From Paraglaciecola sp. MB-3u-78 (GTDB lineage Bacteria; Pseudomonadota; Gammaproteobacteria; Enterobacterales; Alteromonadaceae), in contig NZ_PJCF01000004.1 in NCBI RefSeq assembly GCF_002835935.1, positions 434,001 through 498,000 on the forward strand: a stretch of 64,000 nt of DNA. Direction: 5' to 3'. Shown in pieces: positions 1 to 64,000 of this stretch; position 1 is the stretch's first letter, and each line of letters begins with the position of its first letter. Both the position numbers and the translations under genes were made by a program. Under the pieces are notes generated by a model, which was not told where the DNA came from, did not search any database, and saw only the letters and a list, made by a program, of their open reading frames with translations.

Positions 1-1
1 T

Positions 2-223
2 TCTATTCGGTTTATCTACCAGGGAAGTGATTTTGGAGTGCAGGATTGGGACGGAGTTTCTATTTACATTACGACTTGGGATAAAAGTGGGGAAGGTAAT
101 TATCGAGACCTATCGGCAAAAGAAGCGCTATGGGCTTTTGGTGGCGCAGGTTCTAATGAGCCAAAAATCCTTGATGATGTATTAATAAAATTGCACCCAT
201 ATACCCAGGACTCCTCAGAATGA
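2..223 (+). CDS. C-terminal fragment of an unidentified protein (gene starts outside the window)
   Basis: An open frame runs from the window edge to a TGA at 221-223 and gives about 73 residues. The first internal ATG/GTG codons are not convincing starts because the frame is open and protein-like right to the edge. The piece is rich in Trp, Tyr and Asp with alternating strands (FGVQDWDGVSIYITTWD) and resembles a beta-sandwich tail of a secreted carbohydrate-active enzyme, but I do not recognise the family. A secreted esterase follows on the same strand 126 bp later, so a shared polymer-degrading role is possible. No function is claimed. Confidence 0.5.
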   Translation, partial: SIRFIYQGSDFGVQDWDGVSIYITTWDKSGEGNYRDLSAKEALWAFGGAGSNEPKILDDVLIKLHPYTQDSSE

Positions 224-349
224 CGCATTTAGCAGACGTTTAAACAGGTTTAGCTAAGCAGACTATTTCCGATTGAGAGAATCTCCTTTTCAACTTATTC
301 GACCAAAATTAAATGTTTTTACTGTTAGATTGTTAAGGAAAATAACACT

Positions 350-1291
350 ATGGATAAATTTGTCACAATATTATTACTTTTGTTTTTTACAACGGGGCTT
401 TTTGCTGGAGATGATAAATCGCCGATTATACCGAATGTAAGCAAAGGAGAAATCGTTCATTACACTCAGTTCCCTTCTCAGTATGTAACTGCGCGGGATA
501 TAAACGTCTGGTTGCCCGAGGGGTATTCACCAGAGCAACAATATGACGTTCTGTATATGCACGATGGAGGTATGTTGTTCGATAAGGAACTATCCTGGAA
601 TGAACAGTCGTGGGAAGTTGATGAAGTGGCCGGAGCACTGCTTAGTTCAGGCAAAGTAACTGCATTTATAGTGGTTGGCATTTCAAATGGAGGTGCGCTT
701 CGTCACAGTGATTATTTTCCACAAAAACCTTGGGAAACATTGAGCTTGTTGCAGCAAGAAAAACTTTATAACAGTAAGCGAGAGGGCGGAGGAGACATTT
801 TTGAAGCCGCTGTGGCTTCTGATAAATATTTGAAATTTTTGGTTAAGGAACTAAAACCACTAATTGAACAGCAGTTTTCCGTTAATACAGGGCCTGAACA
901 CACCTTCGTTATGGGTTCTAGTATGGGGGGCCTGATATCCATTTATGCAATCAGCGAATACCCAGATGTTTTTGGTGGTGCGGCCTGTTTGTCGACCCAT
1001 TGGCCAGGCATTTTTAATTTGCATGATAATCCGATACCTGAAGCTTTCTATGCTTATCTTAGAGAACATCTGCCTAACCCAGAAACGCATAAAATCTATT
1101 TTGATTTCGGCACTGAAACACTCGATGCAATGTATGCCCCGTTACAGGCAAAAGTCGATGCGATTATGCGAGACAAAGGTTTTGATGCAACAAACTGGAA
1201 AACCAAACACTTTGAAGGTGCGGCACATACTGAGTCTGCCTGGCAGCAGAGATTGCACATTCCATTACAATTTTTATTTGAAAAGAAATGA
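350..1291 (+). CDS. Secreted alpha/beta-hydrolase of the putative esterase (Esterase D-like) family
   Basis: The 313-residue product begins with a typical signal peptide (MDKFVTILLLLFFTTGLFAG), so it should act in the periplasm or outside the cell. The nucleophile elbow GSSMGG lies around residue 190, after a strand 'TFVM', and a late His in 'GAAHTE' near residue 295 fits the third member of a Ser-Asp-His triad. 'DINVWLPEGY' and 'VLYMHDGG' near the start are typical of PF00756 esterases, which include feruloyl/acetyl-xylan and enterobactin esterases. The substrate cannot be told from sequence. An AAGGA motif precedes the ATG. The gene converges on the downstream minus-strand gene, ending 17 bp from it. 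Confidence 0.82.
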   Translation: MDKFVTILLLLFFTTGLFAGDDKSPIIPNVSKGEIVHYTQFPSQYVTARDINVWLPEGYSPEQQYDVLYMHDGGMLFDKELSWNEQSWEVDEVAGALLSSGKVTAFIVVGISNGGALRHSDYFPQKPWETLSLLQQEKLYNSKREGGGDIFEAAVASDKYLKFLVKELKPLIEQQFSVNTGPEHTFVMGSSMGGLISIYAISEYPDVFGGAACLSTHWPGIFNLHDNPIPEAFYAYLREHLPNPETHKIYFDFGTETLDAMYAPLQAKVDAIMRDKGFDATNWKTKHFEGAAHTESAWQQRLHIPLQFLFEKK

Positions 1292-1308
1292 ATACTACTG
1301 GCCTTAGT

Positions 1309-3108
1309 TTACTTTAATTTATCTAATTGCAGTTGCCATTGCCGGGCTAATTCCGGTTGTTTATTGGCTCGATAAGCGGCGATTAAAGAACGCGCTAATA
1401 TTTTGGAATCGGGATTAACTTTGTGTGCCCGTAAATAATAATGGATGGATAAGTGAGGTAGTCGTTTATTTCGAAATAAGTTGCCTGTCATTTGGTTTAA
1501 TATAGGGTCGTGAGGTAATGCATCTGCCAGTAATTGTGTCGACTTTAGGACCATTTCTGCATTTTTTTCCTGCTGATAACCTTTTAGCGCAAGTTTCATC
1601 ATAGTCACCCAATCAATCTGTTTTAGAAAGTACTCTTTGCCTAATGATTGTTGCCAGTCTTCTGGTTGAGGTAATGTCAGGGTTTTAGGGGTATCGGTAA
1701 AAGGGAAGTCACCCATGAGCTGCAATATTTTAGCAAAACCATTGTATTCCTCAGAGGGAAGAATAGGGCGATTTTGCCAAGCTTTTTCAATACGCACAGT
1801 ATACCAGTCAAGCAATTTTGAATGCTGTTTTATTGCGTTATAAAAGGTATCGGCCAGTAAAAAGTAGCCCTGTAAGTTGGGATGTAAATGTTCGAGCATT
1901 AGATTATTGCCAATCAAACCATGTTTTGAACTCTTAGCCAAACGCCCAGCTACATCCACCAAGGTCACATTTTGTTGGCTCTTAGCATATTTACGAATAA
2001 TGTTATTGATTGCTTCAGGTGCACGAAAACGTAATAAATCCAATTCTTTAGCCTGGTTGTAGTGATAATAAGCAGAGCTAAAATCACCCATTAAATAATA
2101 TCTATTGGCCAATTCAAATTGGGCTAAGGCATTGTTATTCAGGCTTTTAGCTTGGCTCATTTTAGACAATTGCGCTGTCACTTTGTCGTTTTGTTTAGTT
2201 TGAATGAGCTGGTCTAACAAACTCAAATCTCGACTAAAATCATCGGACAAATCAGGACTTGCAAAAGGGGGTTGATCTTTTAGATTGCTAGCAATAGTAG
2301 CGAGGTAAACGGGCACATTGGCTGCGGTATATTTGTCTAACACTAAGCGTAAATTAGTATCGAATTGTTGCACTCCGGCTGCAAACATATTCGAGTTCAG
2401 GGGGATATTTTTGTGTTTGGCTACCTTTGCCATAAAGGTTCTAGAATCTTTGAAGTTGGTTTTGTCTTTTGGCTGTTGAAAATAACTATAGGTATTTTGC
2501 ATCAGTTGAAATAAACGCAACTCTTTGAGTTTTAGGAACAGTAAGGTGCTGGCCTGAGAACTTGCAGCAGTATAATTTGAGCCAACCCCCATAATGCCTA
2601 GATATTCGTTGTGACCCATATAAATCAGAACCGCATCAGGTTGTTGTGCAATTATTTCATCGGCTAAGTCTAAAACAGTATAGGAGTTGACTGCTGACAA
2701 GGCGGTATTGACCACTTCTACATAATGATAGGGCAAAGTGCTTTTTAATCGGTTGTCCAACATACCGGCTAAAGACGCACCTAATCCGTACGGGAAACCG
2801 GCAGCCGTTGAGCCGCCCTGCACAAATACCCGATAACCGTTTTTGGGTTTTTCTTTGAGCAGAAAGTTAGCCTCCATGGTCACACTGGGTATGAGGCTGT
2901 TATCAGAAAAGTAACGCCTGACAATATCAGGTCGGGGTAAAATGTACTCAGTGTTAGCAGGGTTAGCAATAAATAACGGTAGGTTACGGCCATAATCTGC
3001 TATACGTAACCCTAGTTCAAATAGCACAAAAAACAGTATCGGTATGCTCAGAGCAATCAGCCAATACAGTGGTGTGTTGTGGCGTTTTTTGATGTTACTT
3101 GTTGGCAT
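1309..3108 (-). CDS. Membrane-anchored SGNH/GDSL-type hydrolase with C-terminal TPR-like region (paralogue 1)
   Basis: 599 residues. One transmembrane helix near residues 13-35 anchors the N-terminus. SGNH blocks are visible: GGST at 98-101 in place of GDSL, a GHNE block at 165-168 (block III), and an 'EHLHPN' block around residue 410 supplying the catalytic His. The remainder is helical with TPR-like periodicity, including a segment inserted between the blocks. SGNH enzymes of this type are esterases or O-acetyl hydrolases; the substrate here is unknown. The start overlaps the stop region of the upstream paralogue by 14 bp, so the two are one transcription unit and evidently arose by duplication. 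Their divergent partner is a carbamoyltransferase operon; the pairing suggests joint modification of a metabolite or surface glycan, which is inference. Confidence 0.8.
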   Translation of the reverse strand: MPTSNIKKRHNTPLYWLIALSIPILFFVLFELGLRIADYGRNLPLFIANPANTEYILPRPDIVRRYFSDNSLIPSVTMEANFLLKEKPKNGYRVFVQGGSTAAGFPYGLGASLAGMLDNRLKSTLPYHYVEVVNTALSAVNSYTVLDLADEIIAQQPDAVLIYMGHNEYLGIMGVGSNYTAASSQASTLLFLKLKELRLFQLMQNTYSYFQQPKDKTNFKDSRTFMAKVAKHKNIPLNSNMFAAGVQQFDTNLRLVLDKYTAANVPVYLATIASNLKDQPPFASPDLSDDFSRDLSLLDQLIQTKQNDKVTAQLSKMSQAKSLNNNALAQFELANRYYLMGDFSSAYYHYNQAKELDLLRFRAPEAINNIIRKYAKSQQNVTLVDVAGRLAKSSKHGLIGNNLMLEHLHPNLQGYFLLADTFYNAIKQHSKLLDWYTVRIEKAWQNRPILPSEEYNGFAKILQLMGDFPFTDTPKTLTLPQPEDWQQSLGKEYFLKQIDWVTMMKLALKGYQQEKNAEMVLKSTQLLADALPHDPILNQMTGNLFRNKRLPHLSIHYYLRAHKVNPDSKILARSLIAAYRANKQPELARQWQLQLDKLK

Positions 3109-4939
3109 TTAACTGTTCCAAGTAAAAAGTAGCTTTAGGGTGACCTGGTTGCAATTTCAACACTGCTTTAAGTTCGGCAATGGCTTCATCATCTCGTTTT
3201 AAGTTGTAGAGTATTTGCGCAAAATTTAATTTGTAAGGAATATTTTCTGGCATTAAATTAACCGCTTGTTTGGCATAATAATAGGCCAAAGACATATCTT
3301 GTATGTCCACATAAAGGCGCCGAGCAACATCAGCAATTTGTGCATTGTGTACTAATGCATCAAATAATATGCCTGCCACTTTAGCTGCCTCTGCGGTTTT
3401 ATTTTTGCTTTGATAATGACTCAACATTTTTTGTTGAATCGCTAGCCAAGGCTCACCATTAATACGTTTTAATGTCATAGCGCTTTCAAAATTTTGGTTT
3501 TTAATCGGTACTACTTTTTGTGGGGTAGAAGTAAAAGGGTAATCAGCGGTGAGATTAGCAATTTTAAATTGGGCGTATAGTTGGTCAACTTGGGTTAAAG
3601 GAATATCTTGCCAAGCTTGTTGATGGGTCACCAACAAAGGAGAGCCCAGCAGTTGTTGCTGGACTATCGATTTTATAAAGGCTTCTGCTAGTAAAAAATA
3701 ACCTTGTTTATTCGGGTGTAGATGTTCAAACATCACTTGATTACCAATTAATCCCGATTGGGTGTGTTCACGGATAAATGTCTGAGCATCAACCCAACTT
3801 GCTTGATATTGATGACTTAACTGACGAATGATCTGGTTAAATTCACTGGGGGCTCTAAAACGCAATAAATCTAGATCACTGGCTCGGATGAAATGTTCTT
3901 TTGCCTGTGAAATTTGACCTACATTAAGGAAACTTTTTGCTAGTAAATAATGGGCATCTGCTGAATTAGGGTATAGGTTGATAGCGGTTTTACCCAGTAT
4001 GATGGATTGTTTAAATTGACCAGATTTAAAGACCTTTTGCAGTGCAGATACATCGGCATTTTTTTCAGATGCAAAAGGAGCTTGTCCCACTTCATTGGCT
4101 GCAAGTGAACTGATCAAAACTTTGATATTGGCATTCTGGTAGTCACTCAATATACTGCGCAGATTGTCTTCAAACTGACTGATACCAGCTTGATACAGTG
4201 GACTACTCATAGCGATATTTTTTTCTTTTGCTACCTTAGCCATTAAACTTTGGGATTGACCAGCGCCTTGGTTTTCAAACTCTTCAGCTTGGGGATCGAA
4301 CATGGCGTAATACAATTGTTGGATTAATTGAAAAACTCGCACTTCTTTGAGAGCTAAAAATAGCAGATTAGCTAAATGCCCTCCATTACTGGCATACACT
4401 GAGCCCACACCCATAACACCTAAGTATTCATTGTGACCCGCATAAATTAACACTAAATCAGGCTGTATTTTGATGATTTCCCTTACCGTATCCCTAAGGG
4501 TATAACTGTTAACACTGGCCATAGCGGTAGAAATTATTTCAATATTTTTATCTGGGTATAACCGCTTAAATCTCTGCTGTAACATACCAGTGAGGGAGCC
4601 AAAACGTCCATAGGGAAACCCTGCAGCAGTTGATCCTCCTTGGATCACTATTCGAAAACTGTCTTGTGGTTTTTGTTGTTTGAATAATACGGTATCAGGG
4701 CTGACATCAGGAGCCAGTTGTGGCTTGTGAAAATATCGTTTAATGAGGTTAGGGTTAGGCTGTAGATAACCGCTTATTCCTTGAGCCTCAATAAATAGTG
4801 GATAACTGTAACCATAACCTGCGGCACGTAAACTGGCTTCTGTTAAACCCAATAAAATAAATGGAAACAACAGCAAAATAACATAAAATATTTTAGGCGG
4901 TTGTACTTGGCTGTGTTTATCATTACGTTTTGTAGTCAT
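3095..4939 (-). CDS. Membrane-anchored SGNH/GDSL-type hydrolase with TPR repeats (paralogue 2)
   Basis: 614 residues, first gene of the two-gene minus-strand unit. It shares the architecture of the neighbouring 599-residue protein: TM helix about residues 17-38, GGST at 101-104, GHNE at 168-171, an 'EHLHPN' His block around residue 410, and a helical TPR tail that ends 'LKLQPGHPKATFYLEQL'. The two differ throughout, so the duplication is old. The ATG at 4939 is 187 bp from the divergent carbamoyltransferase start, leaving room for back-to-back promoters. Membrane anchoring with the catalytic part probably periplasmic is inferred from the single N-terminal helix. Confidence 0.8.
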   Translation of the reverse strand: MTTKRNDKHSQVQPPKIFYVILLLFPFILLGLTEASLRAAGYGYSYPLFIEAQGISGYLQPNPNLIKRYFHKPQLAPDVSPDTVLFKQQKPQDSFRIVIQGGSTAAGFPYGRFGSLTGMLQQRFKRLYPDKNIEIISTAMASVNSYTLRDTVREIIKIQPDLVLIYAGHNEYLGVMGVGSVYASNGGHLANLLFLALKEVRVFQLIQQLYYAMFDPQAEEFENQGAGQSQSLMAKVAKEKNIAMSSPLYQAGISQFEDNLRSILSDYQNANIKVLISSLAANEVGQAPFASEKNADVSALQKVFKSGQFKQSIILGKTAINLYPNSADAHYLLAKSFLNVGQISQAKEHFIRASDLDLLRFRAPSEFNQIIRQLSHQYQASWVDAQTFIREHTQSGLIGNQVMFEHLHPNKQGYFLLAEAFIKSIVQQQLLGSPLLVTHQQAWQDIPLTQVDQLYAQFKIANLTADYPFTSTPQKVVPIKNQNFESAMTLKRINGEPWLAIQQKMLSHYQSKNKTAEAAKVAGILFDALVHNAQIADVARRLYVDIQDMSLAYYYAKQAVNLMPENIPYKLNFAQILYNLKRDDEAIAELKAVLKLQPGHPKATFYLEQLNANK

Positions 4940-5126
4940 GTTCGAGCTTTTTTGATTGGCAAATATTTACAGTGTTCTGATGCATACTATATCGACAATT
5001 TTTCAATTCGGATATTCTGTAGGGCATGTAATTGTCTTATGCAATCGTATTCAATTTACTAATTGCACTAAAGTCATGCATTGTACAATTGTCACAATTC
5101 GTATTTTTAACAAGTAACTGGTGTAG

Positions 5127-7034
5127 ATGACAAAAATTCTCGGCATTTCTGCCTACTATCATGACAGTGCCGCTAGCATTATTGTAGATGGCAATATTGT
5201 TGCTGCGGCTCAAGAGGAACGTTTTAGTCGAATTAAACACGATCCCTGTTTCCCCAAACAAGCGATTGAGTATTGTTTACAGGCTGCTAACTGTGATGTA
5301 GAAACTTTAGATGCGATTATTTTTTACGATAAACCTATGCTTAAGTTTGAGCGATTGCTAGAAACCTATTTAGCCACAGCACCCAAAGGATTTATGTCCT
5401 TTTTGCGAGCTATGCCTATATGGTTAAAAGAAAAGTTGTATTTAAAGGCAGTGTTACGTCAGGAACTGCGGGCTTTGATACATCAACAAAAGTCAGTGCA
5501 AAATAACACCTGTATAGAAGTCGAGCGTAAAGCCGAAAAAAAACCTAAGTTACCGCAATTACTGTTTAGTGAACACCATCAGTCTCACGCTGCATCAGCC
5601 TATTATCCCAGTCCATATAATAAGGCCGTTGTATTGTGTTTAGATGGAGTGGGCGAATGGGCCACATCTTCGGTTTGGTTAGCTGAGGGGGCGTCATTAC
5701 AACCACTATGTGAAATTCAATTTCCACACTCATTAGGATTACTGTATTCTGCTTTTACCTATTATTGTGGTTTTAAGGTTAATTCTGGTGAATACAAGTT
5801 AATGGGGTTGGCTCCCTATGGTGAGCCCAAGTATGTAGATTTAATTTATCGACACCTCATTAAAGTGGCCGATGACGGCAGTTTTCAGTTGGACATGGAC
5901 TATTTTGATTATCCTGCCGGTAGCACTATGACCAATGGTGCTTTTCATAAATTGTTTGCTGGTGAACCTAAATCAGCCGACGCCGAAATTACCCAAAAAG
6001 AAATGGACTTGGCCCGTTCAATTCAAGTGGTCACCGAAAATATCGTATTAAAAATTGCCCATCATGCCCATAAAATAACTGGCTGTGAAAACTTATGTTT
6101 AGCAGGTGGTGTGGCCCTTAATTGTGTGTCTAATGGACGGATCCAGCGTGAAGGGCCATTTAAGTCTATATGGATCCAACCTGCTGCTGGCGATGCCGGC
6201 GGAGCATTAGGGGCGGCACTATTGGCTTGGCATCAATATTTTGAGCAACCTAAAGAGATTACAAGTGATCTCAATGTACTCGAAACACATGATAAAATGC
6301 AGGGCGCTTATTTGGGGCCAGAATACTCAGAACAACAGATTGTAGAGTACTTACAGAGTCAATCTATGCCTTATCAAGTTGTGCCAGAGTCAGAGTTATA
6401 TACACAGACAGCCGAGAAGATTACTCAAGGTAAGGTGATTGGTTGGTTTCAAGGGCGTATGGAATTTGGCCCGAGAGCCTTAGGTAATCGTTCTATTATT
6501 GGCGACCCACGGAATCAAGATATGCAATCGGTGATGAATTTAAAAATTAAACAGCGCGAGTCATTCAGACCTTTTGCCCCTGCTGTTTTGGCTGAAGATG
6601 TGTCAAACTATTTTGCGATTGATTGTGCAAGTCCGTACATGTTATTGGTGGCTCAAGTGCAAGAAAATTTACATGTTTCGTCTGAAAATCATTTTGCTTT
6701 TGGTATTGACCGTCTGCATCAGGCCCGTTCAACTTTACCTGCTATTACTCATGTAGACTATTCTGCCCGAGTACAAACTGTGCATCAAAACACTAATCCT
6801 GAATTCTATGGGTTACTCAAAGCTTTTAAGAAAATGACCGGTATCGGAGTGTTAATTAATACATCATTTAATGTACGGGGTGAGCCACCCGTGTGTTCAC
6901 CACAAGACGCAATACGCTGTTTTTTAGCCACCGAAATGGACTACCTTGTGATGAATAATGTCATGCTGGATAAAAATCAAATGTGCCAAGCACAAATTCT
7001 AAAGGCAAAATCTGTGACCTTTGAGCGAGATTAA
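5127..7034 (+). CDS. Carbamoyltransferase of the NodU/CmcH/TobZ family
   Basis: 635 residues, the normal length for this family. The N-terminal YrdC-unrelated Kae1-like domain shows 'GISAYYHDSAA' and 'AAAQEERFSRIKHD'; mid-protein 'FSEHHQSHAASAYYPSP' supplies the His cluster; 'LAGGVALNCVSNG' and 'GDAGGALGAA' are nucleotide-binding loops; the C-terminal domain has 'GRMEFGPRALGNRSI' and 'NTSFNVRGEPPV'. Enzymes of this family move a carbamoyl group from carbamoyl phosphate, through carbamoyl-AMP, to a hydroxyl of a sugar or secondary metabolite. It is followed after 3 bp by an SxtJ-like gene and then a DUF5989 gene, a recurrent trio in bacterial genomes. The acceptor is unknown. Confidence 0.9.
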   Translation: MTKILGISAYYHDSAASIIVDGNIVAAAQEERFSRIKHDPCFPKQAIEYCLQAANCDVETLDAIIFYDKPMLKFERLLETYLATAPKGFMSFLRAMPIWLKEKLYLKAVLRQELRALIHQQKSVQNNTCIEVERKAEKKPKLPQLLFSEHHQSHAASAYYPSPYNKAVVLCLDGVGEWATSSVWLAEGASLQPLCEIQFPHSLGLLYSAFTYYCGFKVNSGEYKLMGLAPYGEPKYVDLIYRHLIKVADDGSFQLDMDYFDYPAGSTMTNGAFHKLFAGEPKSADAEITQKEMDLARSIQVVTENIVLKIAHHAHKITGCENLCLAGGVALNCVSNGRIQREGPFKSIWIQPAAGDAGGALGAALLAWHQYFEQPKEITSDLNVLETHDKMQGAYLGPEYSEQQIVEYLQSQSMPYQVVPESELYTQTAEKITQGKVIGWFQGRMEFGPRALGNRSIIGDPRNQDMQSVMNLKIKQRESFRPFAPAVLAEDVSNYFAIDCASPYMLLVAQVQENLHVSSENHFAFGIDRLHQARSTLPAITHVDYSARVQTVHQNTNPEFYGLLKAFKKMTGIGVLINTSFNVRGEPPVCSPQDAIRCFLATEMDYLVMNNVMLDKNQMCQAQILKAKSVTFERD

Positions 7035-7037
7035 TCG

Positions 7038-7457
7038 ATGTTAAAACTAGCTAAAAAAGATGATGAGAATGCATTAAAAGAATTTGCTCGCACTATGATA
7101 TTTATGTTGCCTTTAGTGTTTATGTTGATTTTACCTTGGTGGTTTAACGGTGCTATACATTGGTGGCCAGCGGCTGCAAGTGGGGTGTTAGGGGTATTAT
7201 ATTTTGTGTATCCCTTGGCTTTGTATTATCCCTATCGAGTATGGATGGCTATTGCCTCTGTTTTAGGTTGGGTCAATACTCGTATCATATTAGGGCTGGC
7301 CTTTTATTTGTTAATTTTACCCATTGGCATAGTGATGCGCAGTTTGGGCAAACTGCAATATAAAACGGGCTCTCGCAGTAAAGGCACCTCCGGTGTTAGT
7401 CATTGGATTAGAGACAAACGAAAAATCGATAAAAACAATCTGGAGAAACCATTTTAA
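7038..7457 (+). CDS. SxtJ-family small membrane protein
   Basis: 139 residues with two to three hydrophobic helices (about residues 17-32, 38-58 and 68-92) and a basic tail. The pattern matches the SxtJ family of small membrane proteins that accompany NodU-type carbamoyltransferases, first named in the saxitoxin cluster. No catalytic motif is visible and no biochemical role is established. It starts 3 bp after the carbamoyltransferase stop and its own stop overlaps the next start (TAATG), so translation is probably coupled through the operon. Confidence 0.75.
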   Translation: MLKLAKKDDENALKEFARTMIFMLPLVFMLILPWWFNGAIHWWPAAASGVLGVLYFVYPLALYYPYRVWMAIASVLGWVNTRIILGLAFYLLILPIGIVMRSLGKLQYKTGSRSKGTSGVSHWIRDKRKIDKNNLEKPF

Positions 7458-7609
7458 TGTGGGAATTTATTCAAGATCTTTGGGAGTTTCTTAAGGTCAG
7501 AAAAAAGATTTGGTTATTACCCATTATAGTCGTGCTAGCGTTATTGGGGGGGCTTGTTGTTGCTACTCAGCAATCGTCTTTGGCGACCTTTATTTATACT
7601 TTATTTTAA
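7457..7609 (+). CDS. DUF5989-family 50-residue membrane protein
   Basis: A short frame beginning at the ATG that overlaps the upstream TAA (TAATG). The 50-residue product starts MWEFIQDLWEFLKVRKKIWL and then has a single hydrophobic helix (LPIIVVLALLGGLVVA). An amphipathic N-terminal segment followed by one helix is the hallmark of the small DUF5989 proteins found next to SxtJ and carbamoyltransferases. It is the last gene of the operon; a strong terminator lies 180 bp downstream. Function unknown. Confidence 0.78.
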   Translation: MWEFIQDLWEFLKVRKKIWLLPIIVVLALLGGLVVATQQSSLATFIYTLF

Positions 7610-7788
7610 TTGGCCTAGCTCAATTGACTCCATCGTATAGTTCACATAAATATTATTCTTCTTTAGGAGTATCATAAAGTTACTAATATAAATATTTCGC
7701 CGACGATATCGGACAAATCTTATCATTCAGGAATGTTTGCCGTAAGCGACTTGCTAGTCAGTTAATTAGTACTGATGGTTTACACTGA

Positions 7789-7821
7789 AACGCCAACCCT
7801 TTATGTGTTGGCGTTTTTTTT
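7789..7821 (+). terminator. Rho-independent terminator after the carbamoyltransferase operon
   Basis: A perfect 9-bp stem AACGCCAAC / GTTGGCGTT (7789-7797 and 7807-7815) with a 9-nt loop runs into eight T residues (7814-7821). The T tract is on the plus strand only, so it terminates rightward transcription ahead of the convergent HAD gene. Confidence 0.85.
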
Positions 7822-7862
7822 GCTCGTGTCATGAATCGGGGAGAACAATACTTTAGTTATTT

Positions 7863-8624
7863 TTAAGATGACTGAAGTAACTGTTCAAATAGTAACTTTT
7901 CAAAAAAATCAGGAAGCTCGGCAGGGTGCTCAACAATATAGTCGGGAGTGATCCCCAAATTTTTATCAAAGGATTGATTATGACGCACCCAGACTGATTT
8001 GATATGACTGGCATTCGCCCCAGCAATATCTGGGATGAGTCCATCGCCAATATGTATCACTTCATGATTTTCACAGCCAGCTAATCTTAGGGCTTTTGTA
8101 AAAATAGAGCGTTCGGGTTTTTGCTCTTTTTCTTGGCCACCAATAATTATATGGTCAACATGTTGGGCAAGATTGACTCGTTTCACCTTAGGTACCTGAG
8201 AAAACGCTGGGCCATTAGTGATCACCACCAGCGTTAAGCGCTTTCTCATATCCCTAAGAAACAGCTCAATGCCAGGGAAAAAATCAAAGGCAGCCAGTCG
8301 TTCTTTATCAAAGCAGTGTTGCAGTAATAGTGCATCTTCCACAGTGACAGCTGGCTGCTGCATATCGGCTAGGAGATCTTGAATCAACTGCACACGAAAT
8401 GCATCTTCACTCTGTTGCTCAATAATTTGCATGTATTTTTGTTGCTCAAGGGCAGTCCATTGTCGATAAATACCTTGTACATAACGTTCGGCGAATTTCT
8501 CGCTATTGAGAGAGTCACCGCACAGAATTTGCGCGCTTTTGGCAAGCTCATGTTTGGCTACAATATTCGCTTTGCTTGTATCGCAAAGTGTTTCGTCCAT
8601 ATCCAGAAAAAGCGCTTTTAGCAC
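7863..8624 (-). CDS. HAD-superfamily (subfamily IA) hydrolase, YjjG/NANP-like
   Basis: 253 residues with all four HAD motifs: motif I DMDETLCDT at the N-terminus (nucleophile and acid/base Asp), motif II 'VVITNG', motif III Lys in 'QKPERSIF', and motif IV 'IHIGDGLIPDIAGA'. A helical cap sits between motifs I and II, as in subfamily IA phosphatases acting on nucleotides or sugar phosphates. The exact substrate cannot be assigned. It is a single gene converging on the carbamoyltransferase operon. 8625-8791 upstream is its promoter region; I see no gene there. Confidence 0.82.
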   Translation of the reverse strand: MLKALFLDMDETLCDTSKANIVAKHELAKSAQILCGDSLNSEKFAERYVQGIYRQWTALEQQKYMQIIEQQSEDAFRVQLIQDLLADMQQPAVTVEDALLLQHCFDKERLAAFDFFPGIELFLRDMRKRLTLVVITNGPAFSQVPKVKRVNLAQHVDHIIIGGQEKEQKPERSIFTKALRLAGCENHEVIHIGDGLIPDIAGANASHIKSVWVRHNQSFDKNLGITPDYIVEHPAELPDFFEKLLFEQLLQSS

Positions 8625-8791
8625 GAGTACTCCAATCTATAGTGTTTGGTGGGCGTCGCAAATTTAGAACAAAGACGTCTCATAAATAAGCCACTTGAAA
8701 TTTAGAAATAGGGAAATGTGGTTCATTGTAAACCAAGTGTCTCTTTATGTAAGGTGAATGATAAGGATAGGCATGGTCTTACTGAGGCCAA

Positions 8792-9117
8792 TTACGCCGA
8801 GTCATCGATTAACCTGTTGCCAGTCAATGCACTTAAGCAAGTAACACCCGCCAACAAACCGGAAATAACAATACCGTCAAAGGTACCTGCACCGCCTATA
8901 CTGGCCAAGCCCACATGGGTCTCACGATTTTTTTAAGGTACATCAAATTAGCCTCAATAACCGGCCCCAAAACACCTGCGCAAAAGGAGACAGGTGGTGC
9001 TAGGGTAGTTGCCAATAACAAAGCACAGATGGCGGCAACCACGGCCGGGACAAGAGCGGGCAGTTTGATGCCAATCTGCGGGACTGGCTGGGCAAGTAAA
9101 TAACACTCCAACACATT
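8792..9117 (-). pseudogene. Relic of a DUF1614 integral membrane protein gene (frameshifted)
   Basis: Read on the minus strand, one frame gives 'PQIGIKLPALVPAVVAA' and 'APPVSFCAGVLGPVIEANL', and a second frame takes over near 8915 with 'GLASIGGAGTFDGIVISGLL', ending at a TAA at 8792-8794. These are the conserved blocks of the DUF1614 membrane protein family, where GGAGTFDGI is the signature. At least one frameshift separates them and the N-terminal part is missing, so the gene is dead. It is joined directly to a thioredoxin-2 relic, which marks a deletion junction near 9117. Confidence 0.7.
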
Positions 9118-9355
9118 AGCCACATTTTTATAGGTGACCGATATCGATTGGCAGGAACCCCACCAAGGTGCCAAAAAATCGACCATTAGTGGGATATCGT
9201 TGCGTTGGGTAAAACGGTTAAAGTTCGCCATCGATAAGTCCACAGGCAGGCCAGTAAAAAGTAACTGTTTGCATTTCCCGCATCTGGGCGCGTTTACAAG
9301 GCGAAAGGTCAAAATGCGGTTAAGAGCTCAACAATGGGGGCAGGCTACCTAGAAC
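9118..9355 (-). pseudogene. trxC: Relic of a thioredoxin 2 gene (trxC), N-terminal part
   Basis: The minus strand reads 'ACPHC', then a stop, then 'ALNRI', then 'APRCGKCKQLLFTGLPV' and 'NDIPLMVDFLAPWWGSCQS'. The two CxxC pairs are the zinc ribbon that distinguishes thioredoxin 2 from thioredoxin 1, and 'VDFxAPWCGPC' is the redox site. Here the site is WWGSC, so the first catalytic Cys is lost, an in-frame stop interrupts the zinc ribbon, and the C-terminal half is replaced by DUF1614 sequence. Clearly non-functional. Confidence 0.75.
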
Positions 9356-9559
9356 ACATCATTCATCTTTATTGGGCCTCTTAATTTGTGTTTTATTAAG
9401 TTAAATCCAAGCCTATATTTTCACTGCTACTGCGCTACTTTCAGAGTTCGCGTTTGCGAGTCAAATAAGTTGATCCCTATCAATGGATTAAAAATAGAGC
9501 ATTACATAATGTTGTTCATTATCTAGTCATCAGTTAAATTTACAGCGTAAAGGGGAGCA

Positions 9560-10030
9560 ATGATGTCAATTAAATGTGAACTTGCCGAACTTGTTCCTCA
9601 GCCCTCTCTGTCTATTAGGGTCATAACATCAGCGCAAGATTTACCAGACGTTTTTGCCAAAGGTTTGAGTGAAATCATGCAGTACTTGCAAGAGTTCAAG
9701 CAGCAGAACGCAGGACATCCTTATGCCACATATTACAATTTTGATGCACGTAATCTAGATGTGGAATTTGGCATTCCTATTTTAAGACGTTTTAGCGGAA
9801 GGGATAATATTCAAGCGAGTCAAACCCCCGGGGGCAAAGCCATCACTTGTCTACATGTTGGCCCCTATAGTGAGATTGAACCCTATTACCGTGCCTTAGT
9901 TGAATGGATTAAAGATAATGGATACAAAGCGTCAGGGATAGCCTATGAAGTTTACCTTAACGATCCTAAAAGCACCCAGTCAGAAAAGTTGCAAACGCAA
10001 ATATACGAGATGATAAGCACCTCTTCATAG
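9560..10030 (+). CDS. GyrI-like (SbmC/AraC effector-binding) small-molecule-binding protein
   Basis: 156 residues forming a single GyrI-like domain. The duplicated SHS2 fold is suggested by 'VFAKGLSEIMQYLQE', 'GIPILRRFSGRDNIQASQTPGGKAITCLHVGPYSEIEPYYRALVEWIKDNGYKASG' pieces and the closing strand 'AYEVYLNDP', which carries the conserved Glu that contacts ligands in this superfamily. There is no DNA-binding domain, so it is a stand-alone ligand binder or hydrolase-like member rather than a regulator. A 'GGGGAGC' ribosome-binding site sits just before the ATG. Monocistronic. The upstream 9356-9559 holds only its promoter region. Confidence 0.78.
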   Translation: MMSIKCELAELVPQPSLSIRVITSAQDLPDVFAKGLSEIMQYLQEFKQQNAGHPYATYYNFDARNLDVEFGIPILRRFSGRDNIQASQTPGGKAITCLHVGPYSEIEPYYRALVEWIKDNGYKASGIAYEVYLNDPKSTQSEKLQTQIYEMISTSS

Positions 10031-10153
10031 TCATTTTGGCGAGAAACACAAAGGCACATAAATGGAACAAAGCTCTATACAGACAGATACCATTTTTCTC
10101 TCTCGTATATACATGACACATTTTTATAAAACTTAAGGGTATCGAAGAATCAT

Positions 10154-10272
10154 ATGTCACAAGAAACTAAAAAACATGCTACGTGCCATTGCGGTGGTGG
10201 CCTATCAAAGCAAATACTGTAAGTCGGCATTTAGGAGCTTGTCATTGCCATATGTGCTTGCGAGCTAAATAA
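10154..10272 (+). pseudogene. Remnant of a GFA-family (glutathione-dependent formaldehyde-activating-like) gene
   Basis: The start is intact (MSQETKKHATCHCGGG) but the frame stops after 22 residues. A neighbouring frame then gives 'RHLGACHCHMCLRAK' before a stop. CHCG and CHCxMC are the zinc-binding blocks of GFA-type (CENP-V/GFA) proteins, normally separated by about 20 residues as here, so this is the first third of such a gene, frameshifted and truncated. 10031-10153 and 10273-10394 show no other coding signal. Confidence 0.65.
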
Positions 10273-10394
10273 AACTGATGGGTAGAGGCCTTTGTGAAGG
10301 CCATAAAAAAGAAGGCGGTAAAGAAAACAGCATAAAGCAGACACTCACTTTAAAAAATAGCAAAACACCTGCCAGCTTCTTTATTATTCGTTAC

Positions 10395-12065
10395 CTATTC
10401 GCGCAGTTTAATGTCTTTAGGATCATTTTTAACAGGACTGCTCTTTGCCAAAGAACTCTTTGTTAAAGAACCCTTTGCTAAAGGTAATTTGAGATTTGCA
10501 AAATTAGTGAGTTTGTCTTTTAATCGTTGAGAATAAGTAATGAAATTGGTCAGTGCTCCAGCATCAACCCTTGTTGGGTCAACCAGTAAAGTGAGCAAAT
10601 CACGATTGGCGGAATCAATGTAATGTTGCAGCTCTTTTGCAGGGGTTTTAATGTCGATGGCTTCATCGTTTTTGATTGCGGCATTAATTTCATCGAAAAA
10701 TCCTAGGGTTTGACTGGATAATTCCCGCACCAAAATTAATACATCACTTTTTAATTCTATATATTGAGCATTCATCACCCGTTTTGAATCAAACAGATCG
10801 GTGATTGAGTCGTGTATCTGGAATAAGTAATCAAATTGATTGATCAATTTAATCAAATGCCTCGAGTCATTTTTTTCTCTGATCAGCGACACCGCTTTTG
10901 CAAAGTAATTCATATATTCTTTTTTGATAAATTTAATGTAATCAATGCGCTTCTCAGCCGCATCAAACACCCCATGGTAATTTGTTTCAACACTTAGGGT
11001 GACAGTGTTGTAATTTTCTTGAAGGAAGAAAAACAAGTCTGCAGCACCTTTATCGAGTTTCGTTTTTACTTGCTCGAAATTATCGTTTTCGTCAAACACC
11101 GGTAATTCAAGACGAGTGAAATCCATTTTTCCTTCTCCAAGGATGAAATCAATAAAACGTGTGAATGGGTTAATGAAAAGAGTGAAAATCAAACTAGTCG
11201 CTAGGTTAAATACCAGATGGATATTCGCCAATGCGATGGCCGGCTCCATTTCAATGCTGCTAAGGCGATGGCCAAACACAAGCAACAATGGTGTGAATAT
11301 AAGCACGCCACCAATGTTGAATAAAAAATGGCTTAAGGCGGCTTTCTTAGCGGCAATATCCATATTAAATACCGCAATAAAGGCGGTGGCTGTTGTGCCA
11401 ATATTGGCCCCCATAATGATTGGCACTGCGTTTTCTAGACTCAATAATCCCTGCATGGTAAAGACAATAGCCAGTCCGGTTGTCACTGAGCTGGATTGAA
11501 CGATAGCCGTAAACACACAGCCAAGTAAGATGGCATATATGGGGTTTTGTGGCTGACTCAATACTTTCATCAAAGCTTCATTTGCCTGTAAAGGCTCAAG
11601 TGATGAAGCAATCAAATTTAAGCTGAAAAACACAAAACCAAAGTAAAAAATAGTTTTGCCAAAAATAGCCATGCGAGAACGAATAATAGATAAAAAGAAG
11701 CCAAAGATGATCAAGAATGGCGCAAAACTGGTTAATTTAAAGGCCACCAGTTGGGCTGTGATGGTGGTACCCACGTTACTACCAAAAATAATGCCCACAC
11801 TATGCTTAAATGACAATACACCTGCATTGACCAGACTAATCGTAATCACAGACGTGGCTGAACTTGATTGGATTACCGCAGTGACCAAAGCCCCAATTAA
11901 TACACCGACTAACGGCAATTTGGTGGCATTGCTAAGGGACTTTCGAAAATGCTCGCCGGAAATTCGTTCAATTTCTCTAGAAAAGTTTTCTAGTCCGAAT
12001 ATAAATAAAATGATGGCAGTCATGCCGGCTATGAATATGGATAGACTCTCCATAGGATTTTTCAC
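10395..12065 (-). CDS. Na/Pi cotransporter family protein (NptA-like) with C-terminal PhoU-like domain
   Basis: 556 residues. About the first 310 form the membrane part with the two inverted repeat signatures QSSSATS (about residue 65) and QSSSVTTG (about residue 190), which build the Na+ and phosphate site of type II Na/Pi symporters. The C-terminal 200 residues are helical and PhoU-like. It should take up or export phosphate in the inner membrane with sodium. The extreme C-terminus is a Lys/Ser-rich low-complexity tail with repeated 'LAKSS/LTKSS' motifs from short DNA duplications (around 10435-10480). Single gene with its own promoter region upstream. Confidence 0.88.
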   Translation of the reverse strand: MKNPMESLSIFIAGMTAIILFIFGLENFSREIERISGEHFRKSLSNATKLPLVGVLIGALVTAVIQSSSATSVITISLVNAGVLSFKHSVGIIFGSNVGTTITAQLVAFKLTSFAPFLIIFGFFLSIIRSRMAIFGKTIFYFGFVFFSLNLIASSLEPLQANEALMKVLSQPQNPIYAILLGCVFTAIVQSSSVTTGLAIVFTMQGLLSLENAVPIIMGANIGTTATAFIAVFNMDIAAKKAALSHFLFNIGGVLIFTPLLLVFGHRLSSIEMEPAIALANIHLVFNLATSLIFTLFINPFTRFIDFILGEGKMDFTRLELPVFDENDNFEQVKTKLDKGAADLFFFLQENYNTVTLSVETNYHGVFDAAEKRIDYIKFIKKEYMNYFAKAVSLIREKNDSRHLIKLINQFDYLFQIHDSITDLFDSKRVMNAQYIELKSDVLILVRELSSQTLGFFDEINAAIKNDEAIDIKTPAKELQHYIDSANRDLLTLLVDPTRVDAGALTNFITYSQRLKDKLTNFANLKLPLAKGSLTKSSLAKSSPVKNDPKDIKLRE

Positions 12066-12464
12066 TCCATTTCAGATGTATTGTCGGTTATCAAATATCA
12101 TTTTGTGATTGTAATCTGCAAACCTTCAATAAAACTGATGTATATCAAATAGCCATCTTTTAGCCTGTGTTAATTATTGTGTTCCACAGACTGGCGATCC
12201 TCACTTTTCAGTGCTTTCAAATATTGCCAAGCGCGCAGCTAGGAGCAATCAATGCAGATAACGTTGAAAAGGACTGACTGTTTTTTATGCCTAAGCTTTG
12301 CCGAAGTGTGCCTCTGCAACTGTTGCGTTGGCAACTTGGTGGGGGCGCTATATACATTGGGTAATACAGAATGAACTTCTTTGAATCGATTGTTTGGGCT
12401 TAAATTTTGATGTAAGTCAAAACGGGTTAGTAAGATTTACTTATTTTATTAGCATATTAAGTCA
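12066..12464. other. Intergenic region, no gene seen
   Basis: About 400 bp between the divergent Na/Pi symporter and glycine-zipper lipoprotein genes. Neither strand carries a credible reading frame. It must hold promoters for both flanking genes; I could not assign boxes with confidence. Confidence 0.5.
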
Positions 12465-12497
12465 ATGTTCATTCAATCAAGTAAAGAGGGGATGATT

Positions 12498-12719
12498 ATG
12501 TTTACGTATCTGAAAAGAGCGGCGCTCATGTTTTGTTGTGCAAGTATTTTACTATTAACGTCATGCGCCACGACTAGGGGTGATAACGAAGCGGGTGGCA
12601 TGATCATTGGTGGCATTTTGGGTGGTGTGTTGGGCCATGAAATAGGCAGTGGCCATGGTAGGGCCGCGGCTACCATTATTGGCACTATGATAGGCACTAT
12701 GATTGGCACCATGCGCTGA
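12498..12719 (+). CDS. Small glycine-zipper lipoprotein
   Basis: From the ATG at 12498 the product is about 73 residues. It has a lipoprotein signal with lipobox LLTSC around residue 20, followed by a glycine-zipper segment (GGMIIGGILGGVLGHEIGSG) of the 2TM type seen in the SlyB/Rick_17kDa group, and a degenerate 'IGTM' triplet repeat at the C-terminus from a 12-bp DNA repeat. The AGAGGGG ribosome-binding site at about 12485 favours 12498, though the ATG at 12492 is close. Outer-membrane lipoprotein of unknown role. Confidence 0.7.
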   Translation: MFTYLKRAALMFCCASILLLTSCATTRGDNEAGGMIIGGILGGVLGHEIGSGHGRAAATIIGTMIGTMIGTMR

Positions 12720-13173
12720 TTAAACCTAGGAGAGTTTATTGATGGAAGCGCTGTCAGGCTTAGATGCCTCATTTTTATACTTAGAGACCGCCAAAATGCC
12801 GATGCACATTGGCAGTATTGCTATGATTGAAGGCACTATTACCTTTGATGATTTTAAGGCGTACATTGGGCAGCGTTTACATCTGGTAGAGCGATTGCAG
12901 CAAAAGCTGGTGTTTGTACCTTTAGAGCTTGATCACCCTTATTGGGTACATGATCCAGATTTTGACTTGGATCGGCATGTATTCTGCACTGCGCTGCCAA
13001 AGCCGGGAGGATGGAAAGAACTCCGAGACCTTGCTTCTCAGGAATTCTCCATACCATTGAGTCGTGAAAGACCGTTGTGGGAATTCATTTTTGTGGAAGG
13101 TCTAGACACTATCCCACAGGTACCTAAAGGCTCAGTTGCGCTGCTAAGCAAGATACATCATGCCGGGTTTGAT

Positions 13174-14386
13174 CAGGGCAATCGCATTAAAATATTTGTA
13201 GCAGTTTCAGCAAGTAATCATTATCCCAACCTGCCATTTGCCGCTTAATCTTAATACCTACCTTATTATCATTATCTGACGTTAATAAATTCAAAGATAT
13301 GTGGCGTAATATTGCCATGTTTTGATCTGCATATCCTTGACGAATTCGACAATGATCTTCGTCAAATGCCATATCTAATCTCCAGTGAAGATTATTCTCT
13401 ACACCCCAATGAGCACGTACATAGTGAGCAAATTTCTCTGCATCGTTATGCTTAACGCTACTAATAAAGTATCGCGTTTCTTCTGACCATTCGTTCGCAA
13501 GAAATCTTCTTGATTTGACGCTAACAATACTGGCAAGGTGTGGGTGAGTATGATGCTCAGTAAGCCAGTCAATTCGGTTGCAGGAAGTCACTGTTCTTTC
13601 TTCAATACGGCCATGCCCTGAATCAATACTCTTATAAGTATTTAACGTGCCCTCATAACTTTTAGGGGTATTTTCAAAGAATAAAATCACATCATCATGT
13701 AGGGTGCTTTGATTTCCTTTCAGTGCGGTTAAATAATCAGCGCCTTTACTCACGATCAGTTCAGCCGATTTCTTTTGTGTGTTTAATGCATCGGTTGTGA
13801 TGATACTGCCTGTGATGTCTAAGTTTTTGAGTAGGGAAGGTAAGGCGGTTATTTCATTCGATTTTTCATCAACTTTCACTTGTCCAAGTGCCAGCTGATT
13901 ATCATGTGACCATGCGCTAACCATATAAATAGCTGATTTATTAGATGACTTATCATGAGTGCGTCGAAGGCATTTACCGTCAATAGCGATCACATCGCCC
14001 GTGACATTTTTTACTATCTCTTTGATCCAGCTAGAAAAACAGGTTTGAAATTGCTCAGGATCAATTAAGGAAAAAATACGTCCCAAAGTATCATGAGACG
14101 GAATACCATTTTCTAGGGATAAATATTGTTCAAACCAAGTGCGTTTAATGTTGGCAAATTTTTCAATGGCAACCCAGCCATCACAGCCACAGATAACGGC
14201 ACATAGGGTAATAAAAAAGATGTCATCTAATTTATGTAATTGTTTTCTTAGAAGACGAGGATCTTCAATGTCTTTGAAATGTTCGATAAGTGTGGGCTTG
14301 TATTTGGTCATATTACGTCGCGTAAAGCGAAGTAATAGATCAAATTAGGGGATCTGTGTCAAGCCATTTTTAATGCGATTGCCCTG
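13174..14386 (-). mobile_element. ISAs1-family insertion sequence, complete, 1213 bp
   Basis: Bounded by perfect 19-bp terminal inverted repeats (CAGGGCAATCGCATTAAAA at 13174 and its complement ending at 14386). It is flanked by a 10-bp target duplication, CGGGTTTGAT at 13164-13173 and 14387-14396. It carries one intact transposase gene on the minus strand, and everything about it looks recent. Confidence 0.93.
13187..14311 (-). CDS. ISAs1-family transposase
   Basis: 374 residues, full length for the family. N-terminal 'HFKDIEDPRLLRKQLHKLDDIFFI' is the DDE_Tnp_1-associated domain; the DDE catalytic core shows 'VIAIDGKCLRRT' (first Asp), 'IITTDALNTQK' (second Asp) and the 'RAHWGVENNLHWRLDMAFDED' block (Glu). 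The reading frame is uninterrupted and the inverted repeats are intact, so the element may be mobile. The stop codon lies 13 bp inside the left end of the element. Confidence 0.93.
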   Translation of the reverse strand: MTKYKPTLIEHFKDIEDPRLLRKQLHKLDDIFFITLCAVICGCDGWVAIEKFANIKRTWFEQYLSLENGIPSHDTLGRIFSLIDPEQFQTCFSSWIKEIVKNVTGDVIAIDGKCLRRTHDKSSNKSAIYMVSAWSHDNQLALGQVKVDEKSNEITALPSLLKNLDITGSIITTDALNTQKKSAELIVSKGADYLTALKGNQSTLHDDVILFFENTPKSYEGTLNTYKSIDSGHGRIEERTVTSCNRIDWLTEHHTHPHLASIVSVKSRRFLANEWSEETRYFISSVKHNDAEKFAHYVRAHWGVENNLHWRLDMAFDEDHCRIRQGYADQNMAILRHISLNLLTSDNDNKVGIKIKRQMAGWDNDYLLKLLQIF

Positions 14387-15391
14387 CGGGTTTGATGGTA
14401 AGGCTGGGATGGAGTTAATGACCATGTTATATAACCCATCCGCTCACATCAGCGCAGTGCCTGCACTTGCCAATAAACCTATTGAAGCCACACCAAGCAG
14501 GTTTGAATTGTTAAGCAAGAGTGTGCTGCAGCTTATCTTACGGCCAAGCAAACTCCCTTCTTTGATATTAAGCAGCACTCAATCGGCATTGAAGGCAGGT
14601 TACCTCAATCAAATTCAGCACATTAAGCTGCCAACCTTGCCATTTACTGCCCCTGATACTTTCCTTAGCGGTGCGGTGGCGGTTGAACGCAAATGGGATA
14701 GCACCATACTTGACTTAGCGAGGATAAAAGCCCTGTGCAGTCTGGTGGATGGGGCCACCCTCAATGACGTGGTATTAGCTATTTGCGCAGGGGCGTTGCG
14801 GCGTTATTTGTTAGAAAAACAGCAGTTACCTGAAGACCCTTTAGTGGCCATGGTGCCCATGGTGCCCGTATCGACACGGGCTAATGACAATCATGGCAGC
14901 ATGGGCAACCAAGTTTCTGCGATGTTTATTCAGCTTGCCACTAATGTGGGCGACCCCCTGAAACGCTTACAGAAAATTCAGCTCAATACCTTGGTTGGCA
15001 AACTATATCAAGACATGGCCACGGCGAATAGTCTGATGTCCTATGCCGAACTGGTTCCCTTTGGTTTAGCCCATATGGCTACCCGTTTGTATTCTCAACT
15101 CATGCTGACTAAACACATACCCCCTCCTTTTAATGTCATCATAACCAATGTGCCTGGGCCGCAAACTCCCTTCTACCTAGCGGGTCACAAATTGTTATTT
15201 AATATGGGCATGGGGCCTATCTACCAGGGGGTGGGCTTGATCATTCCCGTGCTGAGTTATAATGGCTCATTGACTATCAGCCCAACTAGCTGCGCCAAAC
15301 TCATGCCGGATATTGAACTGTTTTGTCGTTATATCAGAGAGTCAGTTAACGAACTGGAAATCGCCGCGGTGAACAAACAACCATCCACTAC

Positions 15392-15520
15392 CTAGATACA
15401 GCCAAAAAAGTCATAGTCGACAAAGAGACCACTACCATTATTTCTGGTGCAGGTGATGAAGATGATATTCTGGCGAGGATAGCGCAATTACGCAAAGAAA
15501 TTGGTCAGGCTACCCACTAA
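15392..15520 (+). pseudogene. groEL: Fragment of a groEL (60-kDa chaperonin) gene
   Basis: Forty-two codons in frame with a stop at 15518-15520 read '[21 protein letters not shown]' then '[21 protein letters not shown]' (split here for length). This matches the GroEL stretch around residues 315-360 (LG.AKRVV..K..TTII.GAG......R..QIR.QIEEAT). It overlaps the end of the WS/DGAT reading frame by 4 bp. There is no start or other chaperonin sequence nearby, so it is a scrap left by a rearrangement. Confidence 0.7.
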
Positions 15521-15526
15521 GCTGGG

Positions 15527-15763
15527 CTAAGGTTTTTGTTTATTATCTGATTCACGTTTTACCAATAGAAATGTCAGATACATTTTGGTGGGCAGGGACA
15601 AAATCATGCCAATGGCAATACACACAGCGCTGATAATGATCCCGTTTACCCCCATTTCTTCTATCGTAGGGCTGAAGTTGTGGAAGTAAATCCCCAATAA
15701 AATCAAAACGATACCGACAGAAATACAGACTTTTAAAATTAACATAATGGTCTTGTCGGTCAT
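15527..15763 (-). CDS. Small two-helix membrane protein of unknown function
   Basis: From the ATG at 15763 the product is 78 residues, MTDKTIMLILKVCISVGIVL onward, with two hydrophobic helices joined by 'HNFSPTIEEMGVNG' and a basic tail. A longer start at 15832 (101 residues) exists, but it would place the coding start on top of the FNR-like box, and no ribosome-binding site precedes it. The location suggests co-regulation with the divergent hemN gene. Confidence 0.5.
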   Translation of the reverse strand: MTDKTIMLILKVCISVGIVLILLGIYFHNFSPTIEEMGVNGIIISAVCIAIGMILSLPTKMYLTFLLVKRESDNKQKP

Positions 15764-15833
15764 GGTTCGCTGTCTCTCTTTGGTGTCATCGTCATGTAGC
15801 AGCCAAATATTAAATGGAATTGACGTTGTCATA

Positions 15834-15847
15834 TTGACTTAGATCAA
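15834..15847. promoter_or_regulatory. FNR/Anr-like binding site between divergent genes
   Basis: TTGACTTAGATCAA matches the FNR consensus TTGAT-N4-ATCAA at 9 of 10 defined positions. It lies 121 bp upstream of the hemN start and 70 bp upstream of the preferred start of the small membrane protein. Oxygen-independent coproporphyrinogen oxidase genes are classic FNR targets in gammaproteobacteria, which supports the call. Confidence 0.65.
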
Positions 15848-15968
15848 GATGCAATTGTTTGGCTTAAATATACTGCTCATTCAAGCAAATCTGCTTCACT
15901 TTGATGACTAAGTGCACATCCGGTCGGTAGCGCAACTGTAATGGGCTGCTGGATCACACAGGAAATAC

Positions 15969-17339
15969 ATGCAAAACACTGATTTTTTCGATAAAGCACT
16001 GCTCAATAAATATGCAACAAGTGGCCCTCGCTACACGTCCTATCCGACCGCACTGGAGTTTGCAGATGACTTTTCTGACGAGCAACTCAATATTGCTGCA
16101 AAGTTGTCATTTAACAACGCCTTAGGCTTGTATATTCACATCCCATTTTGTCACAGCTTGTGCTACTACTGCGGTTGCAACAAAATTGTGACCCGGCATG
16201 CACATAAAGCGGATACCTATTTAGACTATCTAGAAAAAGAAATTATTTTTCGAGCCAAAACATTTAAACGACCCATAACCCAATTACATTTTGGGGGGGG
16301 CACACCTAGCTTTTTAACTTCGCAACAATTGACCCGAGTGCTCGATACCTTGCAGCAACACTTTTCTTTTGCTGCGGATATTGAAATCAGCATAGAAGTG
16401 GATCCAAGAGAAATCGAGGTTGAACTTGCCGATCAGTTAGCCAACATCGGCTTTAATCGACTGAGTATTGGAGTACAAGACACCAATAAAAAAGTCCAAG
16501 ACGCGATTAACCGACCTCAATCTACCCAATTCATCCAACAATTTATTCAGCGGGCCAAAGCGGTCGGTTTTAAGTCGGTCAATATTGACTTGATTTATGG
16601 TTTACCCCATCAAACATTACCTAGTTTTGCACAAACGTTACAAGAGGTTATAACCTTATTTGATGCTGATCGTATTTCGTTATTTAGCTATGCGCATATG
16701 CCCAGCGTCTTCCCTGCACAACGAAAAATAAAAGATAATTGGTTGCCAAATGCCGAAGAAAAATTTGCGTTAATGCAACTGGCAATTCAAACCTTGACCA
16801 CCAGTGGATATGAATTTATTGGCATGGATCATTTTGCCAAACCTAAGGATGAACTGGCTATCGCCCAGCGCGGCGGCGATTTACATCGCAACTTCCAGGG
16901 GTACACCAACAAAGGAAACGACGACCTTTTAGGATTGGGTGTGTCGTCCATAAGTTCAGTGGGCAATGTATTTAGTCAAAATGTGAAAACACTAAAAGAC
17001 TACTATCACCTTATTGATAACCAAGGTTATGCCACGGTTAAAGGGCTGAGATTGACCCAAGACGATCTAATAAGGGCAAAAGTCATCAAAGCACTTATGT
17101 GTAACTTATATGTGGATAAAACCCTGATTGAACAAGAATTTGGGATTAACTTCGAACAGTATTTTAGTGAAGATTTAGCCTCATTATCGCCCTTTATCCA
17201 AGATGACTTGTTAGATAATTCGGCAAAGGCCATCGATGTGTCACCCAAAGCAAGATTATTGATTAGAAATATCTGCATGTCTTTTGATGCCTATTTGCAC
17301 AAGCACCTTAACCAGCAAAGGTATTCCAGAGTCATTTAA
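15969..17339 (+). CDS. hemN: Oxygen-independent coproporphyrinogen III oxidase
   Basis: 456 residues, full length for HemN. The radical-SAM cluster motif CHSLCYYCGC (CxxxCxxC) lies near residue 62, preceded by 'YIHIPFCH', followed by 'LHFGGGTPSFL' (SAM-binding GGGTP), 'SIEVDPRE' and 'FNRLSIGVQD'. The N-terminal 'YATSGPRYTSYPTA' is diagnostic for true HemN rather than HemW. It converts coproporphyrinogen III to protoporphyrinogen IX without oxygen during haem synthesis. The start is preceded by CAGGA. The FNR-like box upstream suggests induction at low oxygen. Confidence 0.93.
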   Translation: MQNTDFFDKALLNKYATSGPRYTSYPTALEFADDFSDEQLNIAAKLSFNNALGLYIHIPFCHSLCYYCGCNKIVTRHAHKADTYLDYLEKEIIFRAKTFKRPITQLHFGGGTPSFLTSQQLTRVLDTLQQHFSFAADIEISIEVDPREIEVELADQLANIGFNRLSIGVQDTNKKVQDAINRPQSTQFIQQFIQRAKAVGFKSVNIDLIYGLPHQTLPSFAQTLQEVITLFDADRISLFSYAHMPSVFPAQRKIKDNWLPNAEEKFALMQLAIQTLTTSGYEFIGMDHFAKPKDELAIAQRGGDLHRNFQGYTNKGNDDLLGLGVSSISSVGNVFSQNVKTLKDYYHLIDNQGYATVKGLRLTQDDLIRAKVIKALMCNLYVDKTLIEQEFGINFEQYFSEDLASLSPFIQDDLLDNSAKAIDVSPKARLLIRNICMSFDAYLHKHLNQQRYSRVI

Positions 17340-17770
17340 ACCGGTAAAAACACCTAATTTAATGGGGCGAAATCAAGGGGCAGGTCACTTGATTTGCATC
17401 TCACTTTATTGGCAAAAATCAACCTCGGCTAATGGCCGAGCACTCAAGCACTGCCTTGTGCTGGTAGCTTTTGGCAAGGTGTCGCTCCGCAGGAAAGGCA
17501 ATCCCCATTCAAGTAGCGAGAACGCAGTACAAAATTGGCTGGGGCTTTCTGAGAGAGCAATTTTTTATGCGGATGGGTATTAGAACAAACGCATGTATTA
17601 CCCTCTTTTTTAGTCTTATTTCCCGCAAATTCACAACAACATTTGACGCCGGTCAAGTATTCGCTCAGGCAAATTCCTAAACTACAGAGGCATAAACTGG
17701 ATGACATTGTCAAATCTGTCATTGTCTCCAGACATTACATTCTATAACAGAAAACGGGAGTACTTGAGTA
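17340..17770. other. Intergenic region with short hairpins, no gene seen
   Basis: About 430 bp. Two small inverted repeats lie together near 17424-17460 (CTCGGC/GCCGAG and AGCAC/GTGCT), which could be REP-like or part of a transcription end after hemN. No reading frame resembles a protein. Confidence 0.4.
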
Positions 17771-18280
17771 ATGAATATTAACGAAATTATGAGTATCGAT
17801 GTCAAAACCTGTATGCCGAGCTCAAACCTACAAGACGTCGCAGGGCTCATGTGGAACAACGATTGCGGTGCCATACCTGTTGTCAATGAGCTAAATATCC
17901 CCCTGGGTATAGTCACCGACCGGGATATAGCCATGGCGGCGATGTTAAACCAGAAACCATTGTGGGCATTAACCGCAGCTGAGATAATTCAAAATCAAAA
18001 TTTGTGTAGTTGCCAGCAAAATAATTCTTTGCAAGAGTGTTTAAATATGATGAAAGAAGAAGGCGTGCGCAGGGTGATAGTCACCAATGCCGATGACACC
18101 CTAGCGGGCATTGTGTCTATTGGCGATGTGCTGGCCTTTACCGGCAACTCAATTAGCAGAGGCAAAAAGCAGGCGGCTCAAATCAAACACGAACCAGTAT
18201 TGAGTATGTTAAAGCACGTTAGCGCACATCGTATGCAGCCACAACAACCTCTTGCGCAGATGGAAAAGAATAGTGAGTAA
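17771..18280 (+). CDS. CBS-domain-pair protein
   Basis: 169 residues containing two CBS motifs: 'IMSIDVKTCMPSSNLQDVAG' with 'GAIPVVNELNIPLGIVTDRD', and 'QNQNLCSCQQNNSLQECLNM' with 'GVRRVIVTNADDTLAGIVSIGD'. The 'GIVTDRD' and 'GIVSIGD' turns are the usual adenosyl-ligand-binding elements. The C-terminal 35 residues are basic and disordered. Stand-alone CBS pairs sense AMP/ATP or similar ligands and regulate partner proteins; the partner is unknown here. A short DNA duplication (TAGTGAGTAA twice) lies at the stop codon. Confidence 0.85.
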   Translation: MNINEIMSIDVKTCMPSSNLQDVAGLMWNNDCGAIPVVNELNIPLGIVTDRDIAMAAMLNQKPLWALTAAEIIQNQNLCSCQQNNSLQECLNMMKEEGVRRVIVTNADDTLAGIVSIGDVLAFTGNSISRGKKQAAQIKHEPVLSMLKHVSAHRMQPQQPLAQMEKNSE

Positions 18281-18558
18281 TAGTGAGTAAAGAATAAGAC
18301 TTATCGCCATAAGTCATGACCCTCTCAGTGAGAGTGTAGGAAGGAAGATAGGCAGGCAGCTAGGAAGGCAATAAAGTGAAAGCGGGCCGTCCGTTAAGCG
18401 GCCTTACTACTTGTTATTTTGGGAAGCAGCAGTTATGTGCTGCATTCCCACGACTTAAAAGGGATAAACATGACTGACTTTATGAATATTTTTATCATGA
18501 TTTTAAAAGCATCCAGTCAGTCAGCCCAGCCATCTTAATCATCTCAGTCAACTGCGAC

Positions 18559-18825
18559 CTACACCCCCATATTACTCAGAGTCACCATAATATTATTCAG
18601 AATACCGGCTACTCTAGGGTGATCTTGCTCAAAGGTGGAGACCATATTCTCAACTTGATCCACCAAGGTTTGTGGATCGCCTGCGACCAACTTGGGCTCA
18701 TTTAGCTGCAGTTCTATCTCTGCGATAAGCCCCATCAATTTATTTTTATCATCATCTGGTGCATGTAAGTCACCAATAGTGCTATTCAATTGCTCTAAAT
18801 ATTCTCTAAGTTGCTGGCGTTCCAC
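18559..18825 (-). CDS. DUF4404-family protein
   Basis: 88 residues from a GTG start with AGGAGA eight bases upstream. The sequence begins 'MERQQLREYLEQLNSTI' and contains 'LVDQVENMVSTFEQDHPRVAGILNNIMVTLSNMGV', the conserved C-terminal block of DUF4404 (shown in the product; only this family is implied). Small, helical, probably cytoplasmic; function unknown. The neighbouring gaps 18281-18558 and 18826-19117 have no gene; a phrase related to the RAYT-repeat end (TTTGGATCTGACC) occurs near 19086. Confidence 0.72.
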   Translation of the reverse strand: MERQQLREYLEQLNSTIGDLHAPDDDKNKLMGLIAEIELQLNEPKLVAGDPQTLVDQVENMVSTFEQDHPRVAGILNNIMVTLSNMGV

Positions 18826-19117
18826 GTCAATCTCCTGTGTGATGTAGTGGGCTAATCATAGCATTAATGAATGCTTAACCATTAACCTGCGTCAATAAAC
18901 AATAAAATCATCAATGTCAGTTTCAATTGCCGCATTGCTTGCCATTTGCCCCAAGAATAAGCCATTTTTAGCTAGAATTTGACATGCAGAAACTCAGTGG
19001 CGGTGCCACAAGAGATTGGAATGAGTGAATTATCCTAGCTGAGCAGTTAATTTTGGATGGCGAAAAGAAAATTAATCTGCTTAATTTGGATCTGACCTTT
19101 TTATGTTTAATGAAATA

Positions 19118-20164
19118 TTACTCGATGATCATTTTCGACATATCAGACACTAGCTCTGCGCCATCACCTGTTTCAATGAATGTAAATGCAATATCACCAG
19201 CGATAAACTGACATTCCTTTCGCTCACGGATACAAGCCCTAACACTATATATATCGAAAGGAGGAGCCGGAGTCCAATTTGATGCATTCAATATATTCTT
19301 TGAGATAAGAAAATGGTGAAGGCTTTTATGCGTATTCCCCCCCAATGCAGTGGACATGTTTTGGCCCAAAGATAATTTGCCTAGGGGCAGTAATGTTTCA
19401 CTTTTAAAATTTGCGGTTGCGTTATCATAATCAGCAATCCAATTTGATGACAATTTTATGTCCATATTAATGGCGTGTGAAAGCGATTTTGCAGCCGCAA
19501 AATTAATGTTGAAGAAAATGAGTTCTAGCCTAAGGGCATCAACAGCGTGTGAATACTCAAACTTAAAAACTAAATCTGCTGCAATGGTTAATTCACCCTC
19601 TTGTTCAAAAAAGCGCAGCACTCGTATACATCGTTCTTTAATGCTTATTTGCCATTTCTTATTATCTGTTTTTGGAATAGGGGTGAGATGATAAAAGCCA
19701 TCTATGGAGATTTTAGTTGAGTATGTTGCCAAAAATGCAGAGGTTTCATTTGCTACTATTTTGGCACCGACTTTTTTTAAAGCTGCGATTACGTCAATCT
19801 CCAGCAACTCGCCACTCACCGCCGAGCCTCTGGAGCCAACGACAACAATCTCCTCAATTTTGTCGGAAGGATCTTCCTTAAACACGTCATACTCTCTGAC
19901 TACCAAAGGTACGTTGCATACCTCATTCAGTTCATCAGACAATGCGGCTATATAGTTTTGGGTTTCGACATCCCCATGCAAAACAGCAAGGGTGATACTG
20001 CCTTCAGTTTTACTTGAATTGTCTACTCCTTGTATAAAGGAAAATCCAGAAATGGAATAGATAAAGTAAAACATGTAGATAGAAGCCAGAGCCAGACCTG
20101 TTTTTAAGAACGGCGACCACACCTTAGCAATCCATTTACGATACGTAACGTGTTCACTTCCCAT
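19118..20164 (-). CDS. Hypothetical protein with one N-terminal transmembrane helix
   Basis: Using the ATG at 20164, which is preceded by AAAGGAATGGG, the product is 348 residues; a longer start at 20209 lacks a ribosome-binding site. A single helix around residues 18-38 (LKTGLALASIYMFYFIYSIS) anchors a large soluble part with mixed strands and helices, including 'EIVVVGSRGSAVSGELLEID' and 'FKFEYSHAVDALRLELIFFN'. I do not recognise the family. Absence of a cleavable signal suggests an inner-membrane protein with a periplasmic domain. It is alone between DUF4404 and the CRISPR-Cas locus. Confidence 0.6.
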   Translation of the reverse strand: MGSEHVTYRKWIAKVWSPFLKTGLALASIYMFYFIYSISGFSFIQGVDNSSKTEGSITLAVLHGDVETQNYIAALSDELNEVCNVPLVVREYDVFKEDPSDKIEEIVVVGSRGSAVSGELLEIDVIAALKKVGAKIVANETSAFLATYSTKISIDGFYHLTPIPKTDNKKWQISIKERCIRVLRFFEQEGELTIAADLVFKFEYSHAVDALRLELIFFNINFAAAKSLSHAINMDIKLSSNWIADYDNATANFKSETLLPLGKLSLGQNMSTALGGNTHKSLHHFLISKNILNASNWTPAPPFDIYSVRACIRERKECQFIAGDIAFTFIETGDGAELVSDMSKMIIE

Positions 20165-20209
20165 GAATAACCCATTCCTTTTTGAATTCAGGATTAAAGA
20201 GACATTCAA

Positions 20210-20773
20210 CTCGGTGAACTGAACAGTCTTTAACTGAGAAAAAGTATTGATGAGGTTCTTTTAGTCGAAAAGAGATGTTACCGCAAGCCAAGATGGCTAA
20301 AAAAACAACCGATACACTGCTGCGACCCCGATACCCAAGCTAATATTCTAAACATACATAAATCAACCACCACGACAGGTTGATTTGACCACTTGATTTT
20401 CGAGCCCTTGATTTATGGTGCCGTTATGTTGGACTTTTTTTACACAATAAAAAGTAGACTAAAGTCGCATTTACTTATTGCATTTATATTAGTAAGGAGT
20501 AGTTTAAGTCCCTGATAAGTAAAAACTTACTTTTAAAAGTCGTCGGTAAGGAAACAAAAGATGTTAGTCCATGGACTATAGCCCACGTCAGCAGCGCCAT
20601 CGAGGCGAACCAAAAAATCATCTCCATCATTTGTCACTGCCAGTGCACCGAGCGTTATGCTGGTGGCAGCGCGCTGAGTCTTGCCAGAACGACCTTGACG
20701 ATCAATTTATCCTTCTGTGGTTCGTCTTTAATGCTAGCAACAACATGTTTGCACATAATTGATAAGGTAAAAA
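20210..20773. other. Regulatory gap in front of the WYL regulator of the CRISPR-Cas locus
   Basis: About 560 bp without a convincing gene. It contains an inverted repeat AAATCAACC/GGTTGATTT at 20360-20386 and a palindrome at 20517-20532 (listed separately). The only open frame of note (about 20571-20762) has no family features. The region probably carries the promoter and operator of the WYL gene. Confidence 0.45.
20517..20532. promoter_or_regulatory. Palindrome upstream of the WYL regulator, candidate operator
   Basis: AAGTAA-AAAC-TTACTT is a 6+6 inverted repeat. It sits about 240 bp before the WYL start in an AT-rich stretch with several related AAGT/ACTT phrases. WYL repressors of the BrxR/CapW type bind inverted repeats near their own promoters; assignment here is by position only. 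Confidence 0.35.
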
Positions 20774-21625
20774 TTGAGAATGGTAGTGGTAAGGGATAAT
20801 ACAAACATACGGTACAGGATTATTGAGTTACTCAGCTATTGGGAAGGGCTGGTTAACACCACTCAACTCATGGAGCACTTTTCCATCAGCCGCACTCAGG
20901 CACAAAAGTACTTCAAATCCTATCAGGTAGACTATCCCGACAACCTTATCTATGACAACCGACTCAAGGGTTTTAAGCCCAGTGAATATTTCACATCCCA
21001 CTGCATAAGTAGCGATGTGAGCGAATATTTAGACTGGTTAAATAATACCGGTCAGCTCGCTGCACCTATGCACAATACACGTTTCACCAATGCATCTTTA
21101 AGTCTGCCAGTGAGACAAGTATTACCCCAAATTATGCGTGGCCTAGTCAGTGCCATAAAGCATCAAAAGCGACTCGAGGTTGACTATGTCTCGCTCGCCA
21201 ATCCCAATGGCGAAGGGCGTATTATTCAGCCCCACATATTTGTTAAAACAGGCCTGCGCTGGCATTTGCGAGCCTTTGACGAAAAACATCAACAATTTAG
21301 AGACTTTGTATTAAGCCGGTTTCGTGGGCAACCCGAAATATTAGATAACGCCACACATAAAGCCGCGCAGGACATAGCATGGAACAAAACTATTGAGATG
21401 ATTTTTTCAGCAGACAGCAGACTCTCACCAAATAAAAAAAACGTCATTGAACAAGATTATCAAATGCAAGACGGCAAGCTAGTCACTAAAACACGGGCAG
21501 CACTGGCCCAATATTTACTGCAAGACATGCAGGTCAATATCAAATTTCATGACGCCATCCCAGAAGCCCAACAACTCATACTGGTTAACTATAACGACAT
21601 AAAACAATGGTTATTTAATGCTTAG
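20774..21625 (+). CDS. WYL-domain transcriptional regulator (BrxR/CapW-like) next to the cas genes
   Basis: 283 residues. N-terminal winged-helix region ('RIIELLSYWEGLVNTTQLMEHFSISRTQAQKYFKSY'-type HTH over residues 10-50), a WYL-like domain in the middle ('HQKRLEVDYVSL', 'IIQPHIFVKTGLRWHLRAFDEK', 'FRDFVLSRF'), and a C-terminal WCX-like extension. In the WYL core the usual tyrosine strand is 'GLRWHLRAFD'. Such proteins repress phage-defence operons and may sense nucleic-acid ligands. A TTG start at 20774 is better spaced to AAGG than the ATG at 20780. It ends 150 bp before cas1 on the same strand, so it probably regulates the cas genes. Confidence 0.82.
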   Translation: MRMVVVRDNTNIRYRIIELLSYWEGLVNTTQLMEHFSISRTQAQKYFKSYQVDYPDNLIYDNRLKGFKPSEYFTSHCISSDVSEYLDWLNNTGQLAAPMHNTRFTNASLSLPVRQVLPQIMRGLVSAIKHQKRLEVDYVSLANPNGEGRIIQPHIFVKTGLRWHLRAFDEKHQQFRDFVLSRFRGQPEILDNATHKAAQDIAWNKTIEMIFSADSRLSPNKKNVIEQDYQMQDGKLVTKTRAALAQYLLQDMQVNIKFHDAIPEAQQLILVNYNDIKQWLFNA

Positions 21626-21672
21626 TCGTGGGTTTTTCGGCAAAACCTGACCACTTTGTTTACTGGTTTTAT

Positions 21673-21698
21673 TTCAGGGATTGTGTCAATTCAGGGAT
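21673..21698. promoter_or_regulatory. Direct repeats in the cas1 promoter region
   Basis: TTCAGGGAT occurs at 21673-21681 and 21690-21698, 17 bp apart, about 80-100 bp before the cas1 GTG start. Position suggests a regulator or promoter element; no experimental motif is known to me. Confidence 0.3.
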
Positions 21699-21775
21699 AA
21701 GTCAGAATTGAAAAAAATAACACAAACCGAAGTCTGAATATATTTTGCATAATGGATTAAGGAGTACCATAAAAA

Positions 21776-22744
21776 GTGAAAGATTTATCACCATCAGATC
21801 TTAAAACCATTTTGCATTCCAAACGGGCGAATTTGTATTACCTGGAATATTGCCGGGTGATGCAAAAAGACGGGCGAGTGTTGTATCTCACTGAAGCCCT
21901 CTCTTCTCAAAAGACAGGGGAGAATCAGTATTTTAATATCCCTATCGCCAATACCACAGTGTTGCTTCTGGGCAACGGCACATCTATCACCCAAGCAGCA
22001 GTAAGAATGCTCGCCCAAGCGGGCGTATTACTTGGATTTGCTGGTGGTGGTGGCACACCGCTCTATATGGGCAATGATATCGAGTGGATGACACCGCAAA
22101 GTGAATATCGGCCAACGGAATATATCCAAGGATGGTTGTCGTTTTGGTTCGATGATGCAAAACGCTTGCAGGCAGCAAAGCAATTCCAGGTAGCAAGAAT
22201 TGAATACCTGTTGCGCGTTTGGGGCAAGGATCGGGATCTGAGTGCTGAAGGATTTACGACGGATAACGCCGATATTAAAGCAGCATTAAACCGTTTTAAC
22301 ACACGCACCGACTTAGCGGTTAAACCTTCTGAACTGTTATTGACCGAAGCACAGCTGACCAAGGTGTTATACAAATTTGCCGCTAAAAATACGGGAGTCA
22401 CAGACTTTAGTCGCCAGCATCAGAGCACCGACAAAGCCAACGATTTTCTTAACCATGGCAACTATCTAGCCTACGGCTTAGCGGCTTGTACATTGTGGGT
22501 ATTAGGCATACCCCATGGTTTTGCCGTGATGCACGGTAAAACCCGCCGCGGGGCACTTGTTTTTGATATAGCCGATTTAATCAAAGACGCCATTGTACTG
22601 CCCTGGGCCTTTATCTGCGCCAAAGAAAATGCCACAGAACAAGAGTTTCGCCAGCAAGTGCTACAAAAATTCACCGACCACAAAGCGCTGGATTTTATGT
22701 TCGAACAGGTCAAAAAAGTTGCGTTGCAAGAGCAGAAAGAATGA
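21776..22744 (+). CDS. cas1: Type I-F CRISPR-associated endonuclease Cas1
   Basis: 322 residues, typical of Cas1f. It starts at GTG with TAAGGAGT upstream. Metal-binding catalytic residues are in place: Glu191 in 'LLTEAQLTKVLYKF', His253 in 'GFAVMHGKTRRG', and Asp264/267 in 'LVFDIADLIKDA'. With the Cas2 part of Cas2-3 it forms the integrase that inserts new spacers next to the leader. In most I-F loci cas1 and cas2-3 abut; here a reversed vapBC pair separates them by about 690 bp, with vapC ending only 13 bp after cas1. Confidence 0.96.
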   Translation: MKDLSPSDLKTILHSKRANLYYLEYCRVMQKDGRVLYLTEALSSQKTGENQYFNIPIANTTVLLLGNGTSITQAAVRMLAQAGVLLGFAGGGGTPLYMGNDIEWMTPQSEYRPTEYIQGWLSFWFDDAKRLQAAKQFQVARIEYLLRVWGKDRDLSAEGFTTDNADIKAALNRFNTRTDLAVKPSELLLTEAQLTKVLYKFAAKNTGVTDFSRQHQSTDKANDFLNHGNYLAYGLAACTLWVLGIPHGFAVMHGKTRRGALVFDIADLIKDAIVLPWAFICAKENATEQEFRQQVLQKFTDHKALDFMFEQVKKVALQEQKE

Positions 22745-22757
22745 AATTATACCTAAT

Positions 22758-23126
22758 TCAATGGAAAGAAAAGCTGAGCTTTAAGTCGTCTGCAAGGTTT
22801 TTTAATCTGCGATCATTTGTCCACAAAAAGGTGTTAGTACTGAGTAACGTTGACGCCAGTAAATGTAGATCAATAAAACCAATGCCTTTACCAAACAAGC
22901 TGTGTTTTTCTAAACAGTGCAAGGCCTCTTGATGCGTAGCATGGTTAGCATGTGGCAAACTTTGCCACAATTTGATGATGGACAAACGATTTCGCAAATT
23001 GCCACAAGCCAGTTCACCAACAATCATAGGATGCATGCAGACTTGCCCATTTATCAACAATTGGCTCAGCACATCATCTTTTTTACGAATGTGATCAATC
23101 CACACAGAGCTATCGACCAAAACCAT
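22758..23126 (-). CDS. vapC: VapC-family PIN-domain toxin
   Basis: 122 residues of a PIN ribonuclease. Acidic residues expected at the active site are visible: Asp5 in 'MVLVDSSVWIDH', Glu38 in 'MIVGELACG', Asp near residue 87 in 'GIGFIDLHLLAS' and Asp near residue 104 in 'LWTNDRRL'. VapC toxins cleave tRNA or rRNA when freed from their antitoxin. The ATG overlaps the vapB stop by one base, the usual coupled arrangement. It sits inside the CRISPR-Cas locus, convergent with cas1. Confidence 0.9.
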   Translation of the reverse strand: MVLVDSSVWIDHIRKKDDVLSQLLINGQVCMHPMIVGELACGNLRNRLSIIKLWQSLPHANHATHQEALHCLEKHSLFGKGIGFIDLHLLASTLLSTNTFLWTNDRRLKNLADDLKLSFSFH

Positions 23127-23326
23127 TATTCAGTCATTTCGCTCTGGCGACGAGGGCTCAATTGTGCCGACGGATCAGTACCGCCCAATAAAGCCAAACG
23201 TCGTGCGCTTTCACGCTCAATTAAAGCTTTTAAGCCCTCTCTCATTAAAGCGGTTTTTTCTTTTACACCCGTCAACTCAACGGCTTGTGCAAATAAGTCA
23301 TCATCGATATTTAAGGTTGTACGCAT
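23126..23326 (-). CDS. vapB: VapB-family antitoxin
   Basis: 66 residues. 'MRTTLNIDDDLFAQAVELTG' followed by 'KTALMREGLKALIERES' is the ribbon-helix-helix or DUF2191 type of VapB antitoxin; the C-terminal tail wraps the PIN toxin. The protein should repress its own promoter, alone and with VapC. The promoter lies in the 111-bp gap shared with the divergent cas2-3 gene, where a strong palindrome is present at 23342-23379. Confidence 0.88.
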   Translation of the reverse strand: MRTTLNIDDDLFAQAVELTGVKEKTALMREGLKALIERESARRLALLGGTDPSAQLSPRRQSEMTE

Positions 23327-23341
23327 ATTTATATTCCTCAG

Positions 23342-23379
23342 GCATCAATATAGTCATCAGTATATGCCTATATTGATGC
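23342..23379. promoter_or_regulatory. Long inverted repeat between vapB and cas2-3, probable VapBC operator
   Basis: GCATCAATATAG (23342-23353) and its exact complement CTATATTGATGC (23368-23379) are separated by 14 bp; a second, nested pair AGGCAT/ATGCCT (23340-23345, 23364-23369) overlaps it. The element begins 15 bp upstream of the vapB start and 58 bp upstream of cas2-3, where a VapBC complex would be expected to bind. Operator function is inferred. Confidence 0.65.
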
Positions 23380-23437
23380 TTATCGCAAAAAATAAACACC
23401 ACGAGCGTCTTATGCCAGAAAAAGAAGGTGAACAGCC

Positions 23438-26400
23438 ATGATGGTCACCTTTGTCAGCCAATGCGAAAAAAACGCCCTCAAGAAAACCCGCAGAGTACTA
23501 GACGCCTTTGCCGACCGCATAGGCGACAACACCTGGCAAACCCTGATCACCGAAGACGGCCTGCTCACCATTAAAAAAATGCTCCGCCAAACGGCCAGTA
23601 AAAGTACTGCGGTGAGTTGCCACTGGATACGCAGCCGTGCACGTAGCCAGTTTTTGTGGGTGGTGGGTAGTAGGCATAAGTTTAATGAATTGGGCGTGGT
23701 GCCGGTAAATAGTACCAAACGTACTTTGCTGAATACAGATATTGAAAATGATTGGCACTACTTGCCATTAATTAAAGCCTTGGTTGGATTAGCCGCCTTA
23801 TTACATGATTGGGGCAAAGCAACGGCTTTATTTCAGGAAAAACTCAATCCTGTGAATAAAATGGGCTTTAAGGGTGATCCGATCCGTCATGAATGGATTT
23901 CCCTGTTGTTATTAAATGCGTTTATTCAGTCAACGGACACTAGTTCAGACGAAGTTTGGTTAACCCAGCTTAGTAATGGGGTGGTTAATGAAGATACTCT
24001 TAAACAACAGGTAAAACAAAACGAGCTGCAGCCCTTGAGTAAATTGCCGCCAGTTGCCAAGTTAGTCGCCTGGCTCATCGTTTCTCATCATCGTTTACCG
24101 TTGCCGGATAAAGAAAACTGGAACAATTACACAGCGGAATCAGCCGACTCTATTGATGTCATGCTCAGCAGAATTACTAAAGAGTGGGGCTATGAAAATC
24201 GATTTGATGAAATAGAATATCAAAAACGACTAATTGAATGTTTCAGCTTCCCTAAAGGCTTAATAAGCAATTCGAAGCCCTGGCTCAGTCAGATAAAAAA
24301 ATGGTCGCTGCGATTGTTAACCAACCAAAAGCAAGCCACAGAATGTATAAATGATGGTAGTTATCGCGTAGTCATTAACCATGCTCGACTGTGTTTGATG
24401 TTGGGAGACCATTATTACTCATCACAGCAAGCAGATAAAAAATGGCAGGATACAACAGGCTTATTTGCCAACACTGATCGTGCAACTAATCGCTTAAAAC
24501 AAAAATTGGATGAGCACTTAGTCGGAGTAGCGAGAAGTGCCTTACAGACGGCCCATTTGTTACCCGCATTTGAACGGGAGCCACCCGTCGCACAAGACAT
24601 AAATAGTTTAAGAAAACGCAGTCCTAAACCTTTTGAATGGCAAGACAAAGCCGTAGATAAAATCCTTGCTTGGCAGCAAGAGACTGCCAAGCAGAGTAAG
24701 CTGAAATTCGGCTTTTTTACTGTCAATATGGCCAGCACCGGTTGTGGTAAAACATTTGCCAATGCCAAAGTGATGCAAGCCTTATCAAACGACACTAAAA
24801 GCTTACGTTTTATTTTAGCCCTTGGTTTGCGTACGTTAACCTTGCAAACGGGTGATGAGTATCGTAATCGTGTTGGTTTAGATAACAGCGAACTAGCGGT
24901 ACTAATTGGTTCTCGTGCCGTCATGGAATTGCATCAGCAAACAAAGATAGATCAAGACGACCAGAGTTTTGAAAACACCGGTTCTTTGTCACAAGAGCCG
25001 TTGCTGGGTGAGGAGCTGGACTACGACTGCGCCATACCCGAACAAGGTTTAAGTACAGTATTAACGTGCGAGCGTGATAAGCAATTTCTCTATGCACCAG
25101 TTCTGGCTTGTACTATTGATCATCTAATGGCCGCGACTGAAACTAAACGCGGTGGCCGTTATATCTTGCCAACACTGCGGCTTATGTCCTCTGATTTGGT
25201 CATCGATGAAATTGATGATTTTACTGGTGATGATTTAATCGCCATTGGACGCTTGATTCATTTGGCAGGTATGCTTGGCCGTAAAGTGATGATTTCATCG
25301 GCGACTATACCCCCTTATCTTGCCGAAGGTTATTTTAAGGCTTATAGAGATGGTTGGAAATTATATTGCCAAACTCGGGATGCCAGCAATGTTATCGGCT
25401 GCGCCTGGATAGATGAATTTTCGACTAAAGTCAGCACTAACAATAACATTGAAACGCCCTCTGCCATATTGGAATATAGAGAAGAACATACCCAATTTAT
25501 TGAAAAACGTGTAGCAAAACTTCAGCAACAACCAGCCAAACGCAAAGCCGATATTACTGACTGTCAAAGTATTATTGAAGATCATCAGGGGCAAACTCAT
25601 CGCCAGCAAGAGGTAATTGAAAGTAAACAAACAGCCTATTTTGAGTTGATTGCACAAAGTACTCTTAACAAACATCAGCAACATCATTATTACGATGAAC
25701 GCAGCGAAACTAAGGTGTCGTTTGGAGTGATTCGAGTTGCTAATATTTCGCCATGTGTTGACCTCACCCAATATCTGTTAGAAAAAGACTGGCCTGAAAA
25801 CACAGAAGTCAGAGTTATGGCTTATCATAGTCAACAAGTGTTGTTGCTACGCTCTTTACAAGAAAGGCATTTAGATCTGGTTCTTAAACGCAAAGAAAAG
25901 CAATGTGAAATTCCCGCAGCCTTGAATGAACCTGTTATTCGCCAGCATTTAACTATCATAAAAAATCTATCTCCAAAGATTGAAAATGTTCTATTTATAT
26001 TGGTGGCAACACCGGTTGAAGAAGTTGGCCGTGACCACGATTTTGATTGGGCGGTGATCGAACCTTCATCTTATCGTTCTATTATTCAGTTGGCAGGAAG
26101 AGTTAAGCGGCATCGGCAAGGGGAGGTTTCTGAGCCGAATATTGCCTTGATGCAATATAACTGGAAGGGTATACGAGATCATCATGATGAAAATGCCAAG
26201 GTATTTAATCGGCCAGGTTTTGAAGACCTTATTCGTTTAACAACTCATGACATAAAACAGCTTATTGATGTCAATCTCATCGCTCAACGTTTGGATGCCA
26301 TTCCTCGTATTCAACAGTCAGCGCAATTAACGGCAAATTTCCTACGAAATTTAAATCAGGCCTCCAGCTTAGCTGAACTTGAACATGCCGCCACTTGGCA

Positions 26401-26836
26401 TTGGCTGGCAAATTACAAAAATTCTGGCGATAAAGCGCAAGTAGGCCCCCAAACTTTGCAGGGCTGGTTAAATCATCATTGGTTTTTAACTGCCTTGCCT
26501 CAAGCATTAGCACCATTTCGGAAAAGTGCACCGAGCCTAAGGGTGTTTTTGGTGTTTGATGAACATCAGCAAACGAGCCGGTTTTGTGAAAAAAATGAGC
26601 AAGGCTTTGCCATTGAACGGGAGGGGCCACTTAATATACAACGAATAACATTAAGTGAACAAGCGCAGCAAAGATTATGGATAACACGGGATTTTGATCA
26701 AAGTTGTAAGGCGTTAGTCGATGATCAGTATCTTAGTCAAAGAAGAATTTCATTGCGGTATGGGGAGTTAAGCTTCCCCCACGATGAGAAAAAACAGTAT
26801 GGCTATAACGACCAATTGGGATTGGTAAAAATTTAA
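23438..26836 (+). CDS. cas3: Type I-F Cas2-Cas3 fusion nuclease/helicase
   Basis: 1132 residues. Residues 1-95 are the Cas2 domain. An HD nuclease follows with His123-Asp124 in 'LLHDWGKATALF'. The superfamily 2 helicase has Walker A 'STGCGKT' near residue 432, the Walker B 'VIDEIDD' near 588, motif III 'SSATIPP' and motif VI around 'QLAGRVKRH' near 890. Cas2-3 bridges adaptation and interference: it works with Cas1 in spacer integration and is recruited by Cascade to unwind and degrade target DNA. The ATG follows AAGGTG. The gene heads the cas2-3-csy1-csy2-csy3-csy4 unit; its promoter region is shared with the divergent vapBC. Confidence 0.96.
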   Translation: MMVTFVSQCEKNALKKTRRVLDAFADRIGDNTWQTLITEDGLLTIKKMLRQTASKSTAVSCHWIRSRARSQFLWVVGSRHKFNELGVVPVNSTKRTLLNTDIENDWHYLPLIKALVGLAALLHDWGKATALFQEKLNPVNKMGFKGDPIRHEWISLLLLNAFIQSTDTSSDEVWLTQLSNGVVNEDTLKQQVKQNELQPLSKLPPVAKLVAWLIVSHHRLPLPDKENWNNYTAESADSIDVMLSRITKEWGYENRFDEIEYQKRLIECFSFPKGLISNSKPWLSQIKKWSLRLLTNQKQATECINDGSYRVVINHARLCLMLGDHYYSSQQADKKWQDTTGLFANTDRATNRLKQKLDEHLVGVARSALQTAHLLPAFEREPPVAQDINSLRKRSPKPFEWQDKAVDKILAWQQETAKQSKLKFGFFTVNMASTGCGKTFANAKVMQALSNDTKSLRFILALGLRTLTLQTGDEYRNRVGLDNSELAVLIGSRAVMELHQQTKIDQDDQSFENTGSLSQEPLLGEELDYDCAIPEQGLSTVLTCERDKQFLYAPVLACTIDHLMAATETKRGGRYILPTLRLMSSDLVIDEIDDFTGDDLIAIGRLIHLAGMLGRKVMISSATIPPYLAEGYFKAYRDGWKLYCQTRDASNVIGCAWIDEFSTKVSTNNNIETPSAILEYREEHTQFIEKRVAKLQQQPAKRKADITDCQSIIEDHQGQTHRQQEVIESKQTAYFELIAQSTLNKHQQHHYYDERSETKVSFGVIRVANISPCVDLTQYLLEKDWPENTEVRVMAYHSQQVLLLRSLQERHLDLVLKRKEKQCEIPAALNEPVIRQHLTIIKNLSPKIENVLFILVATPVEEVGRDHDFDWAVIEPSSYRSIIQLAGRVKRHRQGEVSEPNIALMQYNWKGIRDHHDENAKVFNRPGFEDLIRLTTHDIKQLIDVNLIAQRLDAIPRIQQSAQLTANFLRNLNQASSLAELEHAATWHWLANYKNSGDKAQVGPQTLQGWLNHHWFLTALPQALAPFRKSAPSLRVFLVFDEHQQTSRFCEKNEQGFAIEREGPLNIQRITLSEQAQQRLWITRDFDQSCKALVDDQYLSQRRISLRYGELSFPHDEKKQYGYNDQLGLVKI

Positions 26837-26847
26837 TAGGAGGGTTT

Positions 26848-28149
26848 ATGGTAGACAAAGAAATAACGGCTTTTTTCGACGAACGAAAAACCTCATGGTT
26901 AAAGAAAAATATTTCAGCAACGATGTCAGAAGTGGATGTGCGAGAGAAAAAATTAGAGTGCGAATCTGTTTTTGCACTAAAGCATTGGCTACCCAATGCG
27001 GCCAGTAGAGCAGGGCAGATCACTATTTCAACACACCCTTGTACATTTAGTCACCCCAGTTCACGTAAAAATAAAAACGGCTATGCCAGTTCTATTATTG
27101 CTAATAGCAAGAGGGTAAATGATGGATTTTTAAGGAGTGGAAATGTCGCAGTCGATGCAGATGCTTTAGGTAATGCTGCCGCGTTAGACGTATATAAATT
27201 TTTAACTCTGGTGATGGGAGACGGGCAAACTTTAATCGAACATCTGGAACAAGATACTGATCTAGCATTAAGTTTACTTTCATTATCCAATGCTGATGAA
27301 AGTCAAAATTACCAAAAGCTAAAACATGGCTTTTTGGCAATGACGACTGGTGCTGACGAAAGTATTACCAGCTCCAAAATAAAACAGGTCTTTTTCCCTG
27401 TAAAAGAACAATCTAATGGCAATCCTACAGACGTTAATAATTATCACCTGCTGTCTATTTTGACTGCATCAGGAATGGTATTTGAATTAAGAAAGCGCCT
27501 TGATGGGATGCGCTTTGGTGATGCTATAAAACTTGCGCGCGACAAAAAAAAGAATAATCAGCAGCACGAAGGTTATTGCGAAATTTATAATTTAACCACT
27601 ATTGGTTACGGTGGTACAAAACCACAAAATATTAGTGTGCTAAATAACCAGAATGGGGGCAAAGCTCATATGTTTATGAGTGCACCGCCGCAATTAAAAA
27701 ATCGCAATATACACTTTCCTCATACAGACTTTTTCAGTCAAACCGTGAATTATTTCCAATGTAAAAATCAGTTTTATCAGTTGCATAAACTCTATAGTCG
27801 TGACGATAACAATATGCATATACGGGCTGAGCGTGATGAGTATTATCAAAGTGTGATTGATCACATTATTGAAAAAATGTGGCAGGTACGTAGCATCGCA
27901 CTTGAGCAATATAACTCATCAGCAAACCAATTACAGTCGTCACAAAAAACATGGTTGTGCGAAGACGAATCCAGCAAAACGCTGCGAGATACCACAGATG
28001 ATTGGTTGGACGGAATAGTTAAATCAGTGTCCATTTTCTTATTTTATGGTTATGAAAAAATACTGGGTAAAAAAGCCGTTAAATTCAGTGATGTTGAGCA
28101 TATATATATCCAGCAGTTGGTGTTGTTAAATAAGGAGGCATTGCGATGA
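26848..28149 (+). CDS. csy1: Type I-F Cascade large subunit Csy1 (Cas8f)
   Basis: 433 residues, normal for Csy1. Recognised by its place in the I-F operon and family-typical segments such as 'KHWLPNAASRAGQITISTHPC', read here in two parts around residues 45-65, and 'GYGGTKPQNIS' with 'LLSSPP'-like 'MFMSAPPQL' later. Csy1 pairs with Csy2 at the 5-prime end of the crRNA and reads the GG protospacer-adjacent motif. A GGAGGG site is 6 bases before the ATG, 11 bp after cas2-3. The stop overlaps the csy2 start (ATGA). Confidence 0.93.
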   Translation: MVDKEITAFFDERKTSWLKKNISATMSEVDVREKKLECESVFALKHWLPNAASRAGQITISTHPCTFSHPSSRKNKNGYASSIIANSKRVNDGFLRSGNVAVDADALGNAAALDVYKFLTLVMGDGQTLIEHLEQDTDLALSLLSLSNADESQNYQKLKHGFLAMTTGADESITSSKIKQVFFPVKEQSNGNPTDVNNYHLLSILTASGMVFELRKRLDGMRFGDAIKLARDKKKNNQQHEGYCEIYNLTTIGYGGTKPQNISVLNNQNGGKAHMFMSAPPQLKNRNIHFPHTDFFSQTVNYFQCKNQFYQLHKLYSRDDNNMHIRAERDEYYQSVIDHIIEKMWQVRSIALEQYNSSANQLQSSQKTWLCEDESSKTLRDTTDDWLDGIVKSVSIFLFYGYEKILGKKAVKFSDVEHIYIQQLVLLNKEALR

Positions 28150-29099
28150 TAGGCGAAGTTAAAAAATTACTGATTATCCCTCACATTAAAGTGCATAACG
28201 CTAACGCACTATCAAGCCCGTTCACCATAGGTTTTCCAGCAATGACAGCTTGGTTAGGTGCGGTGCATGCTCTGCAACGTAAGTTAAACGCGCAAGATAT
28301 CTCAGTTGTTTTTTCAGCCACAGGCGTGGTGAGCCATGATATGGATTTGCAAACCTACAAAGGTGACAACGACTTTGTGCGTTCGATTGTGGGCACAGGT
28401 AATCCCTTGGACAAAACTGGTTCGAGATCAGCATTCATCGAAGAAGCGCGTTGTCACCTTGATGTGAGTTTGGTTATTCAATTCGACAACATCACTATTG
28501 ATGAACGTGAACAGATGTTAACTGCCATCAGTCATTTACTTCATGCCAGCATGAAAATCGCAGGGGGGGATATTAAGGCCTTTCAAGCCCCATTTTGTAT
28601 CAATTGTAAAGAAGGTGATGATCAAGATTTACGTAAAGTACAACGGATTTTAATGCCTGGCTATGCGCTAATTGAGCGCCGAGATCTGATGCTAGACGCA
28701 ATGTCTAATGGCTCAGACGCCCTAGACTCATTGATTGATTATCTTGCCATTCATCATAAGTGTGAAACAGATGATGACGGCAATGTAACGTGGAGCAGTT
28801 ATCGCAAAACACTGCACAATAAACCCGCGGGATGGATAGTACCAATCGCCACCGGATTTCATGGCATCAGTGAATTGGGTGATGCTAAAAACCAGCGGGA
28901 TCCAGTCACGCCTCATCGCTTTGCAGAAAGCATCATCACCTTAGGTGAATTTAAAATGCCTCACCGGATTAGATTTATCGAAGACATATTGTGGCGTTAT
29001 CACAGTGAGGGCGATCTGTACCTTTGCCAACAAAATAAACACGCAACTTCAAAGAATGAACTTGATTCAGAGTCAAGTGCAATCGAATCTGAATTTTAA
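28146..29099 (+). CDS. csy2: Type I-F Cascade subunit Csy2 (Cas5f)
   Basis: 317 residues. The N-terminal RAMP segment 'LLIIPHIKVHNANALSSPFT' and 'IGFPAMTAWLGAVHALQRKL' are hallmark Csy2 features. Later 'PTIAT'-like 'GWIVPIATGFHGISELG' and 'FAESIITLGEFKMPHRI' complete the family pattern. It binds the 5-prime handle of the crRNA together with Csy1. Translation is coupled to csy1 by a 4-base overlap. Confidence 0.93.
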   Translation: MIGEVKKLLIIPHIKVHNANALSSPFTIGFPAMTAWLGAVHALQRKLNAQDISVVFSATGVVSHDMDLQTYKGDNDFVRSIVGTGNPLDKTGSRSAFIEEARCHLDVSLVIQFDNITIDEREQMLTAISHLLHASMKIAGGDIKAFQAPFCINCKEGDDQDLRKVQRILMPGYALIERRDLMLDAMSNGSDALDSLIDYLAIHHKCETDDDGNVTWSSYRKTLHNKPAGWIVPIATGFHGISELGDAKNQRDPVTPHRFAESIITLGEFKMPHRIRFIEDILWRYHSEGDLYLCQQNKHATSKNELDSESSAIESEF

Positions 29100-29136
29100 T
29101 TCAATCAACATTCAACACAAGTAAAGGATATTTAAC

Positions 29137-30162
29137 ATGGCTAAGAAAGACAACATTGCATCGGTATTGGCATTTGAAAAAAAACTAGTAACCAGTGACG
29201 GTTATATGTATGGCACAACGTGGGATAAGCGTAGTCAAGTAACGCCCCTTGCTTTAATAGAAAAATCGGTTCGAGGAACTATATCAAATCGCTTGAAGCC
29301 AGCTATTAAAAGTGACCCAGCAAAGCTTAATGCGGAAGTTGAAAAAGCAAACTTACAACGTGTTGATGCTTGTGCATTGGCACCAGACCAAGACACCTTA
29401 AATCTACAATTTACCATAAAAGTTTTAGGTGGCATTACTAAGCCATCAGCTTGTAACAATGCATTGTTTAAACAAAGTTATAGTGCAGCTGCCGGTGGGT
29501 ATATTACCAGTCAGGCATTTACTGAGCTGGCACGGCGTTATGCAAGCAATATCGCCAATGCGCGTTTTTTATGGCGTAACCGTGTAGGTGCTGCGAATAT
29601 TGAAGTACAAGTAAATGCAAAAAACAGCACGGTAAATGAGACGTGGCTTTTTGATGCAACACAATTTAATACCCGTAATTTTGATTTTAATGATGATGGT
29701 ATCAACCAATTAGCTGGGCATATAGCCACTGCTCTTGCCAGTGAAGATAACTTTTTATTGTTGGATATAAGTTGTTTTGTGCAAGTGGGTAAAGCGCAGG
29801 AAGTGTATCCCAGTGAAGAATTAGTACTGGATAAAGGAAAGGGCGAGAAAAGTAAAATTCTTTATGATGTTAATGGGATTGCAGCCATGCATTCGCAAAA
29901 AATTGGTAATGCCTTGCGAACTATCGACACCTGGTATCCTGAATTTTCTGATCCTGAAACTAGCGCGGGTCCGATTGCCATCGAACCTTACGGCGCAGTA
30001 ACCAACTTGGGTAAAGCTTATCGAACGCCTGCTGCGAAACAGGATTTTTATACTTTTTTTGATGTTTGGGCTCGCGGTGAAAAACTATCGCGTGTAGAAG
30101 ATGAGCATTATGTGATGGCTACGTTAGTTCGTGGTGGCGTGTTTGGCGAAAGCGATAAATAA
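29137..30162 (+). CDS. csy3: Type I-F Cascade backbone subunit Csy3 (Cas7f)
   Basis: 341 residues, normal length. The product starts 'MAKKDNIASVLAFEKKLVTS' and contains 'FLLLDISCFVQVGKAQEVYPS' and the C-terminal 'GAVTNLGKAYRTP' block, all typical of Csy3. Six copies line the crRNA spacer in Cascade. A 37-bp gap with AAAGGA separates it from csy2. Confidence 0.94.
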   Translation: MAKKDNIASVLAFEKKLVTSDGYMYGTTWDKRSQVTPLALIEKSVRGTISNRLKPAIKSDPAKLNAEVEKANLQRVDACALAPDQDTLNLQFTIKVLGGITKPSACNNALFKQSYSAAAGGYITSQAFTELARRYASNIANARFLWRNRVGAANIEVQVNAKNSTVNETWLFDATQFNTRNFDFNDDGINQLAGHIATALASEDNFLLLDISCFVQVGKAQEVYPSEELVLDKGKGEKSKILYDVNGIAAMHSQKIGNALRTIDTWYPEFSDPETSAGPIAIEPYGAVTNLGKAYRTPAAKQDFYTFFDVWARGEKLSRVEDEHYVMATLVRGGVFGESDK

Positions 30163-30171
30163 GGGGATGAT

Positions 30172-30774
30172 ATGAAATATTATCTCGACATAACCTTACT
30201 ACCAGACGCAGAAGCCAACCTTGGTTTCCTCTGGCAAAAGGTATTTCAGCAAGTACATATTGCGCTGGTGGATAACAAAGTAGGTGACAACGAATCAGCG
30301 GTTGCCCTCTCTGTTGTGGGCTATGGCGATAAAGCCTTTCCCTTAGGCAACAAACTGCGCTTGTTGGCGGCCAGTGAAGATATATTGCAGAAATTGGATA
30401 TGCAACGTTGGCTCAATAGGCTAAGTGATTACTGTCATCTGTCATCGATTAAACCGGTGCCTGCTGAGGTCAAGCAATATGCTCGGTTTAATCGTAAAAA
30501 TGTGAAATCTATTGAGAAAAAAGCGCAACGCCGCGCCGTACACTTAGCTAAATCCTACAATGAAGTTTTGGCTTATCTGATTGAAGAGGGTAAATCTAAA
30601 GAGTGTAAATTGCCCTTTATCAACGTAGAAAGTCAAGAGTCTAAAAAGCAATCAGGGCAGGGCGTGTCCTGTCAGTTTTTACTCTTCATCGAAAAAACTC
30701 TTTTTGATGAAGCCGTGAACGGTAAGTTTGATTGTTATGGTCTATCTAAAACTGCCACCGTACCTTGGTTTTAG
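30172..30774 (+). CDS. csy4: CRISPR RNA endonuclease Csy4 (Cas6f)
   Basis: 200 residues. The catalytic His is at position 29 ('FQQVHIAL'), the same position as in the Pseudomonas enzyme. The basic helix 'RFNRKNVKSIEKKAQRRA' around residue 105-125 is the arginine-rich helix that holds the repeat hairpin, and 'FDCYGLSKTATVPWF' is the typical C-terminus. It cuts the pre-crRNA at the base of the repeat stem (CTGCC/GGCAG) and stays bound. Last cas gene; a terminator follows at 30809. Confidence 0.95.
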   Translation: MKYYLDITLLPDAEANLGFLWQKVFQQVHIALVDNKVGDNESAVALSVVGYGDKAFPLGNKLRLLAASEDILQKLDMQRWLNRLSDYCHLSSIKPVPAEVKQYARFNRKNVKSIEKKAQRRAVHLAKSYNEVLAYLIEEGKSKECKLPFINVESQESKKQSGQGVSCQFLLFIEKTLFDEAVNGKFDCYGLSKTATVPWF

Positions 30775-30808
30775 TGCCAGAACACTAGCTGTTAGTTGAT
30801 GCTTTAAA

Positions 30809-30840
30809 AATAACCCGCCGTATATGGCGGGTTATTTTTT
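30809..30840 (+). terminator. Rho-independent terminator after the cas operon
   Basis: An 11-bp perfect stem AATAACCCGCC / GGCGGGTTATT (30809-30819, 30826-30836) with a 6-nt loop ends in a run of T. It separates cas operon transcription from the CRISPR leader. Confidence 0.88.
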
Positions 30841-30841
30841 C

Positions 30842-30963
30842 TATGGGTTCAACTTACCCAATTGACCAATAAAAATCGCTCTTTAACAATAAGCAATAAA
30901 ATCATATAGTTATCACAAGCCGAAAAAACATTGGTAAAAATGCCCATTTACCTCTATCTGCTT
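30842..30963 (+). promoter_or_regulatory. CRISPR leader, upstream part (split by a group II intron)
   Basis: AT-rich DNA between the cas terminator and the intron. Together with 32886-32915 it would make an uninterrupted leader of about 150 bp directly before the first repeat, the usual position in I-F loci. A hairpin GGTAAA/TTTACC lies at 30933-30952, 11 bases before the intron boundary. The array promoter is probably here, so the array is now transcribed through the intron. Confidence 0.7.
30900..30912 (+). promoter_or_regulatory. IHF-like site in the CRISPR leader
   Basis: AATCATATAGTTA differs from the IHF consensus WATCAANNNNTTR at one defined position. IHF bends I-F leaders to guide Cas1-Cas2-3 to the first repeat. 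Without the intron the site would be about 80 bp from the first repeat; now it is about 2 kb away. Confidence 0.4.
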
Positions 30964-32885
30964 GTGTACGCCCAGCATGGGCACGAACTAATGAGGTGAA
31001 AGTCCTCTGTAGGAAGATCACCGTTTATATAACTTACCGTTATTAAACGTTAACTACTAGCGAATGGCAAGGGCTTAGCCGCGAGGCTTGGTCTGGAGGA
31101 AGCCGGACGCAAATTTGCGAGCTGATGAACAAGAACATCATATGAGGCGTAGGCTAGAGGTGAGTTGGCACAAGACGACGAAACCACGTGATCTAATGGC
31201 CACCGTAAATGATGCAGCAGTGCAAAGAAAGTTCATGCTTTTATCTGGGGAGATCTGCTTAACAAGCGATCGGTAACTAACCAGTGAGGCTCTGGTATAC
31301 AAGTGCCTTGGCTTTTCAGTGTCATCGACTGGAAAGAGCAAATAGATGAAAACCGATAGCGCATAACGGTGTAAGCCGTCATGTGATTAAGCAGAAGTCA
31401 GCAGACGACATATTAGCCAAATGCCCATCGTAATGGTTGGGACACGGTGAAGGTCCGAACATTTAGAACAAAGGAGGAGCCTTGTCAGACTTGAATACAC
31501 GAATGCCGTCCGGTAGTGACGTGACTCAGCGTACCGACAAGCAGCCAGCCTTTAGTGCAGATCTACTTGGGCTTATTCTTCGTCCAGCCAATATCTTGGC
31601 TGCATGGAAACGAGTTCGAGCCAACAAAGGGGCCGCTGGCATTGATGGGATGTCCATTGATGACTTCCCCGCTTGGGCAAAGGATGGAAACTGGAAACGT
31701 ATTATGTCTGAGCTTTGCTCAGGTCAATACCAACCTTCACCCGTTCGGCGTGTGGAAATAGATAAACCAGATGGCGGTAAACGTCAGCTAGGTATCCCGA
31801 CCATCGTTGACCGAGTGATCCAACAAGCCATTGCTCAAGTCCTTACGCCTATTTTCGACCCGACCTTCTCAGACAACAGTTTTGGGTTCAGGCCAAATCG
31901 AAATGGGCAACAAGCGGTGAAACAGGTACAAAGCATCATTAAAACGGGTCGCCGTTTTACAGTCGATGTTGATCTGTCTAAGTTCTTTGACCGCGTTAAT
32001 CATGATTTACTTATGACGCTCCTTGGCTACAAAGTGAAGGACAAACGTCTACTTAAATTGATTAAACGTTATCTGCGAGCTGGGGTTATCGATAACCAGC
32101 TTTACGTGGAGAGCCGAGAAGGAGTACCACAAGGCGGGCCGTTGTCACCCTTGCTGTCCAACATCATGCTCGACCCTCTGGACAAAGAGCTTGAGAAACG
32201 AGGCCATCAGTTTGCCCGATACGCGGACGACTTTACCATTTTGGTAAAGACGCCGCGTTCGGGCAAGCGTGTGCTGAGTAGTATCAGCAGGTTCCTGTGT
32301 CACCGTTTGAAACTGGTCGTTAATACGACCAAAAGCCACGTCGTTAAAACCAGTGAAAGCAAATTCCTTGGATTCACATTCAACAGAGGACGCATTCAAT
32401 GGCATCCGAAGACTTTGCTGAAGTTTAAACAGCAAGTTCGGCGGTTAACGAACCGTAACTGGGGCGTGTCTATGCATTATCAACTCTTTAAAATCAGTCA
32501 ATATTTACGAGGCTGGATAAACTACTTTGGTATCGCTAATAGCTATCAACGATGTGTAGACTTAGATCATTGGATCAGGCGCAGAGTGAGAATGGCGTAT
32601 TGGCGGCAGTGGCGAAGACCACGTACCAAAGTCAGAAGTTTAATGAGATTAGGTGTGCATGTACAAGCTGCGGTTGCGTGTGGCATTACCAGTAAAGGGC
32701 CATGGCGTAGTGCGAAAACTCCGGGGATCAATCAAGCCTTATCGCTTGATTACTTAAAATCCGAAGGGCTTTATTCGTTACGTGATGGTTGGATTGCGCT
32801 TCACTATCCTAAATGAAACGCCCTGTGCGGAGCCGCATGCAGGGTGTTGTGGGGGCTGAGGGTTAGAGACCCTTGGCTACCCGAT
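30964..32885 (+). mobile_element. Group II intron (class C-like), about 1.9 kb, inserted in the CRISPR leader
   Basis: The 5-prime end GTGTACGCCCAGCATGGG resembles bacterial group II intron starts. The 3-prime end carries a domain V-like hairpin (CCCTGTGCGG ... GCATGCAGGG around 32820-32845) and a domain VI-like stem ending in CCCGAT at 32885. It encodes one reverse transcriptase/maturase without an endonuclease domain, as in class C introns. A stem-loop followed by 11 bases precedes the junction, fitting class C preference for hairpins. Boundaries are by motif and may shift a few bases. Confidence 0.82.
31482..32816 (+). CDS. ltrA: Group II intron reverse transcriptase/maturase
   Basis: 444 residues from a TTG start, preceded by AAAGGAGGAG. 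Reverse-transcriptase blocks are intact: 'RANKGAAGIDGMS', 'RQLGIPTIVDRVIQQAI', 'NSFGFRPNRNGQQAV', 'VDVDLSKFFDRVNHD', 'GVPQGGPLSPLLSNIMLD' and catalytic 'FARYADDF'. The maturase domain X follows ('LRGWINYFGIANSYQ', 'WRQWRRPRTKVRSLMRLGV'). There is no HNH endonuclease domain. It helps the intron splice and copies it into DNA targets. It is not an RT-Cas1 fusion and there is no sign that it serves spacer acquisition. Confidence 0.93.
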   Translation: MSDLNTRMPSGSDVTQRTDKQPAFSADLLGLILRPANILAAWKRVRANKGAAGIDGMSIDDFPAWAKDGNWKRIMSELCSGQYQPSPVRRVEIDKPDGGKRQLGIPTIVDRVIQQAIAQVLTPIFDPTFSDNSFGFRPNRNGQQAVKQVQSIIKTGRRFTVDVDLSKFFDRVNHDLLMTLLGYKVKDKRLLKLIKRYLRAGVIDNQLYVESREGVPQGGPLSPLLSNIMLDPLDKELEKRGHQFARYADDFTILVKTPRSGKRVLSSISRFLCHRLKLVVNTTKSHVVKTSESKFLGFTFNRGRIQWHPKTLLKFKQQVRRLTNRNWGVSMHYQLFKISQYLRGWINYFGIANSYQRCVDLDHWIRRRVRMAYWRQWRRPRTKVRSLMRLGVHVQAAVACGITSKGPWRSAKTPGINQALSLDYLKSEGLYSLRDGWIALHYPK

Positions 32886-32915
32886 TGTAACTTATTTTTT
32901 TACAGTTATTCTATT
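32886..32915 (+). promoter_or_regulatory. CRISPR leader, repeat-proximal 30 bp
   Basis: Thirty AT-rich bases remain between the intron end and the first repeat. Repeat-proximal leader bases are the ones contacted by the integrase, so this remnant may or may not suffice for new spacer integration. Confidence 0.6.
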
Positions 32916-35744
32916 GTTCACTGCCGCACAGGCAGCTTAGAAATACAGTTAAGATTAATTAGTAAAAAGCTAGCAGTTCACTGCCGCACAGGCAGCTTAG
33001 AAACTACTATTTATGGAAGCTTTAAAGGTGATTTAGTTCACTGCCGCACAGGCAGCTTAGAAAATTAGGTGCATTAATTCCAAAGCCTGATTAACGTTCA
33101 CTGCCGCACAGGCAGCTTAGAAATGCTTATAATACTCAATTGTCATAACTTACTCGTTCACTGCCGCACAGGCAGCTTAGAAATTATACGATTGATTTAT
33201 TCGGGGGTCTGTAATGTTCACTGCCGCACAGGCAGCTTAGAAACAAAAGTATCAAATATTACCGCGCAAATACTTGTTCACTGCCGCACAGGCAGCTTAG
33301 AAACATTTAAGCTTACATCTAAAGACAGGAAGTTTGTTCACTGCCGCACAGGCAGCTTAGAAAACTACCAAGTAAGCGCGGATTACAATAGTAAAGTTCA
33401 CTGCCGCACAGGCAGCTTAGAAAAGCAAATGATATGCCCGCCAGCAAAAAGAAAAGTTCACTGCCGCACAGGCAGCTTAGAAAAACACAAGTCATAGTGT
33501 TGTTTCATTGATGTAGTTCACTGCCGCACAGGCAGCTTAGAAAAGCAAATGATATGCCCGCCAGCAAAAAGAAAAGTTCACTGCCGCACAGGCAGCTTAG
33601 AAAGCTTGTATTGAACGCCACAAACTCCGCAACAAGTTCACTGCCGCACAGGCAGCTTAGAAAATCATCATTGTATCCATGACATGCTATGCCGCGTTCA
33701 CTGCCGCACAGGCAGCTTAGAAATTGTCCGTCCATCAGTGTCACGCTGTCGCCATGTTCACTGCCGCACAGGCAGCTTAGAAAAAAGGCTGGCGACATTA
33801 ATCTATAGTTTAGATGTTCACTGCCGCACAGGCAGCTTAGAAAAGGTTAGCCCGTGAATGTGCCGATACAGTAATGTTCACTGCCGCACAGGCAGCTTAG
33901 AAATGTAGGCATCATTTGTGCTGTATAGGATTCGTGTTCACTGCCGCACAGGCAGCTTAGAAATGTCACCTGACACGCTTGCATCTTCCATTCTTGTTCA
34001 CTGCCGCACAGGCAGCTTAGAAAGAATGGCGCTTACAATATTGATGTTGTTTACGGTTCACTGCCGCACAGGCAGCTTAGAAATACAAAGAATTTGCGCG
34101 TTTGCATATTGAAAAGTTCACTGCCGCACAGGCAGCTTAGAAATACAAAGAATTTGCAAGGGCGCACATTGAAAAGTTCACTGCCGCACAGGCAGCTTAG
34201 AAAAAGCATGATTAAGGGCCAAGGTTCGCACAATCGTTCACTGCCGCACAGGCAGCTTAGAAATTTAATTACTGGGCTTGGTTTGAGTACGCTGTGTTCA
34301 CTGCCGCACAGGCAGCTTAGAAATGATGAGAGTCTTTCACATATTTCATCTGCAAGTTCACTGCCGCACAGGCAGCTTAGAAAGTCCAGCCGTTGCCTAA
34401 CATTTTATATTGTTGGTTCACTGCCGCACAGGCAGCTTAGAAAAGAAACACACAAAAACAAGTCTAAAAGTAAAGGTTCACTGCCGCACAGGCAGCTTAG
34501 AAATCTATAGTGATAACTCCCTCTATAGTGATAACGTTCACTGCCGCACAGGCAGCTTAGAAATGATTTGATTGCAGCAGCAACGCATGTGTTGCGTTCA
34601 CTGCCGCACAGGCAGCTTAGAAAAACGCCGACCTGAGGCTGCGCACCGATAGCCAGTTCACTGCCGCACAGGCAGCTTAGAAAGGCCCACTCACTCAGTT
34701 TTACGCCTGATTTGAGTTCACTGCCGCACAGGCAGCTTAGAAAATATATCGCTTGGTTACTTGCTTATGATTAGCGTTCACTGCCGCACAGGCAGCTTAG
34801 AAAAAGTATGATCAGCTCAATACAAGAGAGGTATCGTTCACTGCCGCACAGGCAGCTTAGAAAAATAATAAAATTATTAATAAACATATACACTAGTTCA
34901 CTGCCGCACAGGCAGCTTAGAAAAGCAACTATCTAACCAGCAACTATCTAACCATGTTCACTGCCGCACAGGCAGCTTAGAAAACGATTCAATGACCTTG
35001 GTGCGCCTAACGGTAGTTCACTGCCGCACAGGCAGCTTAGAAAATTTAAGTAAATAGTGCCCACCGCGCCTAAGCGTTCACTGCCGCACAGGCAGCTTAG
35101 AAAAAGCCAAGAACGACTCCGAAATTGGTGGTGATGTTCACTGCCGCACAGGCAGCTTAGAAAGTTTGACCCTGACGCTGGACTAACGGTACTAAGTTCA
35201 CTGCCGCACAGGCAGCTTAGAAACATAGCAATAATGGCCGTGAACGGCAGAGTAAGTTCACTGCCGCACAGGCAGCTTAGAAATCAACCTAACCGTTGGG
35301 GCTTTTTAATGTGTGGTTCACTGCCGCACAGGCAGCTTAGAAAGCGAATAGTAGCCTCACCAACTGCCAAAGCCTGTTCACTGCCGCACAGGCAGCTTAG
35401 AAATGTTGATGTATCGAGTGATGTATCTGACGGCTGTTCACTGCCGCACAGGCAGCTTAGAAAACCAGTGCAGGGCATTATTTGCATTGATGAAAGTTCA
35501 CTGCCGCACAGGCAGCTTAGAAAGTCAGGGTCGCGCAGTATAGTTGAAAATTCTTGTTCACTGCCGCACAGGCAGCTTAGAAAGAATGGCAAATCTAATG
35601 TTCAAGATGCCGTAGGTTCACTGCCGCACAGGCAGCTTAGAAAAGCATGTCAACATCTGAATTAAATTTAGAATCGTTCACTGCCGCACAGGCAGCTTAG
35701 AAACTACAATAATATCCATCAATAATTCTCCAATTGTTCACTGC
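32916..35744 (+). CRISPR. Type I-F CRISPR array: 47 identical 28-bp repeats, 47 spacers of 32 bp, plus a 9-bp truncated last repeat
   Basis: Repeat GTTCACTGCC...CAGCTTAGAAA (28 bp) with the I-F hairpin CTGCC/GGCAG recurs exactly every 60 bp from 32916 to 35676. All copies read the same by eye. The orientation and leader place transcription left to right. A 48th repeat at 35736 stops after GTTCACTGC, where RAYT-associated sequence begins. Spacers 9 (33424) and 11 (33544) are identical; 20 (34084) and 21 (34144) are homologous variants; 27 (34504) and 34 (34924) are internally repeated. Confidence 0.98.
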
Positions 35745-36020
35745 AGACCCAATTTACAGGGACACCCATTGCAGACCCAATTTACAGGGACACCCATTAT
35801 AAATCAATTTACAGGAATTTACAGGGACACCCATTATAAATTGACTGCAGACCCAATTTACAGGGACACCCATTATAAATCAATTTACAGGAATTTACAG
35901 GGACACCCATTATAAATTGACTATTTACCCATTATCAATTTACAGGGACACCCATTATAAATTGACTATTTAATAACCTGTTCTATATTTTAAGATACGG
36001 ATTGTTAACTAAGTGGGTAC
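35745..36020. repeat. RAYT-associated short repeats abutting the CRISPR array, including a 76-bp tandem pair
   Basis: The phrase AATTTACAGGGACACCCATT occurs six times here and again at about 36571. Two tandem 76-bp units, each starting GCAGACCC, lie at 35771-35846 and 35847-35922. TCAATTTA...TAAATTGA and GGG...CCC parts are self-complementary, so single copies can fold as REP-like hairpins. They are the likely substrate of the adjacent transposase. Confidence 0.75.
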
Positions 36021-36023
36021 CCC

Positions 36024-36617
36024 ATGACCCAAAAACGAGAGAGTTTGGTGTGTTTGTCGGATACACCTTATTACCACTGCGTATCCCGTTGTGTGCGTCG
36101 GTCATTCTTGTGTGGTGTGGACAGTTATTCTGGTCAAAGCTTTGAGCATAGGCGGGCATGGGTAGAAGAGCGTCTGTTGTACTTGTCATCAGTGTATGCA
36201 ATTGATATATGCGCTTATGCCGTGATGAGTAATCATGTACATGTGGTCGTACATGTTGACGTAGATAAAGCACAAGGGTGGAGTGATAAACAAGTCATTA
36301 GCCTGTGGCATACTTTATACAAAGGCACCTTGATTACGCAAAAGCGTATGCGAGATGAGACCCTTAGTCCGGGTGAGGAAGTGACGTTACAAGATACAAT
36401 CAAAGCGTACCGAAGTCGTTTACATGACATCAGCTGGTTTATGCGCAACCTCAATGAATTTATTGCCCGCGAAGCCAACAAAGAAGATGGCTGTACGGGT
36501 AGATTTTGGGAGGGGCGTTTTAAATCTCAGGCCTTGTTAGACGAAAGTGCGGTGTTAGCGTGTATTAAATCAATTTACAGGGACACCCATTATAAATTGA
36601 CTATTTACCCATTATAA
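36024..36617 (+). pseudogene. Truncated copy of a RAYT (IS200-like Y1) transposase gene
   Basis: The first about 180 codons are the same as those of the full gene 657 bp downstream. Identity then ends at 36564, where repeat DNA takes over and adds an unrelated tail ('IKSIYRDTHYKL'). The HUH motif 'SNHVHVVVHV' is kept but the 'AYVDLNPIRAKM' block, conserved in RAYTs, is lost. The duplicated block spans about 35961-36564 and 36618-37221. Confidence 0.85.
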
Positions 36618-36680
36618 ATTGACTATTTAATAACCTGTTCTATATTTTAAGATACGGATTGTTAACTAAGTGGGTACCCC

Positions 36681-37664
36681 ATGACCCAAAAACGAGAGAG
36701 TTTGGTGTGTTTGTCGGATACACCTTATTACCACTGCGTATCCCGTTGTGTGCGTCGGTCATTCTTGTGTGGTGTGGACAGTTATTCTGGTCAAAGCTTT
36801 GAGCATAGGCGGGCATGGGTAGAAGAGCGTCTGTTGTACTTGTCATCAGTGTATGCAATTGATATATGCGCTTATGCCGTGATGAGTAATCATGTACATG
36901 TGGTCGTACATGTTGACGTAGATAAAGCACAAGGGTGGAGTGATAAACAAGTCATTAGCCTGTGGCATACTTTATACAAAGGCACCTTGATTACGCAAAA
37001 GCGTATGCGAGATGAGACCCTTAGTCCGGGTGAGGAAGTGACGTTACAAGATACAATCAAAGCGTACCGAAGTCGTTTACATGACATCAGCTGGTTTATG
37101 CGCAACCTCAATGAATTTATTGCCCGCGAAGCCAACAAAGAAGATGGCTGTACGGGTAGATTTTGGGAGGGGCGTTTTAAATCTCAGGCCTTGTTAGACG
37201 AAAGTGCGGTGTTAGCGTGTATGGCCTACGTTGACCTCAACCCCATTCGTGCCAAGATGACCAGCACTCCCGAAACCTCCAAACACACCAGCATTCAAAA
37301 GCGCATTAAAGCTGTTAAACAAAAGCGCAGGCAGCCCCGTCAACTTATGCCCTTTGTGGGCAACCCTAGACAAAATATGCCCAAAGGCATTGCCTTTAGC
37401 CTCAAGGATTATTGCGAATTAGTGGATACCACAGGCAGGTGTGTACGAGAAGACAAAGCCGGGCACATAACGCATAGCCATAGCCCGATATTGGCGCGTC
37501 TAGGCCTAAACAGTGAACAATGGCTCACGCTTGCGACCGAATTTGAAAAACACTTCTGCTACGCCGCAGGTGCCGAGCAAATGATGTGTGAATTTAAAGC
37601 CCATACTGGCCATCAACGGATGCGTGGCATGGGCAAAGCAAAAACCTTGTTACGCTGCGCATAA
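36681..37664 (+). CDS. REP-associated tyrosine transposase (RAYT), Y1/IS200-like
   Basis: 327 residues. The HUH motif is 'MSNHVHVVVHV' near residue 70; 'LNEFIAREANKEDGCTGRFWEGRFKSQ' and 'ACMAYVDLNPIRAKM' (about residues 180-195) are the conserved RAYT core, with the Tyr of the latter block a candidate nucleophile. The C-terminal third is basic ('KRIKAVKQKRRQPRQ'). RAYTs bind and cut REP hairpins and are thought to spread them. Here the gene is preceded by a duplicated, truncated copy and its repeats, all downstream of the truncated CRISPR array. Confidence 0.88.
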   Translation: MTQKRESLVCLSDTPYYHCVSRCVRRSFLCGVDSYSGQSFEHRRAWVEERLLYLSSVYAIDICAYAVMSNHVHVVVHVDVDKAQGWSDKQVISLWHTLYKGTLITQKRMRDETLSPGEEVTLQDTIKAYRSRLHDISWFMRNLNEFIAREANKEDGCTGRFWEGRFKSQALLDESAVLACMAYVDLNPIRAKMTSTPETSKHTSIQKRIKAVKQKRRQPRQLMPFVGNPRQNMPKGIAFSLKDYCELVDTTGRCVREDKAGHITHSHSPILARLGLNSEQWLTLATEFEKHFCYAAGAEQMMCEFKAHTGHQRMRGMGKAKTLLRCA

Positions 37665-37959
37665 CCTCATAAATTCATGATGCCAAATACCTAAATGGCA
37701 TAACCGTGCCTTAAATTCAGATACGCCCGCATTATTCTACTTTTTTTCATCTAAACAACTGAATACCTTAAACAGAGTTAACAGGAGAAGAGTTAACAGG
37801 ACAGGCATGGTAATGGGCATGCGACACTTAAGAGTTGTACATGCATCGGTTATGCCAACGCTAATTAGTGGCAATACCAATGCGCCTACAATCATGATTG
37901 CAGAACGCATATCGGATCTAATCAAACAGCAGTATGCATGATCCCGCCGATGATCTTAT
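37665..37959. other. Intergenic, possible short membrane-protein remnant
   Basis: About 295 bp. On the minus strand 37737-37925 can encode 62 residues with two hydrophobic stretches ('[17 protein letters not shown]' and '[15 protein letters not shown]'). It has no recognisable family and could be a relic of a transporter. I do not call it as a gene. Confidence 0.3.
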
Positions 37960-40008
37960 TTACCAACACAAAATATTTAATTTAGCATTTGCAGCGTCGC
38001 CCATTTTCAAATTTTCGCAAATCATATCTTGCCAACCATTTGGGCCACAAAGAATAACGATGCTAGATCCAATAGCTTGTGTAATTTCGTTTAAATGTAT
38101 GCCACTTAATCTTTCAGTTCTAAGCTCCCCTGGAAAGCCATCTGGCACACTCGTATTTTGACCACTTAAAAAGCAAGTCCAATTTAAAAGCTTAGGATTT
38201 TCTTTTTTGAGTTCAATAAGCTCATCTTTCATAATTTGATGTTCGAAGGTTCTATCACATGTTATCAGCTTCACATGCTTTGATTGATTACTGATTATAT
38301 TTTTAGCTAACTGATATATAGGAGTAATACCAGTGCCAGCAGAGATAAGATATATATTATTTTTAGTTAATTCATAAGCTTTATTATTAACAGAATCAAT
38401 TATGGATTTATTCTTAACACAATAATATTTACTACCATGTGGACCAAATAGTGCAAGTACAGAGCCGTCTTTTCTACTCGCTAAATATGATGATGCGGTC
38501 ATATAATGCTCATTAGTATATTTTTTAATGCGCAGAGCAATTAATGTTTGATCTGTTTCAGGCAAGTATTTGTGCCAAATAGGCGTATATTTGCGACTTA
38601 ATGAATCATTAACTTGTATAAGAATATGTTGACCAACATTAAGATAAATAGGCATTTTAGTGCGAATGATGAGTTCATAACCATCGGTACTAATTTTATT
38701 GCAAGATAGCACCCGATTATTTAAATCAAGTCTACTGCCACCTTTACCATTAAGCTGCTTGCGCTCTAACTTATTACTTAAGTACATGAAAATTGCACAC
38801 AGCAGAATAATAGTCGCTGAAAAATAATAATATAAATAATAATCAAGGACTAGATCATCAGGTATCGCTTTATAGGTCGCCACTAATAATATTGGACCCC
38901 ATATTAGGTACTTATTAACTTTTATTGTTCTTAGGTATAAACAAACTGCAGCAATAGCGATAACAAGTGAAATTTTGATTGGCGCAATTATAAGGAAAAA
39001 TGGAACTGCATAAAACAATAAGAATGTATAAATTTGATGATATGCATAAGGAGAAATTAAGTTTTTCCTTGTTAGGGTCATCAAAAATGCAGCCCCTTGA
39101 ATTGCAGGCAAAGTAAAAAACACTGACTCATAAGTGCCAAATATACAAATAACAGATGCGAGATATTGTGCAAATGCATATGATAATTTATGAATGTTTT
39201 GCCTTATAGGTGAGCAGTCAGGCCAATATGGCATTGAATCTGTCGTTTTATATCTATCATCACTAGCCGTTAAACGATCAGATATGATGTCAGATGAATA
39301 AAAACAAGAAATGACAATTAAACAAATTATAAACTGCTGTATTTGAGGATCAGCAATAATGAGATCAACAATCATTACCAACACTGCTCGCAATGCAAAG
39401 CAGATACTATGAGCACGAAACATGCTATGAATCATAGGTTTGTTTTGATTGGCATGTTTAGGAACATGAAATATCAAACTAGAAAGGCTTAAAAACCCAT
39501 GGCATATTGCAAAAAGTAACATAAGCCAAACAGGAAACATGGTCTCCATAGTTAAACCAAAATAACTATTACCAAATAAGGTATCACTAGATTCAAACAC
39601 CATCACTGATGAGCGCATAAATATATGCACAAGAATCAACAGGCCAAATATTTTATGAAAGAAAAAAGGATCTTCATGAGTCATCAATTTGTTCTTGATA
39701 TGAAGTAATTTTTGATGAAAAACTGAAAGATTTTTATCTACTTCTAACTCATTTATATTTGTATTAGCAACATAGCCAACAACATATTCTTTAAGTAATT
39801 CTCTTGCATCACTAGAATGGCCTATTTTTTCAAATTCTTTTGTCGCATCCTGACGATTATACTTTAATAAAATTTCACCACCACCTGGGTGTAACTTCAG
39901 AAATTCTGTTACATCACAAACATAACCATTGAAAATAATAACCACCCTAGATGCAGGCATAGTTTTAATTTGCTCAAGATTAAATTCAGGTAATTTTTCA
40001 TGATCCAT
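37960..40008 (-). CDS. Cytochrome b5 / polytopic membrane / ferredoxin-NAD(P) reductase-like fusion protein
   Basis: 682 residues in three parts. Residues 1-80 are a cytochrome b5 domain with the haem ligand motif HPGG and a second His in 'KIGHSSDA'. Residues about 105-410 are hydrophobic with roughly ten membrane helices. Residues about 435-682 resemble an FNR-type flavoprotein: 'PIYLNVGQHILIQVN', 'RKYTPIWHKY' (FAD site, RxY), 'YLISAGTGITPIYQLAKNI' (NAD(P) site, GTGITP) and 'VILCGPNGWQDMICE' (CGP). It probably passes electrons from NAD(P)H through FAD to haem at the membrane. Codons are notably AT-rich compared with neighbours, suggesting transfer. The acceptor is unknown. Confidence 0.75.
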   Translation of the reverse strand: MDHEKLPEFNLEQIKTMPASRVVIIFNGYVCDVTEFLKLHPGGGEILLKYNRQDATKEFEKIGHSSDARELLKEYVVGYVANTNINELEVDKNLSVFHQKLLHIKNKLMTHEDPFFFHKIFGLLILVHIFMRSSVMVFESSDTLFGNSYFGLTMETMFPVWLMLLFAICHGFLSLSSLIFHVPKHANQNKPMIHSMFRAHSICFALRAVLVMIVDLIIADPQIQQFIICLIVISCFYSSDIISDRLTASDDRYKTTDSMPYWPDCSPIRQNIHKLSYAFAQYLASVICIFGTYESVFFTLPAIQGAAFLMTLTRKNLISPYAYHQIYTFLLFYAVPFFLIIAPIKISLVIAIAAVCLYLRTIKVNKYLIWGPILLVATYKAIPDDLVLDYYLYYYFSATIILLCAIFMYLSNKLERKQLNGKGGSRLDLNNRVLSCNKISTDGYELIIRTKMPIYLNVGQHILIQVNDSLSRKYTPIWHKYLPETDQTLIALRIKKYTNEHYMTASSYLASRKDGSVLALFGPHGSKYYCVKNKSIIDSVNNKAYELTKNNIYLISAGTGITPIYQLAKNIISNQSKHVKLITCDRTFEHQIMKDELIELKKENPKLLNWTCFLSGQNTSVPDGFPGELRTERLSGIHLNEITQAIGSSIVILCGPNGWQDMICENLKMGDAANAKLNILCW

Positions 40009-40039
40009 AATTGAAAATAAGGTGCAGTTTGAATATGGG

Positions 40040-40137
40040 TAAAATAAACCATAAGCCTGATCTATACAACAGGCATTGATTTTATTGGGATTTGGCTGAT
40101 TGAACTAAATGGTGGGACAGGCTTATGGTTTATTTTA
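40040..40137. repeat. 98-bp element with 20-bp perfect terminal inverted repeats (MITE-like)
   Basis: TAAAATAAACCATAAGCCTG at 40040-40059 is exactly complementary to 40118-40137, around a 58-bp centre. It begins 31 bp upstream of the cytochrome b5 fusion start. No target duplication is evident. It could be a small non-autonomous transposon or a long stem-loop acting on transcription. Confidence 0.6.
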
Positions 40138-40329
40138 TCTATATTTTGTTTATGAAACTCTTACTTAATATGCAAACACGGCTGTTTTATGAATGCTTAA
40201 CTTTAGTTATTCCAAACTTAAATCTCACCACAAAGGAGCATGGCTAATACTCGACTTAGTGATGCCTGGCTTGCTCATTATTAACTTAATTTGGCTGTTG
40301 TTTGACGGATTATTAGCCACCCAAGGCTG

Positions 40330-40630
40330 TCGAAATTGCAGGGACACCCAGTGCGCCGAGATAAATCGGTAGAAGATCGGAGCGGAGGCCGCCCAGGATG
40401 CAATTCCTCTACTTGGTATGGTAAAACTATCGGGGTCAGCATAAACTATCGGGGTCAAACAACTATCGGGGTCAAGAACAAAGTTAAATTAACTCTTACG
40501 CCATCCAAGTTTCCTGCCAGGCGGCAATGTATGTAAACACTTCCGTGACCCCACACTTCCGGGGCAGGCCATTCAGATGACGAAAAAAATAAATCTGTTT
40601 AATTTGGAGCTGACCCCATTTAACCCCTAA
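40330..40630. repeat. Cluster of short repeat relics
   Basis: Contains a relic of the RAYT phrase (GCAGGGACACCCAG near 40338), three copies of ACTATCGGGGTCA near 40426-40475, and TTTAATTTGGAGCTGACCCC near 40598, which is related to the GGGTCAGATCCAAATTAA ends seen elsewhere in the window. No gene is visible in 40138-40633. Confidence 0.5.
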
Positions 40631-40633
40631 GTC

Positions 40634-41566
40634 TTATGTTTCATAGTTCGGTTCCGCAGGCAAATTAGAGGGTCTGTACGCCGCCATGTTCTCAATACGC
40701 TTCTGGGTTGAAGAATGCACTGCAGCTGATTGGGCTATTGAACGTTTTTTTGAACCAAAAGCCTTCCAGATCCCATCGTATGAATTGTGCAACTCTGCGC
40801 AAGGGTCTCTTTTAAGTTGTTTGACGGCACTCGTTTTACACCTCAGGCCATGCTTATAGCCACGATCGATCATCCATTGCAATGGGATATCAGACAGCCC
40901 ACATTCAGTATACCCGCCACCGATATCTGCGTGTACTCCGGAGAACCACACCTGCTTAACACGCGATTCGTTAAGCCATTTTAGGACCGGGAAAAACTTT
41001 CGTTTTTCATCGATTGCCATTGCGTGGTAGCCGGCAACAACGCACGCAGGCAGTTTGTGGTCGTTAAAATCTTCATCGGTGGTTGTTTTCACTGTGTCCC
41101 AGACACCCAGCATTTCCAGCGGAATATCGAAAAAAACACCTTTATTCTTTAACTCATCAGCACTGCTAACGTCACGCTTCAGATAAAGCTGCCAGGCAAG
41201 CTCAACATCACCTGCTTTTTTTGGTATACCGCAATATGAAATCAAACCGGCCAAGCGACGGGCGGCATAAGAACCTCTGCTGAAACCAAAAATAAAGACT
41301 TTATTTTCTTCTCTTTTCCACTTTTTGTCCGCAAACCGTTTTCTCAAGAAACGATATGCTCCGAGAATCTACCGATCCAACCCTTTACCATAAATACCAC
41401 CGGGAAGGGCTTCCCAATGCGCAGTACCGACACCCTCTTCATAATGTGTTAGCTGATTTTTCCCCGTGCATGCGTTCAACAATTTTGCGACATTGGTGAG
41501 GGCTGATGTATCTGTATCATTCCAGGTACCATCACAGCCAATAATTAAATTCCGGATTTTAGTCAC
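40634..41566 (-). pseudogene. DUF2235 lipase-like gene (Tle1-type) interrupted by an in-frame amber codon
   Basis: The frame starts at the ATG at 41566 (MTKIRNLIIGCDGTWNDTDT) and reads through 'GGIYGKGLDR' to a TAG at 41369-41371, then continues in the same frame with 'ILGAYRFLRKRF' to 40634, giving about 310 codons. 'IIGCDGTWND' and the Ser elbow 'FGFSRGSYAARRLAG' are DUF2235 signatures; 'VHADIGGGY' fits the Asp block. DUF2235 includes type VI secretion phospholipases (Tle1). One nonsense change is the only visible lesion. The gene lies 23 bp downstream of a small lipoprotein gene. Confidence 0.75.
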
Positions 41567-41589
41567 TTTAATATTTCCTTAAAATTATT

Positions 41590-41931
41590 TTATTGACCCG
41601 GGATATAAACGTCTTCATCACCCACTAGAACCGATGCACCGTCGCACCACCATTGGGCAGTCTGTGGCACATAGAGTCCCAGAGACACAACCGACACTAA
41701 CGCATATACTAAGTTGGTATGGTATCGCACACGGTAGAGGCCTCTATTATTATCGCATTTATCCACCGGAGGTTGTGACCAAACAAAGTTGTAATATGTG
41801 CCGTGTACGGTATGTGTTCCTGTTTTTGACTGGGCTGTTTTTTGACCATCACCTTCAATTGTCATCGTGGCGCATCCGGCCAAACTCCCAATGATGCAAC
41901 AGAGCAACACCGGTCGAATTATATTTCTCAT
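41590..41931 (-). CDS. Bor-like small lipoprotein
   Basis: With the ATG at 41931, preceded by AAGGAAGAGGG, the product is 113 residues. The lipobox is 'IGSLAGC' with Cys about residue 20, so it is a lipoprotein. The C-terminal 'LVYALVSVVSLGLYVPQTAQWWC' resembles the Bor/Lom-type 'LGIYTPxxxxVYC' ending. It lies directly upstream of the DUF2235 gene in the same unit. Small lipoproteins often act as immunity proteins for Tle-type lipase effectors, so the pair may be an orphan effector-immunity module; that is inference. Confidence 0.6.
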   Translation of the reverse strand: MRNIIRPVLLCCIIGSLAGCATMTIEGDGQKTAQSKTGTHTVHGTYYNFVWSQPPVDKCDNNRGLYRVRYHTNLVYALVSVVSLGLYVPQTAQWWCDGASVLVGDEDVYIPGQ

Positions 41932-42281
41932 ATTCCCTCTTCCTTTGAGTAGTAATATCTCACTAAGTGAGCTTAGCATTCGAAACAGAGTTTAATTTGG
42001 ATTAAACCTTCTATTTACTCGAACCAATGGGACAAGACGTTGAAACGTAGTGGTTGCCGAAGTTAACAGGAAAACTATGATAACAGGTTTCAAAACAACT
42101 AAATTTACGTTCAGTTATCGTAGCTGTCCCGCTAAGTCCTGTATGCATCGCATCGCTAACGCACGAGATCCAGCGCCCAAAATATTTCTCTTTTTTTCTA
42201 CCCTACTGCTTACACCTTCGCGGTGCAACCTAAAGTCTCCCTTTGGCTACATTAATTTTGAATGGGTAAAAAGAAATAAAA

Positions 42282-42572
42282 GGGGCAAATCCAAATTAAA
42301 CCATTAACCAGTCACCCATAATAACGATCGGCTAAAAAAATTAGTTTTTCGATTTATTACGATGGGTATCTTTATAATTTCGAAGGTAAATTACTTGAAG
42401 CTATTCGCTTCAATTCGAATAAGGGAATGGCCATTGGTAATGAGTAATTCAAGCAAGAGATAGAAGCCTTAACAGGCAGAAGAATGAAAGATAAAAAAAT
42501 GGGTCGCCCAGCCCACCCACAGAAAAAGAGAAGCTAACTGGGGTGTAGGAATTAAGTTGAACCTGACTCCCG
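42282..42572 (+). repeat. Relic of a RAYT element (C-terminal end)
   Basis: Starts with GGGGCAAATCCAAATTAAA, the left-end phrase of this repeat family. It then encodes 'EGKLLEAIRFNSNKGMAIGN', a stop, and 'FKQEIEALTGRRMKDKKMG', the C-terminal block of MPRKPR-type RAYTs, and ends near CCTGACTCCC. The first about 95 bp recur at 45449-45550. The flanking 41932-42281 and 42573-42699 show no gene. Confidence 0.6.
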
Positions 42573-42699
42573 TTTTATTTATGTTATTGATATATGCACA
42601 ACAAAGTGTGAAAGTGTGTGCACATAAAATGCACGTGCACAAAAAACAGCTTTTGTTAGGCACTTATACCAATAAGCATAAGATTGAAGGTAATAGAAA

Positions 42700-43776
42700 T
42701 TGAATTGTGATTATAATTTTATGCCACTTGAGCAACTAGGTGACATAGAAAGCAAAGCAGTATTAAAAGCCACAGCCAAGGCTCACCAAGCTTTAGGTGA
42801 ACTAAAAGGCCTAGCGGTGACTATGCCTAACCAATACTTGCTGTTAGCCACGCTTTCGTTACAAGAAGCCAAAGAAAGCTCTGAAATTGAAAACATCATT
42901 ACCACCCAAGATGATTTGTATCGTAGCAACTACCAATCTCAGCAATTTTTATCCACCAGCGCCAAAGAAGTACACAACTATGCCCAAGCCTTAGAAACGG
43001 GTTATAACACCATTATTAAAACCGGCTTGCTCACCAATAACACTATTATCGACATTCAACGCATTATCGAAAATAACGACGCTGGCTTTAGAACTCAAGG
43101 TGGTACGCAGCTGGTTAATCAACAAAATGCACAAGTAGTGTATACCCCACCGCAAACCGGCCAGCACATAATCGAATTAATGGGCGACCTAGAAAACTTT
43201 ATTAATAATGATGAGTTGTGTGATTACGACGAACTCGTCAAAATGGCGCTAATACATCACCAATTTGAAAGCATTCACCCGTTTTACGATGGCAATGGCC
43301 GAACCGGCCGTATTATCAATATTTTATATCTCAGTAAGCAAAAATTACTGGGTGCGCCCATTCTGTATTTATCCCGCTATCTTAATAAAAACAAAGCCCA
43401 GTATTATCAGTTATTACAAGGCGTGCGTGATAATAACGACTGGCAAGCGTGGTTACTGTTTATGTTAAAAGCATTACAAGTCACCAGCCAAGATACCTTA
43501 AAAACCATTAAAGGTTTAATTGCTTTAATGCAAAGCACCAAACAAACCATTAAAGCCCAATTGCCTAAAATGTATAGCCACGAGTTAATTAATAATTTGT
43601 TTATTCATCCTTACACCAAAGTCGAGTTTATTACCCAAGATCTCAACATACACCGCAACACCGCCAGTAAATATTTAAACCAACTGGTGGATATAGGCGT
43701 GTTAACCAAACACAAACTAGGCAAAGACAACTATTACCTAAACACACAACTTTATGCACTTTTATCCGATGAATAA
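42700..43776 (+). CDS. Fic-family protein (AMPylase-type) with N-terminal inhibitory motif and C-terminal winged helix
   Basis: 358 residues using a TTG at 42700; the ATG at 42721 is an alternative. The Fic core motif HPFYDGNGRTGR is complete near residue 192, including the catalytic His. An upstream 'ESSEIENI' around residue 60-66 fits the (S/T)xxxE(G/N) inhibitory helix of class II Fic proteins. The C-terminal 70 residues form a winged helix ('FITQDLNIHRNTASKYLNQLVDIGVL'). Such proteins transfer AMP to a hydroxyl of target proteins; the target is unknown. A stand-alone gene among mobile relics. Confidence 0.88.
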   Translation: MNCDYNFMPLEQLGDIESKAVLKATAKAHQALGELKGLAVTMPNQYLLLATLSLQEAKESSEIENIITTQDDLYRSNYQSQQFLSTSAKEVHNYAQALETGYNTIIKTGLLTNNTIIDIQRIIENNDAGFRTQGGTQLVNQQNAQVVYTPPQTGQHIIELMGDLENFINNDELCDYDELVKMALIHHQFESIHPFYDGNGRTGRIINILYLSKQKLLGAPILYLSRYLNKNKAQYYQLLQGVRDNNDWQAWLLFMLKALQVTSQDTLKTIKGLIALMQSTKQTIKAQLPKMYSHELINNLFIHPYTKVEFITQDLNIHRNTASKYLNQLVDIGVLTKHKLGKDNYYLNTQLYALLSDE

Positions 43777-43889
43777 TACTTAGCTAAGCATTAGCCAAAA
43801 CGCATAAACGAATACCTAAGGTCAGAGTAAACTTTTAAGTACGGGGGATATGCGTCTTAGGAATAAAAGTGAATAAAAGGGTCAGATCC

Positions 43890-45448
43890 GAATGGCACTT
43901 AATTAAGGATAAAATCACATGATATCAAATAGTTACTTCATCTTTTGTGGGTGACCATTCTTCATAATATCTTGTCTGGCTTCAGACCTAGGGATCATCA
44001 ATAACTTATAGGGTTTGGGTCGCCGCTTGATGGCTCTGGGCTCCATCCTTCCAGGTCTGTTGCCTACGAGCCGCTTTGCTATCAAGGCAAACATCGGAGC
44101 ATCCAACGCTTTTTCCAATAAAAAATACGTGTTCCATATTTGTACCGTATGTTTAAAACTCAGTTGCCTTGGTAGTAAGTCTTGCTCAACGGCGGCTTGC
44201 GCCATTAATAACCGGATTAGATTATTGGCCAAAAAGTACACCCACATCTCCTTTTGACACATTTCAGGTGTTTTACAACTCAGTACAACCAGACCTAATG
44301 TCGTCTTGAGGTTTCTAAAATCGACTTCAACATGCCAACGTTGTTTAAACAACGCACCTAGCTCTTTTTTAGGATACTCCTTTGCAGCTAGCATAGTGGT
44401 AATAAGCGTTTTTTGACCGACCTTAAATTCTCGAATGGTAATTTTTTCAGGTGCTTCATGAAAGGCTTTCTGAGTCATCCAATCTGGTTTTATTTTAGGT
44501 TTACTGAAATCGATTAAGTGGTCTTTTTTAGCTAACGCGATACCTTTTCCAAAATCGGTCATTAATTTGCGAGGGCCTAGTTGTTCAAACAGCACATCAA
44601 CACCTCTGTTCATCATTTCAACCAATAAAAAATAACTTCCAAAAAAAGCATCGCCTACCACTATATCCCCAACGTTAAAGGTATCGAGTACATTACGAAG
44701 CAAACTTTTCTCATCACTTCCTTTACCTTTACAAGGTCCTATTGATGCATTAAGGATAACACCTGTGTGCAAACAACTTACTGCGAGTAACCGGCATATA
44801 GGGAAACCTAGCCCTTCTTTTTGATTCTTTGGTTGTGGGTAAGCAACCTGTGATTTTTCAGTGTCCGGCATTGATATTGTCGTACCATCAATCAGTCGAA
44901 CAGACCGGCCAAACCATTTCCATTGAGGGGGAGTATTTTGAGAAATACTATTACCCACTTTAACGGTAAGCTGAGTTAACAAAGCTAAAGGTAATTTCTG
45001 CCGGGCAAGACAGTACGCTCCAGTATTGGGGCTGATTGTTCGCGAATTTTCTTGTGATTGGGTTTGAATAATCAGGTCATTAACAGCTTTACTGCAAGAA
45101 CGATCATCACTTAGAGCTTGAGCCATAAACATAGATAATGTTTGCATGGGCGTGTAAATTTGCTCCCTGTATTCGGGGATATTCTCTTCTACTATTGAAA
45201 GCCATTCATCATTGTACAACAACTCAAGAAAGTCGGTTGCTGTGATGTTTGTTGCGTATTTTTTAATTTTTGACTGTTGAGAAAGATAAAATTGGGAGAT
45301 AATGGACATTGAGGTAGAGAGCTTTTGTGAACGTTTTTGTGGTGAAAATATTTTACAGGACTCTCTGCCTTTTTTGGTTTTTATTTAGATAAACAATTAA
45401 CTTAACCATTTGTTTATTAAATAATATATCCTTAATTAAGCGCCATTC
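43890..45448 (-). mobile_element. IS4-family insertion sequence, complete, about 1.56 kb
   Basis: Terminal inverted repeats begin GAATGGCACTTAATTAAGGA on the left and GAATGGCGCTTAATTAAGGA on the right (one mismatch). An 11-bp duplication GGGTCAGATCC flanks it (43879-43889 and 45449-45459), in the size range known for IS4. The target is the end phrase of a RAYT-type repeat. The transposase is intact. Confidence 0.88.
43933..45309 (-). CDS. IS4-family transposase
   Basis: 458 residues. DDE residues lie in 'VRLIDGTTISMPDT' (Asp), 'IVVGDAFFGSYFLL' (Asp) and 'KQRWHVEVDFRNLKTTLGL' (Glu, with the R-x3-E-x6-K signature of IS4). The N-terminal insertion domain is 'ALSDDRSCSKAVNDL'. Intact and probably active. 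It is the only gene of the element. Confidence 0.92.
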   Translation of the reverse strand: MSIISQFYLSQQSKIKKYATNITATDFLELLYNDEWLSIVEENIPEYREQIYTPMQTLSMFMAQALSDDRSCSKAVNDLIIQTQSQENSRTISPNTGAYCLARQKLPLALLTQLTVKVGNSISQNTPPQWKWFGRSVRLIDGTTISMPDTEKSQVAYPQPKNQKEGLGFPICRLLAVSCLHTGVILNASIGPCKGKGSDEKSLLRNVLDTFNVGDIVVGDAFFGSYFLLVEMMNRGVDVLFEQLGPRKLMTDFGKGIALAKKDHLIDFSKPKIKPDWMTQKAFHEAPEKITIREFKVGQKTLITTMLAAKEYPKKELGALFKQRWHVEVDFRNLKTTLGLVVLSCKTPEMCQKEMWVYFLANNLIRLLMAQAAVEQDLLPRQLSFKHTVQIWNTYFLLEKALDAPMFALIAKRLVGNRPGRMEPRAIKRRPKPYKLLMIPRSEARQDIMKNGHPQKMK

Positions 45449-45550
45449 GGGTCAGATCCAAATTAAACCATTAACCAGTCACCCATAATAACGAGCAGCT
45501 CAAAAAATTAGTTTTTCGATTTATTACGATGGGTATCTTTATAATTTCAA
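45449..45550 (+). repeat. Repeat copy shared with 42284-42381
   Basis: About 95 bp nearly identical to the left part of the RAYT relic at 42282, beginning GGGTCAGATCCAAATTAAAC and ending near TATCTTTATAATTTC. This is the target into which the IS4 element jumped. Confidence 0.75.
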
Positions 45551-45626
45551 TGTACCCAAATTAGTAAAGGCTGTTAATGATGCGATTTGTCGTTACACTG
45601 TTATCACTTCGAAAATAGATGCATCA

Positions 45627-46046
45627 TTACCAGCTTTCAGCCTCAAAGCGAGCAACTCTTGCCTCTGCCTCAGTGCAATGGGTAAGTAATACCAATTTTG
45701 ATAACGTGATACTTGGGATTTGGGTGATCAATCGAATCAACTTTGCTTCTAACGTTTCTAATTTATCAGCATGTCCCAATAAAGCAGTTTCAATCTTCTT
45801 GATAAGGTAATGAAACTCACCATCACCTTGTTTATTTAACTTCTGTGAAATCATTTGATGTGCTTTTAGCTGTACGGCGTAAGTTTGAACCTTTATCGCA
45901 TCACCCGTTACACTCCAATTTCTTGAGCGACGTACTCGTTTTAATTCGCATTCATACTGTAATGCCATTGCTTTAGCTTGTTTAGCTGTCTCGCCCCCGA
46001 TTCGGTGAATAAGAGAAGGAAGCGCAATGTTAATATCTTCATTCAT
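45627..46046 (-). CDS. Hypothetical helical protein
   Basis: 139 residues, almost entirely charged helix ('GGETAKQAKAMALQYECELKR', 'LLGHADKLETLEAKLIRLITQI'). No transmembrane part and no recognised domain. The base composition fits neighbours. It lies between mobile relics and could be cargo or host. The gap 45551-45626 and 46047-46167 shows nothing further. Confidence 0.5.
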   Translation of the reverse strand: MNEDINIALPSLIHRIGGETAKQAKAMALQYECELKRVRRSRNWSVTGDAIKVQTYAVQLKAHQMISQKLNKQGDGEFHYLIKKIETALLGHADKLETLEAKLIRLITQIPSITLSKLVLLTHCTEAEARVARFEAESW

Positions 46047-46167
46047 GACTGTGAGTGCGCAAGTTTAATAAGGCTTTATGACTCACTATTAAATCATTAA
46101 GTAGGATATTTCCCCACTTTTTTTTGCTAATAAAAAGAGATAAAAGGGCCAGATACAGGATAAAAAG

Positions 46168-46333
46168 GGGGGCAGCTCCAAATTAAAAGTTAACCTTAAT
46201 TGAATCTCTTCAACTAAGTCATTCTTTTGCCAAGAAAGCCAAGAGTTTCAGTGGTTGGTGTGCCACAACATATTATTCAACGGGGTAAAACCGGCCAGTG
46301 TTCTTTGCTGATGATGGTAATATGAAAGCCTAT
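46168..46333 (+). repeat. RAYT relic (N-terminal end), copy 1
   Basis: Begins GGGGGGCAGCTCCAAATTAA and later encodes a frame-shifted version of a RAYT start (MPRKPR..VVGVPQHIIQRG in intact relatives; here 'AKKAKSFSGWCATTYYSTG'-like). The same 180 bp recur at 51893-52080. It ends about 130 bp before the SRPBCC-SDR gene. Confidence 0.6.
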
Positions 46334-46463
46334 GACCCTTTTATCTAATTTTGATCTGGCCCTGGCCCTTTCTTAGACGCCGTAAATCATTTAACTCATC
46401 GCTGAACTAAACTGCTCTTCGCTGCGTATTTTTTTCAACTATCTGTTAACGATGGAACCTAGT

Positions 46464-47891
46464 ATGAGTAATATTACTACCCTAGATAAAACTATTGAAG
46501 TGACACGCAAGCTCCATGAGGCATTTGCCTACGTGAGTGAGTTCTCACGTATTGAGCAATGGGATCCTGCTGTAGCTAAGGCCTTGAAGCTATCTAGTGG
46601 GAAACCCAGCGTCGGCAGTCGCTATCAGATCGACATGAAAGTAGGCTTTACTCTGTACTACGAAATTATTGAATTTGAAGTTAATAAGCGGCTGCTAATG
46701 ACGGTCGATTCAAAACTATTTACAGCCGTAGAAGAGATTATATTTACCGATACTGATACCGGCACCAAGGTGCGTTATATCGCTAACTTTAACTTCCCGG
46801 CGCCCGTAGCGATTATCAGTCGATTAAATCCTGCGGTAATGGATCGGGTCGGCAACATTGCACTTGAAGGCTTAAGAAAAGCGTTAGAAGACAATTTTAC
46901 TACTCCCAAGGCGTCAAAAGTTCTGGCAGTCGCCGACAAGCTAATACTGCCAGGTGTCTGGCGTTTTACTCGCTTGGGTTATACAAATTCCCGTAAGCAC
47001 TGGAATGCGCTGTCGGCATATATGCATGATCGCCATGCAATCATAACAGGAGCTACTTCCGGTATTGGTTTGGCAGCTGCGAAACAATTGGCTGAACTTG
47101 GCGCAGAGTTAACATTGTTAGTACGTGATAAAAACAAAGCTCAGCAAGTTGTACGTGAACTAATAGAGCAAACTGGTCATACTCGAATCAATATAGAGCT
47201 TGCCGATATGTCGCTAATGAAAGATGTACATGCGTTGGCAGACCGTCTACTTAAAGCAGGTAAACCGGTTGATATATTAATTAATAATGCCGGCGCTTTG
47301 TTTAATCCCCGCAAACAAACCACTGAAGGTTTAGAGCAGAGTTTTGCCTTGTTGCTACTTGGGCCTTATATCCTTACCGAACGATTGCATCCATTACTGG
47401 CAAAGTCTGAGTCAGCAAGAGTCGTTAACGTACTGTCGGGCGGAATGTACTCGCAAAAGATCCAGGTCAACGACTTACAAAGCCAACGGGGTGAATACTC
47501 AGGCTCTACTGCATATGCGAGAGCAAAACGCGGCTTAATGATCTTGACCGAAGAATGGGCTAAGCGCTGGCAAGGTGATGATATAAGCGTCAATGCAATG
47601 CATCCTGGCTGGGTAGACACGCCTGGGGTTGTCAATGCTTTGCCAGAGTTTTATCAAGTGACTAAGTGTTTACTGCGTAAACCTGAGCAGGGCGCGGATA
47701 CTATTACTTGGCTAGCCGCTGCTACAGAAGCGAGTAAAGTATCTGGTAAGTTTTGGCTAGATCGAGAGCAGCACCCTAGTCATCTTTCAAAACGTACAGT
47801 TGAAACTGCCGCTCAGAGAAAGCAGTTGCTAGTGGAGCTGGAAAAATTAGAAAAAACAACTGCGGCGACTAAACCAAAACGACGCACATAA
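46464..47891 (+). CDS. SRPBCC-SDR fusion oxidoreductase (DHRS12-like)
   Basis: About 475 residues from the ATG at 46464 (46452 is an in-frame alternative). Residues 1-150 form an SRPBCC/polyketide-cyclase-like ligand-binding domain ('LHEAFAYVSEFSRIEQWDP'). From about residue 195 a short-chain dehydrogenase follows: 'IITGATSGIGLAAA' (NAD(P) binding, TGxxxGIG), 'DILINNAGALF', Ser of 'VLSGGMYS', and catalytic Tyr-Lys in 'YARAKRG'. The C-terminus is basic. The SDR part resembles DHRS12. It presumably reduces or oxidises a hydrophobic substrate bound by the first domain; the substrate is unknown. Confidence 0.82.
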   Translation: MSNITTLDKTIEVTRKLHEAFAYVSEFSRIEQWDPAVAKALKLSSGKPSVGSRYQIDMKVGFTLYYEIIEFEVNKRLLMTVDSKLFTAVEEIIFTDTDTGTKVRYIANFNFPAPVAIISRLNPAVMDRVGNIALEGLRKALEDNFTTPKASKVLAVADKLILPGVWRFTRLGYTNSRKHWNALSAYMHDRHAIITGATSGIGLAAAKQLAELGAELTLLVRDKNKAQQVVRELIEQTGHTRINIELADMSLMKDVHALADRLLKAGKPVDILINNAGALFNPRKQTTEGLEQSFALLLLGPYILTERLHPLLAKSESARVVNVLSGGMYSQKIQVNDLQSQRGEYSGSTAYARAKRGLMILTEEWAKRWQGDDISVNAMHPGWVDTPGVVNALPEFYQVTKCLLRKPEQGADTITWLAAATEASKVSGKFWLDREQHPSHLSKRTVETAAQRKQLLVELEKLEKTTAATKPKRRT

Positions 47892-47926
47892 GGGGGTAGG
47901 TCTTAATTTTGCAGTTTAAAAGGGGG

Positions 47927-48067
47927 CGTAGTCAATTTAAATAGTCGTTTTCTCGCCAATCTGCGGGGAGATAAAGAAGACCGCCAACTTTAATACAGTG
48001 ATAGTAGTTCCAAGTTGTTTAACGCATTAAAAATCAAATGATTTCTATTTTTCAACGAACCTGTCCC
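47927..48067 (+). repeat. 140-bp dispersed repeat, copy A
   Basis: Starts CGTAGTCAATTTAAATAGTC and ends TTTTTCAACGAACCTG. Near-identical to copies B (48901) and C (52102). On the minus strand it can be read as 'GGLLYLPADWRENDYLN', conserved in copies A and B, so it may be the tail of a degenerate ORF. The rest of 47892-48266 shows no gene. Confidence 0.78.
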
Positions 48068-48278
48068 TGAGGGATCCCCACGAATATTCGAGCATTAAAA
48101 TTGCCAGCAATCATACTTCTGAGTTTTAACACCACAGTTCCAGTTCCCCAGTTCCAGTTATGAAGCTACTGAGTGAACGCGCAGTATGCTAATCCGTCCA
48201 ATTTGAAAATGGTAATAAGACTAAATTAAGTCTATATTTGGTCTTATTGTTGTATTGAATTAATCGTTGGAGATAGAA

Positions 48279-48551
48279 ATGAGTTTATTAACCCACACCA
48301 AACCTATCAGTTATTTAAAAGCGAATGCGGCCAAAATTGCGCAAGAGTTAAAAGAAGATGGGGAACATTATGTGATAACCCAAAATGGCGAGCCAGCTAT
48401 GGTGGTGCAATCGGTACACGAGTACGAACAAACGCAAGAAACCTTAGCCATGCTTAAAATGTTGGCACAAAGTGAACATGATATTGCTCAGGGCAATACT
48501 ATCCCTGCAGATGATGTCATCGCACAACTTAGAAAACGTCACTCGTTGTGA
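48279..48551 (+). CDS. Phd/YefM-family antitoxin
   Basis: 90 residues from the ATG at 48279, preceded by GGAG; a longer start at 48267 has no ribosome-binding site. 'MSLLTHTKPISYLKANAAKI' and 'YVITQNGEPAMVVQSVHEYE' are the YefM/Phd DNA-binding fold. The C-terminal tail should neutralise the toxin encoded next. The last codons overlap the toxin start (GTGA). Confidence 0.88.
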   Translation: MSLLTHTKPISYLKANAAKIAQELKEDGEHYVITQNGEPAMVVQSVHEYEQTQETLAMLKMLAQSEHDIAQGNTIPADDVIAQLRKRHSL

Positions 48552-48874
48552 AAAAGTACTCTGTTGAAATCACGCGTTCTGCTTTAAAAGATTTAGAACA
48601 AATTAGTGATTTTTATCTAAGCCATAGTGATCAAAAAATAGTCACTTACCTAATATCGTTAATAGAAAGTGCAATTGAACAATTAAAAACGATGCCAGAG
48701 CGGGGTGGTGAAGTGTCAACTTTAGTGAGAGAAACGGGAAGACGGTATCAGCAGTATCTAGCGGATCCGTTTAGAGTAATTTACCGAGTTGAAAAAAATA
48801 GTGTATTTGTTGTGATGGTATTGCATCAACGACAAAGCATTCAAAAGGCGTTGCGTAACCGTTTACTTAAATAA
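48548..48874 (+). CDS. RelE/ParE-family toxin
   Basis: 108 residues from a GTG overlapping the antitoxin stop by 4 bases. 'VEITRSALKDLEQISDFYLSH', 'LKTMPERGGEV' and 'YLADPFRVIYRVEKNSVFVVMVLHQRQ' are the ParE/RelE fold. Members either poison gyrase (ParE) or cleave mRNA at the ribosome (RelE); the sequence does not decide between them. Confidence 0.88.
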   Translation: MKKYSVEITRSALKDLEQISDFYLSHSDQKIVTYLISLIESAIEQLKTMPERGGEVSTLVRETGRRYQQYLADPFRVIYRVEKNSVFVVMVLHQRQSIQKALRNRLLK

Positions 48875-48900
48875 CATTGGAGACAAGGAATAAAAGGGCT

Positions 48901-49040
48901 CGTAGTCAATTTAAATAGTCGTTCTCACGCCAATCTTCGGGAAGATAAAGAAGACCGCCATCCTTAATACGGTGATAGAAGTTCCAAGTTGTTTAACGCT
49001 TTAAAAATCAAATGATTTCTATTTTTCAACGTACCTGACC
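48901..49040 (+). repeat. 140-bp dispersed repeat, copy B
   Basis: Same ends as copy A. Lies directly after the toxin gene, between it and recX. On the minus strand it reads 'TTWNFYHRIKDGGLLYLPED' and 'WRENDYLN' up to a stop, the best-preserved version. Confidence 0.78.
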
Positions 49041-49097
49041 CTTCAGAATTTTGCAGAATTATTGGTTTGCATTTCTTCTGGCAAATACTGAATTGCC

Positions 49098-49601
49098 TTA
49101 ATCCTCTTTACCTGAGCGGCTAATCGCTTTATTGGCAACTGAATATGAGAACCCTTGCCCAATCAAATGTCTTAATGCTTTTTGTTTAAGTTTTTCATCT
49201 ACAATTGGGGATTCACCGAATTTTTTAAATTTAAGTGCTAGTGCTTTATCTAAATAGTCTTCTTCAGTGTGATCTAATGATTCTACGCACTCATTGATTA
49301 TTTGGGATGTGAAGCCTTTGGCGTAAAGTTTTTGTCTTATTTTGTTGGGACCAATATTCTTTTCTGAATAACTTAGGGTCAAGCGTTTTGCATACTGAAG
49401 ATCATCAACAATTCCTCGTTCGAGAAGGTGGTTAAGCGCTTCCTCATTAAATGAGGTATCTTCTTTGAATAAACTGTTTGCCTTTTGCATTAAGGTTTTT
49501 GATGTGTAATCTCCATATTTGCCAATCAACCACAAGTAATAGCCTTTCACTCGTTCGTACGTTATCTCCTTAGGCTTTGCATCTTGCTTTTTTTTAAACA
49601 T
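49098..49601 (-). CDS. recX: RecX-family regulatory protein
   Basis: 167 residues with the three helical repeats of RecX ('VKGYYLWLIGKYGDYTSKTL', 'LERGIVDDLQYAKRLTLSY' and 'IGPNKIRQKLYAKGFTSQII'). RecX caps RecA filaments and limits RecA activity. It normally follows recA, but here no recA is nearby and it is flanked by repeat DNA, so this may be a second or displaced copy. Start ATG at 49601. Confidence 0.85.
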   Translation of the reverse strand: MFKKKQDAKPKEITYERVKGYYLWLIGKYGDYTSKTLMQKANSLFKEDTSFNEEALNHLLERGIVDDLQYAKRLTLSYSEKNIGPNKIRQKLYAKGFTSQIINECVESLDHTEEDYLDKALALKFKKFGESPIVDEKLKQKALRHLIGQGFSYSVANKAISRSGKED

Positions 49602-49780
49602 GTTTTAGATCTTCTAATTTAAAGGTGCAACAAGTTGTGCCAGCATGATTCGCGGCGTAGCGGCTGAAACAGGACTGGCATAAAAATCCATTAAAGCAAA
49701 GTATTCGACAATGAATCACCCCAACCAACCCTCTATGTCAGGCTAGTTGTCGGGGTCGATGCACCGGACGTTATACAATT

Positions 49781-51646
49781 TTACCAGTGGTAAGTTGCAC
49801 TGATTGTATATTGTTCTCCTCGGCCAGGTGTGCCAGGGATTTCTTCAAAAGATTCATCCCAAAGATTGTCTGCCGCAAGCATAATATCTAGTCCCTTAAA
49901 CTGCGAGGGCGTTATCTTTAACGTTAGGTGTGTGAATAAAGCATCGTCGGCACCGTTGCGTAGCGTATTTTCTTCTTGTTTACGCCACTCGTTATCAACG
50001 CGGACTTCAACCATGTCGGTAGGGTGCCAAATAACACCTAATGTGACGCGATGATCTGGGTAGTTCAATGCATAAAAGCTAGCATCGATATCAGCAGTGC
50101 CATAATCTTCAGATTTCTTAAGAAAGGTATAGCTGGTAATGATCTCTGTGTTGTCAAAACGCTTTATGGCAAGTAACTCTAAACCTAATGTCTTTATGTC
50201 GACTGGATTTGCGGTACGGGCAGTGGTTGAACTTAAATTATAAGTCCAATCGGTTAAATCGTTATCTTGTCGATAAAAAATAGCAGAATCAAGACGCCAA
50301 GTGTCGTGGTCTAATGCCAAGCCTAATTCAATGTTTTTAGTTGTTTCTCGCTCAAGATCATAGTTACTTCTGAATAACCCACTGCTGTTACTGCCACCGA
50401 TAGCCGTATAACCAGGCACTTGACTGGCTTGGGCATAAGAAAGATAGACAGTTTGATAGGTATCGTCAGCATTTATGGTGTTCAACGTTATATCCCCAAT
50501 CAGTGATGTTTCGGAGCTATCTCGATTAGTATCGTCAAAAGCAGCGCCGAGGCGATACGTTAACTGTTGATCATTTTTTAGATCTATTTGGTATTCAGGT
50601 AATACACTGAACTTGTAATAACGACGAGTGGTGAAGTTATTTTCAAGGCTGGTTGATTCAATACCGTCTGTTATAAATTGTGCAGAATAATTGAGTGCAA
50701 AGGATGCTGTTTTTCCATGGCGACCGGAAAGCGCTATCGATTTAACCTCAGTTTCGTGAAAAGCCTGGAATGTATCGGGGTTTTCACGGGAAAAAATATA
50801 ATGGTCGTTGTGACGACGATAGTAAGTCGACACTTCAAATGTGCTGTCTTGTGCATATTGTTGTTTATGATTAAATATTAATAGTCGCGCTTTGGTGTCT
50901 TCAGTTTCATTGACATTAAAGGGGGTGTACATATTTGGCCAACCAAAGAATTTTTCCTGAACACCTAAAAACAGGTCTGTTTGTGATGATGGCCCAACTA
51001 ACTGAATACGACCAGATACGCGCTGAAATTGGTGGTCGCCATTTTCTATAGTACCGTCACTTTCAGAGCGAGAGAGCTCACCTTCAAAACCGATAGTCCA
51101 ATCATTAACGTCATCCAGTGCCAACGTCACACCACTGTGAATTCGTTGTAGATTAAAGTTATTATTACCTGCGCCAATAGAAACGCTACCTGATGTTTTT
51201 ATGGGGGTCCAGTAGCGAGAAACAGTGCCTACTGAACTGTTAACACCGAGATGCGCATTGTCGACGCCAGTCATTACACTGGCGTTACTTAGCATTTCTT
51301 GAGCGATAGGAATTTCCGCAAAATAATGCCCGGTTTGCGGATCAAATAATGTGGCGCTGCCTACTCTAAAGCCCGTATTTTCGAAAATACCGCCACGGAT
51401 CGTCACATCGGCTTGAGCTTCCGCCATATTGCGAGACTGTAGATCAACACGGGGATCATATTCCAGGTTTGAAATGGGTGAACCAAAGGTTCCCACCGGT
51501 TTATCATTCGCGGTTGCTGATCCCTCAACCGTAATTTTCTCAACATATTTTACTTCATTGCTATTGTCGGGCTCATCGGATGCCGATGAAAAAGCCGATA
51601 CGCTAAATAACAAAGCAGGCAAAGCAACTTGTACAACCAGATTCAT
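49781..51646 (-). CDS. TonB-dependent outer-membrane receptor
   Basis: 621 residues. A signal peptide (about 1-23, ending SASS/SASD) precedes a TonB-box-like 'VEKITVEGSA'. The plug domain covers about residues 45-150 ('ADVTIRGGIFENTGFRVGSATLFDPQTGHYF'-like region), followed by a 22-strand barrel ending in aromatic 'YTISATYHW', the outer-membrane C-terminal signature. The plug resembles BtuB-type or small siderophore receptors, but the ligand cannot be told. A 15-bp palindrome lies about 90 bp upstream. No transporter genes accompany it. Gap 49602-49780 has no gene. Confidence 0.9.
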   Translation of the reverse strand: MNLVVQVALPALLFSVSAFSSASDEPDNSNEVKYVEKITVEGSATANDKPVGTFGSPISNLEYDPRVDLQSRNMAEAQADVTIRGGIFENTGFRVGSATLFDPQTGHYFAEIPIAQEMLSNASVMTGVDNAHLGVNSSVGTVSRYWTPIKTSGSVSIGAGNNNFNLQRIHSGVTLALDDVNDWTIGFEGELSRSESDGTIENGDHQFQRVSGRIQLVGPSSQTDLFLGVQEKFFGWPNMYTPFNVNETEDTKARLLIFNHKQQYAQDSTFEVSTYYRRHNDHYIFSRENPDTFQAFHETEVKSIALSGRHGKTASFALNYSAQFITDGIESTSLENNFTTRRYYKFSVLPEYQIDLKNDQQLTYRLGAAFDDTNRDSSETSLIGDITLNTINADDTYQTVYLSYAQASQVPGYTAIGGSNSSGLFRSNYDLERETTKNIELGLALDHDTWRLDSAIFYRQDNDLTDWTYNLSSTTARTANPVDIKTLGLELLAIKRFDNTEIITSYTFLKKSEDYGTADIDASFYALNYPDHRVTLGVIWHPTDMVEVRVDNEWRKQEENTLRNGADDALFTHLTLKITPSQFKGLDIMLAADNLWDESFEEIPGTPGRGEQYTISATYHW

Positions 51647-51732
51647 GTTAATGCTCTCTATTTTCAGTGTTAGGACTACTGGTACAAACGATTATTTTTC
51701 TGCTACCTCACACAACAATATGAACGACTAGG

Positions 51733-51747
51733 AGAATGAATCATTCT
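51733..51747. promoter_or_regulatory. Palindrome upstream of the TonB receptor, candidate operator
   Basis: AGAATGA-A-TCATTCT, a perfect 7+7 inverted repeat, flanked further out by ACTAG/CTAGT. It is 86 bp upstream of the receptor start, in the promoter zone. Metal-responsive repressors often bind such sites near these genes; the regulator is not known. Confidence 0.4.
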
Positions 51748-51892
51748 TCTACTAGTGCTATACAACGGAGCTTAATATATTGGAACAACCCAACGAAAAG
51801 GTCGTTAGATAATGCTGAGGTTAAGTTGAAAGGTAGTAATCGTTACGTTAGTCAATATTGTATCGTAGCGGTTAAAATATAGATGCATAAAA

Positions 51893-52080
51893 AGGGTGGC
51901 AGATCCAAATTAAAAACTCAACTTAATTGAATCTCTTCAACTAAGTCATTCTTATGCCAGAAAGCCAAAAGTAGCAGTGGTTGGTGTGCGGAACGTATTA
52001 TTCAACGGGATAACAACCGGCAAGTGATCTTTGCAGATGAGGGTGATATGAAAGCCTATGTCACATGGTTGAAAGATTAA
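51893..52080 (+). repeat. RAYT relic (N-terminal end), copy 2
   Basis: Begins AGGGTGGCAGATCCAAATTA and reads 'VAVVGV', 'IIQRDNNRQVIFADEGDMKA' and 'YVTWLKD' before a stop, the start of an MPRKPR-type RAYT transposase with a 1-bp loss near its beginning. Matches 46168-46333. It is followed at once by dispersed repeat copy C. Confidence 0.65.
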
Positions 52081-52101
52081 AATAAAAGCAATAAAAGGGA
52101 T

Positions 52102-52242
52102 CGTATTCAATTTAAATAGTCGTTCTCTCGCCAATCTGCGCGGAGATAAAGAAGACCGCCTCCTTAATACAGTGATAGAAGATCCTAGTTGTTTAACGCA
52201 TTACAAATCAAATAATTTCTATTTTTCAACGAACCTGATCCC
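52102..52242 (+). repeat. 140-bp dispersed repeat, copy C
   Basis: Same ends as copies A and B, with more point changes and a small deletion that breaks the conserved minus-strand frame. Adjacent to a RAYT relic, which suggests both belong to one decayed element. The rest of 52243-52481 shows no gene. Confidence 0.75.
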
Positions 52243-52481
52243 GCAAAAGTCTTGTTGAACAACTCAGAGCGAGAAGGTGACCTTCAAAAGATTGTTTGGT
52301 AATCTAAATTAAAGTCGCTAAACGCGCCAAAGCCAACACTGCTTGGATGCTAAGCAAAGGCTGAATACGCGATAAATTTATAAATCGTTAACCGCTGACG
52401 AAACAGCCAATAGTCATTACTTAGAGGGATAAAATAGTCATCAAAGCACAACATGAGTCTAACCATACTCCAGCCAGCGAA

Positions 52482-53168
52482 ATGCGTTTGAAAGGGCGTG
52501 CGGTAAAACCCAAAGACGCGGCAACTCTTATTATTGTTCGTCGGGATAGCGAGCAACCCAAAATCCTTATGGGTAAACGCGCTGCAGGACACAAGTTTAT
52601 GCCTAATAAGTATGTTTTCCCCGGTGGTAAAGTGGATGCGGGAGATAGTCGTATTCGGCCACCTTACGATCTGCATCCAAGAGTGCTGCAACGTTTGATG
52701 AAAGGATGTTCTGAGACGCGCGCGAGGTCGCTGGCACTGGCGGCAATTCGTGAAACCTTTGAAGAAACCGGGCTGATTCTTGGCGAAGCGGATTCTGTGA
52801 CAATTACGAGCCGCTCGCCTCAGTGGAGCGTGTTTTTGCAACACGGTATTAATCCACGTCTGGATACACTCAATGTTATCGCCAGAGCCATTACGCCACC
52901 CTATCGAAACCGTCGCTTTGATACGCGGTTTTTTATGGTTGAAGCCGATCTTATACAGGGAGATGTGCACGCTGCATCGGAGGGATCTGGCGAATTATTA
53001 GCACTGCATTGGGTCTCGCTCGAAGATGCCGAGCAACTCGAACTGCCAATTATCACGCGGATGATACTCAAAGAAGTTGCACAACGCTTAGTCGACGGTC
53101 ATTCGCCAGACGTTGAGGGGCCTTTTATTTACTTCCGTAATGGGAAACCTATCATAGACAAAATATAG
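52482..53168 (+). CDS. Nudix hydrolase
   Basis: 228 residues. The N-terminal strand 'KDAATLIIVRR' is followed by 'KYVFPGGKVDAGDS' and the Nudix helix 'ALAAIRETFEETGLILGE' (REXXEEXGU) around residues 85-100, with the long insertion before it that is typical of the NUDT19/CoA-type group. Substrate probably a nucleoside diphosphate or acyl-CoA derivative; not decidable. Monocistronic. ATG at 52482 is chosen because no upstream in-frame start has a better context. Confidence 0.82.
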   Translation: MRLKGRAVKPKDAATLIIVRRDSEQPKILMGKRAAGHKFMPNKYVFPGGKVDAGDSRIRPPYDLHPRVLQRLMKGCSETRARSLALAAIRETFEETGLILGEADSVTITSRSPQWSVFLQHGINPRLDTLNVIARAITPPYRNRRFDTRFFMVEADLIQGDVHAASEGSGELLALHWVSLEDAEQLELPIITRMILKEVAQRLVDGHSPDVEGPFIYFRNGKPIIDKI

Positions 53169-53365
53169 CTCTGGTAAATCACTCACCTGCAATATTGGGG
53201 CATAACCATTTTAAAAATCGATGGGGCGGTGACGTTGATTTTGGATTTTGTGATCAGTCACATCTGAGACAAGACTAGATTTTGGTCTCAAAAAATAACT
53301 AGACACTAAGATAAAAATGCAAAAGAGTATTTGCTGTTGGACGTTTAATCAGGGGGTAAGTTTTC

Positions 53366-53602
53366 CTAAATCAACCATGAGGTTGATGCGGGATTAGTAG
53401 GTTGAGATACGACAAACATATTAAATTCAAGTGTGTCGCCAGCAAAACAAGAGGGATTTACTGGCGCAGGTAGTTAAAAAAACGAAACGGTATTAGTACT
53501 TGGGTCTGCGGCGTATGTGAATTCAAGAACGTTGTTACCAGCCAAATCAACTGTTGCGATGGATGCACCACCGCAACATTCGAAAACGTCCTGAACACTC
53601 AT
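53366..53602 (-). pseudogene. Remnant of a secreted protein gene, frameshifted
   Basis: The minus strand reads 'CCGGASIATVDLAGNNVLEF' and 'TYAADPSTNTVSFF' up to a stop at 53474. A neighbouring frame continues 'PVNPSCFAGDTLEFNMFVVS' and 'QPTNPASTSWLI' to a stop at 53366. The coding-like composition on both sides of one frameshift suggests the tail of a beta-rich exported protein. Family not recognised. Confidence 0.45.
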
Positions 53603-53699
53603 AGCCCTGCGTGCACATATAGGAAGAATACTTATCCGATTTTTTCCTTACTTAAATTAGTGTCAAAGCCAAGTCCATAATGATGGCATTTCATATCTC

Positions 53700-54057
53700 T
53701 GAAGGCTTCTGTTTATACAATACAAACAGGGTACCCATAGGTCGGTAACGACATAGCTGCCCAGTAAAGGCTTCAGGGATATTTGTTGCATTAGGATAAA
53801 GTAACGTAATGCACCGCCAGTTACGATCCTCTGTATGAAAGAAGCTTGGTTTTCTGGTTTTTCGTTCGTTTTGATGTCATGAACTTCTTCATAAAGTGTG
53901 ATATTGCGACCTTGTTACAAAAGCTGCCATCGCGTTTCTTCTCGTAGTAAACCTATTAGGTATGACAAAGGAAAGGATTTTTTTCAAAACAGTGTTTATA
54001 TTCATGGCATTAATGATTTGTGAGGTTCGGCGATTGATCTGCTCACTAATTGCCATG
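53700..54057 (-). pseudogene. Possible degraded gene of unknown family
   Basis: An ATG at 54057 preceded by AGGGA opens 'MAISEQINRRTSQIINAMNI' and stops after about 55 codons; another frame then reads 'DRNWRCITLLYPNATNIPEA' and 'FTGQLCRYRPMGTLFVLYKQ'. This looks like a gene with a frameshift, but I cannot name it. No other gene is seen in 53169-54275. Confidence 0.35.
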
Positions 54058-54275
54058 AATGTTCCCTTTTTTTAATTATCCCTATGATTTTTATGGGTAT
54101 TTGTGGGAATGCCTCAGACTACACCCCCTTTAAATTCTGCGTGCATGGCACTTAATCGCTTTCTGGACTACACTTTTTTTTACACGAGTAGGACAGCCCA
54201 TACTAGAACATTATGCATCAAGCGAAGGCTGGACTGCGGTGCCAAATTATTATTCACTGTAAAAGGAGAGTTACC

Positions 54276-56174
54276 ATGTTTTTCTTACAAACAAGACAGC
54301 GACGAAGTGCGCTTTCCCTCATTTCGTTCGCAGTTCTGCTAGTGGCAGCGTTCGGATTCGGCCCGACAGCAGCTCACGATAAGCTCGATGACGGCCTCGA
54401 CGATAAGGGCGTGCTCGAACTCCCGGTCTATTTCTCAGCGGCGCTCGCAGCGTCCGACAACTCATCGAACGCCAATGTGCCGGGTTCAGGTGCCATCGGC
54501 TCCAAGACGCTTGATGTCGTGGGTCGGGGCGTTCGTAATGTCGGCGACGCAACGACCGACGTCTGGGCTTACGGGGGGTACGCGTACACCGGTACGTTCA
54601 ACAGCCCGTGTGGCGGCGACCCAGATGCTGGCATCTGGGTCTGGGACGTCCACAACAAGAATAACCCGACGTTCGTCGGCGTGCTCCCGTCGCCGACCGG
54701 CAGTCGTACCAACGATGTTCGCGTCAACGGCATGAACTCCGGCGACGTGCTGGTGCACTCAAATGAATCCTGTGCTGGCGGACCTGGTGGCTTCGAGATC
54801 TACAACGTTGATGACCCGGCCAATCCGGTGGCACTCGCGTCCGTGCGCATCGACGATCCAAATCCACTTACACCGTTCATCTTCGGTCCGGTCACAGATG
54901 TTGGGGTCCACAACCTCTGGCTGTTTTCGCAGAGCAACCGTGACTACGTGGGTGTGACCACCGAGACAGCGTACGGCAACTTCCACATTTACGACATAAC
55001 CGACCCGACTGCTCCTGTGCTGGTGTCGTTCTTCGGTGCCGAGGAGACGTTTGATCCAGGTGTCGTCGCAAGTGGCGACTTTACGCGAAACCTCAATGCG
55101 GCCTTATGGCTGATCGACGGATTCGGCGCATCGGCAAACCGTTTCCTCCACGACGTCACGATCAGTGCCGATGGCACCGAGGCCTACCTTGCCAACTGGG
55201 ACGCAGGTCTGATCAAGCTCGACATCTCCGATCCAGCCAACCCGCAGTTGATCTCGGTCGCGATCGATGTCGTGAACGGTTCGCTCGACGGTGAGGTCAA
55301 CAGCCACTCGGTCTGGCCGAGCGCAGACGGCTCGATCGTCGTCGAAGGCGAAGAGGACTTCACAGCATGGGAAGCGAGCATCGCACCCGGCAACGTCACA
55401 TTCGGAAACGGCAACCCGATTCCAGGAGTGATGGCAGCAACCACTACCGGTGATGCCTTCGAGGGAAGCCAGACCGGCAACGCGGGGTCGATCACAGCAT
55501 CCGGTGTGACCGTCACATTGGGCCCGCTCGCCGAGCTGACGTACTCAGCCAACGAGTTCACTGGGAACAACTTCCCACTCGGTGCTGGCTCCGTCGCTGG
55601 CGACTTCGTCTGGATTGGACAAGCCTGTAATGGCGACCCTATCCTCAATCCGGGTGGAACGAGTTACATCGCTGTTGTTCGTCGCGGTGCTTGCACGTTT
55701 GCCGAGAAGTCGGTGAACGCATCCAATGCTGGTGCTGCCGCGATAGTCGTCACCAATAACAACCCGGTTTCGACGCCGTGGTCCGGTCTCCGAATCTGGG
55801 ACTACAGCGACGACGCCAATCCCGTGTTGGCTTCGACGTTCAATACTGTGTGCAGCGCCTCCACGGAGCCGTCCGCTGAGTGCCCCGCCAACGGTACGTA
55901 CTCAGTCCACAATGTTGTCGTGGAAAACAAGGGCAACAAAGTGTTCGCCTATGTCTCCTGGTACTGGGATGGCATGCTCGTCCTAGACGTTACCGACCCC
56001 TACAACGTTTTCGAGGTAGCTCGCTATCTCGACACATCTGGGCCGAACGACGGCATGGCGAACGACTTCTGGGGCGTCTACAAGGAAAAGAACAGCCCGT
56101 TCCTGTTCGGCTCTGACCGCAATGGTGGGCTTTACATCTTCAAGTTGAAGGGCAAGGGATTCGGCAAGAAATAG
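54276..56174 (+). CDS. Secreted LVIVD-repeat protein with inserted PA domain, GC-rich and probably foreign
   Basis: From the ATG at 54276, which follows AAAGGAGAG, the product is 632 residues. A signal peptide (about 1-35, ending TAAH) leads into LVIVD-type beta-propeller repeats ('DVHNKNNPTFVGVL', 'NVDDPANPVALASV', 'DITDPTAPVLVSFF', 'DISDPANPQLISV', 'DVTDPYNVFEVARY'). A protease-associated domain is inserted around residues 430-510 ('SYIAVVRRGACTFAEKSVNA', 'AAAIVVTNN'). The DNA is about 60 percent GC in sampled lines and uses GTC/ATC/GAC codons, unlike its AT-rich neighbours. Probable extracellular binding protein, function unknown, gained by transfer. Confidence 0.85.
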   Translation: MFFLQTRQRRSALSLISFAVLLVAAFGFGPTAAHDKLDDGLDDKGVLELPVYFSAALAASDNSSNANVPGSGAIGSKTLDVVGRGVRNVGDATTDVWAYGGYAYTGTFNSPCGGDPDAGIWVWDVHNKNNPTFVGVLPSPTGSRTNDVRVNGMNSGDVLVHSNESCAGGPGGFEIYNVDDPANPVALASVRIDDPNPLTPFIFGPVTDVGVHNLWLFSQSNRDYVGVTTETAYGNFHIYDITDPTAPVLVSFFGAEETFDPGVVASGDFTRNLNAALWLIDGFGASANRFLHDVTISADGTEAYLANWDAGLIKLDISDPANPQLISVAIDVVNGSLDGEVNSHSVWPSADGSIVVEGEEDFTAWEASIAPGNVTFGNGNPIPGVMAATTTGDAFEGSQTGNAGSITASGVTVTLGPLAELTYSANEFTGNNFPLGAGSVAGDFVWIGQACNGDPILNPGGTSYIAVVRRGACTFAEKSVNASNAGAAAIVVTNNNPVSTPWSGLRIWDYSDDANPVLASTFNTVCSASTEPSAECPANGTYSVHNVVVENKGNKVFAYVSWYWDGMLVLDVTDPYNVFEVARYLDTSGPNDGMANDFWGVYKEKNSPFLFGSDRNGGLYIFKLKGKGFGKK

Positions 56175-56329
56175 ACGAAGTCATAAAAGAAGCCATAGCG
56201 AGCTATGATCTGGATAGAGACCCAGGTCGTGGCTCACCGATTCCGAATCACGTCGGCGCTATGCGTTTATTGCGCCGACTGGTGCTGTCAACTTGTCAAA
56301 GCCACTTGGATTAGTAAGATAAACAGGGC

Positions 56330-57037
56330 ATGAAAAATACCAATATTTATGCCGGATATCGCTATCCACCCCAAATAATCAGTCACGCTGTGTGGCTTTA
56401 TCATAGATTTACACTTAGCTTTCGTGACATCGAAGAATTATTGGTAGCAAGAGGTATCACCGTGACCTACGAAACTGTCAGAAAATGGTGTCTAAAGTTT
56501 GCTGGTCGATATTGCAATCAGAAAAAGAAAAACCGAGGCAGACTCGGAGATACATGGTTTCTAGATGATGTACTTATCAAGATAAATAGCGTTTTGCACT
56601 ACCTTTGGCGAGCTGTCGATCAGGATGGTGATGAACTGGATATTTTAGTTCAGAAACCTAAGCATAAAAAAGCTGCCAAACGATTCTTTAAAAAATTATT
56701 GAAAGGCCAACAATGCGCGCCAATCAAGATAGTCATCGATAAACTCAGGAGTTATTCTGCTGCAAAGCGAGAATGGATGCCTAGTATTGAACATTAAACC
56801 CAACAGTATGAGAACAACGGCTGTGAACTTTCCCATCAACCATCAAGGCAACAGGAACGACAAATGCGGCGGTTTAAGTCACAAGGTCAGGCTCAACGGT
56901 TTTTATCGTGTAATTGCGTAGTTAATAATCTATTTTGGCTTGGGCGCCATTCCATGAAAGCGAGTAATTATAGAGTTTTCTGAGACAGAGCGTTCGTTGA
57001 GTGGGATAGGGTTAGTTGCGTCCAAAATTTGAGCTAG
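56330..57037 (+). pseudogene. IS6-family transposase gene, copy 1, with two internal stops
   Basis: A 235-codon frame starting 'MKNTNIYAGYRYPPQIISHA' contains the IS6 DDE core ('DTWFLDDVLIKINSVLHYLW', 'DELDILVQ'). It is broken by TAA at codon 156 (56795) and TGA at codon 218 (56981). In IS6 the first Asp sits in 'WFLDDV' and the Glu near the C-terminal 'HQPSRQQERQMRRF' block. Dead element remnant just downstream of the GC-rich gene. Confidence 0.85.
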
Positions 57038-57233
57038 CAGTGTAAAGTTACTTTTTATCAACTACATTCTACAAGTTGACAATACCATAATGACATATAA
57101 TAAAAACATCATGGTGGGAATTTTACTCGCTGAAAAAACGCTCCTAAAATCCCCATATGTTAAGCGTTAAGTGTTTAATTTTATATCATCAACTATAGTA
57201 ATTAAGTTTAAAATCAATTATGGAGTTTACCTA

Positions 57234-57650
57234 ATGAGTAATATTACAGAGATAGCTGAATTATTTTTTGATGCCTGTGAAACAGGAAAGGGCTGGGATG
57301 CATGCAAAGAATATTGCCATCCTAGTGCAACATTCTCTTCGCAGGCAGGAGCATTAGCCGATATAGTTAACATAGAAGGTTACACAGAATGGATGAAATG
57401 GCTTTTAACGCCGATTCCTGATGGTCATTATGAGTTGAAAAGTTTTTCAACAGATGAAAAACGCAATTGTGTAACTGCTTTTGCTGTATTTCATGGTACT
57501 CAAACAGGAGTCGGTGGTCCTGGTGAGCCAACAGGTAAAGTTATTGCGGCTGATTATGTTTATGCAATGCAATTTGAAGGTCGGCTAATAAGTCATATGA
57601 CAAAGATATGGAATGATTCAATTAGCCTTCAACAGCTAGGGTGGGTATAA
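57234..57650 (+). CDS. NTF2/SnoaL-like family protein
   Basis: 138 residues from the ATG at 57234 with GGAG upstream; a longer frame from 57171 has no ribosome-binding site. The cone-shaped NTF2-like fold is indicated by 'ITEIAELFFDACETGKGWDA', 'HPSATFSSQ', 'YTEWMKWLLTPIPDGHYELK' and 'VIAADYVYAMQFEGRLISHM'. Such proteins are isomerases, cyclases or ligand binders. It lies between two dead IS6 copies and might be transposon cargo. A hairpin GTCGCG/CGCGAC follows at about 57672-57693. Confidence 0.75.
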   Translation: MSNITEIAELFFDACETGKGWDACKEYCHPSATFSSQAGALADIVNIEGYTEWMKWLLTPIPDGHYELKSFSTDEKRNCVTAFAVFHGTQTGVGGPGEPTGKVIAADYVYAMQFEGRLISHMTKIWNDSISLQQLGWV

Positions 57651-57762
57651 ACACCTAATAAATAAGGATAGGTCGCGAGCTTTTTCCGCGACTTAATCCT
57701 ATTGTTGGACAAAGGTACTGTCAAGTTAACGAGCGGACTCAGAAACGTGCGATGATCAGGGC

Positions 57763-58470
57763 ATAAAAAATACTAATATTTATGCAGGATATCGCTATCC
57801 ATCCCAAATAATCAGCCACGCTGTGTGGCTTTATCACATATTTACACTTAGCTTCCGGGACATCGAAGAATTGTTGTCAGCAAGAGGCATTCCCGTCAGT
57901 TACGAAACTGTCAGAAATTGGTGTGATAAATTCGGGCAAAGGTATTGCAGTCAAATTAGGAAGAACCGAGGGCAATTAGTTGATACTTGGTATCTTGATG
58001 AGGTATTTATCAAGATCAACGGTGTTCTGCATTACCTTTGGCGGGCCGTCGATCAGGATGGTGATGAAATTAACATTCTGGTTCAAAAACCTAAAGACAA
58101 GAAAGCAGCGAGCCGATTCTTCCGAAAGTTACTAAAAGGCTAGCAAGCCGCACCAATCAAGATAGTCACCGATAAATTGCGCAGTTATTCAGGAGCAAAG
58201 AAAGGGCTGATACCTGGTGTAGAACACTCAACCCAGCATTACGAAAACAACAGATGCGAGTTATCCCATCAACCTAGTCGACAACAGGAAAGGCAGATGA
58301 GGAAATTTACATCACAAGGTCAGGCTCAACGATTTCTCTCCTGTCATGGAGTGGTTAATAATCTATTTCGGCTTGGTCGCCATTTAATGAAAGCGAGTCA
58401 TTATAGAGCTTTCCGAGACAGAGCGTTCGTTGAGTGGGGTAGGGCGAGTTGTGTCCAAAATTTGGCATAG
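57763..58470 (+). pseudogene. IS6-family transposase gene, copy 2, start codon lost and one internal stop
   Basis: The same 235-codon frame as copy 1, with related but clearly diverged sequence. The start reads ATA at 57763 where copy 1 has ATG, and codon 127 is TAG at 58141 where copy 1 has CAA. The rest ('APIKIVTDKLRSYSGAKKG', 'RDRAFVEWGRASCVQNLA') is in frame to 58470. Both copies point the same way around the NTF2-like gene. Confidence 0.85.
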
Positions 58471-58669
58471 GTAATCAAATTGCCACTCTATTCATCTGAA
58501 CTCGGTAACTTGAAAGTACCGATAAATGGTCTTCCATGATGGTTTGATAATTAATCGTCATAGTGTTCTCTTTTATTAATTCAACTGCAAGCATCAGTCG
58601 TAAGCCACCGCAGTAAAGCATTAGCAGTAAACTACAGCAACTTGCGATGTTTAGAACAGGTAAATAAGG

Positions 58670-59130
58670 TTAAAAGCCACCCCAAATAGCTGCAATGGTG
58701 CCTGCAACAAGGGCATAACCTAATGCTATAGGCATGGTTTTACGGATGATTTCTGATTCTCTACCCGCCATTCCCACCACAGTTGCCGCGGCAACTACAT
58801 TCATCACACTCATCATATTACCGGCGTTAGCGCCAATGCCTTGTAGCGCTAATGCCATTGCATGGTTCATCCCAACATTATCGGCTACAGAGTACTGTAA
58901 GCCTGAAAACATCATGTTGGAGAAGGTGGTAGCACCGGATAGAAATGCGCCAAATATACCGACTATCGGTGAAACCCAAGCCCAAACCGAGCCCATGGAA
59001 TTGGCTAATAAATCGACCAGTGCCACAGGCATAGATTGCAGACCGGCAGAGTTTGCCCCCGAATTTAAGAAAATTTTCACCATTGGCACCGATGCACCGA
59101 GTGAGATTATGGTGGGTAACATTGAACCAC
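58670..59130 (-). pseudogene. lctP: C-terminal fragment of an L-lactate permease gene
   Basis: About 150 codons match the end of LctP: 'SMGSVWAWVSPIVGIFGAFL', 'SGATTFSNMMFSGLQYSVAD', 'LALQGIGANAGNMMSVMNVV' and 'AAATVVGMAGRESEIIRKTM'. The full permease is about 550 residues, so roughly the first 400 are missing; the frame is lost at about 59130. Probably a leftover of a deletion. Confidence 0.85.
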
Positions 59131-59521
59131 ATGAAACTCTTTGCTTGTAGGGTAGTTAGTTTAGTTTGATTATTGCTTGTTATATTTCTATTGCTTCGAT
59201 GTAACACGAAGTTGATGTAATAGACTGCATTTTGTGATTTCAATACTTGATCAAGATAATCTTAAAACGTGACTATTACAGAGCATACAAACATTGGGAC
59301 TTAGATCGATTTAGCGCATTTTGATAAGGTTAGTGTAATAAAAACAATAGCATACAAGAGAAAAGCACTAATGAGTATGAGCCAAGATTAGGTAAGTATT
59401 TTACTATAGGAAATTGGTACAACCAAGTGGACTCATTTAGTGTTAGTCAACCGTTATAGCTGTATGGCATAACTTGGCTGTTGCAACTAAAAATATTATT
59501 TTTATTGAGCTTAAATTTAGG
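59131..59521. other. Intergenic region, no gene seen
   Basis: About 390 AT-rich bases between the lctP fragment and the RpiR gene, with no reading frame of substance and no repeat shared with the rest of the window. Confidence 0.5.
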
Positions 59522-60415
59522 TCACAACTCAATATTAAAGCGCTTAATCATAGCCTCTCTTAACTCTAGCTCTTTCTTGGAATCATCTGATCTTGCTGCA
59601 GCACAGCTGCTTATCAAACATTCTGCTAGCAACATAAAGACAGTAATTGAGTTAGAAATAAAACTACTTTCATGAGGTACAAAAAGTCCAACCTGTGAAG
59701 CCGGTATTAAAGGTGAGGTCGCATTATCGGTGATCGCCAATACAGGAATATTAATGTCTTGTGCAGCATTAGCTACCGCAACAACTTGAGAAGAATATGG
59801 TTCACAGCTAGCACAAATAAGCAGATCATTTTCAGTTAATGTTGCTAATTCTTCAGCAATACCAAGCGCACTAGCATCCAGTATATTTACATCCGTTCGA
59901 ATGAGTCTTAATCCGTATGTTAAAAAACTAGCAAAGGCATGAAACTGTCTTATTCCGTATATATAAACTCGAGATGCTGATGAGATCATTGCTACGGCTT
60001 GTTCAAAACGTTCAGCAGATAAATGTTGAATGAATAAATCCACATTGGCTTTATTTTCTTCACATAACGTTGAAACTAATGCATGAGCAGGTTGGTCATG
60101 GCTAGCTAATGCTGTCCGTGCATGGTTAGAATAAAACTGCGAAGACAACGAATCACTTAATATAACTTCTTGAAAGGCTCCAAAACCACTATAGCCCAAA
60201 TTTTTAGCCAGGCGAGTAATAGTAGAAGGATTTATGTCTAAACGATTTGCCAAGGTGGTAATCGATAGTAATACGGGGTCTTTATGCAAATCTAAAATTT
60301 GCATAAACGCTTTCCTAGCTTTAGGACCAAGCTTTATATCACTATGACCATGAGCAATGTTTAACAGAAGCTCACTGAGCTCCTGAATGGTTTTTGGTAA
60401 GGCAGAAGTTGTCAT
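59522..60415 (-). CDS. MurR/RpiR-family transcriptional regulator
   Basis: 297 residues. The N-terminal helix-turn-helix (HTH_6) lies near residues 25-75 ('ITTLANRLDINPSTITRLAK', 'NLGYSGFGAFQEVI'). A SIS sugar-isomerase-like domain follows (about 130-260) with 'SRVYIYGIRQFHAFASFLTY' and 'DLLICASCEPYSSQVVAVAN'. Such regulators respond to phosphosugars or amino-acid derivatives. Last gene of the ABC importer operon and overlapping the C45 gene by 4 bases, so it probably controls that operon. Confidence 0.88.
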   Translation of the reverse strand: MTTSALPKTIQELSELLLNIAHGHSDIKLGPKARKAFMQILDLHKDPVLLSITTLANRLDINPSTITRLAKNLGYSGFGAFQEVILSDSLSSQFYSNHARTALASHDQPAHALVSTLCEENKANVDLFIQHLSAERFEQAVAMISSASRVYIYGIRQFHAFASFLTYGLRLIRTDVNILDASALGIAEELATLTENDLLICASCEPYSSQVVAVANAAQDINIPVLAITDNATSPLIPASQVGLFVPHESSFISNSITVFMLLAECLISSCAAARSDDSKKELELREAMIKRFNIEL

Positions 60416-61443
60416 TTTATACTATCTGATTGATGACCAAAATATACAGGTTCAGAAAACGCTTGGTCGTAAATTTTCCAATCAATGCCACGGTTGTTAA
60501 TTCGTATTACCGCGGTAGCTAGCGTATTCTCATCATCAGGATCATCAGGCTGATTGCGGTAAATAGGAAGACCTTTCCCTGAACTGTCCCACAGTACTGT
60601 AAGAGGGTCAATCGCAGGTCCCGTCACCAAGTTATCGCCTTGAATTTGGCGGTCGTGAGACGAATCAGTTATCCATTGAGGTACTGCTTTAAAATCTTCA
60701 TGTATTGCATGATTAGCATGCATTGCTGCAGACGTTATTAGATCAGCAGATGCAGTTCCAGCACCAAATTCTAAACTAATCAAGCGATCATCACCTTGCT
60801 GACAAAGAGAAAAATGGAAGCCTCCTGATGCTGAATGACTTTTAATTAACTCAAGTGCTTCATCCAACAATTCACAGCTTAGTAATGCTCGCCCTAATAC
60901 CATTCGAGGAATATTAGGTTGGCAATCTATCAAACGTAAATTATTAACCGCCTGAACTAAACCTTTATCAGTAATCGCAAAGGTATGCCCTGGAATAGAA
61001 CCTGGATAACAAAAAGAAATAAAACCTGCTTGATTATCTACTTTTACGTTTGCAATAAAGCAATGACCTTTCAAAATAGGCATGCCATCTTCGTTGTGAG
61101 CAATAGTTAGCTCGTCGTCATTTAATTGTACTGTCGTACATCCGTCTGGTACCGATACAATTAAGTCGCCACGACAATTCCAAGCAAAAACATCATCAAT
61201 AGTAAGTTCTAATCCCGCAGCAAGTCCTTTAAGTTCTTCCCAAACATCCGGGAAGTCACGCTGAGTATTCTCAGCCATTCTCTCTAAAGTTGCTTTATGC
61301 TTAGGGTCGGTTACTTGCTGCCAAATAGTAGTTTTGATCACATACTGGTGCATAGCATATCGACCGATTTCACCTAGCTGTGATCCTACTTGGTAAGGAG
61401 TACCAAATGTAGTTTTCCAGCCAAGGTTTAGTTCTTTAGACAT
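60412..61443 (-). CDS. C45-family acyltransferase/amidohydrolase (acyl-CoA:6-APA acyltransferase-like)
   Basis: 343 residues. 'YQVGSQLGEIGRYAMHQYV' near the start and 'ELKGLAAGLELTIDDVFAWN' lead to Gly101-Cys102 in 'VPDGCTTVQ', the position where the penicillium acyltransferase cuts itself to expose its catalytic Cys. 'AHNEDGMP' and the NTN-hydrolase core 'GFISFCYPGSIPGHTFAITD' follow. Members hydrolyse or transfer N-acyl groups. It overlaps the ATPase gene by 8 bases in an importer operon, so it probably processes the imported N-acylated amino acid or peptide; substrate not known. Confidence 0.82.
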   Translation of the reverse strand: MSKELNLGWKTTFGTPYQVGSQLGEIGRYAMHQYVIKTTIWQQVTDPKHKATLERMAENTQRDFPDVWEELKGLAAGLELTIDDVFAWNCRGDLIVSVPDGCTTVQLNDDELTIAHNEDGMPILKGHCFIANVKVDNQAGFISFCYPGSIPGHTFAITDKGLVQAVNNLRLIDCQPNIPRMVLGRALLSCELLDEALELIKSHSASGGFHFSLCQQGDDRLISLEFGAGTASADLITSAAMHANHAIHEDFKAVPQWITDSSHDRQIQGDNLVTGPAIDPLTVLWDSSGKGLPIYRNQPDDPDDENTLATAVIRINNRGIDWKIYDQAFSEPVYFGHQSDSIK

Positions 61444-62161
61444 GTTTTAAAAATTCCTTCAAACGATCATTGGGTGGAGTATCAATGATAATATTTGGAT
61501 CTCCATCAACAGTAATTTTACCGTGCTCCATAAAAATCAAACGAGTACCAACTTGTTTAGCAAAGCTAATTTCATGGGTTACCACAATCATGGTCATCCC
61601 TTCTTTAGCTAAGTCATTCATCACGGTCAGTACTTCTTGTTTTAATTCAGGATCAAGTGCAGACGTGGGCTCATCAAACAACATAACTTTCGGGTTAATC
61701 GCTAGTGCTCTAGCAATAGCAACACGTTGCTGTTGACCTCCTGATAACTCAGATGGAGAGTGATTCGCTTTATCTTTAAGGCCCACTTTAGTCAATAATC
61801 CTAACGCTACCTCTTTAGATTTTTCTTTACTTTCGCCTCGTACTTTTTCTAAACCAAAGGCCACATTCTCTAATGCCGTCATTTGAGGGAAAAGATTAAA
61901 TTGCTGAAATACCATACCGGCTTCTTGACGAATTTTTTGTAGCTGCTTTGCATTACCTGTAACACTGATCCCATCCATAATTAGATCACCACCGGTAATA
62001 CTTTCTAAACCGTTAATACAACGTAATAATGTAGACTTCCCCGATCCTGAAGGACCAATCAAAACAACAACTTCACCCGCATTAATCGATAAGTCCACCT
62101 TATCGATCACGGTAAGGTCTCCAAAAGCTTTTGAGGTTTGTTTAAACTCAATCATGCTCAT
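61436..62161 (-). CDS. Amino acid ABC transporter ATP-binding protein (GlnQ-like)
   Basis: 241 residues from the ATG at 62161, which overlaps the permease stop (ATGA) and follows AAAAGGATG; a longer frame to 62248 lies inside the permease. Walker A is 'GPSGSGKST', signature 'LSGGQQQR', Walker B '[14 protein letters not shown]' and the switch His in 'IVVTHE'. It energises import of a polar amino acid or related compound with the permease and binding protein encoded just upstream. Confidence 0.94.
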
Positions 62162-62814
62162 AAAACTTTCATCCTTTTTTCGATAGTTCTCAATATCAGG
62201 GTTATTGATCCTGTCATCAGAAGATAAAGTATCGCCACTGATGTCCATATTTCTACCGCTCGAAAGTTAGCCGCCATAATCTCCTGTCCGGTACGCGTCA
62301 ACTCCCCTACGCCAATAACTATAAACAATGACGTATCTTTTAAACTCACAATACATTGATTACCTAAAGGTGGGATTAAGCGTCGAAAAGCCAAAGGGCT
62401 TATGATGTAAAGCAACACTTTCCAGTAAGGTAAACCTAAAGCTAACCCCGCTTCTGCTAAGCCTTTTGATATAGAAATAAGTGACCCTCGCACAATTTCA
62501 GCAATATAAGCTCCGGCATTAACAATGATCGCTAAAATAGCTGCCGACATAGGGTCTATACGAATATTCGCTATAACAGGTAATGCAAAATACAAGAACA
62601 TAACCTGAACAACGATAGGGGTACCTCTAACTAACTCAATAAAAATCAGCGCAATCGTATTGATAATTGGACCACCATATGCACGCATCAGCCCAGCTAT
62701 AACACCAATAATAATACCGCCCAAAAGACCTAATGAGGTAATATATAAAGTGATTTTTGCCCCGTCGAGAAGTTCAGGCATAAATTCGATAACAACAGAC
62801 CAATCTATTTCCAT
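62158..62814 (-). CDS. Amino acid ABC transporter permease (GlnP/HisM-like)
   Basis: 218 residues from the ATG at 62814, preceded by TTGGAGC; the frame opens earlier at 62868 without a ribosome-binding site. Five or so helices. The EAA loop lies at '[20 protein letters not shown]' and '[16 protein letters not shown]', typical of His/Glu/Gln/Arg/opine permeases. It should homodimerise in the inner membrane and pair with the ATPase encoded next. Confidence 0.92.
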
Positions 62815-62890
62815 AAATTTTGCTCCAATTTTGTAATTTAAATATGCGTTGAAGAAACACTTCAGCATCGATAATTTTTTGATTAAAAAT

Positions 62891-63640
62891 TTATTTCTTA
62901 TTTAAAATAAAAGTATTCTTGCCAAACCATTTGCTATAAATATCGTCGTAACGTCCGTCTGCACGCATATTAGCGAGCGCTTTATTCACCCGATGAACTA
63001 ACTCTCCGCCCTTTGGAAATGCGATACCATATTGATGCGCCATCATATTTTCTCCCACAGCTTTAAATTGCCCGTTACCTGCCGTTGCTATGTAATACAT
63101 AATGTTGGGCGTGTCGAAAACAACAGCATCAACACGACCTGAAAGTAGCTCTAGATAGGCATTGCCAATATTTGGAAATAGATGGAATGTTGTGTCTTTA
63201 AAATTTTCTTTTGCATAATAGGCTGCTGAAGAGCCCGTTTTAATTGCAATTATTTTTCCTTTTAAATCATGGCTTGATTTAATATCACTGTTTGTCGGCA
63301 CCATTATCGAAAAACCACTTTCGTAATAACCATCAGAAAAATCGAGCACCTTCTCACGCTCTGGTGTTATGGTTATGCCTGCTAGTGCTACATCCACCTG
63401 ACCCACTTGTAATGCAGGAATAATCCCTAAAAAGTCCATAGATTGAAGACGATATTCCAACTTTAATTCATCCGCGATAGCCTCCCACAAGTCAATATCA
63501 AAGCCGACATACTCCCCTTTATGCCTAAATTCAAAAGGCACAAAAGCGGTGTCTGTGGTAACAATGAGTTCATCGGCAAAGCTTGTATTGATATTAAAAA
63601 TGAGCAACACACCAATAACGTATTTAATTAATTTATTCAT
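62891..63640 (-). CDS. Periplasmic polar-amino-acid-binding protein (SBP_bac_3 family)
   Basis: 249 residues with a signal peptide (about 1-22, NTSFA). '[20 protein letters not shown]' and '[20 protein letters not shown]' are the family 3 binding-protein signature, with '[20 protein letters not shown]' and '[20 protein letters not shown]' in the two lobes. First gene of a minus-strand unit: binding protein, permease, ATPase, C45 enzyme, RpiR. The ligand is likely an amino acid or N-acyl derivative. Confidence 0.93.
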
Positions 63641-63833
63641 ATCATTTACTCTTGTTTAACTTAAGTTAAACACATAAATTTGCACAATAATATTTAACGC
63701 AATTATATTTGCAGTGGATGCACAATTAAACACAATGTTTTGCGCTATGCAATAACTAAAAATAATACTCTGTGTATTTAAGACTTAAAAAGCAGATGAT
63801 ATTTATTTTAATACCATGAAATAAACAGCTATT

Positions 63834-64000
63834 TTAACGAGTTAATTCAACTTCAAACCATGCTAATAATTTTTGTATTAATGGGTTTTGTTGCTTATAA
63901 GAAGGTGTTAAAAAGTAGTATCCGTAGCCACTTTCATAGGTTAAATCCAATAGATTTATCAATTCATCAGCAGCAAGTGAATCTTTAGCTAAAAAATTGG
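63834..64000 (-). CDS. C-terminal end of a LysR-type (GcvA-like) regulator, cut by the window edge
   Basis: The visible 54 codons end 'YGYYFLTPSYKQQNPLIQKL' then 'LAWFEVELTR' and a stop at 63834. The pattern (GYYF.TP......P.I..L..W...E) is the end of the effector-binding domain of GcvA-type LysR regulators. It lies upstream of the ABC operon on the same strand, 193 bp from the binding-protein start. Confidence 0.7.
   Translation of the reverse strand, partial: NFLAKDSLAADELINLLDLTYESGYGYYFLTPSYKQQNPLIQKLLAWFEVELTR

Follow-up and report, generated by a model that had tools for sequence, protein, structure and literature searches.

The leader of the type I-F CRISPR array in Paraglaciecola sp. 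MB-3u-78 is interrupted by a group II intron, which cuts one arm of a leader inverted repeat. We regard it as likely that, taken together, this reflects a recent insertion of a IIC-attC intron in the leader, loss or near loss of spacer acquisition, and interference that is kept without splicing. Group IIC-attC introns normally insert at the TTGT/T core of attC hairpins in integrons; under this explanation, one of them would have recently retrotransposed into the leader of the single sizeable type I-F array of the genome. The Cas1-Cas2/3 integrase depends on IHF and on leader inverted repeats that are folded beside the first repeat; it could then no longer assemble there, and leader-directed acquisition would be lost or very low. 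The existing spacers would still yield crRNAs, with unspliced, spliced or downstream-started RNA being processed alike, and splicing would be possible without being required for crRNAs.

The window, by which we mean the whole 64,000-nucleotide stretch of DNA that was analysed (positions 434001-498000 of contig C1 in G000, a 6.48-Mb draft genome of 87 contigs), carries the type I-F gene set of cas1, the cas2-3 fusion and csy1-csy4, all above NCBIfam cut-offs, together with the leader and the array (Table 1). A genome-wide search with PF01867 at an E-value of 0.001 gave one Cas1 place only, and a search for the same repeat within 3 mismatches gave no other sizeable array in the genome. A lone I-F repeat with 2 mismatches lies at C1:99492-99519 (L231), and a degenerate partner stands some 60 nt from it; a second functional array at this place was considered and rejected, as a stray repeat with a degenerate partner looks like a remnant.

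Table 1. Coordinates of the type I-F locus, its leader motifs and the intron, in window positions; offsets given with a minus sign count back from the first repeat in the rejoined leader.
Feature	Position	Strand	Basis
cas1 (type I-F), open frame	21776..22744	+	TIGR03637, 462 bits
cas2-3 fusion (Cas3f), open frame	23438..26836	+	TIGR02562, 954 bits
csy1, csy2, csy3, csy4 (type I-F interference complex)	26848..30774	+	TIGR02564, 02565, 02566, 02563, all above cut-off
Terminator-like hairpin after csy4, 14-bp arms, with T-run	30806..30841	+	Sequence; inverted-repeat listing
IHF-like site AATCATATAGTTA (WATCANNNNNTTR), at -96	30900..30912	+	Sequence
Distal arm of leader inverted repeat, AGTTATCACAAGC, at -88	30908..30920	+	11/13 complementary to proximal arm
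Inner hairpin GGTAAA-(8)-TTTACC, 13 nt before insertion point	30933..30952	+	Fold, -4.6 kcal/mol
Proximal arm, first half, GCTTGT; end of 5' exon (IBS1 TTGT)	30960..30965	+	Empty site in G002; 5' flanks
Group IIC (IIC-attC type) intron, 1,920 nt, GTACG...CCCGAT	30966..32885	+	Rfam; genome copies; BLAST break at 30965 / 32885 against G002
Candidate EBS1, ACAAG in loop of GATG-AACAAGAA-CATC, complementary to 5' exon CTTGT	31124..31139	+	60-nt fold
Intron-encoded reverse transcriptase/maturase, 444 aa, intact frame	31482..32816	+	TIGR04416, 410 bits; RVT_1 and GIIM domains
Domains V and VI, bulged A in domain VI	32816..32885	+	RF00029; fold of 32812-32885
Putative promoter-like pair TTGTAA - 16 nt - TATTCT, survives insertion; first T is last intron base	32885..32912	+	Leader comparison
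Proximal arm, second half, TGTAACT; first bases of 3' exon	32886..32892	+	Junction and leader comparison
CRISPR array, 47 identical 28-nt repeats, 46 spacers of 32 nt	32916..35703	+	RF01317; repeat analysis

Both the RNA and the protein of the element identify it as a group II intron. Rfam models match group II intron D1D4-3 at 31075-31239 (133 bits), group II intron D1D4-1 at 31360-31455 (59 bits) and Intron_gpII (RF00029), covering domains V and VI, at 32816-32885 (49 bits). The fold of 32812-32885 has an energy of -40.2 kcal/mol (z -5.1), and domains V and VI with a branch-point A are present, as in a group IIC-attC intron. For the intron-encoded protein, the nearest solved chain is the GsI-IIC RT (459 bits, against 155 bits for LtrA), and with its reverse transcriptase and maturase X domain the protein is, by its sequence features, of class C, an assignment made at the level of the class from the nearest solved chains and the domains. 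The Rfam domains, the TIGR04416 match and the GsI-IIC RT match together bear out the initial annotation of a class C-like intron of about 1.9 kb in the leader, its exact length being 1,920 nt. The candidate EBS1 hairpin lies in intron domain I; it is seen in the 60-nt fold and absent from the fold of a longer 175-nt stretch, though ACAAG is unpaired there as well, and the role of ACAAG as EBS1 is putative. With its ribozyme domains, its maturase and a possible EBS1-IBS1 match, the intron looks as if it could be splicing-competent.

The intron boundaries follow from the other three full copies that the genome contains and from the empty site in a relative of the same genus, G002. A genome search with the intron returned nine matches, four of them full length. 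The copy in the CRISPR leader (L001) and two others (L002 and L003) share one sequence throughout their 1,920 nt, and the remaining full copy (L004) differs in 26 alignment columns, 17 of which are one indel. In G002, csy4, the leader and the array stand in the same order without an intron. BLAST against G002 aligns 7,586 columns at 82% identity up to window position 30965 and opens a new segment at 32885, and both segments meet at one G002 base. When the flanks are rejoined, the empty site CTTGT/TGTAACT is restored with no base gained or lost relative to G002. The 5' exon ends in TTGT at 30965, the 3' exon begins with TGTAACT at 32886 and repeat 1 begins at 32916, which confirms the distance of 30 bp that had been given between the intron and the first repeat. 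The three identical copies suggest that the insertion is apparently recent, and too recent for spacer stasis to be visible.

The mark of group IIC-attC introns, according to the excerpted text of PMC7923331, is TTGT/T with an upstream hairpin, and hairpins other than attC are also usable as targets. Among the 16 distinct 5' flanks of the genus, 15 have TTGT at their end, and the 3' flanks begin with T in 25 of 25 cases and with TA in 24. The insertion site in the window is TTGT/T (IBS1/IBS3), and the CRISPR-leader copy is the only one of the 25 3' junctions that does not start with TA. The rejoined flanks of the identical copy L003 fold as an attC site (-53.7 kcal/mol), and the surrounding 12 kb contain four attC-like sites, of which three are on the same side of that copy and no more than 2.8 kb from it. 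An attC target is thus found at L003 and not at the leader copy, which sits in a CRISPR leader at TTGT/TGTAAC instead of the attC core GTTRRRY. In its class C reverse transcriptase, its TTGT/T insertion and its identical attC copy in the same genome, the element is like the group IIC-attC introns, and with two identical copies elsewhere, one of them in an attC site, it appears to be a recently mobile IIC-attC intron at an ectopic site. A stem-loop upstream of IBS1 is present in the leader as well, of a stability that many other TTGTT sites share; the counterpart of this inner hairpin in G002 has 10-bp arms and a fold of -8.9 kcal/mol. A test of whether the leader is an especially favourable target for the intron gave no support: the window with the intron removed has 263 TTGTT sites, and an upstream hairpin of at least this stability is found at 178 of them, at 68 with its stem end 8-17 nt away, so that 68 of the 263 are as good by the hairpin-plus-TTGTT test, and these sites give no evidence of a preference for CRISPR leaders.

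The initial annotation had placed the intron between the leader and the array. This is not borne out, as the insertion lies inside the leader and cuts an inverted-repeat arm. In the rejoined leader the proximal arm, GCTTGT/TGTAACT (GCTTGTTGTAACT), starts at -36, and the cut comes after 6 of its 13 bases; its halves are now 1.9 kb apart, and 30 nt of leader are left at the first repeat. The inverted repeat is in phase with repeat 1 only in the rejoined flanks; in the DNA as it stands, the 1,920 nt of the intron divide it. The IHF-like site had been described as moved from about 80 bp to about 2 kb from the array. Its displacement holds, in that it now starts 2,016 nt before the repeat, and its original distance is corrected to 96 nt in the rejoined leader. 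About 160 nt upstream of the repeat as it now stands (L238) lack an IHF-like site and offer at best a 7/13 match to a partner arm. Taken alone, the inverted repeat of the window is not beyond chance, with a match as good somewhere in 7 of 100 shuffles; we infer from position and symmetry that its arms correspond to the published I-F leader motifs.

Related leaders were collected with a pattern of TTGYAACT, a T-run and the repeat start, allowing up to 3 mismatches; it matched in 17 genomes of a set of 394 at order level and in 41 of a set of 395 at family level. All 18 order-level places, 30 of the 45 family-level places and the G002 locus were taken, yielding 44 distinct upstream stretches; one of these lay inside an array and was dropped, which left the window and 42 other leaders, related to each other so that their counts are not independent. 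Since the pattern contains most of the proximal arm, the presence of that arm (GTTGTAACT within one mismatch, 41/42) is no evidence. A partner arm, at least 8/13 complementary, stands at -90 to -85 in 35 of the 42 leaders, the partners themselves being placed at -86 to -89. Fourteen six-base ranges tried elsewhere from -55 to -144 gave 0 to 14, and shuffled arms gave a mean of 3.2 and a largest value of 8. The first four arm bases, which the pattern did not include, are complementary to the distal arm in only 74 of 168 cases, which leaves GTTGTAACT as the core of the symmetry. TTGT/T is found at the insertion point in 29 of the 42, and the inner hairpin is equalled by at most 5 of 100 shuffles in 31. 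Restricted to the 31 leaders with two or more repeats downstream, the counts are 25 for the partner, 22 for TTGT/T and 23 for the hairpin. The strict IHF consensus occurs in only 11 of the 42. Seven leaders came from other patterns (L121, L158, L171, L221-L224): L158, L223 and L224 have both arms at the same places, L222 has only TTGTTG at -34, and the remaining three have neither arm.

Compared with other type I-F loci in which the array follows cas6f, the window has the same cas1, cas2-3, csy1-4, repeat and leader architecture as G002 and the family leaders. It differs in that its leader is interrupted by 1,920 nt, whereas none of the 42 other leaders has an intron end before TTGYAACT. A loose pattern of domain V, a gap and the repeat start matched at least 119 genome-contig and 50 viral-contig stretches, with a full repeat in 5 among those listed; four of these 5, inspected by eye upstream, have no intron end. 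The full-repeat version, run on 369 class-level genomes, matched in 5, which are the window junction and four matches lying inside arrays.

The consequences for spacer acquisition can be judged against two studied I-F systems. Excerpts of a study of the P. aeruginosa system describe Cas2 as contacting conserved inverted-repeat motifs of the leader, with IHF needed and folding the leader (PMC12259127). In A. baumannii, cutting the I-F leader to 60 bp left no acquisition, and cutting it to 80 bp left almost none, according to the excerpted report (PMC9602844); in the window 30 bp are left. Spacer acquisition in the window is probably blocked because the cut falls in a conserved inverted-repeat arm and Cas2 sits on such repeats, and the position of the cut inside this arm makes the case for lost acquisition stronger than the one first put forward. 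The A. baumannii truncations and mutants resemble the window in that leader motifs near the array are lost and the array is kept; as excerpted, they are laboratory-made deletions and mutations (PMC9602844), whereas the present interruption is natural, precise, in principle spliceable and known from sequence alone. Acquisition could continue if the last 30 nt with repeat 1, or the half-arm TTGTAACT, were enough, and these 30 nt are indeed in place, with TTGTAACT at their start and its first T now supplied by the last intron base. We consider this quite improbable, given the lack of an IHF-like site and of a better partner arm in the L238 stretch and the effect of the 60-80 bp truncations in A. 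baumannii. No spacer is common to the 46 of the window and 24 of G002 (equal length, within 8 mismatches), which shows only that both lineages had earlier acquired different spacers. An assembly artefact in which one of the identical copies elsewhere was placed in the leader might be suspected in a draft of 87 contigs with three identical 1.92-kb copies, yet a chimera would join unrelated flanks, whereas the two flanks here match a single unbroken leader in G002 and fit together again with no base added or missing. The synteny with G002 led us to reject a chimera, and an artefact of any such kind appears extremely improbable.

Csy4 (Cas6f) cleaves within each repeat in type I-F systems, so RNA upstream of repeat 1 would be discarded, spliced or not, and interference probably persists without splicing. 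The earlier proposal that RNA splicing could restore the pre-crRNA is not supported as stated, splicing being dispensable in view of this cleavage and of the promoter-like pair downstream of the intron. In the other leaders, TATTCT is at the same offset in 30 of 42, and TTGTAA is present in 32 of 42 as part of the search pattern. A promoter scan did not list TTGTAA-16-TATTCT, which has 8 of 12 matches against a threshold of 9; it listed 2 sites, compared with a mean of 3.0 in shuffles. If transcription of the array instead began solely at a promoter on the far side of the intron, splicing or read-through would be needed for enough pre-crRNA and the intron would also control interference. A promoter-like TTAACA-16-TATAGT at 30883-30910 and the apparent splicing competence of the intron speak for this, as does the transcription of leader RNA in the I-F system of P. 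aeruginosa PA14, as excerpted (PMC6700203). Against it stand the scan, with no more sites than its shuffles, the GATGGT of G002 where the window has TATAGT, the discarding of upstream RNA by cleavage in each repeat, and the retention of TATTCT beside the repeat in the related leaders, and on balance we think transcription from upstream only is unlikely. We retain interference without splicing as the preferred reading, under which array transcription may still be altered: in PA14, Rho acts on the long leader RNA, according to the same excerpts (PMC6700203), and by analogy start sites may differ or the intron may lower transcription of the array.

A WYL-domain protein, perhaps a regulator, lies directly upstream of cas1 (20774-21625, +). 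On the opposite strand, between cas1 and cas2-3 (22758-23326, -), are a PIN protein of VapC-like type and a frame of 66 aa, VapB-like by eye, neither of which has a tblastn match in the stretch of G002 that was compared. The corresponding gap of G002 holds one other long frame, KilA-N-like by eye, and the gap between cas1 and cas2-3 may collect foreign genes. Within the array, spacers 9 and 11 have the same sequence, and 6 differences in 32 bases separate spacers 20 and 21 (33424-33575 and 34084-34175). The trailer end is damaged as well (35704-35972): after a 47th spacer of 32 nt, a 48th repeat breaks off beyond about GTTCACTGC, and repeats with AATTTACAGGGACACCC come next. Near these repeats, two adjacent frames of 197 and 327 aa (36024-37664, +) share an N-terminal part, as if a gene had been partly duplicated; they are transposase-like by eye and have no Pfam match at 0.001.

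No group II intron in a CRISPR leader was found among the titles and abstract openings listed from the open-licence PMC literature, a scope that leaves subscription literature mostly outside. In the excerpted text of a paper on two Alteromonas strains, introns are placed only in the strain without CRISPR (PMC4223743). The intron and the CRISPR elements are of known kinds, and their combination did not appear in the literature listed. A broader proposal is that the type I-F leaders here carry a nested, attC-like palindrome with TTGT/T at its foot, that IIC-attC introns read such leaders as recombination sites, and that leader insertion is a recurring lock which holds the array in a read-only mode and can be excised at the RNA level; we regard this as a long shot.

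The locus offers a clean natural experiment, in which one precise event with a known empty site has taken place with no base lost, the cas frames open and the repeats untouched. The motif that the insertion cuts is of a type which, in the structures now available, belongs to the integrase. The case also links two fields, in that a retroelement associated with integrons has taken a CRISPR leader for its alternative target. If acquisition is indeed lost as proposed, the genome carries a read-only CRISPR memory, and further isolates would show the rate at which an array ages without updating.
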